The notes beneath the pieces are model-generated. The model was not told the origin of the DNA. It did not search any database and saw nothing but the letters and a program-made list of their open reading frames with translations. The position numbers and the translations under genes are program-made. Of a stretch of DNA of 64,000 nucleotides, positions 1-64,000 are shown piece after piece. The DNA is taken from contig NZ_LGDV01000096.1 in the NCBI RefSeq assembly GCF_001280015.1, positions 1 to 64,000 on the forward strand, read 5' to 3'. Source of the stretch: Streptomyces sp. MMG1121. Its GTDB lineage: Bacteria > Actinomycetota > Actinomycetes > Streptomycetales > Streptomycetaceae. Within the stretch, counting starts at the first letter, position 1, and the number at the start of each line of letters is the position of its first letter.

Positions 1-1349
1 AGGCCCCCGCCCCCGCCGCCTGGGGCGACACCGGGGCCCTCGGAGGAGTGCGGCGTGTTCCCGGGACCGCGTTGGCTGCTGAGCGGGCACGGCAGGTGCG
101 GATGACCGTCGTGGGGCCCGTGACCGAGCGGTGGGCGCCGGAGCAGGCCGGGCCCGTGCACGAGAACTGGCAGCTGGCGGCGCCGATCGGACCCGCGACC
201 GACCTGTGGGCGCTCGGGTCGCTGCTGTTCCGGGCCGTGCAGGGGCACGCGCCGTACCCGGAGGAGTCGACGGCCGAGCTGGTGCAGCTGGTGTGCGCCG
301 AGCCGCCCGCCTTCGCCGAGGAGTGCGGCCCGCTGCGGCCGGTCGTCGAGTCGCTGCTGCGCCAGGACCCCACCGAGCGTCTGGACTTCGAGGAGCTGAA
401 CGGCTGGCTGCGGTCGCTGGTGCGCTCGGCGCCCGAGCCGGACGCCGGCACCCATGTCGTGCCGGTCCCGCCCGCCGACCCGCACCGGCTGCCGATCGTC
501 CGGCGTCGTGGCGAACTGGTGCGGCTGCGGCGTCGGCGCGCCGGGCGGGGCGAGACCCAGGCCCATCCGCACGGCCGGCACAAGCGGGCCCGGGAGGACA
601 TGCGGGTCCGGGAGGATGCGCGGGTCCGGGAAGAGGCCCGTTCGCCGCGTCATCTCGGGCGGACCCTGCTCCTGCTGATCCTGCTCCTGCTGGCCGGCGC
701 GATCGCGTACGCGATGTTCTTCATGCCGAAGCAGGGGCACAGCGGGGCGGCGGGCGGCGACCGTACCGGCAGCGCGGGGCAGGCGAGCCCCGCCCCCTCC
801 CGCAGCCGGCAGCCGTCCTCCGGACAGTCCGCGGACGGCGGCCCCTCCGCGTCCGCGCCCGCCACCGGGACGCAGACCGGCGGCGCCCCGTCCGTCGCCG
901 ACGGCTTCACCCTGCGTACGGACCCGGACGGTTTCGACATCGCCGTCGCCAAGGGCTGGGACCGCACACCGAAGAACGGCAGCGGGCAGGTGGTCTACGG
1001 GCACGGGAACTTCGAGCTGATCGTCGTGGCGGGAAGGGACAGCGCCTCCGCGTACGGCAGCGACCCGATGGTCTACCAGCGCGACAAGGAGAGCGAACTC
1101 CAGCCGTACCGGGACTCCAGTTGGGCCACGGCCACCGGGCTGCGCACCATCGAGGTGGGCGGACGGACCATGGCCGAGGGGCAGTTCACCTGGACCGACG
1201 GGCAGGGGCGGGACCTGTTCGTCCGCAACATGGCCATCCTGCTCAACGGCCGCTACCACATCATCCAGGTCCGCGGCCCGGAGTCCCAGCGCGACGAGGT
1301 GACCCGGTTGTACGAGCAGGCCACCGCGACGTACCGCTACACCGGCTGA
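1..1349 (+). CDS. Ser/Thr protein kinase, C-terminal part (5' end outside window)
   Basis: The reading frame is open from the window edge, so the N-lobe lies upstream; the first candidate start inside the window (GTG at 48) is too late to be real. Visible parts are the end of the kinase domain (WAPEQ, the APE-like end of the activation segment, then DLWALG with the subdomain IX Asp), a basic Arg-rich stretch, one membrane span of about 20 residues (nt 660-725, LLLLILLLLAGA), a Ser/Pro/Gly-rich linker and a C-terminal outside domain of about 140 residues beginning near FTLRTDPDGFDIAV. That domain is related to the outer domains of the next two kinases (shared DP-GF and P-x-W pattern). It should be a membrane kinase sensing something outside the cell; ligand and substrates cannot be read from sequence. 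No catalytic loop is visible in this fragment. Confidence 0.9.
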   Translation, partial: APAPAAWGDTGALGGVRRVPGTALAAERARQVRMTVVGPVTERWAPEQAGPVHENWQLAAPIGPATDLWALGSLLFRAVQGHAPYPEESTAELVQLVCAEPPAFAEECGPLRPVVESLLRQDPTERLDFEELNGWLRSLVRSAPEPDAGTHVVPVPPADPHRLPIVRRRGELVRLRRRRAGRGETQAHPHGRHKRAREDMRVREDARVREEARSPRHLGRTLLLLILLLLAGAIAYAMFFMPKQGHSGAAGGDRTGSAGQASPAPSRSRQPSSGQSADGGPSASAPATGTQTGGAPSVADGFTLRTDPDGFDIAVAKGWDRTPKNGSGQVVYGHGNFELIVVAGRDSASAYGSDPMVYQRDKESELQPYRDSSWATATGLRTIEVGGRTMAEGQFTWTDGQGRDLFVRNMAILLNGRYHIIQVRGPESQRDEVTRLYEQATATYRYTG

Positions 1350-1568
1350 GCGGCCCCGGTGCCGCACCCTGGGAGGAGGGGGCACTGAACGGATGGCGAA
1401 CGTGTGGAGAACGGGCGGGAAAACAAATGGGGGAGCGGGCGGGAGGATGGGCCGACAGGCGGTCGGGGAGCCCACTAGCGTCACAGTGCTGTCACCTTGG
1501 TACCCCGCTTGTTCCCTGTGGGCACACCGGTCCTTAGTCTGACCCTGTCAAGAGCATTGCGGGGCAAC

Positions 1569-3287
1569 GTGAATCAGATGCAGGGCCTGCTCATAGCGGG
1601 CCGCTACCGGCTCGCCGATTCGATCGGCAGCGGTGGCATGGGCCGGGTGTGGCGCGCCCACGACGAGGTGCTCCACCGGACGGTCGCCGTCAAGGAGTTG
1701 ACCGCCGCCCTCTACGTCTCCGACAGCGAGCAGGCGGTCCTGCTCGCCCGTACCCGGGCCGAGGCGCGCGCCGCCGCGCGCATCAACCACTCCGCCGTCG
1801 TCACCGTGCACGACGTCCTCGAACACGACGGCCGCCCCTGGATCGTCATGGAGCTGGTCGAGGGCAACTCGCTGGCCGACGCGGTCAAGGAGCGGGGGCG
1901 GGTGGAGCCGAGGGAGGCCGCGCGGATCGGGCTGTGGGTGCTGCGGGCACTGCGCGCCGCGCACTCCGCCGGAGTGCTGCACCGGGACGTCAAGCCCGGC
2001 AACGTCCTCCTCGGCAAGGACGGCCGCGTCCTGCTCACCGACTTCGGCATCGCCCAGATCGAGGGCGACACCACCATCACCCGCACCGGAGAGGTCGTCG
2101 GCTCGGTCGACTATCTCGCGCCCGAGCGGGTACGCGGCCACGACCCGGGTCCGTCCTCGGACCTGTGGGCGCTGGGCGCCACGCTGTACACGGCGGTGGA
2201 GGGGCGTTCGCCGTTCCGCCGCACCTCGCCGCTGAGCACCATGCAGGCGGTCGTCGAGGAGCAGGCCGACGAGCCGCGCCACGCCGGTTCGCTCGGCCCG
2301 GTCATAGCGGCACTCCTGCGCAAGGAACCGGACCGCCGGCCGGACGCGGGGGAGGCGGAGCAGATGCTCGCCGAGGCGGCGGAGGGCCGCCGGCCCGACG
2401 CGGCCCAGGCCTTCGTACCGACCCAGAGCTCGGGCCTGCATGACGGCACACCCGCCACGGGCGCCTCGGGTGCCCTGGGTTCCCTCGGCTCCCCGGCCTC
2501 CTCGGGCTACGGCTCGGAGGGCACCGTTCCCGGCCGTACGCCGACCCGGCCGACGGCCGTGGCGCCCACGCCGCCGGGACCGGCCGCAGGTCCGGCGGGC
2601 CGTGGCGCGGCGGGCCGGCCCCGCCCCCGGCGCCGGCTGCGCACGCTCGCCCTCGTCGTCGCAGCGGCGGCCGTGCTCGGCGGTGGCGCGGCGGTCGCCT
2701 TCCAGGAGTGGGGCGGGATGCGGAGCGACACCGGCTCGGGCGGCGGAGCCGGCCCGGCCACGACCCCCTCCGGGGGCGACACGAGCGCGCCGGGCCCCGA
2801 CGGCACGATCCCCGCGAGCTGGACGTCGTACCCCGACCCGCTCGGTTTCAGCCTCTCGCTGCCCAAGGGCTGGAAGCGGAAGGTCTACGAGATCAAGGGT
2901 GACCTCAAGCAGGTCGACTACACCCCGGACGGCGGACTGACCTTCGTCCGCATCGCCATCGACAGCTCCCCGGACTTCCCCACCCCGCTCCAGCACCAGC
3001 AGGACCTGGAACAGCAGCTCCAGCGGCTGGTCGACTACAAGCGGGTGGCCATGAAGGAGAACATCTACCGCGACCGCGACGGCGCGCTGTGGGAGTACAC
3101 CTGGAACGCGCTGAAGAAGGATCCGCCGCACGTCGCCGGTCCCCGGCACGCCATCGAGGAGACGTACTTCTCGCGCGCGGGCATCGAGTACGCCATCTAC
3201 ATGTCGTCGCCGGCCGGGGACTGGGCGAAGACCAGCAAGCAGTTCAAGTGGGTGCTGCAGAGCTGGCAGCAGCCGAGCAACGGCTGA
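1569..3287 (+). CDS. Membrane Ser/Thr protein kinase with extracellular sensor domain
   Basis: About 572 residues. The Hanks-type catalytic domain is intact: glycine loop GSGGMGRVW (residues 20-28), ATP-anchoring Lys in VAVKE (K42), catalytic HRDVKPGN (D140), DFG (D158) and APE in YLAPE. A Pro/Ala linker leads to one membrane span near residues 357-378 (ALVVAAAAVLGGGAAVAF), then an outside domain of about 150 residues starting DPLGFSLSLPKGW. Start chosen at GTG 1569, since GRYRLADSIG should lie close to the N-terminus as in the relatives; ATG 1578 is an alternative. It is the second member of a head-to-tail kinase array whose outer domains resemble each other, pointing to tandem duplication. 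Autophosphorylating kinase with cytoplasmic catalysis is the family expectation; no target is evident. Confidence 0.93.
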   Translation: MNQMQGLLIAGRYRLADSIGSGGMGRVWRAHDEVLHRTVAVKELTAALYVSDSEQAVLLARTRAEARAAARINHSAVVTVHDVLEHDGRPWIVMELVEGNSLADAVKERGRVEPREAARIGLWVLRALRAAHSAGVLHRDVKPGNVLLGKDGRVLLTDFGIAQIEGDTTITRTGEVVGSVDYLAPERVRGHDPGPSSDLWALGATLYTAVEGRSPFRRTSPLSTMQAVVEEQADEPRHAGSLGPVIAALLRKEPDRRPDAGEAEQMLAEAAEGRRPDAAQAFVPTQSSGLHDGTPATGASGALGSLGSPASSGYGSEGTVPGRTPTRPTAVAPTPPGPAAGPAGRGAAGRPRPRRRLRTLALVVAAAAVLGGGAAVAFQEWGGMRSDTGSGGGAGPATTPSGGDTSAPGPDGTIPASWTSYPDPLGFSLSLPKGWKRKVYEIKGDLKQVDYTPDGGLTFVRIAIDSSPDFPTPLQHQQDLEQQLQRLVDYKRVAMKENIYRDRDGALWEYTWNALKKDPPHVAGPRHAIEETYFSRAGIEYAIYMSSPAGDWAKTSKQFKWVLQSWQQPSNG

Positions 3288-3373
3288 TACGGCTGAAAAC
3301 CGCTGGTTGAGCGGTCCGGCTTGGCTGATCGGCGTCCCGGAGCGGATGGGTCCGGTGCGGCATGATGGGGCGC

Positions 3374-5062
3374 ATGGGGACCGAGGGCGCCGACTTCCGG
3401 GTGATCGCGGGCCGTTACCGCCTGGAGGCACGCATCGGGCGTGGCGGCATGGGCGTCGTGTGGCGGGCCAGCGACCAGTTGCTGGGGCGCCTGGTCGCGG
3501 TCAAGGAGCTCCTCCCGGACGACTCGCTCCCGGACGACGACACCCGACGCCGCCGGGACCGTACGTTCCGTGAGGCACGGGCGGTCGCCCAGTTGCGGCA
3601 TCCGCACATCATCGTCGTGCACGACATCGTGGAGCAGGACGAACGGCCGTATCTGGTGATGGAGTTGGTCGAGGGTGGTTCGCTCGCCGACCGGATCGCC
3701 CGGGACGGCCCGGTCGACGCCGTCGAGGCCGCGCGCATCGGCGTCGCCCTGCTCAGCGCGGTCCGCACGGCGCACGAGGCGGGGGTGCTGCACCGGGACA
3801 TCAAGCCCGCGAACGTCCTGATCGAGTCCGGCACGGGCCGGGTCGTGCTCACCGACTTCGGCATCGCACAGGTCGCGGGCGCCACCACGCTCACCGAGAC
3901 CGGCTCCTTCGTCGGCTCGCCCGAGTACACGGCGCCGGAGCGGATGTCGGGGGTGCGCACCGGGTCGGAGTCCGATCTGTGGTCGCTGGGCGCGCTGCTG
4001 TGCACGGCGCTGAGCGGCGAGTCGCCGTTCCGGCGCGACTCGATCGGCGGCATCCTGCACGCCGTCGTCGCCGCCGAGATCCGGCCACCCGCCGAGGCCG
4101 AGCCGCTGCTGCCCGTCGTACGGGGGCTGCTGGATCGGGACCCCGACCGGCGGCTCGGCGCGGCCGAAGCCGAACAGATGCTGCGGACGTATCTGGAGAC
4201 GGGCCGCACCCCCGAGGCGCCCGGCACGTCCGGCGCCACGGGCGGCGGTCGCGGCCACCGGATCGGCCCCGGCCGTGCGGGTCGTACGGCCGGGGCCGCG
4301 ACGCCCTACTCGCCGACCCAGCCGGACCTTGCGCACGGCGCTCCGCACCCGCCCGCCGTGTCCGCGCCGCCGGCCGACCTCCCGCCCCGGACCGCTACGC
4401 GCGGGGTGCTGATCGCGGCGGTGCTCGTCGCCGCGCTGGCCGGGGCGGGTGTGTCGGCGGCCCTGTTGCTGCACGGGAAGGGCGACGGGGGCGGCGGCAG
4501 CCCGGGCGGTACGGCGACGTCCCCGGCGACCAGTACGGGTACGGGTACGAGCCCGGCCTCGCGCTCGCCCTCGCCGACCACGTCGACACGGCCGACGGCC
4601 ACCCGTGCGCACACCGCACCCTCCGGTTACCGCACGGCCCGGGACCCGGCCGGGTTCTCCCTTGCCGTACCGGACGACTTCACCCGCAGTCCGCAGGGCG
4701 AGCGCGTCTTCTATCTCTCGCCCGGGGAGACCTTCCGACTCGGGATCAAGGTCACCGAACCCCAGCCGGGCGGCCCGCGGGGCGTGCTGGAACGGTCGGC
4801 GGCCAAGGGGCAGGACACGAACCCCGGTTACCACGACGGCCGCGTCACCCCCGCCACGCACGCCGGACACCCGGCCGCGCTCTGGGAGTTCGGCTGGGAC
4901 GGCTTCAGCGCGGCGGAGGGCCCGCGCCATACGTACGACCTGTGCTGGGAGGACTCCGGGCGGCTGTACGACGTATGGGTGTCGGCGCCGGTCGCGAAGG
5001 TGCGGGAGGCGCGGGAGTACTTCGACGTCGCGCTCGACACCTTCTCGGTCACGGCTTCGTGA
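3374..5062 (+). CDS. Membrane Ser/Thr protein kinase with extracellular sensor domain
   Basis: About 562 residues. Complete kinase motifs: GRGGMGVVW glycine loop, VAVKE lysine, HRDIKPANVL catalytic loop, DFGIAQ, and YTAPE closing the activation segment. The activation segment is rich in Thr (TTLTETGSF), the usual autophosphorylation region of this family. A membrane span (VLIAAVLVAALAGAGVSAALLL) is followed by a Ser/Thr/Pro linker and a C-terminal outside domain that starts ARDPAGFSLAVPDDF, matching the DP-GFS pattern of the two upstream kinases. The start at ATG 3374 leaves a short N-terminus before GRYRLEARIG; ATG 3362, in frame, is the longer option. The gap of only 86 bases to the preceding kinase suggests a common transcript. 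Confidence 0.92.
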   Translation: MGTEGADFRVIAGRYRLEARIGRGGMGVVWRASDQLLGRLVAVKELLPDDSLPDDDTRRRRDRTFREARAVAQLRHPHIIVVHDIVEQDERPYLVMELVEGGSLADRIARDGPVDAVEAARIGVALLSAVRTAHEAGVLHRDIKPANVLIESGTGRVVLTDFGIAQVAGATTLTETGSFVGSPEYTAPERMSGVRTGSESDLWSLGALLCTALSGESPFRRDSIGGILHAVVAAEIRPPAEAEPLLPVVRGLLDRDPDRRLGAAEAEQMLRTYLETGRTPEAPGTSGATGGGRGHRIGPGRAGRTAGAATPYSPTQPDLAHGAPHPPAVSAPPADLPPRTATRGVLIAAVLVAALAGAGVSAALLLHGKGDGGGGSPGGTATSPATSTGTGTSPASRSPSPTTSTRPTATRAHTAPSGYRTARDPAGFSLAVPDDFTRSPQGERVFYLSPGETFRLGIKVTEPQPGGPRGVLERSAAKGQDTNPGYHDGRVTPATHAGHPAALWEFGWDGFSAAEGPRHTYDLCWEDSGRLYDVWVSAPVAKVREAREYFDVALDTFSVTAS

Positions 5063-5117
5063 CCGGTCCCCGTTGCCTGTGGATCCGGACACGCCGGTGG
5101 CGCGGTGTGGATGAACC

Positions 5118-5345
5118 ATGAGCAGCGACGGGGGAGTCGGCCACACGGCCGACGACACGACGAGTTTTGTTCTGCAACCGCCGCAACAGCGGGCGCCGGG
5201 TCCCGGACCGGATCCGAGTGCCGGACGCCTGCTCACCGGGCGCTACCGGCTGCTCGGCAAGCTGGCCCACTTCTCGGGCGACGGCGGGGCCGTGGAGGTA
5301 TGCGAGGCGTCCCGGGGCTTCACCTTCCACCGGCGGGCCGCCTGA
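5118..5345 (+). CDS. Small protein resembling the first strand of a Ser/Thr kinase; probable kinase remnant
   Basis: 75 residues from ATG 5118, between two kinase genes. The middle holds LLTGRYRLLGKLA, the same start-of-kinase signature (xGRYRLxxxLG) as the flanking kinases, but no glycine loop, lysine or catalytic loop follows; the protein ends after EASRGFTFHRRAA. None of the other frames downstream continues as a kinase. The simplest reading is the decayed 5' end of a former fifth kinase in the array. It could also be a real short protein produced by deletion; codon use alone cannot settle this. Confidence 0.45.
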   Translation: MSSDGGVGHTADDTTSFVLQPPQQRAPGPGPDPSAGRLLTGRYRLLGKLAHFSGDGGAVEVCEASRGFTFHRRAA

Positions 5346-5390
5346 CCGCCCGCTTCGACAACGGTGTGGTGCGCACGGTACTCATGTGAC

Positions 5391-6308
5391 ATGACTGGAG
5401 ACGGCGAACACCCGCCCGGCATACGTCTGATCGGTGGCCGCTACCGGCTGGCCGGACGTCTGGGATCCGGCCCCACCGGGACCGTCTGGCGCGCGCGGGA
5501 CGAGCGGGGGCGGGGCGAGGTCGCCGTCAAGGAACCACTGCTGCCCGGCGATCCGGCCGACGACGAGAACGGCCGCCGGATCGCGCACCGGCTCGCCACG
5601 GAGGCCCGCGCCGCCGCCCGGGTGCGCCATCCCTCCGCCGTCTCGGTGCTGGACGTCGTCACCGAGGACCAAGTCCCCTGGGTCGTCATGGAGTTGGTGG
5701 AGGGTGAGTCGCTGCGCGAGGTGCTGCGGCGCGGCCCCCTGCCACCCGCCGAGGCCGCCCGGATCGGGCTCGCCGTGCTCGGTGCCCTGTCCGCCGCGCA
5801 CGCGGTCGGCATCGTGCACCGGGACGTCAAACCGGCCAATGTGCTGCTGGAGTCCGGCACCGGACGCGTGGTCGTCACCGACTTCGGGACCGGCGACGGC
5901 CACCCGGCGGATGCGCCCGCCGGGTTCGTCGCCCCCGAGCGGGCCGCGGGGCCCGGCGCCGGACCGGCCTGCGACCTGTGGTCCCTGGGCGCGCTGCTGC
6001 GGGCCGCGGTGGGCGACACGGACCCGGCACGGCTGGGCGCGCTGAGTCCGCTGCTGGACCGGATGCACGCCGCCGAGCCGGCGGCGCGCCCCGACGCGAC
6101 GGAGGTCACGGCGGCCCTCCAGGACTACCTGGGCCTCACCCCTGTACCGGACCCGACACCGAACCCGACACCGGACCCGGCACCGGCACCGGACCCGGCA
6201 CCCGATCCCGCACCCGCGCAGGAGCGCGCCCGGGTCCCCGACCCCCGCCGCCGCACCCCCCGCACCGCGCTCGGCCTGCTGCTGGCGAAAAAAGCCGGGC
6301 TCGAATGA
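5391..6308 (+). CDS. Ser/Thr protein kinase lacking the membrane and sensor parts
   Basis: 305 residues from ATG 5391. Kinase motifs are present: glycine loop GSGPTGTVW, VAVKE lysine, HRDVKPANVLL, DFG in DFGTGDG and APE in FVAPE, so catalysis is possible, although the activation segment between DFG and APE is clearly shorter than in its neighbours. The C-terminus is a degenerate Pro-Asp/Thr/Ala repeat (PDPTPNPTPDPAPAP), then an Arg-rich stretch and TALGLLLA, which looks like the beginning of a membrane span, and then the frame ends with KKAGLE just after an A6 run (6288-6293). Compared with the three upstream kinases it has lost the rest of the span and the outside domain. Most likely a soluble or truncated paralogue. 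Confidence 0.85.
   Translation: MTGDGEHPPGIRLIGGRYRLAGRLGSGPTGTVWRARDERGRGEVAVKEPLLPGDPADDENGRRIAHRLATEARAAARVRHPSAVSVLDVVTEDQVPWVVMELVEGESLREVLRRGPLPPAEAARIGLAVLGALSAAHAVGIVHRDVKPANVLLESGTGRVVVTDFGTGDGHPADAPAGFVAPERAAGPGAGPACDLWSLGALLRAAVGDTDPARLGALSPLLDRMHAAEPAARPDATEVTAALQDYLGLTPVPDPTPNPTPDPAPAPDPAPDPAPAQERARVPDPRRRTPRTALGLLLAKKAGLE
6145..6225 (+). repeat. Degenerate Pro-Asp/Ala-Pro coding repeat in kinase linker
   Basis: A run of imperfect 6- and 12-base units of the ccggacccgaca type encodes the PDPTPNPTPDP linker near the kinase C-terminus. It is low-complexity coding sequence rather than a mobile or regulatory repeat. Confidence 0.6.
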
Positions 6309-6350
6309 TCGTCCTGTTCGGCCGGGTGTCAACGCCCTGATCAGCACATT

Positions 6351-6374
6351 CACTGCCAGTGATCACTGGCAGTG
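6351..6374. promoter_or_regulatory. Perfect 24-bp palindrome, probable operator
   Basis: The left half cactgccagtga is followed directly by its exact reverse complement, giving a gap-free 24-bp palindrome 71 bases before the dehydrogenase start. Length and symmetry are typical of operators for dimeric HTH repressors such as TetR-type proteins. No regulator gene lies next to it, so the binder is unknown. Confidence 0.7.
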
Positions 6375-6408
6375 TGTGAGCACTCGGTGAATCCCCATTA
6401 CCGACGGG

Positions 6409-6437
6409 TACACAAAGCCTGCGCTCCGGCATACCCT
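6409..6437 (+). promoter_or_regulatory. Possible promoter for a leaderless dehydrogenase mRNA
   Basis: tacaca and taccct are separated by 17 bases, a weak match to housekeeping -35/-10 boxes. Transcription would begin about 7 bases further on, at the ATG (6445), and no Shine-Dalgarno sequence precedes that ATG, so a leaderless message fits. Based on spacing only. Confidence 0.3.
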
Positions 6438-6444
6438 GCGCCTC

Positions 6445-8058
6445 ATGACGGACACGCAGGCCTCGGACATCGCCGGTACCAACCCCCTCGCGCCCGCCCC
6501 CGAAGGCGCCCGCACCGCCGCCGACGTGGTCACCCCGGAACTGGTGGCCCGGCTCACCAAGGGAGTCGTCGGCTCGGGCCGGACCGCGAACCACACCCCG
6601 TTCACCGGCGAGAAGCTGGCCGACCTGCCCGAGTCCACCCCGCAGGACGTGGAGAAGGCCTTCGGGGCCGCCCGCGCCGCGCAGTCCGTCTGGGAGAAGA
6701 CCCCGGTGGCGCGGCGGGCCGCCGTCCTGCTGCGCTTCCACGACCTGGTGCTCCAGCGGCAGGCCGAGGTCCTCGACCTCATCCAGCTGGAGACCGGCAA
6801 GGCCCGGCTGCACGCGCACGAGGAGGTACAGGCCGTCGCCGTCGCGGCCCGCCACTACGGCCGCCGGGGCGCCGCCTATCTGAGGCCGAAGCGGCACACC
6901 GGCGCCATCCCCACGCTCACCAAGGTCACCGAACTCCGCCACCCGCGCGGGGTCGTGGGCCAGATCGCCCCCTGGAACTACCCGCTGGAGCTGTCCGTCG
7001 GCGACGCGCTGCCCGCCTTCGTGGCCGGCAACGCGGTCGTGATGAAGCCGGACACGGAGACCTGTCTGACCGCGCTGTGGGCGCGTGACCTGCTGATCGA
7101 GGCCGGACTGCCCGACGGCGTCTTCCAGGTCGTGCTCGGCGAGGGCCCGGCCGTCGGACCGGAGCTGGTCAAGCACGCCGACTACGTCTCCTTCACCGGA
7201 TCCACCCGGACCGGCCGTGAGGTCGCCCAGGGCGCCGCCGCCCGCCTGGTCGGCGTCTCCCTCGAACTCGGCGGCAAGAACGCCATGCTGGTGCTGGACG
7301 ACGCCGACATCGAGAAGGCCGCCGCCGGCGCCGTACGCGCCTGCTTCTCCTCCGCCGGACAGCTCTGCATCTCCATCGAGCGGCTGTACGTCCACGAGTC
7401 GATCGCCGACGCCTTCCTGGAGCGCTTCGCCGCCCGCACCCGGGCCATGCGGCTCGGCAACTCCCTCGCCTACGGCGCCGACATGGGCTCGCTGGTCGGC
7501 GAGCGCCAGCTGAAGACCGTCGAACGGCACGTGGAGGAGGCCGTGGCGAAGGGCGCGAAGGTGGTCGCGGGCGGGGTGGCCCGCCCCGACATCGGCCCCT
7601 ACTTCTTCGAACCCACCGTCCTGGACGACGTCGAGGACTCGATGGCCGTGTGCGAGGAGGAGACCTTCGGCCCGGTCGTGTCGATCTACCGCTTCTCCTC
7701 CGACGACGAGGCGGTCGAGCGGGCCAACGCCACGCCGTACGGCCTCAATTCCTCGGTCTGGACGAAGAACGCCCGGCGCGGCCGCGAGGTCGCCGCCCGC
7801 CTGCGCACCGGCACGGTCAACGTCAACGAGGGCTACGCGCCCGCCTACGGCAGCGTCCAGTCCCCGATGGGCGGCATGAAGGACTCCGGCCTCGGCCGCC
7901 GCCACGGCTCCGAGGGCATCCTCAAGTACACGGAGGCCCAGACGGTGGCCCAGCAGCGGCTGCTGCCGATGGCGCCGTCGCTGGGCATGACGGACGAGGG
8001 GTACGCCCGGTTCATGAGCACCAGTCTGCGCCTGATGAAGGCGTTCCGGTTCCGCTAG
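6445..8058 (+). CDS. gabD2: Succinate-semialdehyde dehydrogenase-type NAD(P) aldehyde dehydrogenase
   Basis: 537 residues of the aldehyde dehydrogenase family, which oxidises aldehydes to acids with NAD(P)+. Visible motifs: PWNYPLELSV in the cofactor fold, FTGSTRTGREVA, the general-base Glu in LELGGKN, and the catalytic Cys in GQLCIS (C308). The N-terminal stretch and NEGYAPAYGS near the C-terminus resemble succinic-semialdehyde dehydrogenases of the GabD2 type, so GABA or succinate-semialdehyde degradation is the likely role, but the true aldehyde is not shown. It is followed after 42 bases by a GMC oxidoreductase, suggesting an operon in which an alcohol is oxidised to an aldehyde and then to an acid. 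A 24-bp palindrome lies upstream. Start ATG 6445 has no obvious ribosome-binding site. Confidence 0.85.
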   Translation: MTDTQASDIAGTNPLAPAPEGARTAADVVTPELVARLTKGVVGSGRTANHTPFTGEKLADLPESTPQDVEKAFGAARAAQSVWEKTPVARRAAVLLRFHDLVLQRQAEVLDLIQLETGKARLHAHEEVQAVAVAARHYGRRGAAYLRPKRHTGAIPTLTKVTELRHPRGVVGQIAPWNYPLELSVGDALPAFVAGNAVVMKPDTETCLTALWARDLLIEAGLPDGVFQVVLGEGPAVGPELVKHADYVSFTGSTRTGREVAQGAAARLVGVSLELGGKNAMLVLDDADIEKAAAGAVRACFSSAGQLCISIERLYVHESIADAFLERFAARTRAMRLGNSLAYGADMGSLVGERQLKTVERHVEEAVAKGAKVVAGGVARPDIGPYFFEPTVLDDVEDSMAVCEEETFGPVVSIYRFSSDDEAVERANATPYGLNSSVWTKNARRGREVAARLRTGTVNVNEGYAPAYGSVQSPMGGMKDSGLGRRHGSEGILKYTEAQTVAQQRLLPMAPSLGMTDEGYARFMSTSLRLMKAFRFR

Positions 8059-8100
8059 GAAAACCCGTTCGGAAACACCCGTTCTCGACGAGGAGAGCAC

Positions 8101-9906
8101 GTGTCGCAGGAGAAGTCTGTCCAGGCCCGGGACGAGGACGGGTACGACTACGACGTCATCGTGGTCGGCTCGGGGTTCGGTGGCTCGGTGTCCGCCCTGC
8201 GCCTCACCGAGAAGGGCTACAAGGTGGGCGTACTGGAGGCGGGACGCCGTTTCACCCGCGAGGCCCTGCCGAAGAACTCCTGGGACCTGAAGAACTACCT
8301 GTGGGCCCCCAAGCTGGGCATGTACGGCATCCAGCGGATCCATCTGCTGGGCAACGTCATGGTCCTGGCCGGCGCTGGCGTCGGCGGCGGCTCGCTCAAC
8401 TACGCCAACACCCTCTACGTACCGCCGAAGGCCTTCTTCGAGGACCCGCAGTGGCGGGACGTCACCGACTGGCAGGAGGAGCTGAAGCCGTACTACGACC
8501 AGGCCCGGCGTATGCTCGGCGTCCGCCTGAACCCGACCATGACGCCGTCCGACGTGCATCTGAAGGCGGCGGCCCAGCGGATGGGCGTGGGCGACTCCTT
8601 CCATCTCGCGCCGGTCGGCGTGTTCTTCGGTGACGGCAAGGACGCCGACGGGGCGACGCAGGCGGGCCCGGGACAGGAGGTCGCCGACCCGTACTTCGGC
8701 GGAGCCGGCCCGTCCCGCAAGGCCTGCACCGAGTGCGGCGAGTGCATGACCGGCTGCCGCCACGGCGCGAAGAACACCCTCAACGAGAACTACCTCCATC
8801 TCGCCCAGCAGGCCGGCGCGGTGGTCCACCCCATGACGACGGTCGTGTCCGTCACGGACGACTCGCGCGGCGGGTACGCGGTGGCGACCCTGCCGACGGA
8901 CCGGAGGAAGAAGGGCGAGGGCCGCCTCTTCACCGCGCGCAGGGTCGTCCTCGCGGCGGGCACCTACGGCACGCAGACGCTCCTGCACCGCATGAAGGCG
9001 GGCGGCCAGCTGCCGTATCTGTCCGCCCGGCTCGGCGACCTGACCCGGACCAACTCCGAGGCGCTGGTCGGCGCGCAGACCGATAACCGCCGCTACCGCA
9101 AGGCGCACGGCGCCGCGAAGGCCGACTTCACCCGGGGCGTCGCGATCACGTCCTCGATCCACCCGGACGAGAACACGCACATCGAGCCGGTCCGCTACGG
9201 CAGGGGCTCCAACGCGATGGGCGGACTGTCGATCCTCCAGGTGCCGTACGCGGAAGGCTCCTCGCGCGTTCTCGGCTGGCTGGCGAACGCGGCCAGGCAC
9301 CCGGTCCTGGTGGCCCGCTCCCTCTCCAACCGGCGCTGGTCCGAGCGCACCATCATCGGCCTGGTCATGCAGTCGCTGGACAACTCGCTGACGACGTATC
9401 TGAAGCCGGACGGGGTCGGCAAGGGCCTGCTGACCGCCCGCCAGGGCCATGGCGCCCCCAACCCCAAGCAGATCAAGGCCGCCACGCAGGCCGCCACCGA
9501 GCTGGCCGCCGAGATCAACGGCTTCGCGGGCAGCAACGTCGGTGAGCTGATGGGCACCCCGCTGACCGCCCACTTCCTGGGCGGCTGCCCCATCGGCGAC
9601 TCCGCGGAAACGGGCGTGATCGACCCCTACCACCGCCTCTACGGCCACCCGGGCATCTCGGTCGTGGACGGCGCCTCGGTCTCGGCGAACCTGGGTGTGA
9701 ACCCCTCGCTGACGATCACCGCGCAGGCCGAGCGCGCGATGTCCTTCTGGCCGAACAAGGGTGAGGAGGACCCGCGTCCGGCACCGGGAGCGGCGTACGA
9801 GCGGCTGAAGCCGGTGGAGCCGCAGTCCCCGGCGGTCCCGGAGGAGGCCTTCGGCGCCCTGCGCCTGCCGTTCCTGGGGATGCCGGCCGTACCGCCGAAG
9901 AAGTAG
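8101..9906 (+). CDS. GMC-family FAD oxidoreductase with ferredoxin-like cysteine motif
   Basis: 601 residues, GTG start behind gaggagag. The N-terminus has the FAD-binding GSGFGGSVSALRL motif, followed by the GVGGGSLNYAN segment of GMC oxidases, and the C-terminus has the HFLGGCPIGDS and NPSLTITAQAERA segments typical of cholesterol-oxidase-like members. Unusually it carries CTECGECMTGC (Cys 209, 212, 215, 219), spaced CxxCxxCxxxC as in [4Fe-4S] ferredoxins, followed by RHGAKNTLNENYL. This subgroup is annotated as cholesterol oxidase-like or choline dehydrogenase-like; the substrate is unknown. No signal peptide is visible, so it is probably cytoplasmic. Its position after the aldehyde dehydrogenase suggests stepwise oxidation in one pathway. 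Confidence 0.85.
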   Translation: MSQEKSVQARDEDGYDYDVIVVGSGFGGSVSALRLTEKGYKVGVLEAGRRFTREALPKNSWDLKNYLWAPKLGMYGIQRIHLLGNVMVLAGAGVGGGSLNYANTLYVPPKAFFEDPQWRDVTDWQEELKPYYDQARRMLGVRLNPTMTPSDVHLKAAAQRMGVGDSFHLAPVGVFFGDGKDADGATQAGPGQEVADPYFGGAGPSRKACTECGECMTGCRHGAKNTLNENYLHLAQQAGAVVHPMTTVVSVTDDSRGGYAVATLPTDRRKKGEGRLFTARRVVLAAGTYGTQTLLHRMKAGGQLPYLSARLGDLTRTNSEALVGAQTDNRRYRKAHGAAKADFTRGVAITSSIHPDENTHIEPVRYGRGSNAMGGLSILQVPYAEGSSRVLGWLANAARHPVLVARSLSNRRWSERTIIGLVMQSLDNSLTTYLKPDGVGKGLLTARQGHGAPNPKQIKAATQAATELAAEINGFAGSNVGELMGTPLTAHFLGGCPIGDSAETGVIDPYHRLYGHPGISVVDGASVSANLGVNPSLTITAQAERAMSFWPNKGEEDPRPAPGAAYERLKPVEPQSPAVPEEAFGALRLPFLGMPAVPPKK

Positions 9907-9942
9907 AGGGACCTGCATCCCCCTCCGAAGGCAGGTCCCTCT
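9905..9942 (+). terminator. Intrinsic terminator-like hairpin after the GMC gene
   Basis: agagggacctgc (9905-9916) pairs perfectly with 9931-9942 across a 14-base loop. It overlaps the stop codon; there is no long T-run, which is common in streptomycetes. Confidence 0.75.
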
Positions 9943-10543
9943 CAAGTTCGCAGACTCGCGTCGCACGACTCGGCTGGTTTGATCAGCGAGGACCATGAAC
10001 GGTTGCTCGCCCCGCCCTCGATTTGCATGTGACCTGAGTCACCCGGTCTTGCTCATGGCGAAGGGCCCCGCGGGACGGAGAGACCGCGGGGCCCTTCTTC
10101 GGCCAGCACCGACGTCAGGGCGACGTCAGTGCCTGGGAGCGGCGCCGGGGGGTTGCGCCGCTGGTTCGGTGGTCCTGACCCGCGACAGGCGGGTGAGGTG
10201 CAGTAATGCCATGGTCTGCGCGGGGACTCGGGGCTTCTGCGCAGGGTGCTGGGCATGACCCGGCACTGGTCCATGTGTGGAGTTTTCCGCCGGCCGGCCC
10301 CGGGCGTCCCCGGAGCCGGCCGTTCTCTTGGGTGACCGGGCTGCTGTCCCCTGCCGTCCGGTCACTTCCGGAGCGAGGTCCCACGGCGCACGGCACGACC
10401 CGTACGCCTCATCGCTCCAGCGAGCCACGCGTGGTTCTGTCGGGCCCGCCCCTGGCTGGCACGGACATCCCGCTCAACGAAGGGGGACGCGGACCGGTCA
10501 CGCGCCGTACGGGTGAGACGACGCTCGAACTCCGGTACGACGC
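9943..10543. other. Intergenic stretch with no convincing gene
   Basis: About 600 bases between the GMC gene and the chorismate mutase. It holds a second strong hairpin (10061-10096). Several short open frames exist on both strands, but none has a good ribosome-binding site or a recognisable protein. The 115 bases between the two hairpins could be a small transcript. Confidence 0.5.
10061..10096. terminator. Strong 13-bp hairpin, possibly bidirectional terminator
   Basis: aagggccccgcgg (10061-10073) pairs exactly with 10084-10096 around a 10-base loop; on the plus strand it is followed by cttc. It may end a transcript from 9943-10060, or stop read-through from the minus-strand chorismate mutase. 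Confidence 0.7.
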
Positions 10544-10801
10544 TCAGACGCGCCCCCGGCACAGCTCCAGCAGGGTCATGGCGAGGGAGGTGCCGGGCTT
10601 GCCGAGGGCCTCGCGGTAGCGGCCGAGGATGTCCATCTCGCGGGACAGGTGCACACGCCGCCCGCCGGAGGCGATGCGGGTCTGCTGCACGACGGCGGAG
10701 ACGGCCATCCGTTCCTGGATGAGACCGATGATCCGGTCGTCGAGCACATCGATGCGCTGCCGGGCGTCGGCGATGGTCTCTTCCGCGGAGGTGGTGGTCA
10801 T
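10544..10801 (-). CDS. Chorismate mutase, AroQ-type
   Basis: 85 residues, an all-helical AroQ-fold chorismate mutase that converts chorismate to prephenate, the entry to Phe and Tyr synthesis. The family pattern is clear: an N-terminal helix with RQRIDVLDDRIIGLIQERM (first conserved Arg, then Asp-Arg-x-Ile) , a central R-ASGGRRVHLSREMDI segment supplying the Arg/Lys and Glu side chains, and a third helix. It is monofunctional, with no prephenate dehydratase or DAHP synthase part. It sits behind a leader peptide rich in Phe/Tyr codons and a terminator hairpin, so its expression is probably set by attenuation. Confidence 0.9.
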   Translation of the reverse strand: MTTTSAEETIADARQRIDVLDDRIIGLIQERMAVSAVVQQTRIASGGRRVHLSREMDILGRYREALGKPGTSLAMTLLELCRGRV

Positions 10802-10878
10802 GTCGGGGCTCCTGACGAAGGTGGCTGGGGCGGTGGACCGACTGAGGTGCCCCGAACCGACAGACCCCGGAAAACGTC

Positions 10879-10911
10879 AGGCGCCCCGGGCCTTGTCGGC
10901 CCGGGGCGCCT
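10879..10911 (-). terminator. Attenuator terminator upstream of chorismate mutase
   Basis: aggcgccccgggcc (10879-10892 on the plus strand) pairs perfectly over 14 bp with 10898-10911, with a 5-base loop. On the minus strand it is followed by gacgtttt. It lies between the leader peptide and the chorismate mutase, the position expected for a transcription attenuator. Confidence 0.8.
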
Positions 10912-10933
10912 GGGAAGTCGCTCGGCGTTTCGC

Positions 10934-11005
10934 TCAAGCAGCACGACCATGGCATCCGGCGGGCCGGTTGCCATAGGTAAAGAGGAAGATCGAGTGCGCG
11001 AGCAT
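10934..11005 (-). CDS. Phe/Tyr leader peptide of the chorismate mutase attenuator
   Basis: A 23-codon frame beginning [13 protein letters not shown], with Phe at codons 7 and 9 and Tyr at codon 11, and ending at TGA (10934). The MxAHS opening is, from memory, the same as that of the trp leader peptides of streptomycetes, in which Trp codons replace the Phe/Tyr codons. Directly after the regulatory codons a hairpin forms (ggcaaccggcccgccggatgcc region, plus 10951-10972), then the terminator. The product is presumably only a sensor of charged tRNA-Phe and tRNA-Tyr. There is no ribosome-binding site; the message appears to be leaderless. Confidence 0.8.
10951..10972 (-). promoter_or_regulatory. 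Leader hairpin and antiterminator segment
   Basis: On the minus strand ggca-a-ccgg pairs with ccgg-a-tgcc around a cccg loop. The sequence cggcccg in it is complementary over 7 bases to cgggccg in the 5' arm and loop of the downstream terminator, so the two structures can be mutually exclusive, as attenuation needs. Confidence 0.55.
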
Positions 11006-11011
11006 GCGGCA

Positions 11012-11020
11012 AGTATGCCA
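11012..11020 (-). promoter_or_regulatory. Extended -10 promoter of the chorismate mutase leader
   Basis: On the minus strand tgg is followed by catact, an extended -10 element, with six bases to the A of the leader-peptide ATG. This places transcription start at the ATG itself. No good -35 box is visible. Confidence 0.5.
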
Positions 11021-11052
11021 GACGGCGCCCGGTCTTCCCCGCCCGCAAAGTG

Positions 11053-11075
11053 GGGGCTCCGGGGGGCGGAGCCCC
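11053..11075. repeat. 9-bp inverted repeat upstream of guaA
   Basis: ggggctccg and cggagcccc are separated by five G residues. There is no T-run. GC-rich hairpins of this form are frequent between streptomycete genes; the function here is unknown. Confidence 0.4.
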
Positions 11076-11106
11076 GGTGAGCGGGACTCTCGCACCGGCG
11101 CCCCGT

Positions 11107-11112
11107 TAGAAT
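11107..11112 (+). promoter_or_regulatory. Possible guaA -10 element
   Basis: tagaat fits a housekeeping -10 box, 41 bases before the guaA GTG. No convincing -35 box precedes it. Confidence 0.3.
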
Positions 11113-11153
11113 CAGAACCACAGACCCCCGCCCGACCCGCCGGAAGGCACCCC

Positions 11154-12734
11154 GTGTCATCAGCGACTCCCGCTGCCGCCGCCCCCGACACCGTCCTGGT
11201 CGTCGACTTCGGCGCGCAGTACGCCCAGCTCATCGCCCGTCGCGTCCGCGAGGCGCGGGTCTACAGCGAGATCGTGCCGAGCACCATGCCGGTCCAGGAG
11301 ATGCTCGCCAAGAACCCCGCGGCGATCATCCTCTCCGGTGGCCCCTCGTCCGTGTACGAGGAGGGCGCCCCCCACCTCGACAGCGCGATCTTCGAGGCCG
11401 GCGTCCCCGTCTTCGGCATGTGCTACGGCTTCCAGCTGATGGCGCGAGCCCTCGGCGGCACCGTCGACAACACCGGCGCCCGCGAGTACGGCCGTACCGA
11501 CCTGCACGTCTCCAGGACGTCCTCCACCCTCTTCGAGGGCACCCCGGCCGAGCAGCACGTGTGGATGTCGCACGGCGACGCCTGCTCCGCCGCCCCCGAG
11601 GGCTTCACGGTCACCGCGTCCACGGACGTCGTCCCGGTCGCCGCCTTCGAGAACGACGCGAAGAAGCTCTACGGCGTCCAGTACCACCCCGAGGTCATGC
11701 ACTCCGCGTACGGCCAGCAGGTGCTGGAGCACTTCCTGTACCGCGGCGCGGGCCTGACCCCGTCCTGGACCACCGGCAACGTGATCGACGAACAGGTCGC
11801 CGCGATCCGCGAGCAGGTCGGCGACAGGCGCGCGATCTGCGGCCTGTCCGGCGGCGTGGACTCCGCCGTCGCCGCCGCCCTCGTCCAGAAGGCCATCGGC
11901 TCCCAGCTGACCTGCGTCTACGTCGACCACGGCCTGATGCGCAAGGGCGAGACCGAGCAGGTCGAGAAGGACTTCGTGGCCTCGACCGGCGTCAAGCTGG
12001 TCGTCGTCGACGCCGAGGAGCGCTTCCTCACCGCGCTGAAGGGTGTCTCCGACCCCGAGGAGAAGCGGAAGATCATCGGCCGCGAGTTCATCCGCGTCTT
12101 CGAGCAGGCGCAGGCCGAGATCATCGCGGACGAGGGCCCGGCGGTCGAGTTCCTGGTCCAGGGCACCCTGTACCCGGACGTGGTCGAGTCCGGCGGCGGC
12201 ACCGGCACGGCGAACATCAAGTCGCACCACAACGTCGGCGGCCTCCCCGAGGACCTCGAGTTCCAGCTGATCGAGCCGCTGCGCAAGCTGTTCAAGGACG
12301 AGGTCCGCATGGTCGGCCAGGAGCTGGGCCTGCCGGACGAGATCGTCCAGCGCCAGCCCTTCCCGGGCCCCGGCCTCGGCATCCGCATCGTCGGCGAGGT
12401 CACCAAGGAGCGTCTGGACCTGCTCCGCGACGCCGACGCCATCGCCCGCGAGGAACTGACCGTGGCCGGCCTGGACCGCGACATCTGGCAGTGCCCGGTG
12501 GTCCTGCTCGCGGACGTCCGCTCGGTCGGCGTCCAGGGCGACGGCCGCACCTACGGCCACCCGATCGTCCTGCGCCCGGTCTCCTCCGAGGACGCCATGA
12601 CCGCCGACTGGTCCCGGCTGCCGTACGACGTCCTCGCGAAGATCTCGACCCGGATCACGAACGAGGTCCGGGACGTCAACCGCGTCGTCCTCGACGTGAC
12701 CTCGAAGCCCCCGGGCACCATCGAGTGGGAGTGA
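11154..12734 (+). CDS. guaA: GMP synthase (glutamine-hydrolysing)
   Basis: 526 residues. Catalyses the last step of GMP synthesis: XMP + ATP + glutamine to GMP. The N-terminal class I glutamine amidotransferase has the nucleophile in GMCYG (C90) and the His/Glu pair in QYHPEV (H178, E180). The ATP pyrophosphatase domain has the PP-loop SGGVDSA beginning near residue 232, and the C-terminal dimerisation domain ends in the conserved KPPGTIEWE. The start GTG at 11154 follows ggaagg and gives the usual length; the frame is open further upstream, into the chorismate mutase leader, but that extension is not protein-like. The gene is divergent from the chorismate mutase, so promoters lie back to back in 11006-11150. 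The stop is only 14 bases from the stop of the next, convergent gene. Confidence 0.97.
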
Positions 12735-12748
12735 TCCCCTGACGGGAC

Positions 12749-13237
12749 TCAGGTCCGCCTGAGAGTGCGCACCGCCTCTCCGGGCTTCCAGACCTGGACG
12801 ACGAGATACGCGTCGTCCTCGACGCAGGTCCGCACGACCTCCGTCAACTCGGTGCGGAAGAGGTGGAACGGCTGCGGCGGTTCCACCTCTTTCACGTACC
12901 AGGCCTTGGTCTCCCCGTCCCCCGGCCCGCCCCCGACCTCGTACGCCCGCCCCGCGATCCGCACGTCCCCGCCGACCGCCCCCGTGCCCTCACCAGGGTT
13001 CGCCTGGAGTGCGAAGCGAGGGTCGCGGCGCAGGTCGCGGGCCTTGAGCGAGCCGTCCATCATGCCGAGCCACAGCTCACCGGCCCGGAAGTCGGCCTCC
13101 AGTCCGGAAGTGCGCGGCGAGCCGTCCTTGCGCAGGGTCGCGAGGACGTGATGCCGGTGGGCACCGAACCGCTCCTCGACGATCCCCGCCAGCTCGGGTG
13201 CGGCCGAGAGGAAGGCCGCCCAGTTCGTATCCGTCAT
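12749..13237 (-). CDS. Pyridoxamine 5'-phosphate oxidase-fold (split-barrel) protein
   Basis: 162 residues from ATG 13237, preceded by gggaag. The split-barrel flavin-binding pattern is visible in HHVLATLRKDGSPRTSGLEADFRAGELWLGMM, followed by KARDLRRDPRFALQ, which is typical of general-stress/F420- or FMN-binding PNPOx-like proteins. The C-terminal half holds the FHLFRTELTEVV segment common in this actinobacterial subgroup. Such proteins often reduce or bind flavin-type cofactors, but no specific reaction can be assigned. It is divergent from the class II aldolase gene and convergent with guaA. A longer start at 13297 exists but adds an unconserved-looking tail. Confidence 0.8.
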   Translation of the reverse strand: MTDTNWAAFLSAAPELAGIVEERFGAHRHHVLATLRKDGSPRTSGLEADFRAGELWLGMMDGSLKARDLRRDPRFALQANPGEGTGAVGGDVRIAGRAYEVGGGPGDGETKAWYVKEVEPPQPFHLFRTELTEVVRTCVEDDAYLVVQVWKPGEAVRTLRRT

Positions 13238-13377
13238 ACGCGTCAGTCTTCCCGGCAAACCGGACAACCTCTGTCGTGTATTCGCTGCGTACGTCATCTT
13301 TACAAAACAGCTCTGCCCTTTTGCGCTGACCGGGGGTAACTTCCGGCGCGTACCGCAATCCCAGTGCTGGAGGACCT

Positions 13378-14172
13378 ATGCACGGGCCGACCCCGCCCCT
13401 GCCGCTGCCCACCGACCAGCTGCAGTTCGCCATGCCGCCGATGCACGACGCGGTCGAGGACGAACGGCGGCATCGCAAGGAGCGGCTCGCCGGAGCCCTG
13501 CGGATCTTCGGGCGGGCCGGGCTCGAGGACGGGGTGTCCGGACACATCACCGCACGCGACCCGGAGTTCACCGACTGCTTCTGGGTCAACCCGTTCGGCA
13601 TGCCGTTCAAGCACGTCACCGTCAGCGATCTCGTCCTGGCCAACCAGGACGGCCAGGTCGTCGAGGGCCGCTACCACGTCAACCAGGCCGCGTTCACCGT
13701 CCACGCCCAGGTGCACGCCGCCCGCCCCGACGTGGTCGCCGTCGCCCACTGCCACTCCGTGCACGGCCGCGCCCTCGCCGCGCTCGGCGAACTGATCGAC
13801 CCCCTCACCCAGGAGAGCTGCGCCTTCTACGAGGACGCGGCGCTCTACGACTCCTACACCGGCGTCACCGTCGACGCCGAGGAAGGCCGCCGCATCGCCG
13901 CCGCCCTCGGCTCCCGCAAGGCGCTCGTCCTGCGCAACCACGGACTGCTCACCGTCGGCGACTCGGTGGACGCGGCGGCCTGGTGGTTCCTGTCCATGGA
14001 GCGGTCCTGTCAGGTGCAGCTGATGGCGAAGGCGGCCGGCCGCCCGGTCCTCATCGACCACAAACTGGCCGTCGCCACCCGCGAACAGCTCGGTGGCGAC
14101 CTGGTGGCCTGGATCAACTACCAGCCGCTGTGGCAGGACATCAGCCGCAGCGAACCGGATCTGCTCAGCTGA
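13378..14172 (+). CDS. Class II aldolase/adducin-family protein
   Basis: 264 residues, ATG behind ggagga. The fold of L-fuculose-1-phosphate aldolases and L-ribulose-5-phosphate epimerases is recognisable from SGHITARDPE and NPFGMPFKHVTVSDLVL near the N-terminus, the metal-binding His pair in HAQVHAARPDVVAVAHCHS and the later LRNHGLLTVG. Zn-dependent aldol cleavage or epimerisation of a sugar phosphate is the family role; the length without a phosphate-sugar operon around it makes the substrate uncertain. The 3' end overlaps the convergent DUF4429 gene by 8 bp. Confidence 0.88.
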   Translation: MHGPTPPLPLPTDQLQFAMPPMHDAVEDERRHRKERLAGALRIFGRAGLEDGVSGHITARDPEFTDCFWVNPFGMPFKHVTVSDLVLANQDGQVVEGRYHVNQAAFTVHAQVHAARPDVVAVAHCHSVHGRALAALGELIDPLTQESCAFYEDAALYDSYTGVTVDAEEGRRIAAALGSRKALVLRNHGLLTVGDSVDAAAWWFLSMERSCQVQLMAKAAGRPVLIDHKLAVATREQLGGDLVAWINYQPLWQDISRSEPDLLS

Positions 14173-15052
14173 ACCCCCTGAGAACGGCCGCCTTCGTCAA
14201 CGCGAACTCCTCGTCCGTGAGCACCCCGTTCCGGTGCAGCTCGCCCAACTCCCGCAGCCGGCGCAGCAGCACGTCATGGTGGTCGGCCTGCGCGGGTACG
14301 GCCGCGCGGAGCCGGCCCAGGCCGTCGCGGGCGCCGGCCACACGGGTGGAGGGGTGCGGCAGCCGGGCGGTGACGGCCGTCGCGACCAGCGCGGTCAGTA
14401 GATCGCGCCGCACGCTGCCCCACAGGTCCAGGGTGTAGGGGTCCCGCTCGGGCGGCAGCTTGGAGTACACCGTCTCCGGGGTCACGAACCGCAGGAAGCC
14501 GTCCTCGTACCCGGAGTTGGGCAGCCACTCCACCTGCACCAGATCGCCCAGGCCGATGATCCGCGGGCCGGTCGCGCGCTTGACCCGGTCGGAGGTGTCG
14601 GACCAGTCGATGCGCACCTGGCCGCCGTCGAAGGAGACCGTGCCGTCCGAAGACCGCACCGACACCGGCACCGGCGGTCCTGGCAGTAGATAGCCCGCCG
14701 TGGGCTCCTGGGGGACCCGGTCGAGCAGCAGCGCGTGCCGGATCTCCTGCGCCACGTACTCCGCGACCCCCGAACGGTCCGCGTCCACCGACAGCCGGTA
14801 GGGGTCGGCCGGGTCCGGCAGCCGCCCGCCCGTCGCCTGGAGCAGCGGATCGGCGCCGTCGCGCAACCGCATCCGCAGCCGGCCACGTTTGCGCTCGGGT
14901 TCGTAGACGACGCCCGAGACCGCCTCCAGGGGTACGGAGACCTCCCCGTACGTCTGCCGGAACAGCGGCACGGACCGATGCAGTCCCGGGGTGATCCGGA
15001 TCGTGCTGCCGTCGAAGGCCCAGGTCCCGTCCCGCGCGATGATCTCGGCCAT
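14165..15052 (-). CDS. DUF4429-type protein with C-terminal SHOCT-like segment
   Basis: 295 residues. Two related beta-rich halves (IIARDGTWAFDGSTIRITPG near residue 4 and VSVRSSDGTVSFDGGQVRIDW near residue 130) match the DUF4429 layout of tandem domains. The last 40 residues (VLLRRLRELGELHRNGVLTDEEFALTKAAVL) are a short SHOCT-like helix pair found at the ends of many bacterial proteins of unknown function. No signal peptide or membrane span, so cytoplasmic. Function unknown; DUF4429 proteins are common in streptomycetes. ATG start at 15052, divergent from the membrane protein gene downstream. Confidence 0.8.
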   Translation of the reverse strand: MAEIIARDGTWAFDGSTIRITPGLHRSVPLFRQTYGEVSVPLEAVSGVVYEPERKRGRLRMRLRDGADPLLQATGGRLPDPADPYRLSVDADRSGVAEYVAQEIRHALLLDRVPQEPTAGYLLPGPPVPVSVRSSDGTVSFDGGQVRIDWSDTSDRVKRATGPRIIGLGDLVQVEWLPNSGYEDGFLRFVTPETVYSKLPPERDPYTLDLWGSVRRDLLTALVATAVTARLPHPSTRVAGARDGLGRLRAAVPAQADHHDVLLRRLRELGELHRNGVLTDEEFALTKAAVLRGFS

Positions 15053-15242
15053 ACGGAAATTCTCCCAGCCGGGTCAACACACCGGCCCCCACTTCACCCG
15101 CCGTGACCCGGCCCGACGAGCCCGGGCGGGCCTCCGTAAGGCACAATTCGCTGACGGCGCAAGCGAGTTGCGCGGCAACGGGACGGTCCACCGAGGGGCC
15201 GCCGGCCGCGTCAGAAGGTCGTGGGGAAGGCGGGCGTCCGGC

Positions 15243-16523
15243 GTGGCGGTGCAGGAGGCGAGAGGGGACACGGGTGCCGACAGCACTCACGAGGGCGGCT
15301 GTACCTGCGGGGACTGTCCGCACGGCGCCCGTGAGGGGCACCGGCGCGCCGTCGCCGCGTTCCTGCGCCGACGCGACGAGTTCGCGGCCGGGCAGGGCTT
15401 GCCCGCGGCCGTGGTGCACTCGGCCTCGGCGTCTCGCCAGTGGGTCTCCGAGGAGCTGACCCAGCGGGCGGAGGCCGTCGCCGAACGCGGGCGTGCCGAG
15501 GGCGAGGCGTGGCTCGCCGGGCTGTGGCTGTGGACGGTGGCCGCGGTATGGGCCGTGGTCGTCGCCCTGCTGCTCGGCGAGGCGCTCACCGCGATCGGCG
15601 CGGGCTGGACGGGCGCCCGCACCGCGGCCCTGCTCGCCGCGCTCGTCATCGCCGGCACGCTCACCACCGCCTGCCGGCTCCACCGGGCCCGCGGCGGGGC
15701 GCTCGCCCCCGTGATCGGCGAGGACAACCGGATCTCCACCTCCCGCACGGTTGCGGCCGGTTGGGTGCTGCTCGTCGGCTACGCCGTCCTGCTGCTGGCG
15801 GCCCGGCTGGCGGCCGCCTCCGACCACGCCGAACGGGACGCGCTGCTCTCGGGACTCGACCTCGCGCGCGGCACGGGCGTGGTGACCGTCCTCGCCGTGG
15901 TGTGCGGCATCGCCGTGCTGGTCCGCCGAGTGGTGAGCCTGCGCATCCTCGCCCAGCGACTGCAGAAGGTGTCGGCCCACCGGCCGCGCGCCGCCGACCT
16001 GCTCACCGACGACTCCGGCCGGGGCGCCTTCACCGACATCCAGTACGTCGCCATCAACGCCGTCGCCCTGCTGTTCGCCGCCGTACGGCTCGCCCGCCGC
16101 CCCGACCAACTGCCCGACCTGCCCTGGGGGCTGGGCGTGATCGTGCTGATCTCGGCGGCGACCTACCTGGCCGGCAAGTACGCCGAGGGCGGCCGCCCGG
16201 TCGTCCTCTCCGTGGTCCGCGCCCGCGAACCCGGCGACCTGGACGGGCCGATCCGCACCGGCGACGACATCGAGATCCGCGGCGCCGGCTTCGTCCCGCC
16301 CGGCGCCCGGGCCGCCGACCGGCTCTCCCGCATGGTCGTCCGCATCGGCGTCGTCGACGTGCACGTACCGCTCGTTCCCGTCACCGGCGGCTTTCGCAAC
16401 CCCTCCGACAGCGTCCTGACCGTCCCCGTACCGGTCGAGGTCGAGCCCGGGGCGGTGGAGGTCCAGGTGGTCACCGCAGCCGGTGTGGCGACCAACCGGT
16501 ACACGGTCCAGGTGACGGAGTGA
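15243..16523 (+). CDS. Multi-pass membrane protein of unknown function
   Basis: About 426 residues from GTG 15243 (gggaagg lies upstream; GTG 15249 is also possible). A cysteine-containing N-terminus (GGCTCGDCPHG) precedes a charged helical stretch, then at least six hydrophobic spans in three pairs (around WLWTVAAVWAVVVALLLG, AALLAALVIAGTLTTAC, WVLLVGYAVLLLAARLA, VVTVLAVVCGIAVLV, VAINAVALLFAAV, LGVIVLISAATYLAG). The C-terminal 120 residues are beta-rich and may be an Ig/TIG-like domain (GDDIEIRGAGFVPPGARAADR ...). No family name is evident to me. A small gene with a strong ribosome-binding site follows 49 bases later. Confidence 0.75.
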   Translation: MAVQEARGDTGADSTHEGGCTCGDCPHGAREGHRRAVAAFLRRRDEFAAGQGLPAAVVHSASASRQWVSEELTQRAEAVAERGRAEGEAWLAGLWLWTVAAVWAVVVALLLGEALTAIGAGWTGARTAALLAALVIAGTLTTACRLHRARGGALAPVIGEDNRISTSRTVAAGWVLLVGYAVLLLAARLAAASDHAERDALLSGLDLARGTGVVTVLAVVCGIAVLVRRVVSLRILAQRLQKVSAHRPRAADLLTDDSGRGAFTDIQYVAINAVALLFAAVRLARRPDQLPDLPWGLGVIVLISAATYLAGKYAEGGRPVVLSVVRAREPGDLDGPIRTGDDIEIRGAGFVPPGARAADRLSRMVVRIGVVDVHVPLVPVTGGFRNPSDSVLTVPVPVEVEPGAVEVQVVTAAGVATNRYTVQVTE

Positions 16524-16572
16524 GGGACGGACGAGACGGGGGAGCCGGGTCAGAAGGGCGAGGAGGCGTCCG

Positions 16573-16689
16573 ATGAGCGACCGGCCCGGGCTCGACATGA
16601 GCACTTCCTGCTGCACCACCGACACCTCCTTGGACCGGTTGGACTACGACTGGCCATACGGTTTCGCCCGCTTCGAGAGCGCCGCCTGA
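16573..16689 (+). CDS. Small 38-residue protein behind a consensus ribosome-binding site
   Basis: ATG 16573 is preceded by aggagg (16561-16566) with a 6-base spacer, one of the best ribosome-binding sites in the window. The peptide begins MSDRPGLDMSTSCCTTD and has an aromatic, acidic second half, LDYDWPYGFARFESAA. It has a Cys-Cys pair and no membrane span. It lies between the membrane protein gene and the DoxX gene. It could be an independent small protein or a precursor peptide, but no modifying enzyme is nearby; I do not recognise the family. Confidence 0.55.
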   Translation: MSDRPGLDMSTSCCTTDTSLDRLDYDWPYGFARFESAA

Positions 16690-16909
16690 AACCCGCGGCG
16701 CTCACCGCTCGTCCCTGAGGGACTCACCGCCGTGGAGCGGGTCCTCGGGCACCCGGCGCGGCAGATCCCGGCCCGGGTCCGCCCCCCGGGCCCTTCGTAC
16801 GCCCGCCCGAATTCCGGAAAAACATCCGGGAGGGGATTGAACGCGCCCCGCCTGTCATACGTATCGTCGAATGAGGGGTGGGACGGCGGGCGAGAGGCGG
16901 CTGGCGACG

Positions 16910-17434
16910 ATGACTCACGGCATTCGGACGGACACGCACATGAACCGGCTGAACGGTCCTCGCGGCTGGCGGGACGTCGCCGCCCACTACGCCCTGCTGC
17001 CGCTGCGTGTCTTCCTCGGCGTCACCTTCATCTACGCCGGCCTGGACAAGCTCACCGACAGCGCCTTCATGAAGTCCGGCGGCGCCGGGTCGGTCGGCGA
17101 CACCATGCGGGCGGCCCGCGACTCCGCCGCCATCCCCGCCCTGGTCGACCTGGCCCTGAAGAGCCCGGTCGGCTTCGGATACGCCATCGCCTTCGGAGAA
17201 CTGGCCGTCGGCATCGGCACCCTGATCGGTCTGCTCGCCCGGCTGGCCGCGCTCGGCGGGGCGCTGATCTCGTTCAGCCTCTGGATGACAGTGAGCTGGG
17301 CGACGACCCCCTACTACTACGGCAACGACCTCGCCTACCTGATGGCCTGGCTCCCCCTGATCCTCGCCGGTGCCCCCTACCTCTCGCTGGACGCGGTCTG
17401 GCGGTCCCGGCACCGACAGGGCGGATACCGCTAG
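16910..17434 (+). CDS. DoxX-family membrane protein
   Basis: 174 residues from ATG 16910 (gagaggcgg upstream; ATG 16871 and 16940 are in-frame alternatives). Four membrane spans in the DoxX layout: LLPLRVFLGVTFIYAGLDKL (the characteristic RxxxGxxFxxxGxxKL motif of the first span), FGYAIAFGELAVGIGTLIGLL with the conserved Glu, AALGGALISFSLWMTVSW and DLAYLMAWLPLILAG. DoxX proteins are related to thiosulfate:quinone oxidoreductase subunits, and actinobacterial members have been linked to redox stress at the membrane. The 3' end overlaps the convergent small membrane gene by 4 bp. Confidence 0.85.
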   Translation: MTHGIRTDTHMNRLNGPRGWRDVAAHYALLPLRVFLGVTFIYAGLDKLTDSAFMKSGGAGSVGDTMRAARDSAAIPALVDLALKSPVGFGYAIAFGELAVGIGTLIGLLARLAALGGALISFSLWMTVSWATTPYYYGNDLAYLMAWLPLILAGAPYLSLDAVWRSRHRQGGYR

Positions 17435-17640
17435 CCGCTCTCCGTGCCGCCGCGTCTGCGTATCGCCCGGGCCACGGTCGCCGTGGCACCGGCCAGGCAC
17501 AGTCCGCCCACGACCAGCGGGACGACCGCGAACCACGGCGTCTGCCACAGGCCGCCCGCATCTCCCGCGTAGACCGCCCCGGCGGCCGTGAGGAAGAGCC
17601 CGGCGACCAGCCTCCCGGGCTGGAACTCATGACGCAGCAC
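17431..17640 (-). CDS. Small two-span membrane protein, coupled to the PspC protein
   Basis: 69 residues from GTG 17640, placed 6 bases after ggtggagg. The start lies inside the end of the upstream PspC gene (14-bp overlap), so the two are translationally coupled. Two hydrophobic segments (LVAGLFLTAAGAVYAG and FAVVPLVVGGLCLAGATATVA) with a basic C-terminal tail ARAIRRRGG suggest a hairpin in the membrane. GTG 17664 is a longer alternative. Probably an accessory of the PspC envelope-stress module. Confidence 0.75.
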   Translation of the reverse strand: MLRHEFQPGRLVAGLFLTAAGAVYAGDAGGLWQTPWFAVVPLVVGGLCLAGATATVARAIRRRGGTESG

Positions 17641-19075
17641 GGCTGACCTCCACCTGTCCCGCACCGACCCCGAGCGTGATGTCCAGCGTGCCGGCGTCCT
17701 TGGCGCCCTTGGCCGGCGCCAGCGTCACCGCCTTGTGCCTGCGCGGCTGCACGTCCACGTCCTTCCTGCTCTCTCCGGGCAACCTGATGTCGCCCACCCC
17801 CACATCGATGGTCAACCGCACGGTCCCGGCCGCCGGCAGGACCACCTTCAGCTGCCCCGCGCCCACATGGGCGTCCGTCGAGACCGTCTGCCCCTTGGCC
17901 GGATGCACCCGGGTCAGATCCAGCGTGCCCCGGCCGGTGCCCAGCTCATATCTCGGCTGCACCTGCGCCGTCGCCGCGGGCGCCCAGGAGGTGTCTCTCC
18001 AATGGGAGGTGATGTCCTTGGGCATGGCCGACGCCCCGGCGAGCAGGGCCGCGGTGATGAGCGCCAGGAACACCGTCCCGGCCCCCGTGCGCCCCAGGAA
18101 CGCGCTGATCGCGAGGCCCAGGCCGAAGACCGCCAGCGCACAGGCGAGGCCGGTCTGGAGACTGGTGCCCAGCGGGTGCGTGTCCCAGGTGAGCCCCGTG
18201 CCCAGGCCGCCCGCCACCAGGGCGAGCAGGAACACCCAGCCACCGATCCAGCGCGGCCCGCGCGGTCTCGGGGGTGTGGCGGCGGACCGTGGCTCTACGG
18301 GGCCGGCGGAGCTGGTGTGGGGCCACGGGATGGCGACCCCGACGTCCACGACCGAGACGAGGTCCCGCTCGCGGGCGTCGCCGGGCCCCCACAGATAGCC
18401 TGTGCCGCCGTCGTGGGTGCCGTCCTTGACGATCGGGTCCCGCCACCAGGACGGGTAGGTGGTGATGACCGGCGGTGCCTGCGCCTCCGGCGGGGCGTCG
18501 GCCGCGGCCTGCGCCGACAGCGGGTCGGGGTCGGCGGCGTCACGGCGCCGCGACCAGTACCCGGCGCCCGCCAGCAGCAGGGAGAGCACCGCGGCGAAGG
18601 TCAGCACCCCGCCGTTTCTCAGCATGGTCAGGAAGATCCCGCAGCCGACCAGGGCGAACAGCACGGCGGCGAGCGCCTGCCCGTCGACCCGGGCCGTCAG
18701 GAGCTTGCGCAGCTCGTTCTCCTCCTCGTCCTCGTACGGCACGAGGAGCCAGACGAAGCCGTAGAAGATCAGACCGATGCCGCCGGTCGCGGCGAGCACG
18801 GCCAGGGTGATCCGGAAGATCACCGGGTCCATGTCCGTCTGCCGGCCCAGGCCCGCGCACACGCCTCCGATCATCCGGTTCCGGCGGTCGCGCCGGAACC
18901 GGTCGAAGGGCGCGGGGGCCTGCTCCTGCTCCCCGGCGGGGATGTCGGTGCCGGCGCCGGCCGCTCCCGTCCTGTGCGTCGCGGCGGGCCCGGCATCCGT
19001 CGGTCCGGTGCCCGGGGCCGGGCGCGGGCCGGTGCCGGGTCCCGGACCCGTCGCGGCGTGCTCGTGATCCGTCAT
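17627..19075 (-). CDS. PspC-domain membrane protein with C-terminal toastrack-like domain
   Basis: 482 residues from ATG 19075. Order: a Pro/Gly/Thr-rich tail; the PspC domain (DRRNRMIGGVCAGLGRQTDMDPVIFRITLAVLAATGGIGLIFYGFVWLLVPY); more spans near LAAVLFALVGCGIFLTM and LTFAAVLSLLLAGAG; a polar loop with SWWRDPIVKDG; another three spans; and a C-terminal beta domain of about 90 residues with repeating patterns (TDAHVGAGQLKVVLP, IDVGVGDIRLPG, DITLGVGAGQVEV) like the LiaF/DUF4097 toastrack fold. This combination belongs to envelope-stress sensing systems. It is divergent from a PspC-fused histidine kinase, which is very likely its partner. Confidence 0.9.
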   Translation of the reverse strand: MTDHEHAATGPGPGTGPRPAPGTGPTDAGPAATHRTGAAGAGTDIPAGEQEQAPAPFDRFRRDRRNRMIGGVCAGLGRQTDMDPVIFRITLAVLAATGGIGLIFYGFVWLLVPYEDEEENELRKLLTARVDGQALAAVLFALVGCGIFLTMLRNGGVLTFAAVLSLLLAGAGYWSRRRDAADPDPLSAQAAADAPPEAQAPPVITTYPSWWRDPIVKDGTHDGGTGYLWGPGDARERDLVSVVDVGVAIPWPHTSSAGPVEPRSAATPPRPRGPRWIGGWVFLLALVAGGLGTGLTWDTHPLGTSLQTGLACALAVFGLGLAISAFLGRTGAGTVFLALITAALLAGASAMPKDITSHWRDTSWAPAATAQVQPRYELGTGRGTLDLTRVHPAKGQTVSTDAHVGAGQLKVVLPAAGTVRLTIDVGVGDIRLPGESRKDVDVQPRRHKAVTLAPAKGAKDAGTLDITLGVGAGQVEVSRAAS

Positions 19076-19286
19076 GCCTCCATGGTGACGGCCCGCCCGC
19101 CGCGGCGGCAGTCGGGACGACCCTGGGCGAACCCTGAAATCGGCCCTGAGACGGGGCGGGGAAGCGTTCGACCGGCCCGGGACCGCCCCTGCCCGGCGCT
19201 CCCCGACCCGGTTCCGCCGAAGATCAGGGGCGTCTCGGGGGCCGACCCTGATGCCTGGCCCCGCCGGCCATGTGACCATCGTTGGC

Positions 19287-20576
19287 ATGCCGGAAGCCGC
19301 AAGCCTGCCAGTCGACGACCCGCGGCCGCCGCGCAAGCTCTACCGCAGCAGCGACGGACGCTGGCTCGGCGGAGTGGCGCGGGGCCTCGCCGGGCATCTC
19401 GGGCTGCCCGTCATCTGGGTGCGGCTCGTCTTCGTCGGCCTGTTCATGGCCGACGGACTGGGTGCGTTGTTGTACGCGGCGTTCTGGTTCTTCGTCCCTC
19501 TCGGCCTCGGCGGTGTCGGCGAGAAGCCGCCGTCGCTGGTGGGCACGGAGACGGCACCGGACGGCCGCCGCAGGCTCGTGGCCCGCAAGCCGGACCGTGG
19601 CCAGATCGTCGCGCTGCTCCTCATGGTCATCGTGTCCATGGTCTTCGTGGGCAGCGTCAACCTGGGCAGCGCCGCCAAGGCGTATCTGCTGCCCGCCGTG
19701 CTCGTCGCCGCCGGTGTCGCCCTCGTGTGGAGACAGGCGGACAACGCCCGCAGGGCCCGCTGGGTCGAGGTCGGCCGTCGACGTCGCACGCTCACGCTGC
19801 TGCGCGCGGCCGGCGGTGTCCTGCTCGTCACGGCCGGTGTCTCCGCCATCTTCGTGCTCCAGGGCTCGGCGGCCCACCTCGGCGCGGTCCTCCAGGCGGC
19901 GCTCGCCGTGCTCGTCGGCATCACCCTGCTCGCCGGTCCCTATCTGGTCCGGATGACCCAGGACCTGTCCGAGGAGCGCCTGATGCGTATCCGCGCGCAG
20001 GAGCGCGCCGAGGTCGCCGCCCACGTCCACGACTCGGTGCTGCACACCCTCACCCTGATCCAGCGCAACGCCGACAACGGGAACGAGGTGCGCCGCCTCG
20101 CCCGCGCCCAGGAGCGCGACCTGCGCACGTGGCTGTACAAGCCGGAGGGCACGGGCAAGGACGAGGCCGACGAGCCGGACACGGTCGCCGAGGCGGTGCG
20201 GCGCAGCGCCGCCGAGGTGGAGGACAAACACGGTGTGCCCATCGAGGTCGTCATCGTCGGCGACTGCCCGCTGGACGAGAGGACCACCGCGCAGATGCAG
20301 GCCGCGCGCGAGGCGATGGTGAACGCCGCCAAGTACGGTGGCGACGGCGGCGCCGTACAGGTCTATGCCGAAGTCGAGGGGAAGACGGTCTTCGTGTCCG
20401 TGCGCGACCGCGGCCCGGGCTTCGACCTCGACTCGATACCCGCCGACCGGATGGGCGTCAGAGAATCGATCATCGGCCGTATGGAGCGCAACGGCGGCAC
20501 GGCCCGGCTGAGGGCGGTGCCGGGCGGCGGCACGGAGGTCGAGCTGGAGATGGAGAGGGCGGAGAAGACGTCATGA
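19287..20576 (+). CDS. PspC-domain sensor histidine kinase
   Basis: 429 residues from ATG 19287 (ATG 19251 is upstream and in frame). The N-terminus is a PspC domain (LYRSSDGRWLGGVARGLAGHLGLPVIWVRLVFVG), which acts here as the membrane sensor, followed by further spans (ALLLMVIVSMVFVGSVNL, YLLPAVLVAAGVALVW, LLVTAGVSAIFVL, ALAVLVGITLLAGPYLV). The kinase part is of the NarL-partner HisKA_3 type: RAEVAAHVHDSVLHTLTLIQ with the phospho-acceptor His in the HD pair (H248), an N-box in REAMVNAAKYGG and DRGPGFD as the G1 box. It overlaps the response regulator by 4 bp (ATGA) and is divergent from the PspC/toastrack gene. Confidence 0.93.
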   Translation: MPEAASLPVDDPRPPRKLYRSSDGRWLGGVARGLAGHLGLPVIWVRLVFVGLFMADGLGALLYAAFWFFVPLGLGGVGEKPPSLVGTETAPDGRRRLVARKPDRGQIVALLLMVIVSMVFVGSVNLGSAAKAYLLPAVLVAAGVALVWRQADNARRARWVEVGRRRRTLTLLRAAGGVLLVTAGVSAIFVLQGSAAHLGAVLQAALAVLVGITLLAGPYLVRMTQDLSEERLMRIRAQERAEVAAHVHDSVLHTLTLIQRNADNGNEVRRLARAQERDLRTWLYKPEGTGKDEADEPDTVAEAVRRSAAEVEDKHGVPIEVVIVGDCPLDERTTAQMQAAREAMVNAAKYGGDGGAVQVYAEVEGKTVFVSVRDRGPGFDLDSIPADRMGVRESIIGRMERNGGTARLRAVPGGGTEVELEMERAEKTS

Positions 20577-21283
20577 GCGACGCGACCGAGGCGAACGGCA
20601 CGACAGGAGCCGACGCGGGCGGACGGCACGTACGGGTCGTGCTCGTGGACGACCACCGTATGTTCCGCACCGGCGTGCAGGCCGAGATCGGCCAGACCGC
20701 CGAGACCGGTGTCGAGGTGGTCGGCGAGGCCGCGGACGTCGACCAGGCGGTCACGGTCATCACCGCGACCCGGCCCGAGGTGGTCCTCCTCGACGTCCAT
20801 CTGCCGGGCGGCGGCGGAGTCGAAGTACTGCGCCGGTGCGCGGCGCTGATGGCCGACGCCGAGCAGCCCGTCCGCTTCCTCGCACTGTCCGTGTCGGACG
20901 CTGCCGAGGACGTGATCGGTGTGATCCGTGGCGGCGCCCGCGGCTATGTCACCAAGACCATCACCGGCACCGACCTGGTCGACTCGATCTTCCGGGTCCA
21001 GGAGGGCGACGCGGTCTTCTCCCCGAGGCTGGCCGGGTTCGTCCTGGACGCCTTCGCCTCCACCGACGCCCCGCCCGTGGACGAGGACCTGGACCGTCTC
21101 ACCCAGCGCGAGCGCGAGGTGCTGCGCCTGATCGCCCGGGGCTATGCCTACAAGGAGATCGCCAAGCAGCTGTTCATCTCGGTGAAGACGGTCGAGTCCC
21201 ATGTCTCCGCGGTCCTGCGCAAGCTCCAGCTGTCCAACCGGCACGAACTGACCCGCTGGGCGACGGCCCGCCGTCTGGTCTGA
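20573..21283 (+). CDS. NarL/LuxR-family response regulator
   Basis: 236 residues. The receiver domain has the acidic pair in LVDDHRMF, the phosphorylated Asp in VVLLDVHLPGG (D74) and the Lys in GYVTKTI. The C-terminal LuxR-type HTH runs from LTQREREVLRLIARGYAYKEIAKQ through ISVKTVESHVSAVLRKL. It is co-translated with the PspC histidine kinase and should bind DNA when phosphorylated; the divergent PspC/toastrack promoter (19076-19286) is the obvious first target. Its stop is 18 bases from the convergent NlpC/P60 stop. Confidence 0.95.
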   Translation: MSDATEANGTTGADAGGRHVRVVLVDDHRMFRTGVQAEIGQTAETGVEVVGEAADVDQAVTVITATRPEVVLLDVHLPGGGGVEVLRRCAALMADAEQPVRFLALSVSDAAEDVIGVIRGGARGYVTKTITGTDLVDSIFRVQEGDAVFSPRLAGFVLDAFASTDAPPVDEDLDRLTQREREVLRLIARGYAYKEIAKQLFISVKTVESHVSAVLRKLQLSNRHELTRWATARRLV

Positions 21284-21301
21284 CCCGTAGGGGGCTCGCG
21301 C

Positions 21302-22366
21302 TCACGCCACCCGGGTGGCTCCGGCGAACGGCATCTGGTCGATCGGGGCCAGCCGGACCGGTGCCGATGGGTTCGGCGCGTGGATCATCTGGCCGCCGCC
21401 GACATAGATGCCGACGTGACTGACGCCGGAGTAGAAGAACACCAGGTCCCCGGGCTGGAGTTCGGCGCGTGAGACGCGTCGGCCCGCGTTGATCTGGGCG
21501 TAGGTGGTGCGGGGCAGGGAGATGCCGGCGGAGCGGTAGGCGGCCTGGACCAGGCCCGAGCAGTCGAAGGCGTTCGGGCCGGTCGCGCCCCACACATAGG
21601 GGCTGCCGAGCTTGGCGTAGGCGTAGGCGAGGGCCGCCGCCGCGCGGGTGTCGGGCGCCGCTGCGGACCCTGCCCGCGCCAGGGCCTCCCGGGCGTCCGT
21701 GGCCGACCGGGAGGCGCGTCCCGGGGCAGCGCCGTCACCGGTGATCTCGGTCCGCTGCTGGGGGGTGAGCCGTGCCAGCAGCCGCCGGGCCTCGTCCAGC
21801 TTGCCGGTGATGGCCGTCTTCTGCCGCCGCAGCTCGACCTGCCGGGCGCGCAGCGACGTCAGCTGGACGCGCATGGCGCCGCGCAACTGCTCGATCTCCC
21901 GGAGCTGTTCGCGTACCTGTGACACGGTGGCGGCCTGCCGTTCGCCGGCCCGCTCGGCGAGGGCGGCGTCCTCCAGATACTGGTCGGGATCGCTGGACAG
22001 GGCCAGTTGCCAGGCCGGGGCGAAGCCGCCGTCGCGGTACTGTGCCGAGGCGAACGAACCCAGCGCGTCCCGGGCCGAGTTGAGCTTCTGCTGCTTGCGG
22101 GCGGTCTCGTCGTGCAGCGCGTTGAGCCGCCGCTGGGCCGTGTCCGCCTGCTCCTTGGCGCCGTCGTACTTCTCGGTCGCGGCCTCGGCCTGCTGGTACA
22201 GCGTGTCCACCGTGGCTTTCACCTGTGCCGGCGTCAGCTGCGGCTCGGCGTGGGCCGTCCCGTCGAACCCCGTCGCGGTGGCCGCGCCCGCCAGGGCGAG
22301 CGTGGCGGCCGTCCGGGCCGTGGGGCCGCCGAGCGAGCGTTGCCGGGGCTTGCGGTGCGCTGCCAC
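21302..22366 (-). CDS. Secreted NlpC/P60 peptidoglycan endopeptidase
   Basis: 354 residues. A basic N-terminus (AAHRKPRQR) and an Ala-rich hydrophobic stretch ending near TAHAEPQ form a signal peptide. Then come about 170 residues of heptad-rich coiled coil (ATVDTLYQQAEAATEKYDGAKEQADTA ...), as in RipA-type hydrolases, and the C-terminal NlpC/P60 domain with the catalytic Cys in FDCSGLVQAAY and His in VSHVGIYVGGG, plus MIHAPNPS. It should cleave the peptide stems of cell-wall peptidoglycan between D-Glu and the diamino acid. Start chosen at GTG 22366 because AAHRKP aligns with the start of the second NlpC/P60 gene; GTG 22378 is closer to the ggaagga site, but too close for normal spacing. Confidence 0.88.
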   Translation of the reverse strand: MAAHRKPRQRSLGGPTARTAATLALAGAATATGFDGTAHAEPQLTPAQVKATVDTLYQQAEAATEKYDGAKEQADTAQRRLNALHDETARKQQKLNSARDALGSFASAQYRDGGFAPAWQLALSSDPDQYLEDAALAERAGERQAATVSQVREQLREIEQLRGAMRVQLTSLRARQVELRRQKTAITGKLDEARRLLARLTPQQRTEITGDGAAPGRASRSATDAREALARAGSAAAPDTRAAAALAYAYAKLGSPYVWGATGPNAFDCSGLVQAAYRSAGISLPRTTYAQINAGRRVSRAELQPGDLVFFYSGVSHVGIYVGGGQMIHAPNPSAPVRLAPIDQMPFAGATRVA

Positions 22367-22417
22367 CTGGACCGTCACGTCCTTCCGTACGACTCTCGAC
22401 GACCGAGCGGACTGCAC

Positions 22418-22460
22418 GTCCGGCGGCGGCCCGCACAGGGGGAACGGGCCGCCGCCGGAC
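22418..22460 (-). promoter_or_regulatory. 15-bp hairpin in the 5' leader of the first NlpC/P60 gene
   Basis: gtccggcggcggccc (22418-22432) pairs perfectly with 22446-22460 with a 13-base loop, 52 bases upstream of the start. No T-run follows in the sense direction, so it is not a plain terminator; it may be a leader RNA structure. It shows none of the ydaO riboswitch sequence signatures. Confidence 0.5.
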
Positions 22461-22803
22461 CTTTCTCGGCGGAGTGCCCGGCCGCCGCCCCTGGCACGGG
22501 CGGCGATGGGAAGCCGGTCACCTGGGGGAGGACGGTAGGCCGGGATGTGACGAGCAGGTAACGCGATGTACGGAACTGACTTCGACAGACCGAGATGTGA
22601 CCGTATGTGATCGCATCGGTCCTCCAGGGTCGCCCCCTTCACGCAGCGTGGTGACCGATGCGCGGAAAGAGGGACAGACGGTAGTCGCGAGGTGCTATGG
22701 GTCGCATATATGCAAGATCCACGACGGTCGTGCGCGGGTCCGGACGGCTGTGGGCCGGGGCCGGTGACAGGGGGCCGGTGCTCCCTGGTTAGGCTCCGGC
22801 CCC
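22461..22803. other. Divergent intergenic region between NlpC/P60 and membrane protein genes
   Basis: Contains a second, smaller hairpin (cgccgccc/gggcggcg near 22490-22513), an AT-richer stretch from 22545 to 22620 where the NlpC/P60 promoter probably lies, and the 10-bp palindrome gcatatatgc at 22704-22713, 90 bases before the membrane protein start. No gene seen. Confidence 0.5.
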
Positions 22804-23157
22804 ATGGACGTACTCATCCATCTCTTCGTCGGCCTGCACATCATCGGCATCGCCGCGCTGCTCGGCGGTTTCCTCACCCAGATGAAGGCGATGGGCCAGG
22901 GCACGGCCCGGTTCGTCCCCGGGATGCTGCACGGCGCGCTCACCATGCTCGTCACCGGGGTGATCCTGGTCGGCCTCAACCAGGCCGACCATCACCACGT
23001 CAACGCCATCAAGATCGGTGTGAAGCTGGCGTTCCTGATCGTGATCCTCGGGCTGGTCTACGTGAAGCGCGACGAGGAGAAGGTCGACAAGAGCGCCTTC
23101 GGGGTCGTCGGCCTGCTGACCATGGCGAACATCTTCATCGCCGTCCTGTGGAGCTGA
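22804..23157 (+). CDS. Small integral membrane protein
   Basis: 117 residues with four hydrophobic spans: VLIHLFVGLHIIGIAALLGGFL, GMLHGALTMLVTGVILVGL, IKIGVKLAFLIVILGLVYV and FGVVGLLTMANIFIAVLWS. The His residues in the first span and loops (HLFVGLHII, HGAL, NQADHHHVNAIK) and the Lys in the third span recall small heme- or metal-binding membrane proteins, but no motif is decisive. A conserved hypothetical of streptomycetes. Stops 13 bases from the convergent second NlpC/P60 gene. Confidence 0.8.
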   Translation: MDVLIHLFVGLHIIGIAALLGGFLTQMKAMGQGTARFVPGMLHGALTMLVTGVILVGLNQADHHHVNAIKIGVKLAFLIVILGLVYVKRDEEKVDKSAFGVVGLLTMANIFIAVLWS

Positions 23158-23170
23158 CCGGGACCAGACG

Positions 23171-24322
23171 TCACCCCGGGCGGACCACGCTGTGGATGAT
23201 CGATTCTCCGCCGTAGTACACCGACTCCTCGCGGACGTACGCGCCCGGCTTGGGGGCGTGGATCATCATGCCGTTGCCGATGTAGAGGCCGACATGGCTG
23301 ATGTCGTCGTAGAAGAAGATCAGGTCGCCCGGCCGCGCGTTCGCCAGTGAGACCGTGGTGCCGGCGTCGACCTGGTCGTAGGTGGTGCGCGGGAGCGTGA
23401 CGCCGGCGGCCTTCCAGGCGGCCTGGGTGAGGCCCGAGCAGTCGTAGGAGCCGGGCCCGGTGGCGCCCCACACATACGGCTTGCCGATCTGGGCGCGGGC
23501 GAAGTCGAGGGCCTTCGCGGCCTTCGCGTCGTACGAGCCGGAGGACCCGGAAGACGCGGAGCCGGTCGAGGCCGAGCCGGACGACGACGAGCCGGACGAG
23601 CTGCTCGGCCGCTGGGCCTGCTGCTTCGCCAGCTCGGCCGCCTTGCGTGCCGCCTCCCGTTGCCTGGCCCGCTCGATGTCCGCCAGCCGCGCCTTCTCCT
23701 GGGCCGTCAGCTGCGACAGCAGCTCGCGCGCGGAGGCGAGTTTCTTCTGGACGGCGGCCTTCGCGCTCTGCAGGTCGTGCTGCGAGTCGGTCAGCGTCTG
23801 CAGGCTCTCCGCGGCCTCCCGCCGCTTCTTCATGGTGGCGGCCTGCTCGCCGACGTAGGCGTCGACCGCGCTCTTCTCGCGCGAGGTCAGCCGGTTCATC
23901 AGCTGGGTCTGGTCGAAGTAGTCCTGCGGGCTGTCCGCCAGCAGGAAGGTGGCCGTGTCGGGCGTGGTGGCGCCGGTGCGGTACTGGGCCGCGGCGAAGG
24001 AGCCCAGCTGCTCGCGGGCCCTGTTGAGGCGGCCGGTGCGGCGCGCGACCTCCTCGCGGAGCGCGTCGGCGCGCCCGCGCTCCTTGCCGGTCTGCTCCTT
24101 GGCCGCGTCGTACTTCTCGGTCGCCGACTCCGCCTGCCGGTAGAGGTCGTCGACCTTCTTCTCCACCTCCTCCAGACTCGGCCGGGCATGGTCGGTCCCG
24201 GGGGCGGCCTCGGCGGTCTGGGACAGCATGGCTATGGAGGTGAGGGCGGCGGTGGCGAGGGCGGGGGTGCGGATGCCCGCTCCGTGGGTCCCGCCGGGGC
24301 GCGGCTTGCGGTGCGACGCCAA
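23171..24322 (-). CDS. Secreted NlpC/P60 peptidoglycan endopeptidase under riboswitch control
   Basis: 383 residues from TTG 24322, with ggaaggag nine bases upstream. Layout as in the first NlpC/P60 gene: basic N-terminus (ASHRKPRPG), hydrophobic signal sequence ending near AEAAPG, a long coiled coil, a Ser-rich linker (RPSSSSGSSSSGSASTGSA) and the C-terminal domain with Cys in YDCSGLTQAAW, His in ISHVGLYIGNG and the MIHAPKPG segment. A cell-wall remodelling enzyme. The leader RNA carries a ydaO-class c-di-AMP riboswitch, so expression should fall when c-di-AMP is high, linking wall hydrolysis to osmotic or turgor control. Confidence 0.93.
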   Translation of the reverse strand: MASHRKPRPGGTHGAGIRTPALATAALTSIAMLSQTAEAAPGTDHARPSLEEVEKKVDDLYRQAESATEKYDAAKEQTGKERGRADALREEVARRTGRLNRAREQLGSFAAAQYRTGATTPDTATFLLADSPQDYFDQTQLMNRLTSREKSAVDAYVGEQAATMKKRREAAESLQTLTDSQHDLQSAKAAVQKKLASARELLSQLTAQEKARLADIERARQREAARKAAELAKQQAQRPSSSSGSSSSGSASTGSASSGSSGSYDAKAAKALDFARAQIGKPYVWGATGPGSYDCSGLTQAAWKAAGVTLPRTTYDQVDAGTTVSLANARPGDLIFFYDDISHVGLYIGNGMMIHAPKPGAYVREESVYYGGESIIHSVVRPG

Positions 24323-24340
24323 GGGAGGCGACTCCTTCCA

Positions 24341-24520
24341 GTGGGCCGCCTACCGGGTTAGCTGTCGGGTTCGGGCGCGTTCGGAAGGTTTGCCCTACGG
24401 CGTCGTCCCGGGCGGGAGTCGGCCGATTCACCCCGGGATCGGTGGGTCCCCGGCTCCGGGCGCCCCGAGGGGCACGCCGGACTCGGCGGGGGCCGCGCGG
24501 CCCGGCGGGGTTCGCCGGTA
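24341..24520 (-). ncRNA. ydaO/yuaA (c-di-AMP) riboswitch
   Basis: On the minus strand the leader contains, in order, ggggaccca, ggggtgaatcgg and cgaacccgacagctaaccc followed by ggtaggcgg. These are the conserved blocks of the ydaO c-di-AMP aptamer in correct order and spacing, with a variable stem between. The 3' end lies about 20 bases before the start codon, close enough to mask the ggaaggag site or to form a terminator. From memory, the same class controls resuscitation-promoting-factor and NlpC/P60 genes in streptomycetes. The 5' limit is approximate. Confidence 0.93.
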
Positions 24521-24759
24521 GGGGTCGTACGGCCCGGACGCACGCTAGCCAACTCGTGTGACTCCTGTGAAGGTTGGTGCGTGATATGTCCGATACATTT
24601 TCGTGACCTGGAGGTAGTTTCCCGGCTGCGTCATCGGACGGTTCCGCAGCGTGAAGGGGTGCAGGGCCGGCCGGACGCCATGATCGACTCTCCTGGAAGG
24701 CTGTCATGTTCCGGGTATGGCGACCGGTTGTCGGTGGGGCGCCCTAGACTCGGAGAGCG
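24521..24759. other. Divergent promoter region between NlpC/P60 and pcrA
   Basis: The most AT-rich part (24555-24610, with tgatatgtccgatacatttt) is probably the riboswitch-gene promoter, placing its transcript start near 24540. The pcrA promoter should lie nearer 24700-24750 (cctagactc). No gene seen. Confidence 0.45.
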
Positions 24760-27240
24760 ATGAGCAGCCTCTTTGACGACAGCTTCCTGGCGGACCTCCA
24801 AACCCCTCGCGGGCACGAGGAGGAGCCTCCGCCGCCGCCCGAGGACGATCACGCTCCGGAGCCGGTTCCGGACGATCTGTTCGGCGGGAAGTTCGACGCG
24901 CCGCCGGACCGGGACGCGTACTACCGCGACGGCGCCCCGCGCCCCGCGATCGACCCGGCAGCGCTCCTGGCGGGGCTGAACGACAACCAGCGCGCGGCGG
25001 TCGTGCACGCCGGCTCCCCGCTGCTCATCGTCGCCGGCGCCGGTTCCGGCAAGACCCGCGTCCTCACCCACCGCATCGCCCACCTGTTGGCCGAGCGGAA
25101 CGTGCACCCGGGCCAGATCCTCGCGATCACCTTCACCAACAAGGCCGCGGGCGAGATGAAGGAGCGCGTCGAGCAGCTCGTCGGCCCGCGCGCGCACGCG
25201 ATGTGGGTGATGACCTTCCACAGCGCGTGCGTGCGCATCCTGCGCCGCGAGTCGAAGAAGCTCGGCTTCACGTCGTCCTTCTCGATCTACGACGCTGCCG
25301 ACAGCAAGCGCCTGATGGCCCTGGTCTGCCGCGACCTGGACCTCGACCCCAAGCGCTTCCCGCCCAAGTCCTTCAGCGCCAAGATCAGCAATCTGAAGAA
25401 CGAGCTGATCGACGAGGAGGACTTCGCCGCGCAGGCCACCGACGGCTTCGAGAAGACCCTCGCCCAGGCCTACGCGCTCTACCAGTCGCGGCTGCGCGAG
25501 GCCAACGCGCTCGACTTCGACGACCTGATCATGACGACGGTCAATCTGCTGCGTGCCTTCCCGGACGTCGCCGAGCACTACCGCCGCCGCTTCCGGCACG
25601 TCATGGTCGACGAGTACCAGGACACCAACCACGCCCAGTACGCGCTGGTGCGCGAGCTGGTCGGCACGGGCGACGGCGCCGACACCCCTGCGAACGAGCA
25701 CGACCTCCCGCCCGCCGAGCTGTGCGTCGTCGGTGACGCGGACCAGTCGATCTACGCCTTCCGGGGCGCGACGATCCGCAACATCCTCCAGTTCGAGGAG
25801 GACTACCCGAACGCGACGACGATCCTGCTGGAGCAGAACTACCGCTCCACGCAGACCATCCTGAGCGCTGCCAACGCGGTCATCGAGCGCAACGAGTCCC
25901 GCCGCCCGAAGAACCTGTGGACCAACGCAGGCCAGGGCGCGCGGATCACCGGCTACGTCGCCGACACCGAGCACGACGAGGCCCAGTTCGTCGCCGACGA
26001 GATAGACCGCCTGGTCGACGCGGGCGACGCCAAGGCCGGCGACGTCGCCGTCTTCTACCGCACCAACGCCCAGTCCCGCGTCTTCGAAGAGATCTTCATC
26101 CGCGTCGGCCTGCCCTACAAGGTCGTCGGCGGGGTCCGCTTCTACGAACGCAAGGAGGTCCGGGACGTCCTCGCCTATCTGCGCGTCCTCGCCAACCCGG
26201 AGGACTCGGTACCGCTGCGCCGCATCCTCAACGTGCCCAAGCGGGGCATCGGCGAGCGCGCGGAGGCGATGATCGACGCCCTCTCCCAGCGCGAGAAGAT
26301 CAGCTTCCCGCAGGCGCTCAAGCGCGTGGACGAGGCGTACGGCATGGCCGCGCGTTCCACCAACGCCGTCAAGCGGTTCAACACGCTGATGGAGGATCTG
26401 CGCACGATCGTGGAGTCCGGCGCCGGACCGGCCACCGTCCTGGAGGCGGTCCTCGAACGCACCGGCTATCTGGCCGAGTTGCAGGCCTCCACCGACCCGC
26501 AGGACGAGACCCGCATTGAGAACCTCCAGGAACTCGCGGCCGTGGCCCTGGAGTTCGAGCAGGAGCGCGGCGAGGGCGAGCCGGTGGGGCTGTCCGAGTT
26601 CCTGGAGCAGGTGGCGCTGGTCGCCGACTCCGACCAGATCCCCGACGAGGACGACGAGGGCTCCGGCGTCATCACCCTGATGACGCTGCACACCGCCAAG
26701 GGCCTGGAGTTCCCGGTCGTCTTCCTGACCGGCATGGAGGACGGCGTGTTCCCGCACATGCGCGCCCTCGGCCAGACCAAGGAGCTGGAGGAGGAGCGGC
26801 GCCTGGCGTACGTCGGCATCACACGCGCGCGTGAGCGGCTGTATCTCACGCGGTCGGCGCTGCGCAGCGCCTGGGGCCAGCCGTCGTACAACCCGCCCTC
26901 CCGCTTCCTGGAGGAGATCCCGGCCGCCCACGTGGAGTGGAAGCGGACGGGCGCGGCGGCGCCGGTGTCCTCCGGCCCGGCCTCCGGGATCGCCGCCTCG
27001 CTGTCCTCGTCCCGCTCGCGTTCGTCAGCGGCGGGCGCGTCCGGATTCGCCACGCGGCGTACGGCGGACAAGCCGGTGGTGTCCCTGGCGGTCGGCGACC
27101 GGGTCACCCACGACCAGTTCGGGCTCGGGACGGTCGTCGCCGTGTCGGGCGTCGAGGACAAGGCCCAGGCGACGATCGACTTCGGCGACGGCAAGTCGAA
27201 GCGGCTGCTGCTGCGGTATGCGCCGGTGGAGAAGCTGTAG
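24760..27240 (+). CDS. pcrA: ATP-dependent DNA helicase PcrA/UvrD
   Basis: 826 residues, superfamily 1A helicase that unwinds DNA 3' to 5' in repair and replication-fork clearance. An acidic N-terminal tail of about 65 residues precedes LNDNQRAAVVHAG (Q motif), Walker A GAGSGKTRVL, motif Ia TFTNKAAGEMKERV, Walker B VDEYQDTN, motif III VGDADQSIYAFRGA, motif IV QNYRST, TLHTAKGLEF (motif V) and VGITRARERLYL (motif VI). The last 60 residues (VGDRVTHDQFGLGTVVAVSG ...) form the Tudor-like tail that binds RNA polymerase in PcrA proteins. Single-gene unit ended by a tight hairpin. Confidence 0.97.
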   Translation: MSSLFDDSFLADLQTPRGHEEEPPPPPEDDHAPEPVPDDLFGGKFDAPPDRDAYYRDGAPRPAIDPAALLAGLNDNQRAAVVHAGSPLLIVAGAGSGKTRVLTHRIAHLLAERNVHPGQILAITFTNKAAGEMKERVEQLVGPRAHAMWVMTFHSACVRILRRESKKLGFTSSFSIYDAADSKRLMALVCRDLDLDPKRFPPKSFSAKISNLKNELIDEEDFAAQATDGFEKTLAQAYALYQSRLREANALDFDDLIMTTVNLLRAFPDVAEHYRRRFRHVMVDEYQDTNHAQYALVRELVGTGDGADTPANEHDLPPAELCVVGDADQSIYAFRGATIRNILQFEEDYPNATTILLEQNYRSTQTILSAANAVIERNESRRPKNLWTNAGQGARITGYVADTEHDEAQFVADEIDRLVDAGDAKAGDVAVFYRTNAQSRVFEEIFIRVGLPYKVVGGVRFYERKEVRDVLAYLRVLANPEDSVPLRRILNVPKRGIGERAEAMIDALSQREKISFPQALKRVDEAYGMAARSTNAVKRFNTLMEDLRTIVESGAGPATVLEAVLERTGYLAELQASTDPQDETRIENLQELAAVALEFEQERGEGEPVGLSEFLEQVALVADSDQIPDEDDEGSGVITLMTLHTAKGLEFPVVFLTGMEDGVFPHMRALGQTKELEEERRLAYVGITRARERLYLTRSALRSAWGQPSYNPPSRFLEEIPAAHVEWKRTGAAAPVSSGPASGIAASLSSSRSRSSAAGASGFATRRTADKPVVSLAVGDRVTHDQFGLGTVVAVSGVEDKAQATIDFGDGKSKRLLLRYAPVEKL

Positions 27241-27247
27241 AGGAGAC

Positions 27248-27272
27248 GAGCCCCGCCGGATCGGCGGGGCTC
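27248..27272. terminator. Bidirectional terminator between pcrA and the M23 gene
   Basis: gagccccgccg (27248-27258) and its complement (27262-27272) form an 11-bp stem with a 3-base loop, between two convergent stop codons. Confidence 0.8.
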
Positions 27273-27286
27273 ACGTCATACGGGGC

Positions 27287-28783
27287 TCAGGTCGGGTCCA
27301 GCCCGTGGCTGCGCAGCCACGGCAGCGGGTCTATGGGTGCCCCGCCGCCTGGTCGTACCTCGAAGTGCAGGTGCGGACCGGTGGAGTTGCCGGAGTTGCC
27401 CGAGTAGGCGATCGGCTGGCCGGCCTTGACGGTCGTGCCGGAGGGGACGCGGTAGCTGGACAGATGGCAGTACCAGGTCTGCGTGCCGTCCTTCGCCGTC
27501 AGGATCAGCATGTTGCCGTAGGCGCTGTTCCACTTGGTGGAGACGGTGCCGTCCATGGCGGCCATCACCGTGGTGCCGTAGGAGACGGGGAAGTCGATGC
27601 CCGTGTGCACCGACATCCAGTTCACGCCCGCCTGGCCGAAGTAGGCGCTGAGCCCCTTCTGTGTGACCGGCAGGACGAACTTGGGGCGCAGCCGCTCCTT
27701 GAGCGCGGCCTCCGCGGCGGCCTTCTTCTTCTCCAGCACCTGCTGGTTCTTGAGGTCGATCCGCTCCTGCGTCCGGCTCGCCCGGTCGGCGAAGTTCTCT
27801 GCGCCGGCGGAGAGCGTCTTGAGCTGCGCGTCCAGCTTGCTGTTGGCGACCGACGGCTTCACCGCGTGTGCGTCCGAGGCGGAGGCGGTGGTCTCCTTGC
27901 CGTCGTCGGTCAGCGCGCCGACCGAGGCGGCGGCGATCCCGGCGACCCCCATCACACAGGCCGAGGGCACGGCGACGGTCAGCAGCGCGGAGCGCTTGGC
28001 GGGCGTACGACGCCGGGAGCGCCCTGCGCTCCGAGCGCCCGCGCGGGGAGCGGGAGTGATCTCCTCCTGGCCGTCCAACAGGGCTGGTTCGACGCGCAGT
28101 TCACCGGTACTGCCCGGATCGCCGCCGCCGTCGCCGGGGTACGCCTCGCCGAGGTCGGTGTCCTCGTACGGTGCCCCGTCCTCGTATCCCGCCTGCGGAA
28201 AGGCCGCGGTCGCCGATGCGTCGCCGACCTGCTCGAACGTGGCGGTGGCCTGCTGGTCGAACGGTTCGGCAACCTGCTCGGCCGGGCCGGCGGAATTCCA
28301 CTGCGTGGCGTCGTACGTGCCGGTGTCGAAGCCCTGGGTGCCCCACGCCCACTGCTGGGTCGGGTCGGCGCCGCCGGACTGGTCGGGCTGCTGCCAGGCG
28401 CTCGCGTCCCAGTGACCGCTGGTCTCGTTCCCGGTGGCCTGCGCGGGGACCGTCCAGGCGCCGGCGTCGTAGACACCGGAGTCGTAGGCGGCGTGGTGCT
28501 GGGCGGCGTACGCGTCGTAGTGCGGCGTCTGCCACTGCGTCGTGTCGTACGCGCCCGTGCTCTGCTCGCCGGGCAGGCTGCCGAAGAGCGGGTCGCTGTG
28601 GAAGGTGCCGGTGCTGTCGTGGCCTGGCGCGAAACCGGTGGCGTCGTAGCCGCCGTACGTGGTGAAGTTGTTGCCGTAGGGGGCTTCATGGGTCCCGTAC
28701 GGCGCGTGGTCGTAGTGCGCGGCGGAGGCGTCGGAAGCCGGGGCCGGGGTGGTCATGGTCCCCGACGGGTGACGGTCGTTCAC
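27287..28783 (-). CDS. M23-family (LytM) metallopeptidase with long N-terminal extension
   Basis: 498 residues from GTG 28783 (aagagaag upstream). About 240 N-terminal residues are low-complexity and rich in Tyr, Gln, Asp and Ala (for example YDTTQWQTPHYDAYAAQHH), likely cytoplasmic and disordered. A basic patch (RSRRRTPAKR) leads into a membrane span (ALLTVAVPSACVMGVAGIAAASVGAL), then a coiled coil (FADRASRTQERIDLKNQQVLEKK) and the LytM domain with zinc ligands in HTGIDFPVSYG and HLHFEVRPGG. It should be a membrane-anchored peptidoglycan endopeptidase or, if the wall contact is regulatory, an activator of division hydrolases. All zinc ligands seem present, so catalysis is likely. Confidence 0.88.
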   Translation of the reverse strand: MNDRHPSGTMTTPAPASDASAAHYDHAPYGTHEAPYGNNFTTYGGYDATGFAPGHDSTGTFHSDPLFGSLPGEQSTGAYDTTQWQTPHYDAYAAQHHAAYDSGVYDAGAWTVPAQATGNETSGHWDASAWQQPDQSGGADPTQQWAWGTQGFDTGTYDATQWNSAGPAEQVAEPFDQQATATFEQVGDASATAAFPQAGYEDGAPYEDTDLGEAYPGDGGGDPGSTGELRVEPALLDGQEEITPAPRAGARSAGRSRRRTPAKRSALLTVAVPSACVMGVAGIAAASVGALTDDGKETTASASDAHAVKPSVANSKLDAQLKTLSAGAENFADRASRTQERIDLKNQQVLEKKKAAAEAALKERLRPKFVLPVTQKGLSAYFGQAGVNWMSVHTGIDFPVSYGTTVMAAMDGTVSTKWNSAYGNMLILTAKDGTQTWYCHLSSYRVPSGTTVKAGQPIAYSGNSGNSTGPHLHFEVRPGGGAPIDPLPWLRSHGLDPT

Positions 28784-28961
28784 CAACTTCTCTTTCGCCT
28801 CGACAACAGGGGCTGCCAGAGCAGTGCGGCGACTGTACCCGCCGGTACCTGGGCGCGACAATCTTCTGCCGGTTTCGCGTTGGCCGGAAACGGGCATTCG
28901 GCGGTCTTTCGGGGGACGCCGGGCACGAGTTTGGCCGAGAGTTCGATGGGCGTTCGATGTG

Positions 28962-28980
28962 AGGTGACTGTTGGTCACCT
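28962..28980. promoter_or_regulatory. 7-bp inverted repeat between M23 and lipase genes
   Basis: aggtgac and gtcacct are separated by tgttg, 179 bases upstream of the M23 start. A possible operator for the M23 gene; the binder is unknown. Confidence 0.4.
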
Positions 28981-29025
28981 GTACGTCACGTCGCCGTCGG
29001 AAAGGTCATGCCACCGTCACACAGT

Positions 29026-29877
29026 TCACGCCACCGTCAGACCGCCGGCGACCGCGCCCCCGGGGTGCGCGGTGTCGAGCGCCTCGCGTATCCCGGCGGC
29101 GACCGCGGGGTGCACGGGCAGGGCGAGATGCCCGATGCCGGTCACCCGGACGTTCTGCGCGTCCAGATCGGGATGGTCCAGGCAGGCCGACTCCACCGGA
29201 TCCATGATGGAGTCCAGGTCGCTCCAGAAACTGACGAACCGTGTACGGCAGCCGGGCGCGGGCCGGGACAGCTCCTCGATCACTCCCGAACCGGGCCGCA
29301 TCTGGCGCACGATCGGGTGGGCGTCGGCCAGCGGCGCGACCCGGGTCCCCGCGTGCGGGGTGCCCAGGGTGACGAGCGTGCGCACCCGCAGGTCCCCGCC
29401 GAGGCACTGCACGTAGTAGCGGGCGATCAGCCCGCCGAGGCTGTGGCCCACGATGTCGACCCGCGGGCTGCCGGTGCGCTCGCAGATCTCCTCGACGTGC
29501 CGCCCGAGCAGCTCGGCCGCGGCGCGGATGTCGCAGGTCAGCGGGGAGTAGTTGAGCGACTCGACGCGCTGTCCGCCGTGCTGGGCGAGGCTTCGGCGCA
29601 GCAGCACGAACACCGAGCGGTTGTCGATGAATCCGTGCAGCAGCACGACCGGCGGGGCCGAAGGGACCGGCAGCTGGGCGGTGCCGTCCGCGGCGGGCAG
29701 GGCGGGGGAGCGGCGCTCCTGGGTCAGACCGGTCGGATACAGCAGGAGGTGGCCGGCCAGGATCGCGGCCTCCAGGGCGGTCGCCTTGAGCAGCGCCATG
29801 GACAGTCCGGCCAGTCTTCCGGGCCACAGGCGCCGGTAGAACGGGAGGAAGGGTGGCAGTGCTCCGGTGACCTTCAT
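29026..29877 (-). CDS. Alpha/beta hydrolase, lipase-like
   Basis: 283 residues, ATG 29877. An N-terminal amphipathic/hydrophobic stretch (AGLSMALLKATALEAAILAGHLLLYPTG) may anchor or export the protein. The catalytic domain starts PPVVLLHGFIDNRSVF (oxyanion HG), with the nucleophile in GHSLGG and the region TLGTPHAGTRVAPLAD typical of triacylglycerol lipases and esterases. A catalytic His is likely in GIGHLALPVHP and an Asp in SDLDSIMDP. Similar streptomycete proteins are annotated as secreted lipases. Substrate not determinable. Confidence 0.87.
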   Translation of the reverse strand: MKVTGALPPFLPFYRRLWPGRLAGLSMALLKATALEAAILAGHLLLYPTGLTQERRSPALPAADGTAQLPVPSAPPVVLLHGFIDNRSVFVLLRRSLAQHGGQRVESLNYSPLTCDIRAAAELLGRHVEEICERTGSPRVDIVGHSLGGLIARYYVQCLGGDLRVRTLVTLGTPHAGTRVAPLADAHPIVRQMRPGSGVIEELSRPAPGCRTRFVSFWSDLDSIMDPVESACLDHPDLDAQNVRVTGIGHLALPVHPAVAAGIREALDTAHPGGAVAGGLTVA

Positions 29878-30060
29878 GGCCGACCTCCTGTCGGCACACC
29901 GGAGGACGGCTCGATCCCCCGTGTGCCCTCATGTCCCACCGTGTGATTTCCCCCTCGCCGCGCACCGTAAAACTGCCGGTTGCGGGATGCTGGAGATAAC
30001 GTTCGTTCACTTCGCGACGGGTGGCGGAACGCGCCAAAAGTGCGGTACTTGTCCTTAATG

Positions 30061-30080
30061 ACGGAAGCGATCGCTTCCGT
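30061..30080. promoter_or_regulatory. Perfect 20-bp palindrome upstream of icmB
   Basis: acggaagcga is followed directly by its reverse complement tcgcttccgt, 22 bases before the icmB start. The core ggaagcg-at-cgcttcc resembles operators of LacI- or TetR-type repressors. It lies where a repressor would block transcription of icmB. No regulator gene is adjacent. Confidence 0.7.
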
Positions 30081-30101
30081 GGTCGTTCGATGGAGGCAGT
30101 G

Positions 30102-30499
<398 letters not shown>

Positions 30500-30524
<25 letters not shown>

Positions 30525-32185
30525 GCCGACGGTTCGTCCGGGCAGGGCCCGCGGGTGGTGCCCGCCGGCGTCAACTCGTCCGCCATCGCCGCCCGCAGCC
30601 GCAGCGTGGTGACCAGCCGTTGGAAGGCCTCCGCCCAGTACCCCCCGGCCCCCGGCGCCGCGTCCTCCCGCTCGTCGGGTATCGCCAGCAGCGCCTGGAG
30701 CCGGGCGGCCTCCGCGGGGTCCAGGCAGCGCTCCGCCAGCCCCATCACGCCGCTGAAGCTCCAGGGGTAACTGCCCGCGTCGCGTGCGATGTTGAGTGCG
30801 TCCACGACCGACCGGCCCAGCGGTGGCGCCCAGGGCACCGCGCACACCCCGAGCAGTTGGAACGCCTCCGAGAGGCCGTGCGTCGCGATGAACCCGGCCA
30901 CCCACGCGGCCCGTTCCGCCGGGTCCAGGGTCGCCAGCAGCTTCGCGCGCTCCGCGAGGGACACCGCCCCCGGCCCGCCAGCCTCCGGCGCCGACGGCGA
31001 GCCGAGCAGCGCCCTCGACCACGCGCCGTTCCGCTGCCGCACCGCCGCCCGGCACCAGGCCGCGTGCAGTTCGCCCTGCCAGCCGTCCGCCACCGGCAGT
31101 GCCACGATCTCCCGCGCCGTGCGTCCGCCGAGCCGCTCGGGCCAGATGCCGAGCGGTGCGGCCTCCACCAACTGCCCCAGCCACCATGAGCGTTCTCCTC
31201 TGCCTGCGGGAGGTGTCGCCACCACACCGTCGCGCTCCATGCTTGAGTCGCACTCGAGCGGTGGCTCGACCGCGATCGCCGGCGCGGGTCCCGTACGGTC
31301 GAGGGCCGCACAGGCCGCGGCGCGTGCGGCCATGCGTGCGGCGAGCGCCGAATCCGGCAGCGCCGACAGCAGTTCCGCCGCCGTCGCCCGGACGTTGCGG
31401 CTGCGGTCGCCCAGCGCCTGTTCCAGGAACGGCTCGTCCTCGGCGGACAGGCCCGTGCGCAGCGAGTCGAGGAACATCAGCCGGTCCTCCGCCCGCTCCT
31501 GCGGCCAGGTCGACGCCAGCAGCTCGCGCGCGAGCGCGGGTCTGTGCGCGCGCAGCGCGCCCAGCAGCGCCACCCGCTCGGCGAACAGCCCCTCCTGCCA
31601 CAGCCGGCGCACCGACTCGGCGTCGCCGGGGCCGGGCAGCGCGGCGCCGCCGCCGGGGGCCGCGCGCAGGGCGAAGCGCCAGTCCGGGTTCAGCCGGGCC
31701 AGCCACAGCGCGCGCGGGCCCGCGAACGCCAGCGCCGCCGGGCGCAGGTCCGTGCGGCCCCGGGCCGCGTCCAGCAGGGCGGGCAGCGCCTGCGGGGGAG
31801 CCGCGTACCCGTGCGCGACGGCCGCCGCGAGCCACTGCGGGAGCAGCTCCATGAGGTCCGGTGCGCTGCCCCGGCGGCCGCCGCTCGCCCCACCGGAACG
31901 GCCGGCCAGCAGGGCGGCCAACCGGCGGCCCGCGGCGGCGGGCAGGGCCGGGCGCGGATCCGCGGGCGCCGGCTCCGGCCGCCGGGCCGCCCGCGCGGGC
32001 CGCAGCCCGGCCCGCCGCCGTACGGTCGCCAGGGCGGCCGCGTCGAGCAGCGCCAGGGGTGCCTCCCGGCCGGGCACCGCGCCCGCCCAGCGGCGCCGGT
32101 CGGTGCCGAGCAGGGCGGTGGTGACCAGCTCTTCCCAGGAGCTTGCGGGTGCCGTCGCGGTCCGGGTGGTCGAGGTCCCCTTCAT
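30500..32185 (-). CDS. DUF5691-family protein (MoxR-VWA-SWIM system)
   Basis: 561 residues from ATG 32185, after ggaagggg. Mostly helical, Ala/Arg/Leu-rich, with HEAT-like repeats visible around [28 protein letters not shown] conserved-looking opening is [18 protein letters not shown] and the C-terminal part has [21 protein letters not shown]. No catalytic motif, signal or membrane span. It follows the SWIM protein gene by 77 bases on the same strand and lies across from the MoxR/DUF5682/VWA operon; DUF5691 genes are typically found with these partners. Function unknown, possibly a scaffold or substrate adaptor. Confidence 0.8.
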
Positions 32186-32262
32186 GTCGTCCCCTTCCTC
32201 ATGGCGTTCCCCGTCGTGTTCCGGATGGCGCTGCGCCCCGGCTTCCCGCACGGCCGGTCCGC

Positions 32263-33618
32263 TCAGCACAGTGGCACCGCCTCGTCCGCACCCGCCGCCC
32301 AGGCCGTGAGCGGAGTGAAGCCGCGGTGGCCGCACTCGCCGAAGACCGTCACGGGGGCGCCGCCGGACAGCGCGACCAGCCGCCACAGGCCGGGGCGGGA
32401 CCGGGCGGCCCGGGTCAGCGGCAGGGCCGTGTCCGCGTGGGCGTCGGCCAGTTGCCACAGCTCGCCGTCCGGGACCGGTATCACCCGCTCCAGCGTCACC
32501 GGGACCGACTCCAGCCAGGGATCGTCGCGCAGCGCCTCGCCGTACCGGGCCGCCGCCTCGGCCGTGGCCACACCGGGTGGGCGGAACGCGGCCGGCGTCG
32601 GCGGGGCGAACCGCTCACCGAGGGCGGCCCGGGCCCGGCCGGCCCCCGGATGACCGGACAGCTCCGCGTCCAGGGCGAGGCCCACCGGCAGGGACAGCTC
32701 CGGGGGCCGCCCCGCCGCGCCGTACGACAGCAGCAGCCGGGTGAGGCCCGACTCGGCGCCGTGCAGCCAGATCCGGCGGGTCGTCAGTTTCGTGTCCACC
32801 GTGTCGTACTGGGCGAGTACCAGCCAGTGGTCGCGCACCGGCGGACCCTCCGCCGAGGCCGGCAGGCCGAGCCGGGAACGGACCGTGGCCGCGAGTGCGT
32901 CCGGCAGCTCGTCGCGGCGCAGCCAGGCCTGGTCGAGCAGATGCAGCAGCGCGCACTCCTCCAGCAGCCGGGCCGGCCAGCCCGCCCCCGAGGCCGGTAT
33001 CGCCCCCAACTCCCTTGTCCGCGCGGCGAGTCCGGGGGCCTGCGCGTCGACCATGCGGGCCGACGTCTCGTCCCACGCGCCGTACCCCGCCTGCTCGGCC
33101 GCGGCCAGGCCGCCGCGGAGCAGGTCCGCGAGGCGCTGCTCCAGCTCCGTGGCGCCCGCGGTGACCCGCTCCGCCCGCCGCCCGGCCCGCCGCCGCGCCG
33201 CCTCCGGATCGGCGGGCCCGGCCGTGGAACCCCCCTCGTTCCGGCCCGGCTTGGTCCCGGCGCGCTCGCGTCTGCTCGCGAGCCACTGCTCGGCCCAGTC
33301 CGGCGGCTCGGCGGGCACCGGCACCGAGTCGTCGCCGCCCGCCCACAGCAGAAGCAGCCCGAGCGCGTGCTTGCACGGGAACTTACGGCTCGGACAACTG
33401 CACTTGTACGCCGGTCCGGCCGCGCCGGCGAGATCGACCACCGTCTGGTACGGCCTGCTGCCGCTGCCCTTGCACAGCCCCCACACCGTCCCCTCTTTGC
33501 TTCCCGCCCCGGACCACGGACCGGCCGTGCCGAGCTTGCCGCCTGCTTTGCGTGACGCGGCGTCAGGCGCCAGTGCCAGCACCTGCTCCGCGGTCCAGCG
33601 CACCTCCGGCTCAGTCAT
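32263..33618 (-). CDS. SWIM zinc-finger protein (MoxR-VWA-SWIM system)
   Basis: 451 residues from ATG 33618. The SWIM motif CxCx(6)CxH is clear in YKCSCPSRKFPCKH (Cys 73, 75, 82 and His 84), followed by ALGLLLLW. SWIM fingers bind DNA or proteins. The rest is helical with an Arg/Ala/Gly-rich middle and no enzyme motif. From memory the arrangement corresponds to E. coli YehQ, which is encoded beside a MoxR ATPase and a VWA protein. It is divergent from the MoxR gene, with a conspicuous inverted repeat between them. Confidence 0.85.
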   Translation of the reverse strand: MTEPEVRWTAEQVLALAPDAASRKAGGKLGTAGPWSGAGSKEGTVWGLCKGSGSRPYQTVVDLAGAAGPAYKCSCPSRKFPCKHALGLLLLWAGGDDSVPVPAEPPDWAEQWLASRRERAGTKPGRNEGGSTAGPADPEAARRRAGRRAERVTAGATELEQRLADLLRGGLAAAEQAGYGAWDETSARMVDAQAPGLAARTRELGAIPASGAGWPARLLEECALLHLLDQAWLRRDELPDALAATVRSRLGLPASAEGPPVRDHWLVLAQYDTVDTKLTTRRIWLHGAESGLTRLLLSYGAAGRPPELSLPVGLALDAELSGHPGAGRARAALGERFAPPTPAAFRPPGVATAEAAARYGEALRDDPWLESVPVTLERVIPVPDGELWQLADAHADTALPLTRAARSRPGLWRLVALSGGAPVTVFGECGHRGFTPLTAWAAGADEAVPLC

Positions 33619-33636
33619 GTCTCCGACGGTAGGTCC

Positions 33637-33696
33637 CGCCACTGACAATCGGCCCGGCGCTGATGTTTGTGCAGGTCAGGGCGATTGTCAGTGGCG
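33637..33696. promoter_or_regulatory. Widely spaced 15-bp inverted repeat in the shared SWIM/MoxR promoter
   Basis: cgccactgacaatcg (33637-33651) has an exact inverted copy, cgattgtcagtggcg (33682-33696), 30 bases away. Each divergent gene faces the same sequence at nearly the same orientation. It could be a pair of binding sites for one regulator or two copies of the same promoter element; ttgtca in each copy resembles a -35 box. Confidence 0.75.
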
Positions 33697-33750
33697 TGGT
33701 GCACGGTTGGTGACAGATCCGAACCGGCCGAGCTGGAGGGGGCCTCAGCC

Positions 33751-34923
33751 ATGACTGTGTCCGTGGAAGCGAAGTCCGTCGAAGCCAACGAGAGCCAGGG
33801 TGTGGCGAGCGGGAACGAGGGGGCGGCGAGCGGGAACGAGGTCTCGACGGCACTGCGACCGCACGCCGAGCACGCCTTCGCCGCCGAACTCACCGCACTC
33901 GCCCGGCAGGACGACCGCCCGCGCCCGGCCCGCTGGAAACTGTCCCCGTGGGCCGTGGCGACGTACCTGCAAGGCGGCACCCTGCCGGACGGCACGGTGA
34001 TCACACCCAAGTACGTGGGCCCGCGCCGCATCGTCGAAGTCGCCGTCACCACGCTCGCCACCGACCGTGCCCTGCTCCTGCTCGGTGTCCCCGGCACCGC
34101 CAAGACCTGGGTCTCCGAGCACCTGGCGGCCGCCGTCAGCGGCGACTCCACCCTGCTGGTCCAGGGCACGGCCGGCACGCCGGAGGAGGCGATCCGGTAC
34201 GGCTGGAACTACGCGCGCCTGCTCGCGCACGGGCCGAGCCGTGACGCGCTCGTGCCCAGCCCCGTCATGCGCGCCATGGCCGAGGGCATGACCGTGCGCG
34301 TGGAGGAGCTGACCCGTATCCCGGCCGACGTGCAGGACACGCTGATCACGATCCTGTCCGAGAAGACGCTGCCCATCCCGGAGCTGGGCCAGGAGGTCCA
34401 GGCCGTCCGCGGGTTCAACCTCATCGCCACCGCCAACGACCGCGACCGCGGCGTCAACGACCTCTCCAGCGCGCTGCGTCGCCGCTTCAACACCGTGGTG
34501 CTGCCGCTGCCGGAGAGCGCCGAAGCCGAGGTCGACATCGTCACGCGCCGGGTCGAGCAGATCGGCCGCTCCCTCGACCTGCCCGCCGCGCCCGACGGCA
34601 TCGAGGAGATCCGCCGCGTCGTGACCGTCTTCCGCGAGCTGCGCGACGGCATCACCGCCGACGGCCGCACCAAGCTGAAATCACCCAGCGGCACGCTGTC
34701 CACGGCCGAGGCGATCTCCGTCGTCACCAGCGGCCTCGCCCTGTCCGCGCACTTCGGCGACGGCGTACTGCGCCCCGGTGACATCGCCGCCGGCATCCTC
34801 GGCGCGGTCGTCCGCGACCCGGCGGCCGACCGGGTCGTCTGGCAGGAGTATCTGGAGGCCGTCGTCCGCGAGCGTGAGGGCTGGACGGACTTCTACCGCG
34901 CCTGCCGCGAGGTGAGCGCATGA
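33751..34923 (+). CDS. MoxR-family AAA+ ATPase
   Basis: 390 residues from ATG 33751, after ggaggggg. After a variable Glu/Ser-rich N-terminus comes the AAA+ core: Walker A in LLLLGVPGTAKTWVSEHL (GxxGxAKT, the MoxR form), Walker B as VRVEELTR, where the usual Asp-Glu is replaced by Glu-Glu, sensor 1 in FNLIATANDRDRG and an Arg finger region in SSALRRRFNTVVLP. MoxR ATPases act with von Willebrand A-domain proteins as chaperone-like or metal-insertase-like complexes. It is the first gene of the plus-strand operon, joined by 4-bp overlaps to the DUF5682 and VWA genes. Confidence 0.92.
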   Translation: MTVSVEAKSVEANESQGVASGNEGAASGNEVSTALRPHAEHAFAAELTALARQDDRPRPARWKLSPWAVATYLQGGTLPDGTVITPKYVGPRRIVEVAVTTLATDRALLLLGVPGTAKTWVSEHLAAAVSGDSTLLVQGTAGTPEEAIRYGWNYARLLAHGPSRDALVPSPVMRAMAEGMTVRVEELTRIPADVQDTLITILSEKTLPIPELGQEVQAVRGFNLIATANDRDRGVNDLSSALRRRFNTVVLPLPESAEAEVDIVTRRVEQIGRSLDLPAAPDGIEEIRRVVTVFRELRDGITADGRTKLKSPSGTLSTAEAISVVTSGLALSAHFGDGVLRPGDIAAGILGAVVRDPAADRVVWQEYLEAVVREREGWTDFYRACREVSA

Positions 34924-37466
34924 CCGGCTCCGGCCGGAGCACGGCGTACGACGCAGGTCCGCTGCTGCTCGGCGTGCGGCACCACGGGCCCGGCTCCGCG
35001 CGCGCGGTGCGGGCCGCGCTGACCGCCGCCCGGCCCCGGACCGTCCTGGTCGAGGGCCCGCCCGAGGCCGACGCGCTGATCCCGCTGGCCGCCGACCCGG
35101 ACCTGCGGCCCCCGGTCGCCCTGCTCGCCCACGCCGTGGACGAGCCCGGCCGCTCGGCGTTCTGGCCGTTCGCCGAGTTCAGCCCCGAATGGGTGGCGAT
35201 CCGCTGGGCCCTGGAGCAGGGCGTCCCGGCCCGCTTCATCGACCTGCCGGCCACGCACACGCTCGCGTGGAAGGGGGCCGACGAGCCTCAGGGGAGCGAT
35301 GAGCCTCAGAGCGGCGATGAGCCTCGGAGCGGCTGTCGACTTCAGGACGGAGAGGAGTCGCAGGACGCCTGCGATCAGGTCCGGGTCGACCCGCTCGCCG
35401 TTCTCGCCGAGGCCGCCGGATACGACGATCCCGAGCGCTGGTGGGAGGACGTCGTCGAGCACCGGGGCCCGGGCGAGCTGGATCCCTTCGCCCCGTTCGC
35501 CGCCCTGGAGGAGGCCATGGGCGCGCTGCGCGAGCGGTACGGTGCCGGCGGGCATGCGCGGGACCTTGTGCGCGAGGCCCACATGCGGCTCCAACTGCGG
35601 GCGGCGCACAAGGAGTTCGGGGACGAGGTGGCGGTGGTGTGCGGGGCCTGGCACGTGCCCGCGCTGCGCGCGAGGACCACCGTCGCCGGCGACCGGGCCC
35701 TGCTGAAAGGCCTGCCCAAGGTCAAGACGGACCTGACCTGGGTGCCCTGGACGTACCGCAGGCTGGCCCGGGCCGGCGGATACGGCGCGGGCATCGACTC
35801 GCCGGGCTGGTACGGCCATCTGTTCCACGCCCCCGACCGGCCGGTGGAGCGTTGGCTGACCAAGGTGGCGGGGCTGCTGCGCGAAGAGGACCGGTTCGTC
35901 TCCTCCGCCCATGTCATCGAGGCCGTCAGGCTCGCCGAGACCCTGGCGGCACTGCGCGGCCGCCCGCTGGCCGGACTGATCGAGACCACCGACGCCGTGC
36001 GCGCGGTGATGGGCGACGGTTCGGACATGCCGCTGGCGCTGGTGCACGACCGGCTGGTGGTCGGGGACGTACTGGGAGAGGTGCCGGACTCGGCCCCGGC
36101 GGTGCCGCTCCAGCGCGACCTGGCCCGCCGGCAGCGTTCCCTGCGGCTCAAACCGGAGGCGCAGGAGCGGGAGCTGGAGCTGGACCTGCGCGGGGACACC
36201 GACGCCGGCCGCAGCAGACTGCTGCACCGACTGCGGCTGCTCGGCGTCGGCTGGGGCGAGCCGGCCCGGTCGCGGGGGAGCACGGGCACCTTCCGGGAGA
36301 CCTGGCGGCTGCGCTGGGAGCCGGAGCTGTCGGTGCGGGTCGCCGAGGCGGGCGGGTGGGGGACGACCGTACGCGGCGCGGCGCAGGCCAAGGCGGAGGC
36401 GGACGCGGCGGCCGCGCGCACCCTCGCCGACGTCACCGCGCTCGCCGAGCTCTGTCTGCTCGCCGGTCTGCCGGACGCCCTGCCGGTCGTCATGCGGGTG
36501 CTCGCCGACCGGGCCGCGCTCGACACGGACGTCGGCCACCTCGCCCAGGCCCTGCCCGCCCTGGTCCGGTCCCTGCGCTACGGCGATGTGCGCGGCACCG
36601 ACACCGGCGCCCTGGCCGGGGTCGCGGCGGGCCTCGCCGAGCGCGTCTTCGTCGGCCTGCCCGGAGCCTGCGCCGCGCTCGACACGGACGCGGCGCAGGA
36701 GATGCGCGGCCATGTGGACGCCGTTCACGCGGCGGTGGTGCTGCTGGCGGAGAGTGTCGGTGTCCGTGCGGGCGTCTTTGCCCCTCCCGGGTCCGATCGA
36801 GCGGGGAAAGTCCCTTCGCCCGCCCGTGCCGACCCGAGCGGCACGAGCGGCACGAGCGCCCACGGTCATGACGGCGGCCTGGGCGCGCAGGGCGGTGCCG
36901 GACAGGGCGGTCTGCGGGACCGCTGGCGTGCCGTGCTGCGGACGCTGGCGCTGCGCGACTCGGTGGCCGGAGTCCTGCGGGGGCGGGCGGTGCGGCTGCT
37001 GCTGGACGACGGCGAGCTGGGACCTCAGGAGGCGGCGCGGCTGATGGGGCTGGTCCTGTCGCCGGGTACCCCGCCCGTAGACGCGGCCGCCTGGATCGAG
37101 GGCTTCGTCGGCGGCGGGGGCGGGCTGCTGCTGGTGCACGACGAGCGGCTGCTCGGCCTGGTCGACAGCTGGCTCACGGGGGTGCCGGCGGAGGCGTTCA
37201 CGGACGTACTGCCGCTGCTGCGGCGCACGTTCGCTGCGTACGAGCCGGGGGTGCGCAGAACGCTCGGCGAACTGGTCCGGCGGGGCCCGGGCGACCGGAC
37301 CGCCGGCCGGGCGGCACAGGGCGCGGCGGCACAGGGCTTCGCCGCCGAGCCGGACACCGAGCGCGCCGACGCCGTGCTGCCGGTGCTGCGGCTGCTGCTC
37401 GGCCTGGACGGAGAGCGACAGCACGAGACGAGCGATACCGACAGCTGTGCGGGGGTGGGCACATGA
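34920..37466 (+). CDS. DUF5682-family protein (MoxR-VWA-SWIM system)
   Basis: 848 residues; ATG overlaps the MoxR stop (ATGA). The N-terminus (LLLGVRHHGPGSARAVRAAL ... TVLVEGPPEADALIPLA) has a His-His-Gly motif followed by an EGP motif, and VVCGAWHVPAL lies near residue 240; these conserved polar blocks resemble the layout of TraB/erythromycin-esterase-like hydrolases, which is only an inference. The rest is long and helical. A charged insertion around residues 120-150 comes from three 18-bp tandem repeats. The next gene overlaps by 4 bp. From memory this corresponds to E. coli YehM in the yehLMPQ set. Role unknown. Confidence 0.82.
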   Translation: MTGSGRSTAYDAGPLLLGVRHHGPGSARAVRAALTAARPRTVLVEGPPEADALIPLAADPDLRPPVALLAHAVDEPGRSAFWPFAEFSPEWVAIRWALEQGVPARFIDLPATHTLAWKGADEPQGSDEPQSGDEPRSGCRLQDGEESQDACDQVRVDPLAVLAEAAGYDDPERWWEDVVEHRGPGELDPFAPFAALEEAMGALRERYGAGGHARDLVREAHMRLQLRAAHKEFGDEVAVVCGAWHVPALRARTTVAGDRALLKGLPKVKTDLTWVPWTYRRLARAGGYGAGIDSPGWYGHLFHAPDRPVERWLTKVAGLLREEDRFVSSAHVIEAVRLAETLAALRGRPLAGLIETTDAVRAVMGDGSDMPLALVHDRLVVGDVLGEVPDSAPAVPLQRDLARRQRSLRLKPEAQERELELDLRGDTDAGRSRLLHRLRLLGVGWGEPARSRGSTGTFRETWRLRWEPELSVRVAEAGGWGTTVRGAAQAKAEADAAAARTLADVTALAELCLLAGLPDALPVVMRVLADRAALDTDVGHLAQALPALVRSLRYGDVRGTDTGALAGVAAGLAERVFVGLPGACAALDTDAAQEMRGHVDAVHAAVVLLAESVGVRAGVFAPPGSDRAGKVPSPARADPSGTSGTSAHGHDGGLGAQGGAGQGGLRDRWRAVLRTLALRDSVAGVLRGRAVRLLLDDGELGPQEAARLMGLVLSPGTPPVDAAAWIEGFVGGGGGLLLVHDERLLGLVDSWLTGVPAEAFTDVLPLLRRTFAAYEPGVRRTLGELVRRGPGDRTAGRAAQGAAAQGFAAEPDTERADAVLPVLRLLLGLDGERQHETSDTDSCAGVGT
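35283..35336 (+). repeat. Three 18-bp tandem repeats inside the DUF5682 gene
   Basis: Units gagcctcaggggagcgat, gagcctcagagcggcgat and gagcctcggagcggctgt follow each other at 35283, 35301 and 35319. They keep the frame and encode an acidic EPQ-rich insertion (DEPQGSDEPQSGDEP) that should sit in a loop. Copy number may differ between strains. Confidence 0.75.
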
Positions 37467-38653
37467 CGACCGAGCCGATGGCGAACGACATCGGGACCGA
37501 CACCGGCGACCCCGCGAGGGAGCGGTTGCGGCGCTGGCGGCTGGTGCTCGGCGGGGACCAGGCCGACGGCACCGGATGCGCGCTGTCCGGCCGGGACGCG
37601 GCGATGGACGGCACGCTCGCCGCGCTTTACGGCAAGGGGGACACACTGCAGACGGGACGGGACCGTTCGGCCGGGCTCGGGGCCTCGGCACCGTCCGTGG
37701 CGCGCTGGCTCGGAGACATCCGGCGCTACTTCCCGTCCTCCGTCGTGCAGGTCATGCAGCGCGACGCCATCGACCGGCTCGGGCTCTCCTCCCTTCTGCT
37801 GGAGCCGGAGCTGCTGGCGGCGGTGGAGGCCGATGTGCACCTGGTCGGCACGCTGCTCTCGCTCAACCAAGCGATGCCGGAGACCACCAAGGAGACGGCA
37901 CGCGCCGTCGTCCGCAAGGTGGTCGAGGACCTGGAGAAGCGGCTCGCGACCCGCACCAGGGCCACCCTCACCGGTGCCCTCGACCGCAGCGCCCGCATCA
38001 GCCGCCCGCGCCACCACGACATCGACTGGAACCGCACCGTCGCGGCCAACCTCAAGCACTACCTGCCCGAGTACGGCACGGTCGTGCCGGAGCGGCTCGT
38101 GGGATACGGGCGGGCAGCGCGGTCGGTGAAGAAGGAGGTCGTCCTCTGCATCGACCAGTCGGGCTCGATGGCGGCGTCCGTGGTCTACGCATCCGTGTTC
38201 GGGGCGGTGCTCGCCTCCATGCGGTCGATCAGCACCCGGCTGGTCGTCTTCGACACGGCGGTGGTCGACCTCACCGACCAGCTGGACGATCCGGTCGACG
38301 TCCTCTTCGGCACCCGGCTCGGCGGCGGTACGGACATCAACCGGGCGCTCGCCTACTGCCAGTCGCAGATCACCCGGCCCGCCGAGACGGTGGTCGTGCT
38401 GATCAGCGACCTCTACGAGGGAGGCATCCGCGACGAGATGCTCAAGCGGGTGGCCGCGATGAAGGCGTCCGGGGTGCAGTTCGTGGCGCTGCTCGCCCTG
38501 TCGGACGAAGGGGCGCCCGCGTACGACAGGGAGCACGCGGCGGCGCTGGCCGCGCTCGGCACACCGGCCTTCGCCTGTACGCCCGACCTGTTCCCCGAGG
38601 TGATGGCGGCGGCCCTGGAGAAGCGGGCGCTGCCGATACCGGACACCGCATGA
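37463..38653 (+). CDS. Von Willebrand A-domain protein (MoxR partner)
   Basis: 396 residues; the ATG overlaps the DUF5682 stop. The N-terminal half is helical. The VWA domain occupies about residues 225-390: EVVLCIDQSGSM carries the DxSxS metal-site motif (Asp 231), GGGTDINRAL the conserved Thr, and VVLISDLYEGG the distal Asp, so the metal-ion-dependent adhesion site is complete. VWA proteins of this class are recruited by MoxR ATPases to act on a substrate protein. Probably the last gene of the operon; 119 bases separate it from the next gene's start. Confidence 0.92.
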   Translation: MTTEPMANDIGTDTGDPARERLRRWRLVLGGDQADGTGCALSGRDAAMDGTLAALYGKGDTLQTGRDRSAGLGASAPSVARWLGDIRRYFPSSVVQVMQRDAIDRLGLSSLLLEPELLAAVEADVHLVGTLLSLNQAMPETTKETARAVVRKVVEDLEKRLATRTRATLTGALDRSARISRPRHHDIDWNRTVAANLKHYLPEYGTVVPERLVGYGRAARSVKKEVVLCIDQSGSMAASVVYASVFGAVLASMRSISTRLVVFDTAVVDLTDQLDDPVDVLFGTRLGGGTDINRALAYCQSQITRPAETVVVLISDLYEGGIRDEMLKRVAAMKASGVQFVALLALSDEGAPAYDREHAAALAALGTPAFACTPDLFPEVMAAALEKRALPIPDTA

Positions 38654-38772
38654 CACCGGGCGGGAAAGGGGACATGGCTACCCATCGGTAACAGGGGGCT
38701 TGCGCGGCCGTGGGCGTGCCGTGCGAGGATCGGCGCAGCCCGCGCCGAGCCGACCCGAGGACGTTCCCCTCC

Positions 38773-39648
38773 TTGACCTTCCCAGCAGCCTTCCTCGGCA
38801 CCACCGTGCGCGTGCTGCGTACGGCGGGCGGGCGGCGCGCGCTCCAACTGGCGCTCCTGGTGGGCGGGTTGTTCGCGCTGGGGTTCCTCTGCGGCGAGCA
38901 GGCGCACGCGGCCGACGGGACTCCGCCGCGGGAGACCGTGACGGCGGTGCGGGAGTCGGTGACGTCGACGGGATCCGGGGCGGTCGTACCAGGGGACCCG
39001 GTCCGCGTGCTGCGCTCGGGCGGCGAGCGGGTCGTCACCTCCGTACGGGAGGTGGCGAGCGCCGTGTCCCGGACCGCGGAGGGCGTGTACCGGACCGCCG
39101 GGAACGTGTCCCGGACCGTGGGGAAGGCAAGGCCACGGGCCACGCCGCCTTCTCTCCCGCTGCCGGTTGAGCCGGCCCCGTCGACGCCGCAGGCGCAGGT
39201 CCCGGCACCGGGACCGCGGCAGGGGAGCGGCGGCACGGCGGCTCGGGCCGCGACTCCGGCCGCCGCCCCGGCTGCCGCTCCGGCCGCAGTACGGCAGCGA
39301 CTCGCCCGTAACGGGACCCGTACCCCCGGCAGGGCCGAACCGGCGCCGCTCGCGTCGTACGGCCCGCAGCTCACCCCCGCGCCGCAGCGCCCGGCGCAGA
39401 CCTCCGCACACCCCGGCACCGCCACCGTCGTAGGCGCCCCCGGTCGCCCCGCGCCCACCGGAGACCCGGACGGCGTCCTCGGCAAGCAGGCGGGCGACGG
39501 CACCACGTCCCGCCATAGTGACGCCTGCGCCTACGCCGTCACCCCGGGTGACCGGGCGCCCCTGTGGTTCGCCCCCCGCGCCGCCGCGCGCGGCGACGCG
39601 CCCCGGACCCGGGAACGGCACGCGGACATCCCCGTCTTCCCCGGCTAG
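38773..39648 (+). CDS. Secreted or membrane-tethered low-complexity protein
   Basis: About 291 residues from TTG 38773 (gaggac upstream; the frame is open back to GTG 38710). The N-terminus TVRVLRTAGGRRALQLALLVGGLFALGFLCGEQAHA is a good signal sequence ending at AHA. A helical part (VTAVRESVTSTG, VREVASAVSRTAEGVYRTAGNVSRTVGK) is followed by about 150 residues rich in Pro, Ala, Arg and Gly. No domain is recognised. A possible promoter (ttgcgc, 17 bases, gaggat) lies at 38698-38726 and would favour the TTG start over GTG 38710. Confidence 0.65.
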   Translation: MTFPAAFLGTTVRVLRTAGGRRALQLALLVGGLFALGFLCGEQAHAADGTPPRETVTAVRESVTSTGSGAVVPGDPVRVLRSGGERVVTSVREVASAVSRTAEGVYRTAGNVSRTVGKARPRATPPSLPLPVEPAPSTPQAQVPAPGPRQGSGGTAARAATPAAAPAAAPAAVRQRLARNGTRTPGRAEPAPLASYGPQLTPAPQRPAQTSAHPGTATVVGAPGRPAPTGDPDGVLGKQAGDGTTSRHSDACAYAVTPGDRAPLWFAPRAAARGDAPRTRERHADIPVFPG

Positions 39649-39696
39649 GTCTGCGCCTGCGCCAGGGGCCCGCCGATCACCGGTCGTGCGCGGCAG

Positions 39697-39760
39697 GTGA
39701 TCGACGGCCGACGGCCGATGATCCATGGCCGTTGATCCATGGCCGATGGCCCATCGCCGG
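39697..39760. repeat. Imperfect short repeats of gatccatggccg type
   Basis: The motif recurs as gatcgacggccg, gatccatggccg (twice) and gatggcccatcg variants within about 60 bases. They are self-complementary enough to fold. No function is evident. Confidence 0.45.
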
Positions 39761-39912
39761 CCGGTGGTTTCCCGACTCGCTTCCGTGGGGCGTCCGGACC
39801 CGGACGGCCGAATGCCGTCGGATCGTCCGGGCGGACCCTCACGGGTGAGGTGGCCGGTCCCCATAGGGGTGGGGGCCGACCGCCGCGGCCCCGGAACCAC
39901 CGGGGTCGCCCA

Positions 39913-39950
39913 GAGGCCTCACCGGGCCAACCCCAGCCCGGTGAGGCCTC
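39913..39950. terminator. 14-bp hairpin between the secreted protein gene and sucC
   Basis: gaggcctcaccggg (39913-39926) pairs exactly with 39937-39950 around a 10-base loop. There is no T-run. It probably ends transcription arriving from upstream. Confidence 0.6.
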
Positions 39951-40019
39951 GCACATCGCGCGAGGACGGCCCGTACGTCACCCGGATCGCGGCACGCCGT
40001 GCCACGGAATCCGGCATCA

Positions 40020-40035
40020 TGTGACAGGTATCACC
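40020..40035. promoter_or_regulatory. Crp-like site upstream of sucC
   Basis: tgtga, six bases, tcacc: one mismatch from the TGTGA-N6-TCACA pattern of Crp-family regulators, about 180 bases before the sucC start. Binding by the streptomycete Crp is a guess from the pattern. Confidence 0.35.
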
Positions 40036-40149
40036 GCTCAGGTGTGACCCGCGATTTAGAGGCCCCCCGCAAGCAGAGATAACCTGCGAGACGGACATGC
40101 CGCGCGCTCGGACACCGTGTGCGCCCCCCTTGTGACAAGCGGACGTCAC
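40032..40149. promoter_or_regulatory. sucCD promoter zone with GTGAC/GTCAC repeat
   Basis: gtgac (40132-40136) and gtcac (40145-40149) form an inverted pair with an 8-base spacer, 66 bases before the sucC start. No single clear -35/-10 pair could be chosen. Confidence 0.3.
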
Positions 40150-40214
40150 GTTGCCCTTCGCGGCACGCCCACGCATCCAACGAACCGCGAGATCACTGAT
40201 AGGGACGGAAGCGC

Positions 40215-41393
40215 GTGGACCTGTTCGAGTACCAGGCGAGGGACCTCTTCGCCAAGCACGATGTACCGGTGCTGGCCGGTGAAGTCATCGACACGCCTGA
40301 GGCGGCGCGCGAGATCACCGAGCGGCTGGGCGGCAAGTCCGTCGTCAAGGCGCAGGTGAAGGTCGGTGGTCGCGGCAAGGCCGGCGGCGTCAAGCTGGCC
40401 GCCTCCGCGGACGAGGCCGTGGCCCGCGCGACGGACATCCTTGGCATGGACATCAAGGGCCACACGGTCCACAAGGTCATGATCGCCGAGACCGCGCCGG
40501 AGATCGTCGAGGAGTACTACGTCTCCTTCCTCCTCGACCGTGCCAACCGGACCTTCCTGTCCATCGCCTCCGTCGAGGGCGGCGTGGAGATCGAGGAGGT
40601 GGCGGCCACCCGTCCGGAGGCTGTCGCCCAGACCCCGATCAACCCCATTGACGGTGTGGACGAGGCGAAGGCCCGCGAGATCGTCGCGGCCGCCAAGTTC
40701 CCGGCCGAGGTCGCCGACCAGGTCGCGAACGTCCTCGTGAAGCTGTGGGACACCTTCATCAAGGAGGACGCCCTCCTGGTCGAGGTCAACCCGCTGGCGA
40801 AGGTCGCCTCCGGCGACGTCATCGCCCTTGACGGCAAGGTGTCGCTCGACGACAACGCCGAGTTCCGTCACCCCGACTTCGAGGAGCTCCACGACAAGGC
40901 CGCGGCCAACCCGCTCGAGGCCGCTGCCAAGGAGAAGAACCTCAACTACGTCAAGCTCGACGGCGAGGTCGGCATCATCGGCAACGGCGCGGGTCTCGTC
41001 ATGAGCACCCTGGACGTCGTCGCGTACGCCGGTGAGAACCACGGCGGCGTCAAGCCCGCCAACTTCCTGGACATCGGCGGTGGCGCCTCCGCCCAGGTCA
41101 TGGCGAACGGCCTGGAGATCATCCTCGGCGACCCGGACGTCAAGTCCGTCTTCGTCAACGTCTTCGGTGGCATCACCGCCTGTGACGAGGTCGCCAACGG
41201 CATCGTCCAGGCCCTGAAGCTCCTCGAGGACCGCGGCGAGAACGTCTCCAAGCCGCTCGTCGTCCGCCTCGACGGCAACAACGCCGAGCTGGGCCGGAAG
41301 ATCCTCACCGACGCCAACCACCCGCTGGTGCAGCGCGTCGACACCATGGACGGCGCGGCCGACAAGGCCGCCGAGCTGGCCGCCGCCAAGTAA
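40215..41393 (+). CDS. sucC: Succinyl-CoA synthetase (ADP-forming) beta subunit
   Basis: 392 residues, GTG start. Beta subunit of the citric-acid-cycle enzyme that makes ATP (or GTP) and succinate from succinyl-CoA. The ATP-grasp domain opens with [22 protein letters not shown] and the typical [18 protein letters not shown], and holds the nucleotide-binding VEVNPLAK and [16 protein letters not shown] blocks. The C-terminal ligase domain has [18 protein letters not shown] and [17 protein letters not shown] followed by [16 protein letters not shown]. Length is normal. sucD follows after 27 bases. Confidence 0.97.
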
Positions 41394-41420
41394 GCACTCA
41401 GGACGAGGACAGAACACACC

Positions 41421-42305
41421 ATGGCTATCTGGCTCAACAAGGACAGCAAGGTCATCGTCCAGGGCATGACCGGCGCCACCGGCATGAAGCACACCAAGCT
41501 CATGCTCGGTGACGGCACCGAGGTCGTGGGCGGCGTGAACCCGCGCAAGGCGGGCACCACCGTGGACTTCGACGGCAAGAAGGTACCGGTCTTCGGTACG
41601 GTCGCCGAGGCCATCAAGGAGACCGGTGCGAACGTCACCGTCATCTTCGTGCCGGAGAAGTTCACCAAGGACGCGGTCGTCGAGGCCATCGACGCCGAGA
41701 TCCCGCTGGCCGTCGTGATCACCGAGGGCATCGCCGTGCACGACTCGGCCGCCTTCTGGGCGCACGCCGGCAAGAAGGGCAACAAGACCCGCATCATCGG
41801 CCCGAACTGCCCCGGCATCATCACCCCGGGCCAGTCGAACGTCGGCATCATCCCGGGCGACATCACCAAGCCGGGCCGCATCGGCCTGGTGTCGAAGTCC
41901 GGCACGCTGACGTACCAGATGATGTACGAGCTGCGTGACATCGGCTTCTCGACGGCCGTCGGCATCGGTGGTGACCCGATCATCGGCACCACGCACATCG
42001 ACGCCCTCGCCGCGTTCCAGGACGACCCCGAGACCGAGCTGATCGTGATGATCGGTGAGATCGGTGGCGACGCCGAGGAGCGCGCGGCCGCGTTCATCAA
42101 GGAGAACGTGACGAAGCCGGTCGTCGGCTACGTCGCGGGCTTCACCGCGCCCGAGGGCAAGACCATGGGTCACGCCGGCGCCATCGTCTCCGGCTCCTCC
42201 GGCACCGCACAGGCCAAGAAGGAGGCCCTGGAGGCCGCGGGCGTCAAGGTCGGCAAGACCCCGACCGAGACGGCCAAGCTCGCCCGCGAGATCCTCGGCG
42301 GCTGA
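41421..42305 (+). CDS. sucD: Succinyl-CoA synthetase (ADP-forming) alpha subunit
   Basis: 294 residues. Alpha subunit, which binds CoA and carries the phospho-histidine. The CoA-binding Rossmann fold begins [20 protein letters not shown], followed by [49 protein letters not shown] and [20 protein letters not shown] are diagnostic. The active-site His lies in [22 protein letters not shown]. Cotranscribed with sucC and ended by a strong hairpin. Confidence 0.97.
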
Positions 42306-42321
42306 GCGTCCCAGGCGCACA

Positions 42322-42360
42322 CCGGCAGGCCCGTCCCGTCGTCCGGGGCGGGCCTGCCGG
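42322..42360 (+). terminator. Terminator after sucCD
   Basis: ccggcaggcccg (42322-42333) pairs with 42349-42360, extended inward by further pairs, and is followed by cgttctc. It lies just before the convergent sigma-like gene's stop (42370). Confidence 0.8.
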
Positions 42361-42369
42361 CGTTCTCAC

Positions 42370-43206
42370 TCATCCGGCCAGCGGCTCCAGTCTCTCCGGG
42401 CCGCCCTCGTGCGAGGTGTGCAGCTTCGTCCGCAGGGCCTGTTCGCCCTGGGACAACGGCCCCGGCGCGACCCGGGTCGGCACCCCTCCCACCGCCTGGG
42501 CGGGAGCGATCGGGGCCTCGTAGTGGGTCGGGGCCGTCCGCACCGCGAGGGCCGTCGCGCCGATGATCGCCACGGTGAACGCGATCGCCGACCGGGTCCA
42601 GAAGGCGTTCCGGCGCTCGCCGACGGACCGTACCGTCGTGGGTCTCGCGGCGCGCAGCCGCTGGGCCGAGGCCAGTTCGAGGAGCCGGCGGTGCAGCTCG
42701 GCGGCGTCGGCCAGTTCCGGGATCCGGGCCGCGACGGCCTGTCGGGCATGGGTCAGCCGGTTCGCGGCAGCCGGGGTGCTGGCCTCCGTCTCCGCCGCCG
42801 TCTCCGGCAGGTCGAGGCCGACGCCGTCGTAGAGGACGAGCGTGCGCCGGTACGACGACGGCAGCTTCAGCAGGGCGTGCAGCAGTGCGCGGTCGGCCGG
42901 GTCGGCTGGCGGCGGCCCCGGGTTCCGGTAGCGGGGGCGGAAACGGTGCCAGGGGGAGAGCGCGCAGTCGTATGCCACCGCCCGTACCCAGCCCGCCGGA
43001 TCCCGGTCCCGGGCCACCTCGGGCCAGCGCTGCCAGGCCAGCTGGAAGGCCCGTTCCACGGCCTCGCGGGCCAGTTCCCGGCGCCCGCAGAGCAGATAGG
43101 TCTGGCGTACGAGAGCGGGGGCGCAGAACGCGTACAGCGCGTCGAAGGCCTGAGTGGGCGTCAGAGGATCGGGGCTCTCCGCCTTGGGCTCGTCCAGGCT
43201 CGTCAC
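42370..43206 (-). CDS. Sigma-70 (ECF-like) protein with a C-terminal membrane segment
   Basis: 278 residues, GTG 43206 after ggaaggg. The first 165 residues fit an ECF sigma: region 2 (FDALYAFCAPALVRQTYLLCGRRELAREAVERAFQLAWQRW) and region 4 (ALLKLPSSYRRTLVLYDGVGLDLPETAAETEASTPAAANRLTHARQAV). Region 2 lacks the usual strong DDxxQ pattern. A membrane span follows (TRSAIAFTVAIIGATALAV) and about 55 residues outside. A sigma-like domain permanently fixed to the membrane is uncommon; it may be a regulated, membrane-held factor or a degenerate relative. No anti-sigma gene is next to it. The divergent intergenic DNA is notably AT-rich. Confidence 0.7.
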   Translation of the reverse strand: MTSLDEPKAESPDPLTPTQAFDALYAFCAPALVRQTYLLCGRRELAREAVERAFQLAWQRWPEVARDRDPAGWVRAVAYDCALSPWHRFRPRYRNPGPPPADPADRALLHALLKLPSSYRRTLVLYDGVGLDLPETAAETEASTPAAANRLTHARQAVAARIPELADAAELHRRLLELASAQRLRAARPTTVRSVGERRNAFWTRSAIAFTVAIIGATALAVRTAPTHYEAPIAPAQAVGGVPTRVAPGPLSQGEQALRTKLHTSHEGGPERLEPLAG

Positions 43207-43302
43207 CGTGCACCCTTCCGTACGAAAAAGAACATAAACATATATTGAGCGACACTTCCGTGGTTCGCCTGTTACGCCGGGAAAGCGCGTGTCGTTGGGA
43301 GC
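43207..43302. promoter_or_regulatory. AT-rich divergent promoter region
   Basis: The stretch 43222-43252 (aaaaagaacataaacatata) stands out in a very GC-rich window and probably carries promoters for both flanking genes. tatatg on the minus strand could be a -10 box of the sigma-like gene. Confidence 0.4.
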
Positions 43303-45216
43303 ATGGCGGGCGTGATCCCGATGACCGTTCGCCGCCCCTCGCTGTCACCGCTGCTGACCCGGCTGCGCGACCGCTCGCCCGGGCTGGCCGCGAGCCTCCT
43401 CGGTGGCGCGGTCGCCGCCGGACTCGGACTCGCCTCGCTCGCCGTGCTCGTGATGGTGCTGTGGGTCAGCTCGCCGTACCCCGACAGCGGACCGGGCGGC
43501 GCACTGCATGTCGCCGCGGCCCTGTGGCTGCTGGCGCACGGCGTCGAACTGGACCGCACCGACACGCTCTCCGGCGCACCGCTGCCGGTGGGGGTGACCC
43601 CGCTGCTGCTGCTCGCACTGCCGGTGTGGCTGCTGTACCGGGCGGCCAGGGACGCCGTCGACGCGCCCACCGACTCCGACGGACCGCCACCCGTCCCCGC
43701 CCGTACGGCGTGGACCGGGGTCGTCCTCGGCTATCTGGGCGTCGGCGTCCCGGCCGCGCTGTACTGCGCGGGTGCCGAACTGCGCCCCGTGTGGCCCTGG
43801 GTGACGGCGTGTCTGCCGCTGGTCGCGGCGGGTGCGGCGGCGGCCGGGGTGTGGACGGCGTACGGCTGTCCGCGCGAACCGCTGCTGAGCGCCGCGGCCG
43901 TACTGCCGGGGCCGACGCGGCGGTTGGTGTCCGGCCCGGACACACGGCGGCGGCTGGGTACGGCCGTACGGGCCGCCGGCGCCGCGACGACCGTGCTCCT
44001 CGGGGGCGGGGCGCTGCTGCTCGGGGTGTCGCTGGTGTGGCACGGCGGGGCGGCGCAGGCGTCCTTCCTCCAGCTGACGGAGGGCTGGACGGGCCGGTTC
44101 GCCGTCCTGCTGCTCGGCATCGCGCTGATCCCCAACGCGGCGGTGTGGGCCGCGTCCTACGCCCTCGGCCCCGGCTTCGTCCTCGGCGCCGGGCACGTGG
44201 TGCATCCGCTCGCCTCCGATCCGGCCCCGCTGCTGCCGCCGTTCCCGCTGCTGGCGGCGGTGCCCGGCCCGGGCGCGGGCACGCCGGTGAACTGGGCGGC
44301 GGGGCTGGTGCCGGTGGCGGCCGGAGTGACGGCGGGGTGGTTCGTGGCACGGGCCGCCGTGGGCCGGCCGAAGCCCGGGGAAGCGGCCTCGGCCCGCTGG
44401 TCGGCCGCCCGGACCGCCGGGGTGGTCCTGCTGACGGCGGCGGTCTGCGCGGTGGTCTGCGCCGTGCTCGCCGAACTGGCGGGCGGCCCGCTGGGTGTGG
44501 CCGCGCTGGCCCGCTTCGGCCCGGTGTGGTGGCAGACCGGGGGAGCGGCGGGGCTCTGGACGGCGGTGCTCGCGATGCCGGTGGCCCTGGTGGTGCGGGC
44601 GTGGCGGCTGTGGGGCCCGCGTACGCGGGCCGGGGAGGTCCCGGCCCAGGACACGGGGGCACGGCGGAAGACCCGGGCGGCCACGACGGACTCCGCCCCG
44701 GCGAGCACCGGGAACGGACGGGAGCGGGACCCTGCCAGGGGCAGGGCGGCGGAGACGACGGCTTCCGCTGGGCCCGGCGCCGTCGAGGACGAGGACGCCT
44801 ACGACGTCCTCCCGGCCGGTGAACCGCCCACCCCGGACTGGCACGACGACCTCGCCCGGGCCTCCCGCTGGGCGGCGCTACGAGCAGCGGCCGCCCCCTC
44901 GGCGCCGCCCACCGAGCCCCGGCCGGACCCCACCGACCACATGCCCGCCACCGGGAAAGCCCCGACGGAACTCGAGACGGAACCCCCGACGGGAACTGAG
45001 ACCGAACCCCTGACGGAACCTCAGCCCGAACGCCGGACGGAACCTCAGCCCGAACGCCGGACGGAACCTCAGACCGAACGCCTGACGGAGCCCCTGACGG
45101 AGCCCTGGACCGGGCCCCCGCAAGAGGCCACGCGAGAAGTCACGGAAGAAGCCCTGGAAGAGGCCGCGGAAGAAGCCGGGAAAGAACCCCCGACGGAAGC
45201 CGCCACCGCCGACTGA
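43303..45216 (+). CDS. DUF6350-type multi-pass membrane protein
   Basis: 637 residues from ATG 43303 (ATG 43321 also possible). About 460 residues are membrane: nine or ten hydrophobic spans, beginning [28 protein letters not shown] and including [17 protein letters not shown] and [25 protein letters not shown]. The latter block, with [15 protein letters not shown], is characteristic of the actinobacterial family annotated as DUF6350 or cell division protein PerM. The C-terminal 170 residues are cytoplasmic and low-complexity, ending in short Thr-Glu-Pro repeats and a Glu-rich tail. Role in cell division is only a family annotation. Confidence 0.8.
45012..45083 (+). repeat. 24-bp tandem repeats in the DUF6350 C-terminal tail
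   Basis: Two identical copies of a 24-bp unit beginning gacggaacctcagcccgaac (45012 and 45036) and a third with two differences (45060) encode the TEPQPERR repeats. Further, weaker units (ctgacggagccc) flank them. Probably variable in copy number. Confidence 0.8.
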
Positions 45217-45238
45217 AAGCGGCGGCCCGCCCCGGGCC

Positions 45239-46075
45239 TCAGCTGTCCCCGGTCCCCAGAACCCCCCGCAACTGCTTCGGCAGCAAGCTGTCGCAGGACT
45301 GCTTGGCCTCATGGGTCAGGGCGTCGGTCACGCACGTGTAGTAGTCGCGGTAGACGAACTGGACCGTGAACGTCGAGGCCACCAGGACCAGGGCCAGGGA
45401 CGCCGTCACCAGGCCGCCCACCGCCGACGTCACCTGGGGCCGGCCGGCCGGGGTGGGCGCCGGGCCCTCCGGGCTCGGGGTGCGCGGCTTGGCGCGCAGG
45501 GCGCTGATGCCCCAGTACAGGGCCAGCACGCCCAGCAGCAGTGCCACGTACGGCCAGCTGAACAGGGCGAAGAAGACCGCCCACATGCCGGACAGCAGGG
45601 CGTAGCGCGCGCGGCGCTGGGCGGGGTCGGTCGGGTCCCAGCGCATGCCGGAGCCGGCCGGTCCGCCGCCGGAGCCCTGGGGTCCGCCGCCGGGGCGCTC
45701 GCCGAAACCGCCGCCGGAGGAGCGCCCGGGCTGCCGGTCGCTCCACTGGCTGCCCCAGGGAGACCCGCCCCCGGAGCCGCCGCCTCCCGGACCGCCCCAG
45801 GGGCCGCCGCTTCCGTGGCCGCCGCCGGAACCGGACCCGGAGTCGCCCGACTCCTCGGGACGGCGGGGCTGCCAAGGGCGGTCCGGGGTGCCCTCGGGGG
45901 GCGGGGCGAACGGGTTGTCGTTCTGCTGCCCGTCGTCGCGTCCGTCGCCGTTCTGACCTCCCTGGGGCGCCTTGGGCGGCGAGGCCGGGCGCTCCCGCAG
46001 CAGGACGGCGCCACGCTCGCCTCCCTGGGCCGGGCGCGGCGGGAACGTGCGGAGTCGCAGGCTGCGATCGGGCAT
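45239..46075 (-). CDS. Gly/Pro-rich protein with a C-terminal membrane domain
   Basis: 278 residues from ATG 46075 (TTG 46078 is adjacent). The N-terminal 150 residues are low-complexity, rich in Gly, Pro, Ser and Arg. Then [51 protein letters not shown] contains two spans, and [23 protein letters not shown] a third; a short tail with [27 protein letters not shown] has a Cys pair outside. Conserved hypothetical of streptomycetes; function unknown. No clear ribosome-binding site. Confidence 0.75.
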
Positions 46076-46285
46076 CAAGAGAGCGTCTTCCCCTTGGTGA
46101 ATACGGCTGTCCGACGTGAGCTTCCACCCCGAAAACGCATCGCACCGCGTGCGCGTTCCCGAGCCGGTTCCTCCCGAACGCTACCTTCCGGCCACACCCC
46201 CGTCCCGTGGGGGCCTTCCCGAGTGCCGGTATCGTTGCTGCCGGTCGGCTGCTTCGTAGAGTTCCCCGTATCCAGGGACGCGAAG

Positions 46286-46299
46286 CATTCGTACGAATG
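46286..46299. promoter_or_regulatory. 14-bp palindrome upstream of purN
   Basis: cattcgt is followed directly by acgaatg, 28 bases before the purN GTG. The position suits a regulator acting on purNH transcription. The protein is unknown. Confidence 0.5.
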
Positions 46300-46327
46300 T
46301 ACAAGTTCCCGAGAAAGGGCACCCTCC

Positions 46328-46962
46328 GTGGCCGCCACCCCCGCTGACCCCGCGGTCAAGCGTCTCGTCGTGCTGGTCTCCGGATCCGGCACCAATCTGC
46401 AGGCGCTGCTGGACGAGATCGAGCGCACCGGAGCCGAGCAGTACGGCGCCCGGATCGTCGCCGTAGGGGCCGACCGTGACGGTATCGAGGGGCTCGCCCG
46501 CGCCGAGCGGGCCGGACTGCCGACCTTCGTGTGCAGGGTCAAGGACTTCGGCAGCCGTCAGGAGTGGGATGCCGGCCTCGCCGAGGCCGTGGGCGCCCAC
46601 GAGCCCGACCTCGTCGTCTCCGCCGGGTTCATGAAGATCGTCGGCAAGGAGTTCCTCGCGCGCTTCGGCGGACGGTTCGTGAACACGCACCCGGCCCTGC
46701 TGCCCAGTTTCCCGGGGGCCCACGGTGTGCGCGACGCGCTCGCGTACGGCGCCAAGGTCACCGGCTGCACCGTCCACTTCGTCGACGACGGCGTCGACAC
46801 CGGCCCGATCATCGCCCAGGGCGTGGTCGAGATCCGGGACGAGGACGACGAGAGCGCGCTGCACGAGCGCATCAAGGAAGTCGAGCGAAGGCTGCTCGTC
46901 GAGGTCGTGGGGCGGCTCGCCCGCCACGGCCATCGCATTGAGGGACGAAAGGTAGTTATCCA

Positions 46963-46966
<4 letters not shown>
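46328..46966 (+). CDS. purN: Phosphoribosylglycinamide formyltransferase
   Basis: 212 residues from GTG 46328, which puts the family opening [19 protein letters not shown] near the N-terminus; the frame is open much further upstream but that is antisense to the neighbour. It transfers a formyl group from 10-formyl-THF to GAR in purine synthesis. Active-site residues are clear: Asn-x-His in [18 protein letters not shown], and the Asp in [14 protein letters not shown]. Its stop overlaps the purH start (GTGA), giving a purNH operon. Confidence 0.95.
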
Positions 46967-48531
<1,565 letters not shown>

Positions 48532-48550
48532 TACCGCACCAGCACGAACG

Positions 48551-48590
48551 GACGGCCTCCGGCCCTCCCCCGAGGGAGCCGGAGGCCGTC
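48551..48590. terminator. Bidirectional terminator after purNH
   Basis: gacggcctccggc (48551-48563) pairs perfectly with 48578-48590 and the loop can pair further. It lies between convergent genes. Confidence 0.8.
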
Positions 48591-48601
48591 GGCCTGTCAG
48601 G

Positions 48602-49093
48602 TCAGCAGGGGCGCAGGGACCAGATCGGGTCCCAGGTCGCCGTGCCCGCCTGGTAGGCCGTCGAGGTCCAGCGGACGCTGCCGTCCTGGTTGAAGAACTT
48701 CGCGACCGTGCCCGGCGTCTGGTTGTTGGTGAACGGGCCGTTCCCGGTCCAGTTGTTGACGGTCCAGGTCTGGCACTTGTAGAAGTCGAACTTGGTGCCC
48801 TTGACGATCATGCACAGATGACCGTAGGCGCAGTCGAGGTCCTTGGCGGCGGCCTTGCCCTTCGGGGCGGCGGTGAGGGTCAGGCCGTCGTAGCGGACCT
48901 GGTCGGCGGAGACCTTCAGCGGCTTCGAGTGTCCCGCGAGCACCTGGTCGGCGGTGCGCTGGAGTGCGGTGACCCGGGTGCCGTCCGGTGCGGCCGCGGT
49001 GGTCGCGGTGGCCGCGACCGTGGAGCCGGCGAGCAGGGCGGTGGCCGCGACGAGCAGTGCGGCGGGCTTGGCGATGTTCACGTGTTCCCCCAT
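48602..49093 (-). CDS. Secreted small protein resembling peptidase inhibitor family I36
   Basis: 163 residues from ATG 49093 (GTG 49081 also possible). A signal peptide is evident (AKPAALLVAATALLAGSTVAATATTAAA). After a linker comes DLDCAYGHLCMIVKGTKFDFYKCQTWTVNNWTGNGPFTNNQTPG, with Cys and aromatic spacing like the I36 metallopeptidase-inhibitor family of streptomycetes. It ends in SLRPC, so four Cys may form two disulfides. Expected to be a secreted inhibitor or structural protein. It follows a kinase gene with an extracellular cell-wall-type domain on the same strand, 89 bases away. Confidence 0.72.
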   Translation of the reverse strand: MGEHVNIAKPAALLVAATALLAGSTVAATATTAAAPDGTRVTALQRTADQVLAGHSKPLKVSADQVRYDGLTLTAAPKGKAAAKDLDCAYGHLCMIVKGTKFDFYKCQTWTVNNWTGNGPFTNNQTPGTVAKFFNQDGSVRWTSTAYQAGTATWDPIWSLRPC

Positions 49094-49182
49094 GTGAACG
49101 AGTGGTTCGGTTCCTCCGCCGTGGCGGAGTGGTTCCACCGTCCCAGTCGCGTCCGTCCGCCGGTACCTCGGAAGTCTCAGGG

Positions 49183-50694
49183 TCACTTCTTGCCCGGGGG
49201 CGCGTATTCCTTGAGGTAGTGAGCGACATGGGCGCAGTAGTCGCGGTACTTCGGGGGAACTCCGCCCGTGTCGTTCACCTTCGTGTACGACGTCCGGTAG
49301 GCGGCGGCGAGCAGCACCCGCTTGTCGCCGGGCAGGCCGGCCTTCAGGCGGGGGTCCATGAAGCACAGGTAGTGGCCCATGGCGGCGATGGACACGGAGG
49401 GGGTGAGCGGGGGCGTGGGCGTGGCCGAGGCGGGGATGCCGTCGTCGCGCATCCACCAGCGCAGCACGGCGGGGGTCCAGCGGGCGATGCCGAACTCCTG
49501 ATGGCCGGGGTCGGCGAGGTTCGGGTCGAAATCGCTCTCGGACTTCAGCATCGCCGCGATGAGCGCGGGGGTGACGTCCGGCTGGGAGCAGGTGTGCGCG
49601 GAGTCCACGATGAGCCGGCGGTAGACGACCGGGACGCCCTGGTCGGTACGGAGCTCCGCGGCGCCGTAACGCGCCAGGGACGCGGCCCCGGCGTCGTCGT
49701 TCCCGGTCCGGGTGCTGATGCCGTAGCCGAGGGCCGCGACGGCGACGGCGGCGCCCGTGAGGGCCGCCCACCGGCGTCGGCGGCGCGGGAAGCGACGCGG
49801 CGGGCGGCCTGTGGCCGCCGCCTCGACGCGACGTGCCAGCTCGTCCGTGCCGACCCGCTCGGCGTGCGTACGGGCCAGACAGTCGCGGACGATCTCCCGC
49901 CAGGCGTCCGGCAGTTCGGGCGACAGGCGCAGGTCGTCGGTGCTGCGCGCATAGCCGGCCGCCGCGTCCCGGCGGGCCGCGGGCGTGCCGCCGGGCAGCG
50001 GGAAGGCGCCGGTGAGGACGAGGTGGGCGAGCACGCCGAAGGCCCAGACGTCGGCGGACGGGCGGATCCGCCGGCCGCGGTCGCCGATCTCCGCCCACAG
50101 CAGCTCGGGCGGGGTGTAGTCGGGGGTGGAGAAGGCGGGCGTGTAGGCGTGGGTGCCCTCCAGCTCGGCGGCCATGTTGAAGTCGCCGAGCCGTGCCGAA
50201 CCGTCCGCCATCAGCAGCACATTGGCCGGTTTCAGATCCCCGTGCACCCAGCCCGCCCGGTGCAGTTGGACCAGTCCCTCGCAGACCTGCGCGAGCAGTG
50301 CGGGCCCGGCCGCCGGGCGGGGCGAGCCGGCGAGCAGCGCGGACAGCGAGCCCTCGGCCTTCTCCAGGACGAGGACGGTGGCGCCGTCGAGGGCGGGGCG
50401 GGCCGGGTCGTCGACGACGAGCGTCTCGTACATCCGGATCAGCCGTGGCCGCCTGAGCCGACGCAGCAACTCGACCTCCCGCTGCACGAGTTCGCGCAGA
50501 TGGGTCAGTTGGCGCGGGGTGTTGGTGCCGGTGGGCAGGAACTTCAGGGCGGCGGTCTCGGGCAGGTCGTCGGCGGCTTCGGCGCGCCGGGCCGCGTACA
50601 CGCTGCCGAAGGCGCCCGTCGCGATCGGCTCGCGCACCTCCCAGACGCCGGCCCGGTAGCCCTTGGGCACCGCGACGGCGTACGGCTCGGTCAC
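49183..50694 (-). CDS. Ser/Thr kinase-like protein fused to a lytic transglycosylase-like outer domain
   Basis: 503 residues; the GTG start (50694) overlaps the stop of the FHA gene (GTGA). The kinase domain has the loop ATGAFGSVYAA, Lys in AALKFLP, GDLKPANVLL where the HRD Arg is replaced by Gly (HGD), and DFNMA in place of DFG-x-A, then SADVWAFGVL. The divergent loops may lower or change activity. An Arg-rich stretch (RRFPRRRRRW) precedes the span WAALTGAAVAVAALGYGIST. The outer 150 residues contain IAAMLKSESDFDPNLAD and FGIARWTPAVLRWWM, matching the SLT/lysozyme-like fold with a likely catalytic Glu in KSESDF, followed by ISIAAMGHYLCFMDP and AAAYRTSYTKV. A kinase whose outside part binds or cuts wall glycan is an unusual fusion. 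Confidence 0.82.
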   Translation of the reverse strand: MTEPYAVAVPKGYRAGVWEVREPIATGAFGSVYAARRAEAADDLPETAALKFLPTGTNTPRQLTHLRELVQREVELLRRLRRPRLIRMYETLVVDDPARPALDGATVLVLEKAEGSLSALLAGSPRPAAGPALLAQVCEGLVQLHRAGWVHGDLKPANVLLMADGSARLGDFNMAAELEGTHAYTPAFSTPDYTPPELLWAEIGDRGRRIRPSADVWAFGVLAHLVLTGAFPLPGGTPAARRDAAAGYARSTDDLRLSPELPDAWREIVRDCLARTHAERVGTDELARRVEAAATGRPPRRFPRRRRRWAALTGAAVAVAALGYGISTRTGNDDAGAASLARYGAAELRTDQGVPVVYRRLIVDSAHTCSQPDVTPALIAAMLKSESDFDPNLADPGHQEFGIARWTPAVLRWWMRDDGIPASATPTPPLTPSVSIAAMGHYLCFMDPRLKAGLPGDKRVLLAAAYRTSYTKVNDTGGVPPKYRDYCAHVAHYLKEYAPPGKK

Positions 50695-51434
50695 CGAGCC
50701 GTCCGGCTCGCGGATCCGGACCCGGCGAGCACGACCAGGTCGTCCTCGCGCACCACGTCGAAGCGGAGCGCCAGGGAGACCAGGGACTCCTTCTTGCCGT
50801 TGAGCCGGGGCCCGGGGTCCGCGCTCTCCGGACCGGGCTTGAGCCGCAGCTTCACGGCCAGGTAGTCGATGTTCCACTGCACCGAGGCCCGCGAGGCGGC
50901 CGGCCAGGCGGGGCGCAGCCGGTCGACGACCTGGTCGACGGTGGGCAGCGGGGCGTGCGGGTCGCCGCGCAGCCGCGGCTCGCACAGGGCGGCCAGGACG
51001 GCGAAGTAGCGCTTGGTGCGGTCGACGGAGAAGGCGGCGGCGGTGGTGTCGCCGTCCGGCCCCGCGTCGTCGTTGCGATAGTCGTGGCGCGGTGCCCACA
51101 CCTCGATGGGCAGCAGGTCGCCGGCGGCCGGCAGCACGATCCGGGAGAACTCGAACGGGACGGGCGCGTCGAGCCGGCCCGGGCCGACCTTGATGTGCTC
51201 GCCGGCGCCCTCCGGGTTCTCCACGACGTACGTGTGGCGCGCGGACAGGTTGCTCAGTATCCAGAACGTGCCCTGCGCGGTGACCTCGCCGGCCCGGCGC
51301 GAGACCCCGTCGTGCGGGATCGGCAGGCCGTTGCCCGGTGCCCGCCCGAAGCCGAGGCGCTCGCCGGGGGCGAGGCGGATCTGCTGGTGGTCGTCCTCCG
51401 GGGTCGGCGGAGGTACGACGATGATGCTGTACAA
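50691..51434 (-). CDS. FHA-like phosphopeptide-binding protein
   Basis: 247 residues from TTG 51434 (ggggagac upstream); ATG 51461 is an alternative but adds GTGRRT. An FHA-type beta sandwich opens the protein: LAPGERLGFGRAPGNGLPIPHDGVSRRAGEVTAQGTFWILSNLSARHTYVVEN contains GRAPGN, SRRAG and the Asn of NLS in the expected order. The C-terminal half has FAVLAALCEPRLRGDPHAPLPTVDQVVDRLRPAW and is helical (WNIDYLAVKLRL), like the small winged-helix module seen after FHA in actinobacterial FHA-kinase pairs. FHA domains bind phosphothreonine. Co-translated with the downstream kinase, so they probably form one signalling pair. Confidence 0.8.
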   Translation of the reverse strand: MYSIIVVPPPTPEDDHQQIRLAPGERLGFGRAPGNGLPIPHDGVSRRAGEVTAQGTFWILSNLSARHTYVVENPEGAGEHIKVGPGRLDAPVPFEFSRIVLPAAGDLLPIEVWAPRHDYRNDDAGPDGDTTAAAFSVDRTKRYFAVLAALCEPRLRGDPHAPLPTVDQVVDRLRPAWPAASRASVQWNIDYLAVKLRLKPGPESADPGPRLNGKKESLVSLALRFDVVREDDLVVLAGSGSASRTAR

Positions 51435-51584
51435 GGTGCGTCTCCCCGTGCCTGACGGCAACCCCGGCCGGTACGGCCATTCCGGCCAGACTAGGGGGAC
51501 ACACCAGGGCCGTGCCTCCCCTGGACGGGTGAGACACGGCCCTTGGCGGTGAATGGCGCGAACTGTTCTGTCGCGCGGGTGGGT

Positions 51585-52148
51585 TCAGTAGCGCGGGCGG
51601 TTGAACCAGGCCTTGCCGCCGGCGCCGCCCACGAAGCAGGCGATCAGGATCGACAGGACGGTGTGCACGAGGCCCACCACGATGAACGGGTACAGGCCGA
51701 GGACCGCGGTGATGATGCCGAACACCAAGGTGGTGATGCGGATGCCGTTGCCGCCGGTGTTGAACTTCGCGGCGAGGACCGCCGCGAAGACGCCCCAGGC
51801 GAGCGCGAACACCGCCAGGCCCACCAGGAGGCCGGTCCCGTAGTCGGCGACCCGCTGGAAGGCGGAGTCGTCCTGAAGGGTGCTGTCGTTCTTCGCGTGG
51901 TTCACGACCACCGCGTAGAACACGAACGCAGCCGCGCCGATCAGCTGAAGGCCGACGATCACCCAGAGCATCACCCGGGCCGCGCTGACGTTGCCCGGCA
52001 TGTCGGCCATCGGGGCGCCGACGCCGTAGGGCTGCTGGACGGGCGGGGGCTGGGGATAGCCGTAGCCCTGCTGCTGGCCCTGCGGGTAGCCGTAGCCCTG
52101 CTGCTGGGGCGGCGGGCCGTACGGGTTGTTCGGGTCGCCGAAGCTCAT
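51585..52148 (-). CDS. Gln/Tyr/Pro-rich small membrane protein
   Basis: 187 residues from ATG 52148, ribosome-binding site ggaggaatc. A cytoplasmic N-terminus of Gly-Tyr-Pro-Gln repeats (PQQQGYGYPQGQQQGYGYPQ) precedes four spans: VMLWVIVGLQLIGAAAFVFYAVV, GLLVGLAVFALAWGVFAAVLA, IRITTLVFGIITAVLGLYPF and GLVHTVLSILIACFVGGAG. Such proteins are common in actinobacteria and their role is unknown. It is on the same strand as the FHA-kinase pair, 150 bases upstream. Confidence 0.75.
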   Translation of the reverse strand: MSFGDPNNPYGPPPQQQGYGYPQGQQQGYGYPQPPPVQQPYGVGAPMADMPGNVSAARVMLWVIVGLQLIGAAAFVFYAVVVNHAKNDSTLQDDSAFQRVADYGTGLLVGLAVFALAWGVFAAVLAAKFNTGGNGIRITTLVFGIITAVLGLYPFIVVGLVHTVLSILIACFVGGAGGKAWFNRPRY

Positions 52149-52410
52149 GGCGCTGATTCCTCCGTTGATCGAGTGCGGGGACGAGGCGCGGCACTGCACG
52201 GAGGAGAGTTTCTACAGATGCGGTCCGTCCCCCCGATGAGCTGCCCGCTGCACTGTGCTGCTCATCGTTCTTGACCGGATATGGGCTTGTCCAGCCGGAG
52301 AGGTCAGCGTTGTGCAAGTGCAACCTCGTTGATCAGCGTTCGGGGGACGTGGTACGGCGTACGGCGACCCGGATTGGAACCGGGACCGGTTCATCCGCGA
52401 GGATGGGTGC

Positions 52411-53265
52411 ATGACCGCCCAGATTCTCGATGGCAAGGCCACCGCAGCCGCGATCAAGTCCGATCTGACCGCCCGCGTGGCGGTGCTGAAGGAGAAGGGC
52501 GTCACGCCCGGCCTCGGCACGATCCTGGTCGGGGACGACCCCGGCAGCCAGAAGTACGTCGCCGGCAAGCACCGCGACTGCGCGCAGGTCGGCATCGCCT
52601 CCATCCAGCGTGAGTTGCCCGCCACCGCCACCCAGGAGGAGATCGAGGCGGTCGTCCGCGAGCTGAACGAGGACCCGGCCTGCACCGGCTACATCGTCCA
52701 GCTGCCGCTGCCCAAGGGCATCGACGAGAACCGCATCCTGGAGCTGATGGACCCGGCCAAGGACGCCGACGGCCTGCACCCGATGAACCTCGGCCGGCTG
52801 GTGCTGAACGAGCCCGCGCCGCTGCCCTGCACCCCCAACGGCATCCTCTCCCTGCTGCGCGCCCACGGCGTCGAGATCAAGGGCGCCGAGGTCGTGGTCG
52901 TCGGCCGCGGTGTCACCATCGGCCGGCCGATGCCGCTGCTGCTCACCCGGCGCAGCGAGAACGCCACCGTGACCCAGTGCCACACCGGCACCCGCGACCT
53001 GCCCGGCCACCTCAAGCGGGCCGACATCATCATCGCGGCCGCCGGCTTCCCGCACCTGATCCGCGCCGAGGACGTCAAGCCGGGCGCCGCCGTCCTGGAC
53101 GTCGGCGTCTCCCGCAACGCCGACGGCAAGATCGTCGGTGACGTCCACCCGGACGTCACCGAGGTGGCCGGCTGGATCTCTCCGAACCCCGGTGGTGTGG
53201 GCCCGATGACCCGGGCGCAGCTGCTGGTCAACGTGGTCGAGGCGGCGGAGCGCAGTGCCGGCTGA
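52411..53265 (+). CDS. folD: Bifunctional methylene-THF dehydrogenase / methenyl-THF cyclohydrolase
   Basis: 284 residues. Interconverts methylene-, methenyl- and 10-formyl-THF, supplying one-carbon units for purine synthesis (compare purN and purH in this window). Family signatures: [28 protein letters not shown] with the active-site Tyr/Lys pair, [55 protein letters not shown] (NADP-binding) and AAGFPHLI. C-terminus [22 protein letters not shown]. Start ATG 52411. The next gene begins 11 bp inside it. Confidence 0.97.
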
Positions 53266-53713
53266 GAACGCCCGCGCGGGGGCGGTCACCCGCGGCACGC
53301 AGCACCCGGACAAGGGCCCGCAGCGGCCCACCCGCCGCTTCCCGCGGATCACCAGGGACACCGCGCGGCCCGAGGGCGGCGGCCGGGCCGCGCCCGGTGA
53401 CGCGTCGGCCCCCGCCCGGCAGTGGCCGTTGCTGGTCGTGCTGGGCGCGGTCGCGCTCGGCCTGCTGCTGACGTCGCTCGACGTGTTCCGCTGGGGCACC
53501 CTGCTGATCGGGGCCGCCCTGCTGGCCGGCGCGGTCATGCGCTGGATACTGCCGAGCGTCGGCATGCTCGCCGTCCGCTCCCGGTTCACGGACATCGCCA
53601 CGTACGGCATCCTCGGCCTCGCGATCGTCCTGCTGACGATGATGGCCCAGCCCAGACCGTGGATCGAGGTCCCGTTCCTGAAGGACACCCTGCACTTCAC
53701 GGTCACCAAGTAG
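53255..53713 (+). CDS. DUF3017-family membrane protein
   Basis: 152 residues, GTG 53255, overlapping folD by 11 bp and therefore translationally coupled. A basic, Gly/Pro-rich N-terminus is followed by three spans ([41 protein letters not shown] and [21 protein letters not shown]). The pattern matches the DUF3017 family, which is usually found next to folD in streptomycetes. Function unknown. Confidence 0.88.
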
Positions 53714-53730
53714 CGGTGCCCGCACGGCCG

Positions 53731-53763
53731 GTGGCCCGCGTCTCCCCCGGGGACGCGGGCCAC
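53731..53763 (+). terminator. Terminator after folD-DUF3017
   Basis: gtggcccgcgtc (53731-53742) pairs exactly with 53752-53763 across a 9-base loop. Confidence 0.75.
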
Positions 53764-53930
53764 CGCCGCTTCCCCCGCCCATCGACGCTACGGCCGTCCG
53801 CCCCGGCCCGCGTCCGCCGACGGGCCGAACTCGTCGGCCACCCGCGGACGTAGGCGCCGGGCTCCTGCAACTTCCGCGGTACCGCGTGCGGTTGACTCCC
53901 GGTCGCGGCCGCGGGCGTTAACCTGCGGCG

Positions 53931-55103
53931 GTGCGACCGATGCCCCCCCGCCCGCTCGTCGTGGACACCCTGATCGCGGTCGCCATGGCCGTGGTCGCCG
54001 TCCTGCTCGGGCAGGAGTCGCGGTCGTGGGGCTGGCCGGAGCTCGACGCCCGCGCCTACGTCCTGGTCGCCCTCGCCCATCTGCCGGTCGCCCTGCGCGG
54101 CCGGTGGCCCGTCGCCGTCTTCGCCGTCGTCGAAGCGGCCTCGATCGTCTATGTCACCCTCGGCTACTGGCCGGTGGTGTGTACCTTCGGCCTGATGCTC
54201 GCGCTGTACACCGTGGCCTCCGTACGGCGGGTGCGCACCGCCCTGGCCTGCGCGGCCACCATGACCGCGGTGTGGGCGTACGGCGGCGTGATCAGTCACA
54301 CCCCCTCCATGGCCTCCGTGCTCGGCCAGGCGCTGCTGTACTGCTCGGTGCTGGTCTGGTTCGGGCACCTGGCCCGCCGCTCCGCCGAGCTGACCCGGCG
54401 GCTGAGCGCCGATCAGGCCGAGCGGGCCCGGCGCGCGGTCGCCGAGGAGCGGGGGCGGATCGCGCGCGAACTGCACGACGTGGTCGCCCACCACATGTCG
54501 GTGATCTCCGTCCAGGCGGGCCTCGGCCGTTTCGTCTTCGATACCGACCCCGGCACGGCCCGCGGCGCGCTCACCACCATCGCGGACACCAGCGGCGAGG
54601 CCCTGGAGGAGCTGCGCCGCATGCTCCACGTGCTGCGCGAGGAGGACCCCGGGACCCCCGCGCGGGCCCCCATGCCCACCCTGGAGCGGCTCGGCGAACT
54701 CCTCGACCGGGTCCGGGCCGGCGGACTGCCCGTGGACCTCGCCGTCGAGGGCACCGCACGCCCGCTACCGCCCGGCGTCGAACTGTGCGCCTACCGCGTC
54801 GTCCAGGAGGCCCTCACCAACGCCCTCAAACACGCGGGCCCGGCACGCGCACGCGTGGAACTCCGGTACGGCGCCCATGAGCTGAGCGTCCGCGTCACCG
54901 ACGACGGGGAGGGGGTGAATCCGGCCAGAGTGCCGGCGGGCGGTGGACACGGCTTGATTGGCATGCGCGAGCGGGCCAAGCTCTACGGCGGGTCGATCAC
55001 CGTCGGCCCGCGCTCCGAGGGCGGCTTCGAGGTCCGTCTGACCCTGCCCACGTCGGCCGCCGAGCGGGGCCGCGGGGACCTGCCGGAGGCGGAGCAGACC
55101 TAG
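53931..55103 (+). CDS. Sensor histidine kinase, NarL-partner type
   Basis: 390 residues from GTG 53931 (ATG 53940 also fits). The N-terminal 145 residues carry six short membrane spans (VVDTLIAVAMAVVAVLLG, AYVLVALAHLPVAL, AVFAVVEAASIVYV, and others) without a large external loop. The HisKA_3 box is EERGRIARELHDVVAHHMSVISVQ (phospho-acceptor His 182), the N box is VQEALTNALKHAG and the G box DDGEGVNPARVPAGGGHGLIGMRERAKLYGG. The stimulus is unknown. Paired with the response regulator at 55137 across a 33-base gap that contains a G10 run. Confidence 0.93.
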   Translation: MRPMPPRPLVVDTLIAVAMAVVAVLLGQESRSWGWPELDARAYVLVALAHLPVALRGRWPVAVFAVVEAASIVYVTLGYWPVVCTFGLMLALYTVASVRRVRTALACAATMTAVWAYGGVISHTPSMASVLGQALLYCSVLVWFGHLARRSAELTRRLSADQAERARRAVAEERGRIARELHDVVAHHMSVISVQAGLGRFVFDTDPGTARGALTTIADTSGEALEELRRMLHVLREEDPGTPARAPMPTLERLGELLDRVRAGGLPVDLAVEGTARPLPPGVELCAYRVVQEALTNALKHAGPARARVELRYGAHELSVRVTDDGEGVNPARVPAGGGHGLIGMRERAKLYGGSITVGPRSEGGFEVRLTLPTSAAERGRGDLPEAEQT

Positions 55104-55116
55104 GGCGGCGCACGGC

Positions 55117-55126
55117 GGGGGGGGGG
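55117..55126 (+). repeat. G10 homopolymer before the response regulator start
   Basis: Ten G residues precede accgtacggc and the ATG at 55137, in the ribosome-binding region. A run this long can slip during replication or sequencing, and a change in length would alter the distance between the SD-like sequence and the start codon. Confidence 0.8.
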
Positions 55127-55136
55127 ACCGTACGGC

Positions 55137-55805
55137 ATGACCAGAGTGCTCGTCGTCGACGACCAGTTCCTCATCCGCGCCGGACTCGTCGGCCTGCTGG
55201 CGGCCGCGCCCGGCTTCGAGGTGGTGGGCGAGGCGGGCGACGGCGCCCAGGCCGTACGGCTCGCCGCCGAGACCCGCCCCGACGTGATCCTCATGGACAT
55301 CCGGATGCCCGGCCTGAACGGCATCGAGGCCACCGAGCGGATCCTCGCCGAGGCCGACGGCCGCCCTCCCCGGGTGCTGGTGCTGACCACGTTCGACCTC
55401 GACGAGTACGTGTACGGCGCGCTGCGCGCCGGGGCCGCCGGGTTCCTGCTGAAGGACTCCGGGCCCGAGCGGCTGCTCGCCGCGGTCGCCGCCGTCGACG
55501 GAGGTGACGCGCTCTTCGCACCCAGTGTCACCCGGCGCCTGGTGGAGGCCTTCGCCCGGCAGCAGGCCCCCGCCCCGGCCGACGCGGCCCCGCCCGACCT
55601 CGGCGTGCTCACCTCCCGCGAGACCGAGGTCCTCAAGCTCACCGCGCGCGGGCTGTCGAACGGGGAGATCGCCGACCGCCTCTACATCTCCGAGGCCACC
55701 GTCAAGACCCACCTCAACCGCACGATGACCAAGCTCGAACTGGGCAGCCGGGCCCAGGCGGTCGTCCTCGCGTACGAGACGGGACTGGTGACCCCGGGCG
55801 GGTGA
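55137..55805 (+). CDS. NarL/LuxR-family response regulator
   Basis: 222 residues. The receiver domain has the acidic pair in VVDDQFLIR, the phosphorylated Asp in VILMDIRMPGLNG (D54) and the Lys in GFLLKDSGPE. The LuxR-type HTH is TSREREVLKLTARGLSNGEIADRLYISEATVKTHLNRTMTKLELGSR (the sequence reads SRETEVLKLT). Works with the preceding histidine kinase. Followed by a hairpin and a long intergenic region. Confidence 0.95.
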   Translation: MTRVLVVDDQFLIRAGLVGLLAAAPGFEVVGEAGDGAQAVRLAAETRPDVILMDIRMPGLNGIEATERILAEADGRPPRVLVLTTFDLDEYVYGALRAGAAGFLLKDSGPERLLAAVAAVDGGDALFAPSVTRRLVEAFARQQAPAPADAAPPDLGVLTSRETEVLKLTARGLSNGEIADRLYISEATVKTHLNRTMTKLELGSRAQAVVLAYETGLVTPGG

Positions 55806-55820
55806 GCCCGGCGGGCCGGT

Positions 55821-55864
55821 GACGGCGGCTCGTCCCCACCCCCGAGGAGGGACGAACCGCCGTC
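55821..55864 (+). terminator. Terminator after the two-component pair
   Basis: gacggcggctcgtcc (55821-55835) pairs with 55850-55864 with one mismatch in 15. Confidence 0.75.
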
Positions 55865-56151
55865 GGGATCCAGCCTTCCGCCCCTGAACTGCCTGTTCAA
55901 CGCCTGTCCTTGCGCTGTGGCACGGAAGTGACCGTTCCGCTACGGTGTCCGCGCACTGCCACATGTACCGTTCCGGTGTCGATGTCTTGACAGTTCGGGA
56001 TACGTTACGAAGACCCCGTGGCGCCGGGTGCATTCCCACGGCCGGCCATGCTCCCGTGCGCCCCCGCTCCGGGAACTGGGATCCTTAGGCAGCGCATCCC
56101 TGTGGGTAGCCAGGACCAAGAGCACTGACCGGGGGGAAGAGGGGGGAGACG
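55865..56151. other. Intergenic promoter region before the XRE/DUF2690 gene
   Basis: No gene seen. A consensus -35 box ttgaca lies at 55987-55992, but no matching -10 box stands 17 bases further on; ggatacgtt and aagacc are weak choices. cggtgtc-type sequences repeat near 55940 and 55975. Confidence 0.4.
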
Positions 56152-57462
56152 ATGCCTCGCTGGAAGGACCTGCCCGAGGATCTGGACCCGCAGATCACGG
56201 AGTTCACCAGCCAGATACGGCGGCTGGTGGACCGCAGCGGGCTGAGCGTGGCCGCACTGGCCGACCGCACGGGCTACAGCAGGACGTCCTGGGAGCGTTA
56301 CCTGAGCGGCCGGCTCCTCGCGCCCAAGGGCGCGGTCGTCGCGCTCGCGGAGGTCACCGGCACCAACCCCGTCCATCTGACCACGATGTGGGAACTGGCC
56401 GAACGCGCCTGGAGCCGGGCGGAGATGCGTCACGACCGCACGATGGAGGCGATCCGCATCTCCCAGGCGCGCGCCGCGCTCGGGGACTTCGGCGCGGCGG
56501 AGGCGACCGGGGGCCCGCCGGGCCGGCGTGACGGCAGCACCAAGGCGACCCCGCCTCCCACCGGCATCTCCACGGGAATCGCCGGTCCCGCCGGAGTCTC
56601 CCCGACGATCCCGCCCCAGCCGACGGGCCAGGACGCCGACGTCCGGGACGGCGGGCGGCGTGGTCCGGGCGAGGGCGCGGGGCGTGGCCCGGCCGAGGGC
56701 GGGGTAGGCGGACCGGTCGACGGTGCGGGGCGTGGCCCGGCCGGTGGTGCCGGTGCCGCCTTCGGGGGTGACGCCGGCAACTCCTGGGGCCTGGCCGGGT
56801 ATCAGGGGCCGTCGCAGGTGAACGCCCCGCCCGGCTCCGGTGCTCGGGAGGGTGCCGGTGCGGGGTCCGGCAGCGGGGCGGGAGGAGCCGGTGCGGCCGA
56901 CGGGTCCGCCTCGGGTCCGGGTGCCCCGGACGCGTACGACGCGCAGGCGCCCCGGCCCGCCGGGGCAGGTGGCGGACGGCAGCGGCTGACCATGTTCCTC
57001 GCGGGGCTCGTCGGCATGCTCGTCGTCATCGCCGCCGTCTTCTTCTTCACCCAGCGCGACCACGGCCGGCAGCAGGGCGCGGCCACCCGCCCGTCGTCGG
57101 CCGCCACCCGCCACCCGAGCCCACCGCCCGGGGTCAAGTGCGCCGGCTCCGCCTGTGACGGCAAGGACGCCGAGGCCATGGGATGCAGCGGCGACCTGGT
57201 GACCACCGCCAAGACCGCCACCGTCGGCGCCACCACCCTGGAGGTCCGCTACAGCAAGGCCTGCGGCACCGCTTGGGGCCGGATCACCGGCGCCAGGCAG
57301 GGCGACAAGGTGCAGGTCCTTGCCGGCACGGCCCGCCAGACGGGTGAGATCACGGCCGCGGGAGACGCCATCGCCTACACCCCGATGGTCGCCGTGAAGG
57401 ACGCGGCACAGGCCAAGGCCTGCGCGACCCTCGCCGCCGGACGGACGGGGTGCACGAAGTAG
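56152..57462 (+). CDS. XRE-type HTH protein with a membrane span and extracellular DUF2690-like domain
   Basis: 436 residues. N-terminal HTH: FTSQIRRLVDRSGLSVAALADRTGYSRTSWERYLSGRLLAPKGAVVALAEVTG, an XRE-type domain. The middle 200 residues are Gly/Pro/Ala-rich and disordered. One membrane span (LTMFLAGLVGMLVVIAAVFFFTQ) near residue 285 is followed by a 120-residue outside domain beginning CAGSACDGKDAEAMGC with several Cys and TLEVRYSKACGTAWGRI, matching the DUF2690 family. Streptomycetes have several such membrane-bound HTH proteins; a role in wall or development signalling is a guess. ATG 56152 follows ggggggagacg. Confidence 0.85.
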   Translation: MPRWKDLPEDLDPQITEFTSQIRRLVDRSGLSVAALADRTGYSRTSWERYLSGRLLAPKGAVVALAEVTGTNPVHLTTMWELAERAWSRAEMRHDRTMEAIRISQARAALGDFGAAEATGGPPGRRDGSTKATPPPTGISTGIAGPAGVSPTIPPQPTGQDADVRDGGRRGPGEGAGRGPAEGGVGGPVDGAGRGPAGGAGAAFGGDAGNSWGLAGYQGPSQVNAPPGSGAREGAGAGSGSGAGGAGAADGSASGPGAPDAYDAQAPRPAGAGGGRQRLTMFLAGLVGMLVVIAAVFFFTQRDHGRQQGAATRPSSAATRHPSPPPGVKCAGSACDGKDAEAMGCSGDLVTTAKTATVGATTLEVRYSKACGTAWGRITGARQGDKVQVLAGTARQTGEITAAGDAIAYTPMVAVKDAAQAKACATLAAGRTGCTK

Positions 57463-58848
<1,386 letters not shown>

Positions 58849-58853
58849 GACGC

Positions 58854-60299
58854 TCAAGACGGTCCAAGTACCTCCGTGGGCCCCGCTTCGGTTTCTTTCC
58901 GGAGCGGGGCCCACGTCATGATCGGCTGCCCGCCGTAGGGCGTGGAGCGTTGCCGACCGCGGGGGCGCAGCCCCGTCACCACCAGTGCCGTCGCCGCCAG
59001 CACCAGCACGGCGACTGTGCGCAGCGCCGGCCCCATGCCCTGTGCGAGGTCGGTGTGGCCGGACAGGATCGTGCCGGTGACCGCGACGCCGAGGGCCGCG
59101 CCGGTCTCGCGGGCCGTGGTGCCGAGGCCGGAGCCGAGGCCCGCCTGGTGGGCCGGGAGCGAGGTGACCACGCCGAAGGTCAGGGCGGGCATGGACAGTC
59201 CGGCGCCGGCCGAGATGACCAGCAGCCAGCAGACGAACTCCGCGTACGGCGTCGACGCGTCGGCCGTGGACGCGCCGAGCAGACCGAGCCCGATGAGGGC
59301 GAGTCCGGCGCCGATGACCGCGCGGGGGTGGCCGGCCCAGCGGGTGGCCAGCCGCTGCGCGCCCGCCATGCCGATCACCAGCGGCATGATGGCCACTCCG
59401 GTGACGGCGGCGCCGTAGCCCTTCACGCCTTGGAGATACTGGGAGTTGACGAAGAACAGGGCGAACAGGCCGAAGAACGCGGTCGCGGTGCCGAGGGAGG
59501 CCGCCCGCAGCCGGGGCGAGCCGAAGACCCTCGGGTCGAAGAGCGGGGCCGCCGAGCGCAGGGCGTGCAGGGTGAAGGCGGCCAGCAGCAGCGCGCCCGC
59601 CGCGAAGGCGCCGAGGATCCGCGCGGAGGTCCAGCCGTAGGTCTGGCCCTCGATGATGCCGAACAGGACGGCGACCAGGCCCGCGGTGAGCAGCAGGGTG
59701 CCGAGCGGGTCGGGGTTGCTGCGGGCGGAGCGTACGGTGCGCGGGGTGGTGACGGCGACGGCCACGGCGAGTACGGCGGTGAGCGGGACCATCACCACGA
59801 ACAGGGCCCGCCAGCTGAGGAACTGCCCGGCCAGCCCGCCGCCCAGGTTGCCCGCCGCGCCGCCGACACCTATGGCAAGGGTCCAGGCGCCCATCGAGCG
59901 GACCCGGTGCTCGGGCGCGGACAGCTGCATCAGGATCGACAGGGTGGACGGTGTGATCAGCGCGGCTCCGGCACCGGACAGGCCCCGGCCCGCGATCAGT
60001 TCGGCCGGGCCGGTGGCGAGCGCGCTGGTGGCGGCGCCCGCCGCGAACAGGGCGAGCCCGGCGAGCAGGGCGCCCTTGCGGCCGTACCGGTCGCCGAGCG
60101 CGCCGGCCGGGACGAGCAGGCCCGCGAAGACGATGACATAGGCGTCGATCGTCCACAGGACCTGGGTGTGCGAGGGGTGCAGTGCGGACGAACTCAGCTG
60201 CGGGATAAGGAGGTTGACGGCGGCGACCATGCTCTGGGCGACCAGGACGCAGGCGCACAGCGCGAGCAGGGTGGGGCGTTTCAGGGCGTGCGCGGGCAC
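58854..60299 (-). CDS. MFS drug-exporter-like transporter (DHA2, 14 spans)
   Basis: 481 residues from GTG 60299, after gggaggagcc. Major facilitator motif A in LGDRYGRKGALLAG and motif C in GAALGVAVTGTILSG indicate a proton-driven antiporter of the EmrB/QacA type, with about 14 spans (for example LLALCACVLVAQSMVAAVNLLIPQL first, and TAFFGLFALFFVNSQYLQGVKGYG mid-protein). The gene's 3' end reads through the mdh terminator hairpin, giving the odd C-terminus PIMTWAPLRKETEAGPTE. A LysR regulator is divergent and probably controls it. Substrate unknown. Confidence 0.92.
   Translation of the reverse strand: MPAHALKRPTLLALCACVLVAQSMVAAVNLLIPQLSSSALHPSHTQVLWTIDAYVIVFAGLLVPAGALGDRYGRKGALLAGLALFAAGAATSALATGPAELIAGRGLSGAGAALITPSTLSILMQLSAPEHRVRSMGAWTLAIGVGGAAGNLGGGLAGQFLSWRALFVVMVPLTAVLAVAVAVTTPRTVRSARSNPDPLGTLLLTAGLVAVLFGIIEGQTYGWTSARILGAFAAGALLLAAFTLHALRSAAPLFDPRVFGSPRLRAASLGTATAFFGLFALFFVNSQYLQGVKGYGAAVTGVAIMPLVIGMAGAQRLATRWAGHPRAVIGAGLALIGLGLLGASTADASTPYAEFVCWLLVISAGAGLSMPALTFGVVTSLPAHQAGLGSGLGTTARETGAALGVAVTGTILSGHTDLAQGMGPALRTVAVLVLAATALVVTGLRPRGRQRSTPYGGQPIMTWAPLRKETEAGPTEVLGPS
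58875..58915 (+). terminator. mdh terminator, inside the 3' end of the MFS gene
   Basis: cgtgggccccgct (58875-58887) pairs exactly with 58903-58915. It overlaps the last codons of the antisense transporter gene, so those codons are shaped by the hairpin. Confidence 0.8.
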
Positions 60300-60374
60300 G
60301 GCTCCTCCCGGGAGCTTCGGTGGATGGTGTGGGATGCGCTCTCACCGTAGGCTCGCCACTGACCTGCTTTCCAG

Positions 60375-60387
60375 TGCAACCTTTGCA
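60375..60387. promoter_or_regulatory. LysR-type operator (T-N11-A) between MFS and LysR genes
   Basis: tgcaacctttgca is an inverted repeat of T-N11-A form, the core site of LysR-type regulators, 15 bases before the lysR start. It should mediate control of both divergent genes. Confidence 0.65.
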
Positions 60388-60401
60388 AGGGACACCTGCA
60401 C

Positions 60402-61316
60402 ATGACGCAATCCTCCGGGCTGGACCTGAATCTGCTGGCCGCGCTGGACGTGCTGCTGGAGGAGCAGAGCGTGCAGGGCGCCGCCCGGCGGCTGCATCTG
60501 TCCGAGCCCGCCATGAGCCGTACCCTCGGCCGGATCCGCAAGGCGCTCGGCGATCCCGTCCTGGTGCGCGCCGGACGGCAGATGGTGCCCACCCCGCACG
60601 CGCTGGCGGTGCGCGCCGAGGTGAGCGCGGTGGTGGAGCGGGCCCGGGCCCTGTTCACGCCGGGCCGGGACACCGATCTGCGCACGGCGTCCCGGACGTT
60701 CACGATCCTCGGCCACGACGCGATCGCCGCCACTCAGGGCGCGACCCTGTTCGCCCGGGCCGCCCGCGAGGCCCCCGGCATCCGGCTGCGCTTCCTGTCC
60801 GAGAGTCATGTCGACGCCCCGTTCCTGCGCCAGGGCACCGCCGATCTGGAGATCGGGGTGATCGACACCACCTCGCCCGAGGTGCGGGTGGAGACGGTGT
60901 ACGAGGACCGCATGCTGGGGGTCGTACGGGCCGGACACCCGCTGCTCACCGGGGAGTTGACGCCCGAGCGGTTCGCCGGCGAGGCGGGGCATCTGATCGT
61001 CTCCCGGCGCGGCAGGCAGCGCGGCCCGATCGACGACGCCCTGGCCGAACTCGGTTTCGCCCGGCGGGTGGTGGGCAGCGTGGGCACCTATCCGGCCTCG
61101 CTGTTCGTGCTGCGCGAGACCGACCTGATCGGGCTGATCACCTCCTACGGCCGCTCGATGGCCGAGCCGCTCGGCCTCGTCGCCTTCGAGATCCCCCTCG
61201 GGCTCCCGTCGGTCAGGGTGGGGTTCGCCTGGCACCCCCGCCATGACGCCGACCCCGCGCACGCCTGGCTGCGCGGGTGCGTACGGGACCTGATGACTGA
61301 GGGGTCAGCCGGCTAG
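60402..61316 (+). CDS. LysR-family transcriptional regulator
   Basis: 304 residues, ATG 60402. N-terminal winged helix: LDLNLLAALDVLLEEQSVQGAARRLHLSEPAMSRTLGRIRKALGDPVLVRAGRQMVPT, the classic LysR HTH. The C-terminal inducer-binding domain follows from RTFTILGHDAIAA to the end. It is divergent from the MFS transporter with a T-N11-A box between, so it is probably its local regulator. The inducer is unknown. The 3' end overlaps the MarR-GNAT gene by 12 bp. Confidence 0.94.
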   Translation: MTQSSGLDLNLLAALDVLLEEQSVQGAARRLHLSEPAMSRTLGRIRKALGDPVLVRAGRQMVPTPHALAVRAEVSAVVERARALFTPGRDTDLRTASRTFTILGHDAIAATQGATLFARAAREAPGIRLRFLSESHVDAPFLRQGTADLEIGVIDTTSPEVRVETVYEDRMLGVVRAGHPLLTGELTPERFAGEAGHLIVSRRGRQRGPIDDALAELGFARRVVGSVGTYPASLFVLRETDLIGLITSYGRSMAEPLGLVAFEIPLGLPSVRVGFAWHPRHDADPAHAWLRGCVRDLMTEGSAG

Positions 61317-62222
61317 CCGCTTCTCGAACCAGTGGGCCGCGTAGACGTTGTCGTCGTAGCGCGGGATCTCGTCGTACCCGCAGGCCCGGTACATCGCCTG
61401 TGCCTCGGTGAGCACGGCGTGCGTGTCCAGGCGCACGGCGGTCAGGCCGCGCGCCCGCGCCTGCCGCTCCAGCCCGTCGAGCAGCCGTCGGGCGAGCCCC
61501 AGCCGCCGGGCCGCGGAGTGCACCCACACGTGCCGGATCTCGCCGACCCCCGGTGCCAGGCGTCTGAGGGCCCCGCAGCCGACCGGGCGCCGCTCCTCGT
61601 ACGCCACCAGGAAGGCGCCGGCGTCCCCGGTCACCTCCTCGGGGCGGACGAGGGCCGCCTTGTCGAAGCCCTCGGGGAAGCGGGCGCCGATGTCCGCCGC
61701 GTACGCGTCCAGACAGGCCCGGGCGTCCGCCGCGGCACCGTCGACGACCTCGACGGTGATCCCCGCCAGCCGCAGCAGTCGCTGTGCGGTCGCCATGGCG
61801 TCGGTCAGCTCGGTCCGCTGGGCGGGGGTGAGCCCGTGCAGCAGACCGGCGACGAGGGCGTCGGAGCGGCGGTGCTGTTCGGCGACCTCCGCGCGCCCGG
61901 CCGGGGTCAGCTCGACGATCCGCAGCCGGTTGTCGTGCGCGGGCACCTCGACCCGGACCATGCCCTGGGCCTGGAGCGTCTTGGTCATCCGGGTCAGATA
62001 GCCGGCGTCCAGCCCGAGCCGCGTGCGCAGCTCCCGCAGGGATGCGCCGTCGCCGATCTCGAACAGCAGCCGCGCCTCGCCGAGCGGCCGGTCCTGCCCG
62101 AGGTAGTGCTCGTCCAGGGCGCCGATCCGACGGGTGAGGTAGCGGTTGAAGCGACGGAAGGCGGCCACGTCCTCGGCCGGGACCGCCCGCTCCGTTCCTT
62201 GACTTGAGTCAAAGGTCTGCAT
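61305..62222 (-). CDS. MarR-GNAT fusion: regulator with acetyltransferase domain
   Basis: 305 residues from ATG 62222. Residues about 10-145 are a MarR winged helix (FRRFNRYLTRRIGALDEHYLGQDRPLGEARLLFEIGDGASLRELRTRLGLDAGYLTRMTKTLQAQGMVRVEVPAHDNRLRIVELTPAGRAEV). Residues 150-305 are a GNAT acetyltransferase with the acetyl-CoA loop in VHSAARRLGLARRLLDGLERQARARG and a C-terminal YRACGYDEIPRYDD motif. Such two-domain proteins are common in streptomycetes; the acetyl acceptor is unknown. Two palindromes of the form ttgact-nn-agtca flank the start codon, suggesting autoregulation. Confidence 0.92.
   Translation of the reverse strand: MQTFDSSQGTERAVPAEDVAAFRRFNRYLTRRIGALDEHYLGQDRPLGEARLLFEIGDGASLRELRTRLGLDAGYLTRMTKTLQAQGMVRVEVPAHDNRLRIVELTPAGRAEVAEQHRRSDALVAGLLHGLTPAQRTELTDAMATAQRLLRLAGITVEVVDGAAADARACLDAYAADIGARFPEGFDKAALVRPEEVTGDAGAFLVAYEERRPVGCGALRRLAPGVGEIRHVWVHSAARRLGLARRLLDGLERQARARGLTAVRLDTHAVLTEAQAMYRACGYDEIPRYDDNVYAAHWFEKRLAG
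62199..62212. promoter_or_regulatory. Palindrome 1 at the MarR-GNAT start
   Basis: ttgact-tg-agtcaa, a perfect 6-bp inverted repeat with a 2-bp spacer, lies inside the first codons of the MarR-GNAT gene. Confidence 0.65.
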
Positions 62223-62225
62223 TCT

Positions 62226-62239
62226 TTGACTGTAGTCAG
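62226..62239. promoter_or_regulatory. Palindrome 2 upstream of the MarR-GNAT start
   Basis: ttgact-gt-agtcag repeats the first site with one mismatch, 27 bp away centre to centre, just upstream of the ATG. The two copies suggest cooperative binding by the MarR protein itself. Confidence 0.65.
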
Positions 62240-62432
62240 AGACCTCGGACGCGTCCACCCTGTCCCGCGCCCCACCTTTGTCCCTTTTCGACCACATTTT
62301 CAGTGACGCGGCGCACTTTCGGCCATCGATTACGCATGCGATCCACGGCTCCGGGGCAGGCGGTCGCGGTCCCCGAGAGTGGCACGTGCGTGACACAGGG
62401 GCGCGGATCAGGAACGGAAGGCAACACCGATC
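62240..62432. other. Divergent intergenic region before the aldehyde dehydrogenase
   Basis: About 190 bases between the MarR-GNAT promoter and the aldehyde dehydrogenase start. It should contain the dehydrogenase promoter; I see no clear boxes or repeats beyond the palindromes listed. Confidence 0.4.
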
Positions 62433-63953
62433 ATGGCGGACAGAACCGAACGACAGGCCCGGGCGACCATCCACGCGGGGGGCGCGTGGCTGGAAGCGGT
62501 CTCCGGTGCGACGCGCGAGATCCTGGACCCCGCGGACGCCCGGCCGTTCGCCGTGGTCGCCGAGGGTGACGAGAAGGACGCCGAGCGCGCCGTCGCCGCG
62601 GCCCGGCAGGCCTTCGACCAGGGCCCCTGGCCCGGCACCCCGGTCGCCGAGCGCGCCGCCCTGCTGCGCCGCGTGGCCGATCTGCTGGTGCGCGACCGCG
62701 AGGAGCTCGGCCTGCTCGAGAGCCGGGACGCGGGCAAGACCCTGGAGGAGGGCCGTGTCGACATCGACTGTGTCGCCGACGCCTTCCGCTACTTCGCCGA
62801 CCTGGTCGCCGCCGAGGCGCCCGGCCGGGTCGTGGACGCGGGCTCGTCCGACATCCACAGCGTCGTCGTGCACGAGCCCGTGGGAGTCTGCGCGCTCATC
62901 ACGCCCTGGAACTATCCGCTGCTCCAGGCCAGCTGGAAGATCGCCCCGGCACTCGCGGCCGGCAACACCTTCGTGATCAAGCCCAGCGAGATCACGCCGA
63001 TGACGACCGTCGCGCTGATCGGTCTGCTGGCGGAGGCGGGGCTGCCCGAGGGCGTCGCGAACCTGGTCACCGGTCCCGGCCACACCGTCGGCGCCCGGCT
63101 CGCCGAGCACCCCGACGTCGACCTGGTCTCCTTCACCGGCGGCCTGGCCAGCGGCGTCAAGGTCGCCCAGGCCGCCGCACCCTCCGTCAAGAAGGTCGCG
63201 CTCGAACTCGGCGGCAAGAACCCCAACGTCGTCTTCGCCGACGCCTGCGCCACCGAGGACGGCTTCGACACCGCCGTCGACCAGGCGCTCAACGCGGCCT
63301 TCATCCACAGCGGCCAGGTCTGTTCGGCCGGCGCCCGCCTGATCATCGAGGAGTCCGTCAGGGACCGCTTCGTCGCCGAACTCGCCCGCCGGGCCCGGAA
63401 GATCAGGCTCGGACGCGGCACCGCCGAGGGCGTCGAGTGCGGCCCGCTCGTCAGCGAGCAGCAGCGTACGAAGGTCGAGTCGTACGTCGCCTCCGCGCTG
63501 GCGGAGGGCGCGGTGCTGCGCTGCGGCGGCAAGCGGCCCGAGCCGAGCGAGGCCCGCCCGGAACCCGGCTACTTCTACGAGCCGACCGTCCTCGACGCCT
63601 GCCACCGCGAGATGAAGGTGGTCCGCGAGGAGGTCTTCGGCCCGGTCCTCACCGTGGAGACCTTCCGCACCGAGGAGGAGGCCGTCACCCTCGCCAACGA
63701 CACCGAGTACGGCCTCGCCGGCGCCGTGTGGACCGCCGATTCAGGCCGGGCCCGGCGCGTCGCCGGCCGGCTGCGCCACGGCACCGTCTGGATCAACGAC
63801 TTCCACCCCTATCTGCCGCAGGCGGAGTGGGGCGGCTTCGGCCGGAGCGGCACCGGCCGCGAGCTGGGGCCCGCCGGACTCGCCGAGTACCGCGAGACCA
63901 AGCACGTCTACCAGAACCTCGCGCCCGCGCCCGTGCGCTGGTTCGCCGGCTGA
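62433..63953 (+). CDS. Betaine-aldehyde-dehydrogenase-like aldehyde dehydrogenase (GbsA/BetB type)
   Basis: 506 residues, ATG 62433. Aldehyde dehydrogenase motifs: TPWNYPLLQASWKIAPALAAGN, FTGGLASGVKVAQ, the general-base Glu in LELGGKNPNVVFAD and the catalytic Cys in GQVCSAGARLI (C297). The SWKIAPALAAGNTFVIKPSEITP block and C-terminal HPYLPQAEWGGFGRSGTGRELG resemble betaine aldehyde dehydrogenases, which make glycine betaine, an osmoprotectant. The next gene starts 36 bases later; a choline-oxidising GMC enzyme would fit but cannot be seen. Aminoaldehyde dehydrogenase is the alternative. Confidence 0.85.
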   Translation: MADRTERQARATIHAGGAWLEAVSGATREILDPADARPFAVVAEGDEKDAERAVAAARQAFDQGPWPGTPVAERAALLRRVADLLVRDREELGLLESRDAGKTLEEGRVDIDCVADAFRYFADLVAAEAPGRVVDAGSSDIHSVVVHEPVGVCALITPWNYPLLQASWKIAPALAAGNTFVIKPSEITPMTTVALIGLLAEAGLPEGVANLVTGPGHTVGARLAEHPDVDLVSFTGGLASGVKVAQAAAPSVKKVALELGGKNPNVVFADACATEDGFDTAVDQALNAAFIHSGQVCSAGARLIIEESVRDRFVAELARRARKIRLGRGTAEGVECGPLVSEQQRTKVESYVASALAEGAVLRCGGKRPEPSEARPEPGYFYEPTVLDACHREMKVVREEVFGPVLTVETFRTEEEAVTLANDTEYGLAGAVWTADSGRARRVAGRLRHGTVWINDFHPYLPQAEWGGFGRSGTGRELGPAGLAEYRETKHVYQNLAPAPVRWFAG

Positions 63954-63988
63954 GTCCCCTTCCTCGACCCCTCTGGAGTAGCACCCCC

Positions 63989-64000
63989 ATGTCCGAGACC
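63989..64000 (+). CDS. First four codons of the next gene (cut by window end)
   Basis: ATG 63989 (MSET...) follows tggag at 63974-63978 with a 10-base spacer. Placed after the betaine aldehyde dehydrogenase in the same direction, a choline oxidase/dehydrogenase or a transporter is possible, but four codons identify nothing. Confidence 0.4.

Follow-up and report, generated by a model that had tools for sequence, protein, structure and literature searches.

A predicted leaderless Phe/Tyr leader and terminator in front of the chorismate mutase gene of Streptomyces and related families

The stretch of Streptomyces sp. MMG1121 DNA that was analysed as a whole, i.e., 64,000 nucleotides, called the window here, carries an element in front of a chorismate mutase (CM) gene. 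The element is very probably a leaderless, ribosome-mediated transcription attenuator of CM. It is near certain that its leader and its terminator are real. The candidate promoter box, the conserved frame with its codons, the hairpin, the terminator, the complementarity between regions 2 and 3 and the conservation across genera were read by sequence comparison.

Leader, Promoter and Target Gene

An unannotated open reading frame (ORF) of 23 codons was found in front of CM at 11005..10934 on the minus strand. It has Phe codons at positions 7 (TTC) and 9 (TTT) and a Tyr codon at position 11 (TAT), as the first-pass annotation had described. The control codons TTT ACC TAT, i.e., Phe9, Thr10, and Tyr11, are placed at 10973..10981 (minus). 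The opening MxAHS, noted for the leader peptides of streptomycete trp genes, was found in 6 of 80 loci plus the window, and MLTHP, MRKHS, and MLQHA are common; with so variable an N-terminus, homology by way of an MxAHS start was rejected.

A −10 promoter hexamer, CATACT, is located at 11017..11012 (minus) and ends 6 nt upstream of the leader ATG; the frame had been noted as leaderless-looking. The transcript is predicted to be leaderless, with its 5' end at the A of the leader ATG. CATACT was present upstream of 92 of 116 leaders, the window being counted among the 116. The distance from the −10 box to the leader ATG was 6 nt in 82 loci, 7 nt in 32 and 5 nt in 2. All 116 were within 5–7 nt, where the box was counted by the loose definition xAxxxT at five offsets, and random flank positions matched this definition in 231 of 2320 cases. 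The placement is consistent with the leaderless promoters of S. lividans, since these show TAnnnT at a mean distance of 6.3 nt (PMC8079986). The spacer between terminator and CM is 76 nt long in the window and contains zero TA dinucleotides. In 115 of 116 loci, the interval from terminator to CM match lacks TAnnnT, and a transcription start downstream of the terminator is therefore unlikely.

The target is a monofunctional CM of AroQ type with 85 aa at 10544..10801 (minus), its ATG at 10801, and the claim of a CM gene downstream of the leader was thereby confirmed. NF005894 (1.5e-33) and TIGR01808 both matched above their cut-offs, and PF01817 was also matched. By NF005894 and TIGR01808 the predicted enzyme falls in the AroQ-delta class. 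A C-terminal Arg-Gly dyad is described for this class (PMC4281200), and it was read, without alignment, from the end LCRGRV. The closest CM among the matches listed is from Streptomyces sp. and is 90% identical. CM is the first enzyme exclusive to Phe and Tyr synthesis. In M. tuberculosis, binding to DAHP synthase activates the AroQ-delta mutase (PMC4281200), so control of CM could also set the flux through the pathway. The divergent neighbour guaA (GMP synthase; 11157..12734, plus; NF000848, 6.9e-236) is given as context only.

The leader region of the window folds 4.7 sd better than its shuffles, and 0 of 200 shuffles were equally stable. In the whole genome, the string TTTASCTATGGC was found just once, at the CM leader. 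In Rfam release 15, the leader matched none of the families at the gathering score. When six relatives were searched to E 1, the sole match near the leader was CrfA, on the opposite strand of L001, with 27 bits against a gathering score of 38. Elsewhere in the window, a c-di-AMP riboswitch (RF00379; 24352-24454, minus; 52.9 bits) was its only Rfam match at the gathering score.

Conservation in Streptomyces and Its Family

The best 80 of 480 Streptomyces CM loci were taken as the Streptomyces set, and the leader was found in 80/80, i.e., 79 by motif and L051 by reading (MQHRTRFFGYGTRPGRLPYEALRTA). In the 80 rows made of 79 Streptomyces loci and the window, TTT was kept in 79 and TAT in 80. In 30 long ORFs of the window, 4 of 319 Phe codons are TTT, and 29 of 277 Tyr codons are TAT. 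Why GC-rich genomes keep TTT, the rarest Phe codon, is a question that the leader raises directly. A Phe or Tyr codon two positions ahead of TTT was kept in 77 of the 80 Streptomyces rows, but the wider family kept it in only 25 of its 37 rows. Mean ungapped identity (800 sampled pairs among the 79 loci and the window) was 0.94 in the core, 0.79 in the N-terminal part of the leader, 0.69 in the −10 region, 0.69 in the terminator arm and 0.32 in both flanks. The C-terminal part of the leader is strongly conserved within Streptomyces. Variants were seen in L051, L055, L070, L072, and L085, with an F-F-G-Y-G core, early stops, or a stop shifted by one codon with the helix partner retained.

The wider sample consisted of 40 CM upstream regions from 17 genera of the window's family, f1, which is presumably Streptomycetaceae. 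The leader was present in 38/40 loci and in 16 of the 17 sampled genera. The register TTT-x-TAT was found in 37 of 40 upstreams, 36 of these with Tyr, and in the family rows TTT was kept in 36/37 and TAT in 36/37. In L094, TTC and Gln stand in place of TTT and Tyr, and in L088 the Tyr codon is changed to His with Phe retained. These two loci are natural tests of Tyr sensing. The leader was absent at L100 and L119, two distant CM genes of genus g14. Trp four codons past the Tyr codon (GTGW), downstream of the stall sites, was seen in 15 of 37 f1 rows outside the Streptomyces set.

A covariance model, R1, was built on 41 sequences. One strong match each was obtained in 105 of 150 family genomes (67.8–137.9 bits; next match 38.0 bits), of which 36 had supplied model sequences and 69 had not. 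Each of the 105 strong matches shares its strand with CM and lies 41–331 nt upstream of it. Five genomes (G036, G077, G087, G096, and G143) had a CM match without a strong R1 match, all of them g14 with distant CM copies. Some other R1 matches were set aside: L180 and L181 look like plain terminators, and at L174–L179 of family f17 it is another RNA that scores with R1. This f17 RNA is conserved, about 140 nt long and has a GC-rich terminator, with no aromatic leader ORF in it.

An alignment across streptomycetes had been proposed as a check, and in it the leader codons and stems were retained wherever a close CM gene is present within the family. The reverse case, i.e., the gene kept with leader codons or stems lost, did not occur within the presumed Streptomycetaceae. 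A chance ORF over an ordinary terminator of a divergent promoter region is a far-fetched explanation for such a pattern. It is true that GC-rich DNA gives many ORFs and hairpins, and that random synonymous leaders pair equally well. Against this stand the presence of the leader in all the Streptomyces loci and nearly all the family loci, the core identity of 94% against 32% in the flanks, rare codons that are nearly invariant, and strong R1 matches that lie solely ahead of CM within the family. The original observation therefore holds beyond chance.

RNA Structure

Hairpin 1:2 (CUAUGGCA.CCGG / CCGG.UGCCAUGG) is located at 10976..10947 (minus). It begins on the Tyr codon and lies inside the ORF. 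Its 3' arm, region 2 (10947..10959, minus), can pair with region 1 or with region 3. Region 3, i.e., CCAGGCGCCCCGG at 10901..10913 (minus), serves as the 5' arm of the terminator and as the 3' side of the candidate antiterminator. The intrinsic terminator 3:4 occupies 10912..10878 (minus) and has a perfect stem, a 5-nt loop and then ACGTTTT. A perfect stem before CM had been predicted correctly, and its length was corrected from 14 to 15 bp. The stem is mismatch-free, with G-U allowed, in 109 of 116 loci, and changes on both sides were found at 6 of 13 stem pairs in 41 sequences. For the whole structure, the observed measures were reached by 0 of 500 shuffles.

The antiterminator had been thought to use CGGCCCG. 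Its complementarity to CGGGCCG exists, but RNAalifold on 37 sequences and the stall folds both choose the hairpin 3' arm CCGGnUGCCAUGG with the terminator 5' arm. The CGGCCCG pairing was therefore rejected, and CCGGnUGCCAUGG paired with CCAGGCGCCCCGG is the better-supported antiterminator. A predicted apical helix of this antiterminator is formed by GCUUG (10939..10935) with CGAGC (10924..10920), i.e., 10920..10939 on the minus strand, and its 5' strand is made of the last sense codon and two bases of the stop codon. The helix covaries: 95 of 117 rows have an exact Watson-Crick partner, compared with 117 of 1287 tests in which partners were swapped. The window, with one G-U pair, is counted among the 22 misses. 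The variants include GCUUG:CAAGC, GUCUG:CAGAC, GCCUG:CAGGC, GCUUA:UAAGC, GUGUG:CACAC, and GCAUG:CAUGC. The helix is not a full proof of the antiterminator, because it could also form alone, besides capping it.

The core 2:3 pairs had zero compensatory changes among the 41 sequences. Such constancy would follow if region 2 has to pair with two partners, and it remains a gap in the evidence. No selection for pairing was seen in a synonymous-codon null, for which each of 115 leaders was recoded at random 200 times (mean z, +0.40 for 2:3 and −0.56 for 1:2). Since synonymous versions pair equally well, codon choice gives no support, and it was dropped as a proof of RNA pairing. A swap control of 2:3 pairing was run on 139 of 147 rows, with 7 of 13 rows usable in f16; the eight rows left out (L093, L127, L134, L136, L138, L153, L154, and L155) had no terminator-pattern match. 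The own partner was stronger than those of other families in f1 (116 rows), f16 (7), f32 (2), f30 (1), and f41 (1), and was not stronger in f4 (9 rows), f14 (2), and f12 (1). Transcription attenuation is therefore best supported in f1, f16, f32, f30, and f41.

These results also bear on another explanation, in which the leader is translated and control is translational or Rho-dependent, with the ribosome position altering the CM ribosome-binding site or the access of Rho and the hairpin being a mere stability element. Streptomyces terminators often have no long U tract, and the U tract here is short. The failure of the swap test in f4 and the mycobacterial Cys leaders without a clear terminator (PMC1262725) point in the same direction. 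Set against these are a terminator stem that is nearly always free of mismatches and covaries, and the stems with five or six U at the ends of four DAHP synthase leaders of f14 and f15 (L189, L190, L203, and L205). The median distance from terminator to CM match start is 100 nt, so masking of the binding site by the terminator stem is unlikely. On balance, translational or Rho-dependent control is improbable, and transcription attenuation is preferred.

Stalling Model and Proposed Mechanism

Ribosome stalling was modelled in 116 loci by folds that cover the RNA up to the terminator 5' arm. When the A site was placed at TTT or TAT, 113/116 loci formed 2:3 with 7 or more pairs and 0/116 formed 1:2. 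With the stall two codons earlier, 2:3 was formed in 95 and 1:2 in 22, and four codons earlier 2:3 was still formed in 74/116 and 1:2 in 43/116. The model favours TTT and TAT as stall sites, although its preference for them is not sharp. Once the ribosome has reached the stop codon, it covers one third or more of the region 2 pairing bases in 113 of 116 loci, and 787 of 1390 bases overall.

In the proposed mechanism, transcription would start at the leader ATG, and translation of the leader by a ribosome would follow immediately. With ample charged tRNA-Phe, and probably charged tRNA-Tyr as well, the ribosome would reach the stop codon and cover much of region 2. The terminator would then form, and transcription would end ahead of CM. 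If charged Phe or Tyr tRNA is scarce, the ribosome would stall at TTT or TAT and cover region 1, so that region 2 would pair with region 3 and CM would be transcribed. In a leader that stays untranslated, hairpin 1:2 and the terminator would form. The start site, the translation, the stalling, the read-through and the amino acids sensed are the steps that we infer. The idea of the first-pass annotation that CM is controlled by stalling at Phe/Tyr codons is supported by the leader and stems kept in the family and by the modelled stalls. In S. coelicolor, ilvB and leuA leaders that carried mutations did not behave as expected for classical attenuation (PMC1262725), which counts against the attenuator reading.

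Leaders before CM in Other Families

Outside f1, a Phe-Tyr leader was found in 30 of 40 CM upstreams, from seven families, i.e., f4, f12, f14, f16, f30, f32, and f41. The cores read RFFYGYR, FYGGR, FYYG, FFYG, FFYAL, RFYP, and HFYQ. Short local folds mostly place the start of the hairpin at the Tyr codon or within a few bases downstream, and the stems vary across families (GGC/GCC, GGG/CCC, GCC/GGC). The leader was absent in 10 of the 40. Eight of these (L125, L129, L132, L139, and L149–L152) are f4 loci from genera other than g20, so the leader is not universal. Of the remaining two, L135 is a second CM copy and L130 has an upstream of only 155 nt.

The comparison across families is informative about an arrest peptide, in which the nascent chain would halt the ribosome and codon identity would be less important. 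The strongly conserved C-terminal part in Streptomyces would suit such a peptide. However, this part encodes region 2 and differs among families (RSAVPVV, ARSPLCR, SPAAVGRA), whereas the aromatic codons and the hairpin position are constant, and an arrest peptide is very unlikely.

Within the attenuator, Tyr sensing is the weakest step, and it is held with moderate confidence. A leader sensing Phe only, with TAT kept as the foot of hairpin 1:2 and little effect of Tyr starvation, is a possible reading of the same data, albeit the less probable one. The TAT bases do pair in hairpin 1:2. Tyr sensing is made uncertain by L088 and L094, which lost Tyr and kept Phe, and by the Phe-Tyr-Phe leader of C. 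glutamicum aroF, which is reported as Phe-responsive and Tyr-unresponsive (PMC11802643). On the other side, Tyr was in the core of 30/30 accepted CM leaders outside f1 though the stem sequence and the Tyr codon (TAT/TAC) vary, in a search that wanted neighbouring Phe/Tyr and would miss a Phe-only leader with one aromatic codon. In addition, CM supplies both the Phe and the Tyr pathways.

Leaders before DAHP Synthase Genes

Twelve R1 matches in family f15 (L162–L173) precede genes for type I DAHP synthase, an enzyme that opens the aromatic pathway as a whole. Four of these targets were confirmed against NCBIfam, and all twelve sites were matched by a DAHP synthase search. The leaders read MQRNFWRFYGYRP.. 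or MRTAFWFWYGDGP.. and similar. Aromatic leaders were also accepted in 22 of 40 DAHP synthase upstreams (L182–L221; L183 and L184 partial), and several of the 15 displayed DAHP synthase leaders have GC-rich stems with U runs after them. DAHP synthase leaders with Phe, Trp, and Tyr codons come from several actinobacterial families. Outside the 34 leaders counted below, aromatic leaders were also present in six further f15 upstreams (L236–L241) and absent from two f14 upstreams (L234 and L235).

All leaders were chosen by eye among ORFs with neighbouring aromatic residues, with Trp neither required nor excluded, and the codon sets were counted in the densest 8-residue window of each leader. Of the 34 accepted DAHP synthase leaders, 33 combined Phe, Trp, and Tyr; 12 of the 34 came by way of model R1 and are biased towards CM-like leaders. 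The same set was found in 5 of 149 CM leaders, i.e., 4/119 in f1 and 1/30 elsewhere, and any Trp in 6 of 149. The Fisher value of 4e-29 (33 and 1 vs 6 and 143, where 6 means Trp in any form) is descriptive only, because the rows are related. ORFs in L186, L187, L188, L191, L193, and L220 fit the pattern and were not accepted as leaders. Among them L193 (MRRTWRFWPN.., no Tyr) is doubtful, and with it the count is 33/35.

Three genomes, i.e., G218 (L121/L200), G160 (L137/L188), and G227 (L131/L234), had a CM leader and none accepted at type I DAHP synthase. Twelve upstreams of type II DAHP synthase, from genomes in the window's genus or order, yielded no convincing leader. Short ORFs with adjacent aromatic residues do occur in three of them (L224, L231, and L233) and were put down to chance. 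Among those 12 genomes the CM leader was checked in G000 and G009 only; both are of the window's genus and have CM with a leader and DAHP synthase without one.

The codon sets suggest that the choice of sensor codons is matched to the end products of the step under control, i.e., Phe and Tyr at CM, and Phe, Trp, and Tyr at type I DAHP synthase. We lean slightly towards one old actinobacterial family of aromatic leaders that moved between targets, with the sensor codons re-set to the end products each time. If true, the inputs of a regulator would be seen rewritten to match metabolism, with Trp codons added when the target serves all three aromatics, and the supply of two or three amino acids would be read out together by one stalled ribosome.

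Comparison with Known Systems

A literature search, with subscription papers outside its reach, found no leader described before an actinobacterial chorismate mutase. The actinobacterial survey of Seliverstov et al. (2005), a comparative search before amino-acid genes, reported elements in the metabolism of Trp, Cys, and Leu, together with T-boxes upstream of ileS, and states that conserved structures were not found before other amino-acid pathways (PMC1262725). An RNA-seq-based list for S. lividans TK24 contains eight streptomycete amino-acid leaders, i.e., alaL, ilvL, thrL, trpL1, trpL2, leuL1, leuL2, and metL, with none for chorismate mutase among the eight (PMC8079986). The element is very probably an attenuator of a known mechanism type at a site for which none was found described, conserved through f1 and met in seven more families. 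If the reading is right, it explains the control of the Phe/Tyr branch in Streptomyces and many relatives, a branch for which the S. lividans list shows no leader (PMC8079986). It is also relevant to strain engineering, because aromatic precursors feed many antibiotics.

The pheA gene of E. coli encodes a bifunctional mutase-dehydratase. In its leader, pheL, a ribosome-binding site is combined with consecutive Phe codons, and no Tyr codon is known there. Phe codons of this leader govern a chorismate mutase gene through a choice of terminator or antiterminator, and the CM leader is proposed to act likewise (pheL-pheA is named in PMC11802643). Unlike pheL, the CM leader is predicted to start leaderless, has two or three control codons, with both Phe and Tyr, and precedes a monofunctional AroQ gene.

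The aroR-aroF system of C. glutamicum is similar in having an actinobacterial leader with Phe-Tyr-Phe, placed ahead of a DAHP synthase gene (PMC11802643, PMC4046766). It differs in its target, DAHP synthase, and in being reported as responsive to Phe only (PMC11802643, PMC4046766).

The comparison with trp attenuation made in the first-pass annotation is a real one. TrpL1 of S. lividans reads MFAHSTRNWWWTAHPAAH (PMC8079986), and the trpL-trpE attenuator of S. venezuelae was experimentally studied (PMC1262725). The same genome as the window carries, at L242 1480-1630, a Trp leader, MFALSNQNWWWTASPAAR, and a terminator ahead of a TrpE-like gene, divergent from a type II DAHP synthase gene; this gene is cut by the locus end, and TrpE models were below their cut-offs. 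Streptomyces trpL-trpE and the CM element share a leaderless ATG, which is predicted for CM, a short leader, a hairpin, a GC-rich terminator and a biosynthetic gene downstream. They differ in that trpL has Trp codons and another target, and the likeness is one of layout, by which homology is not implied.
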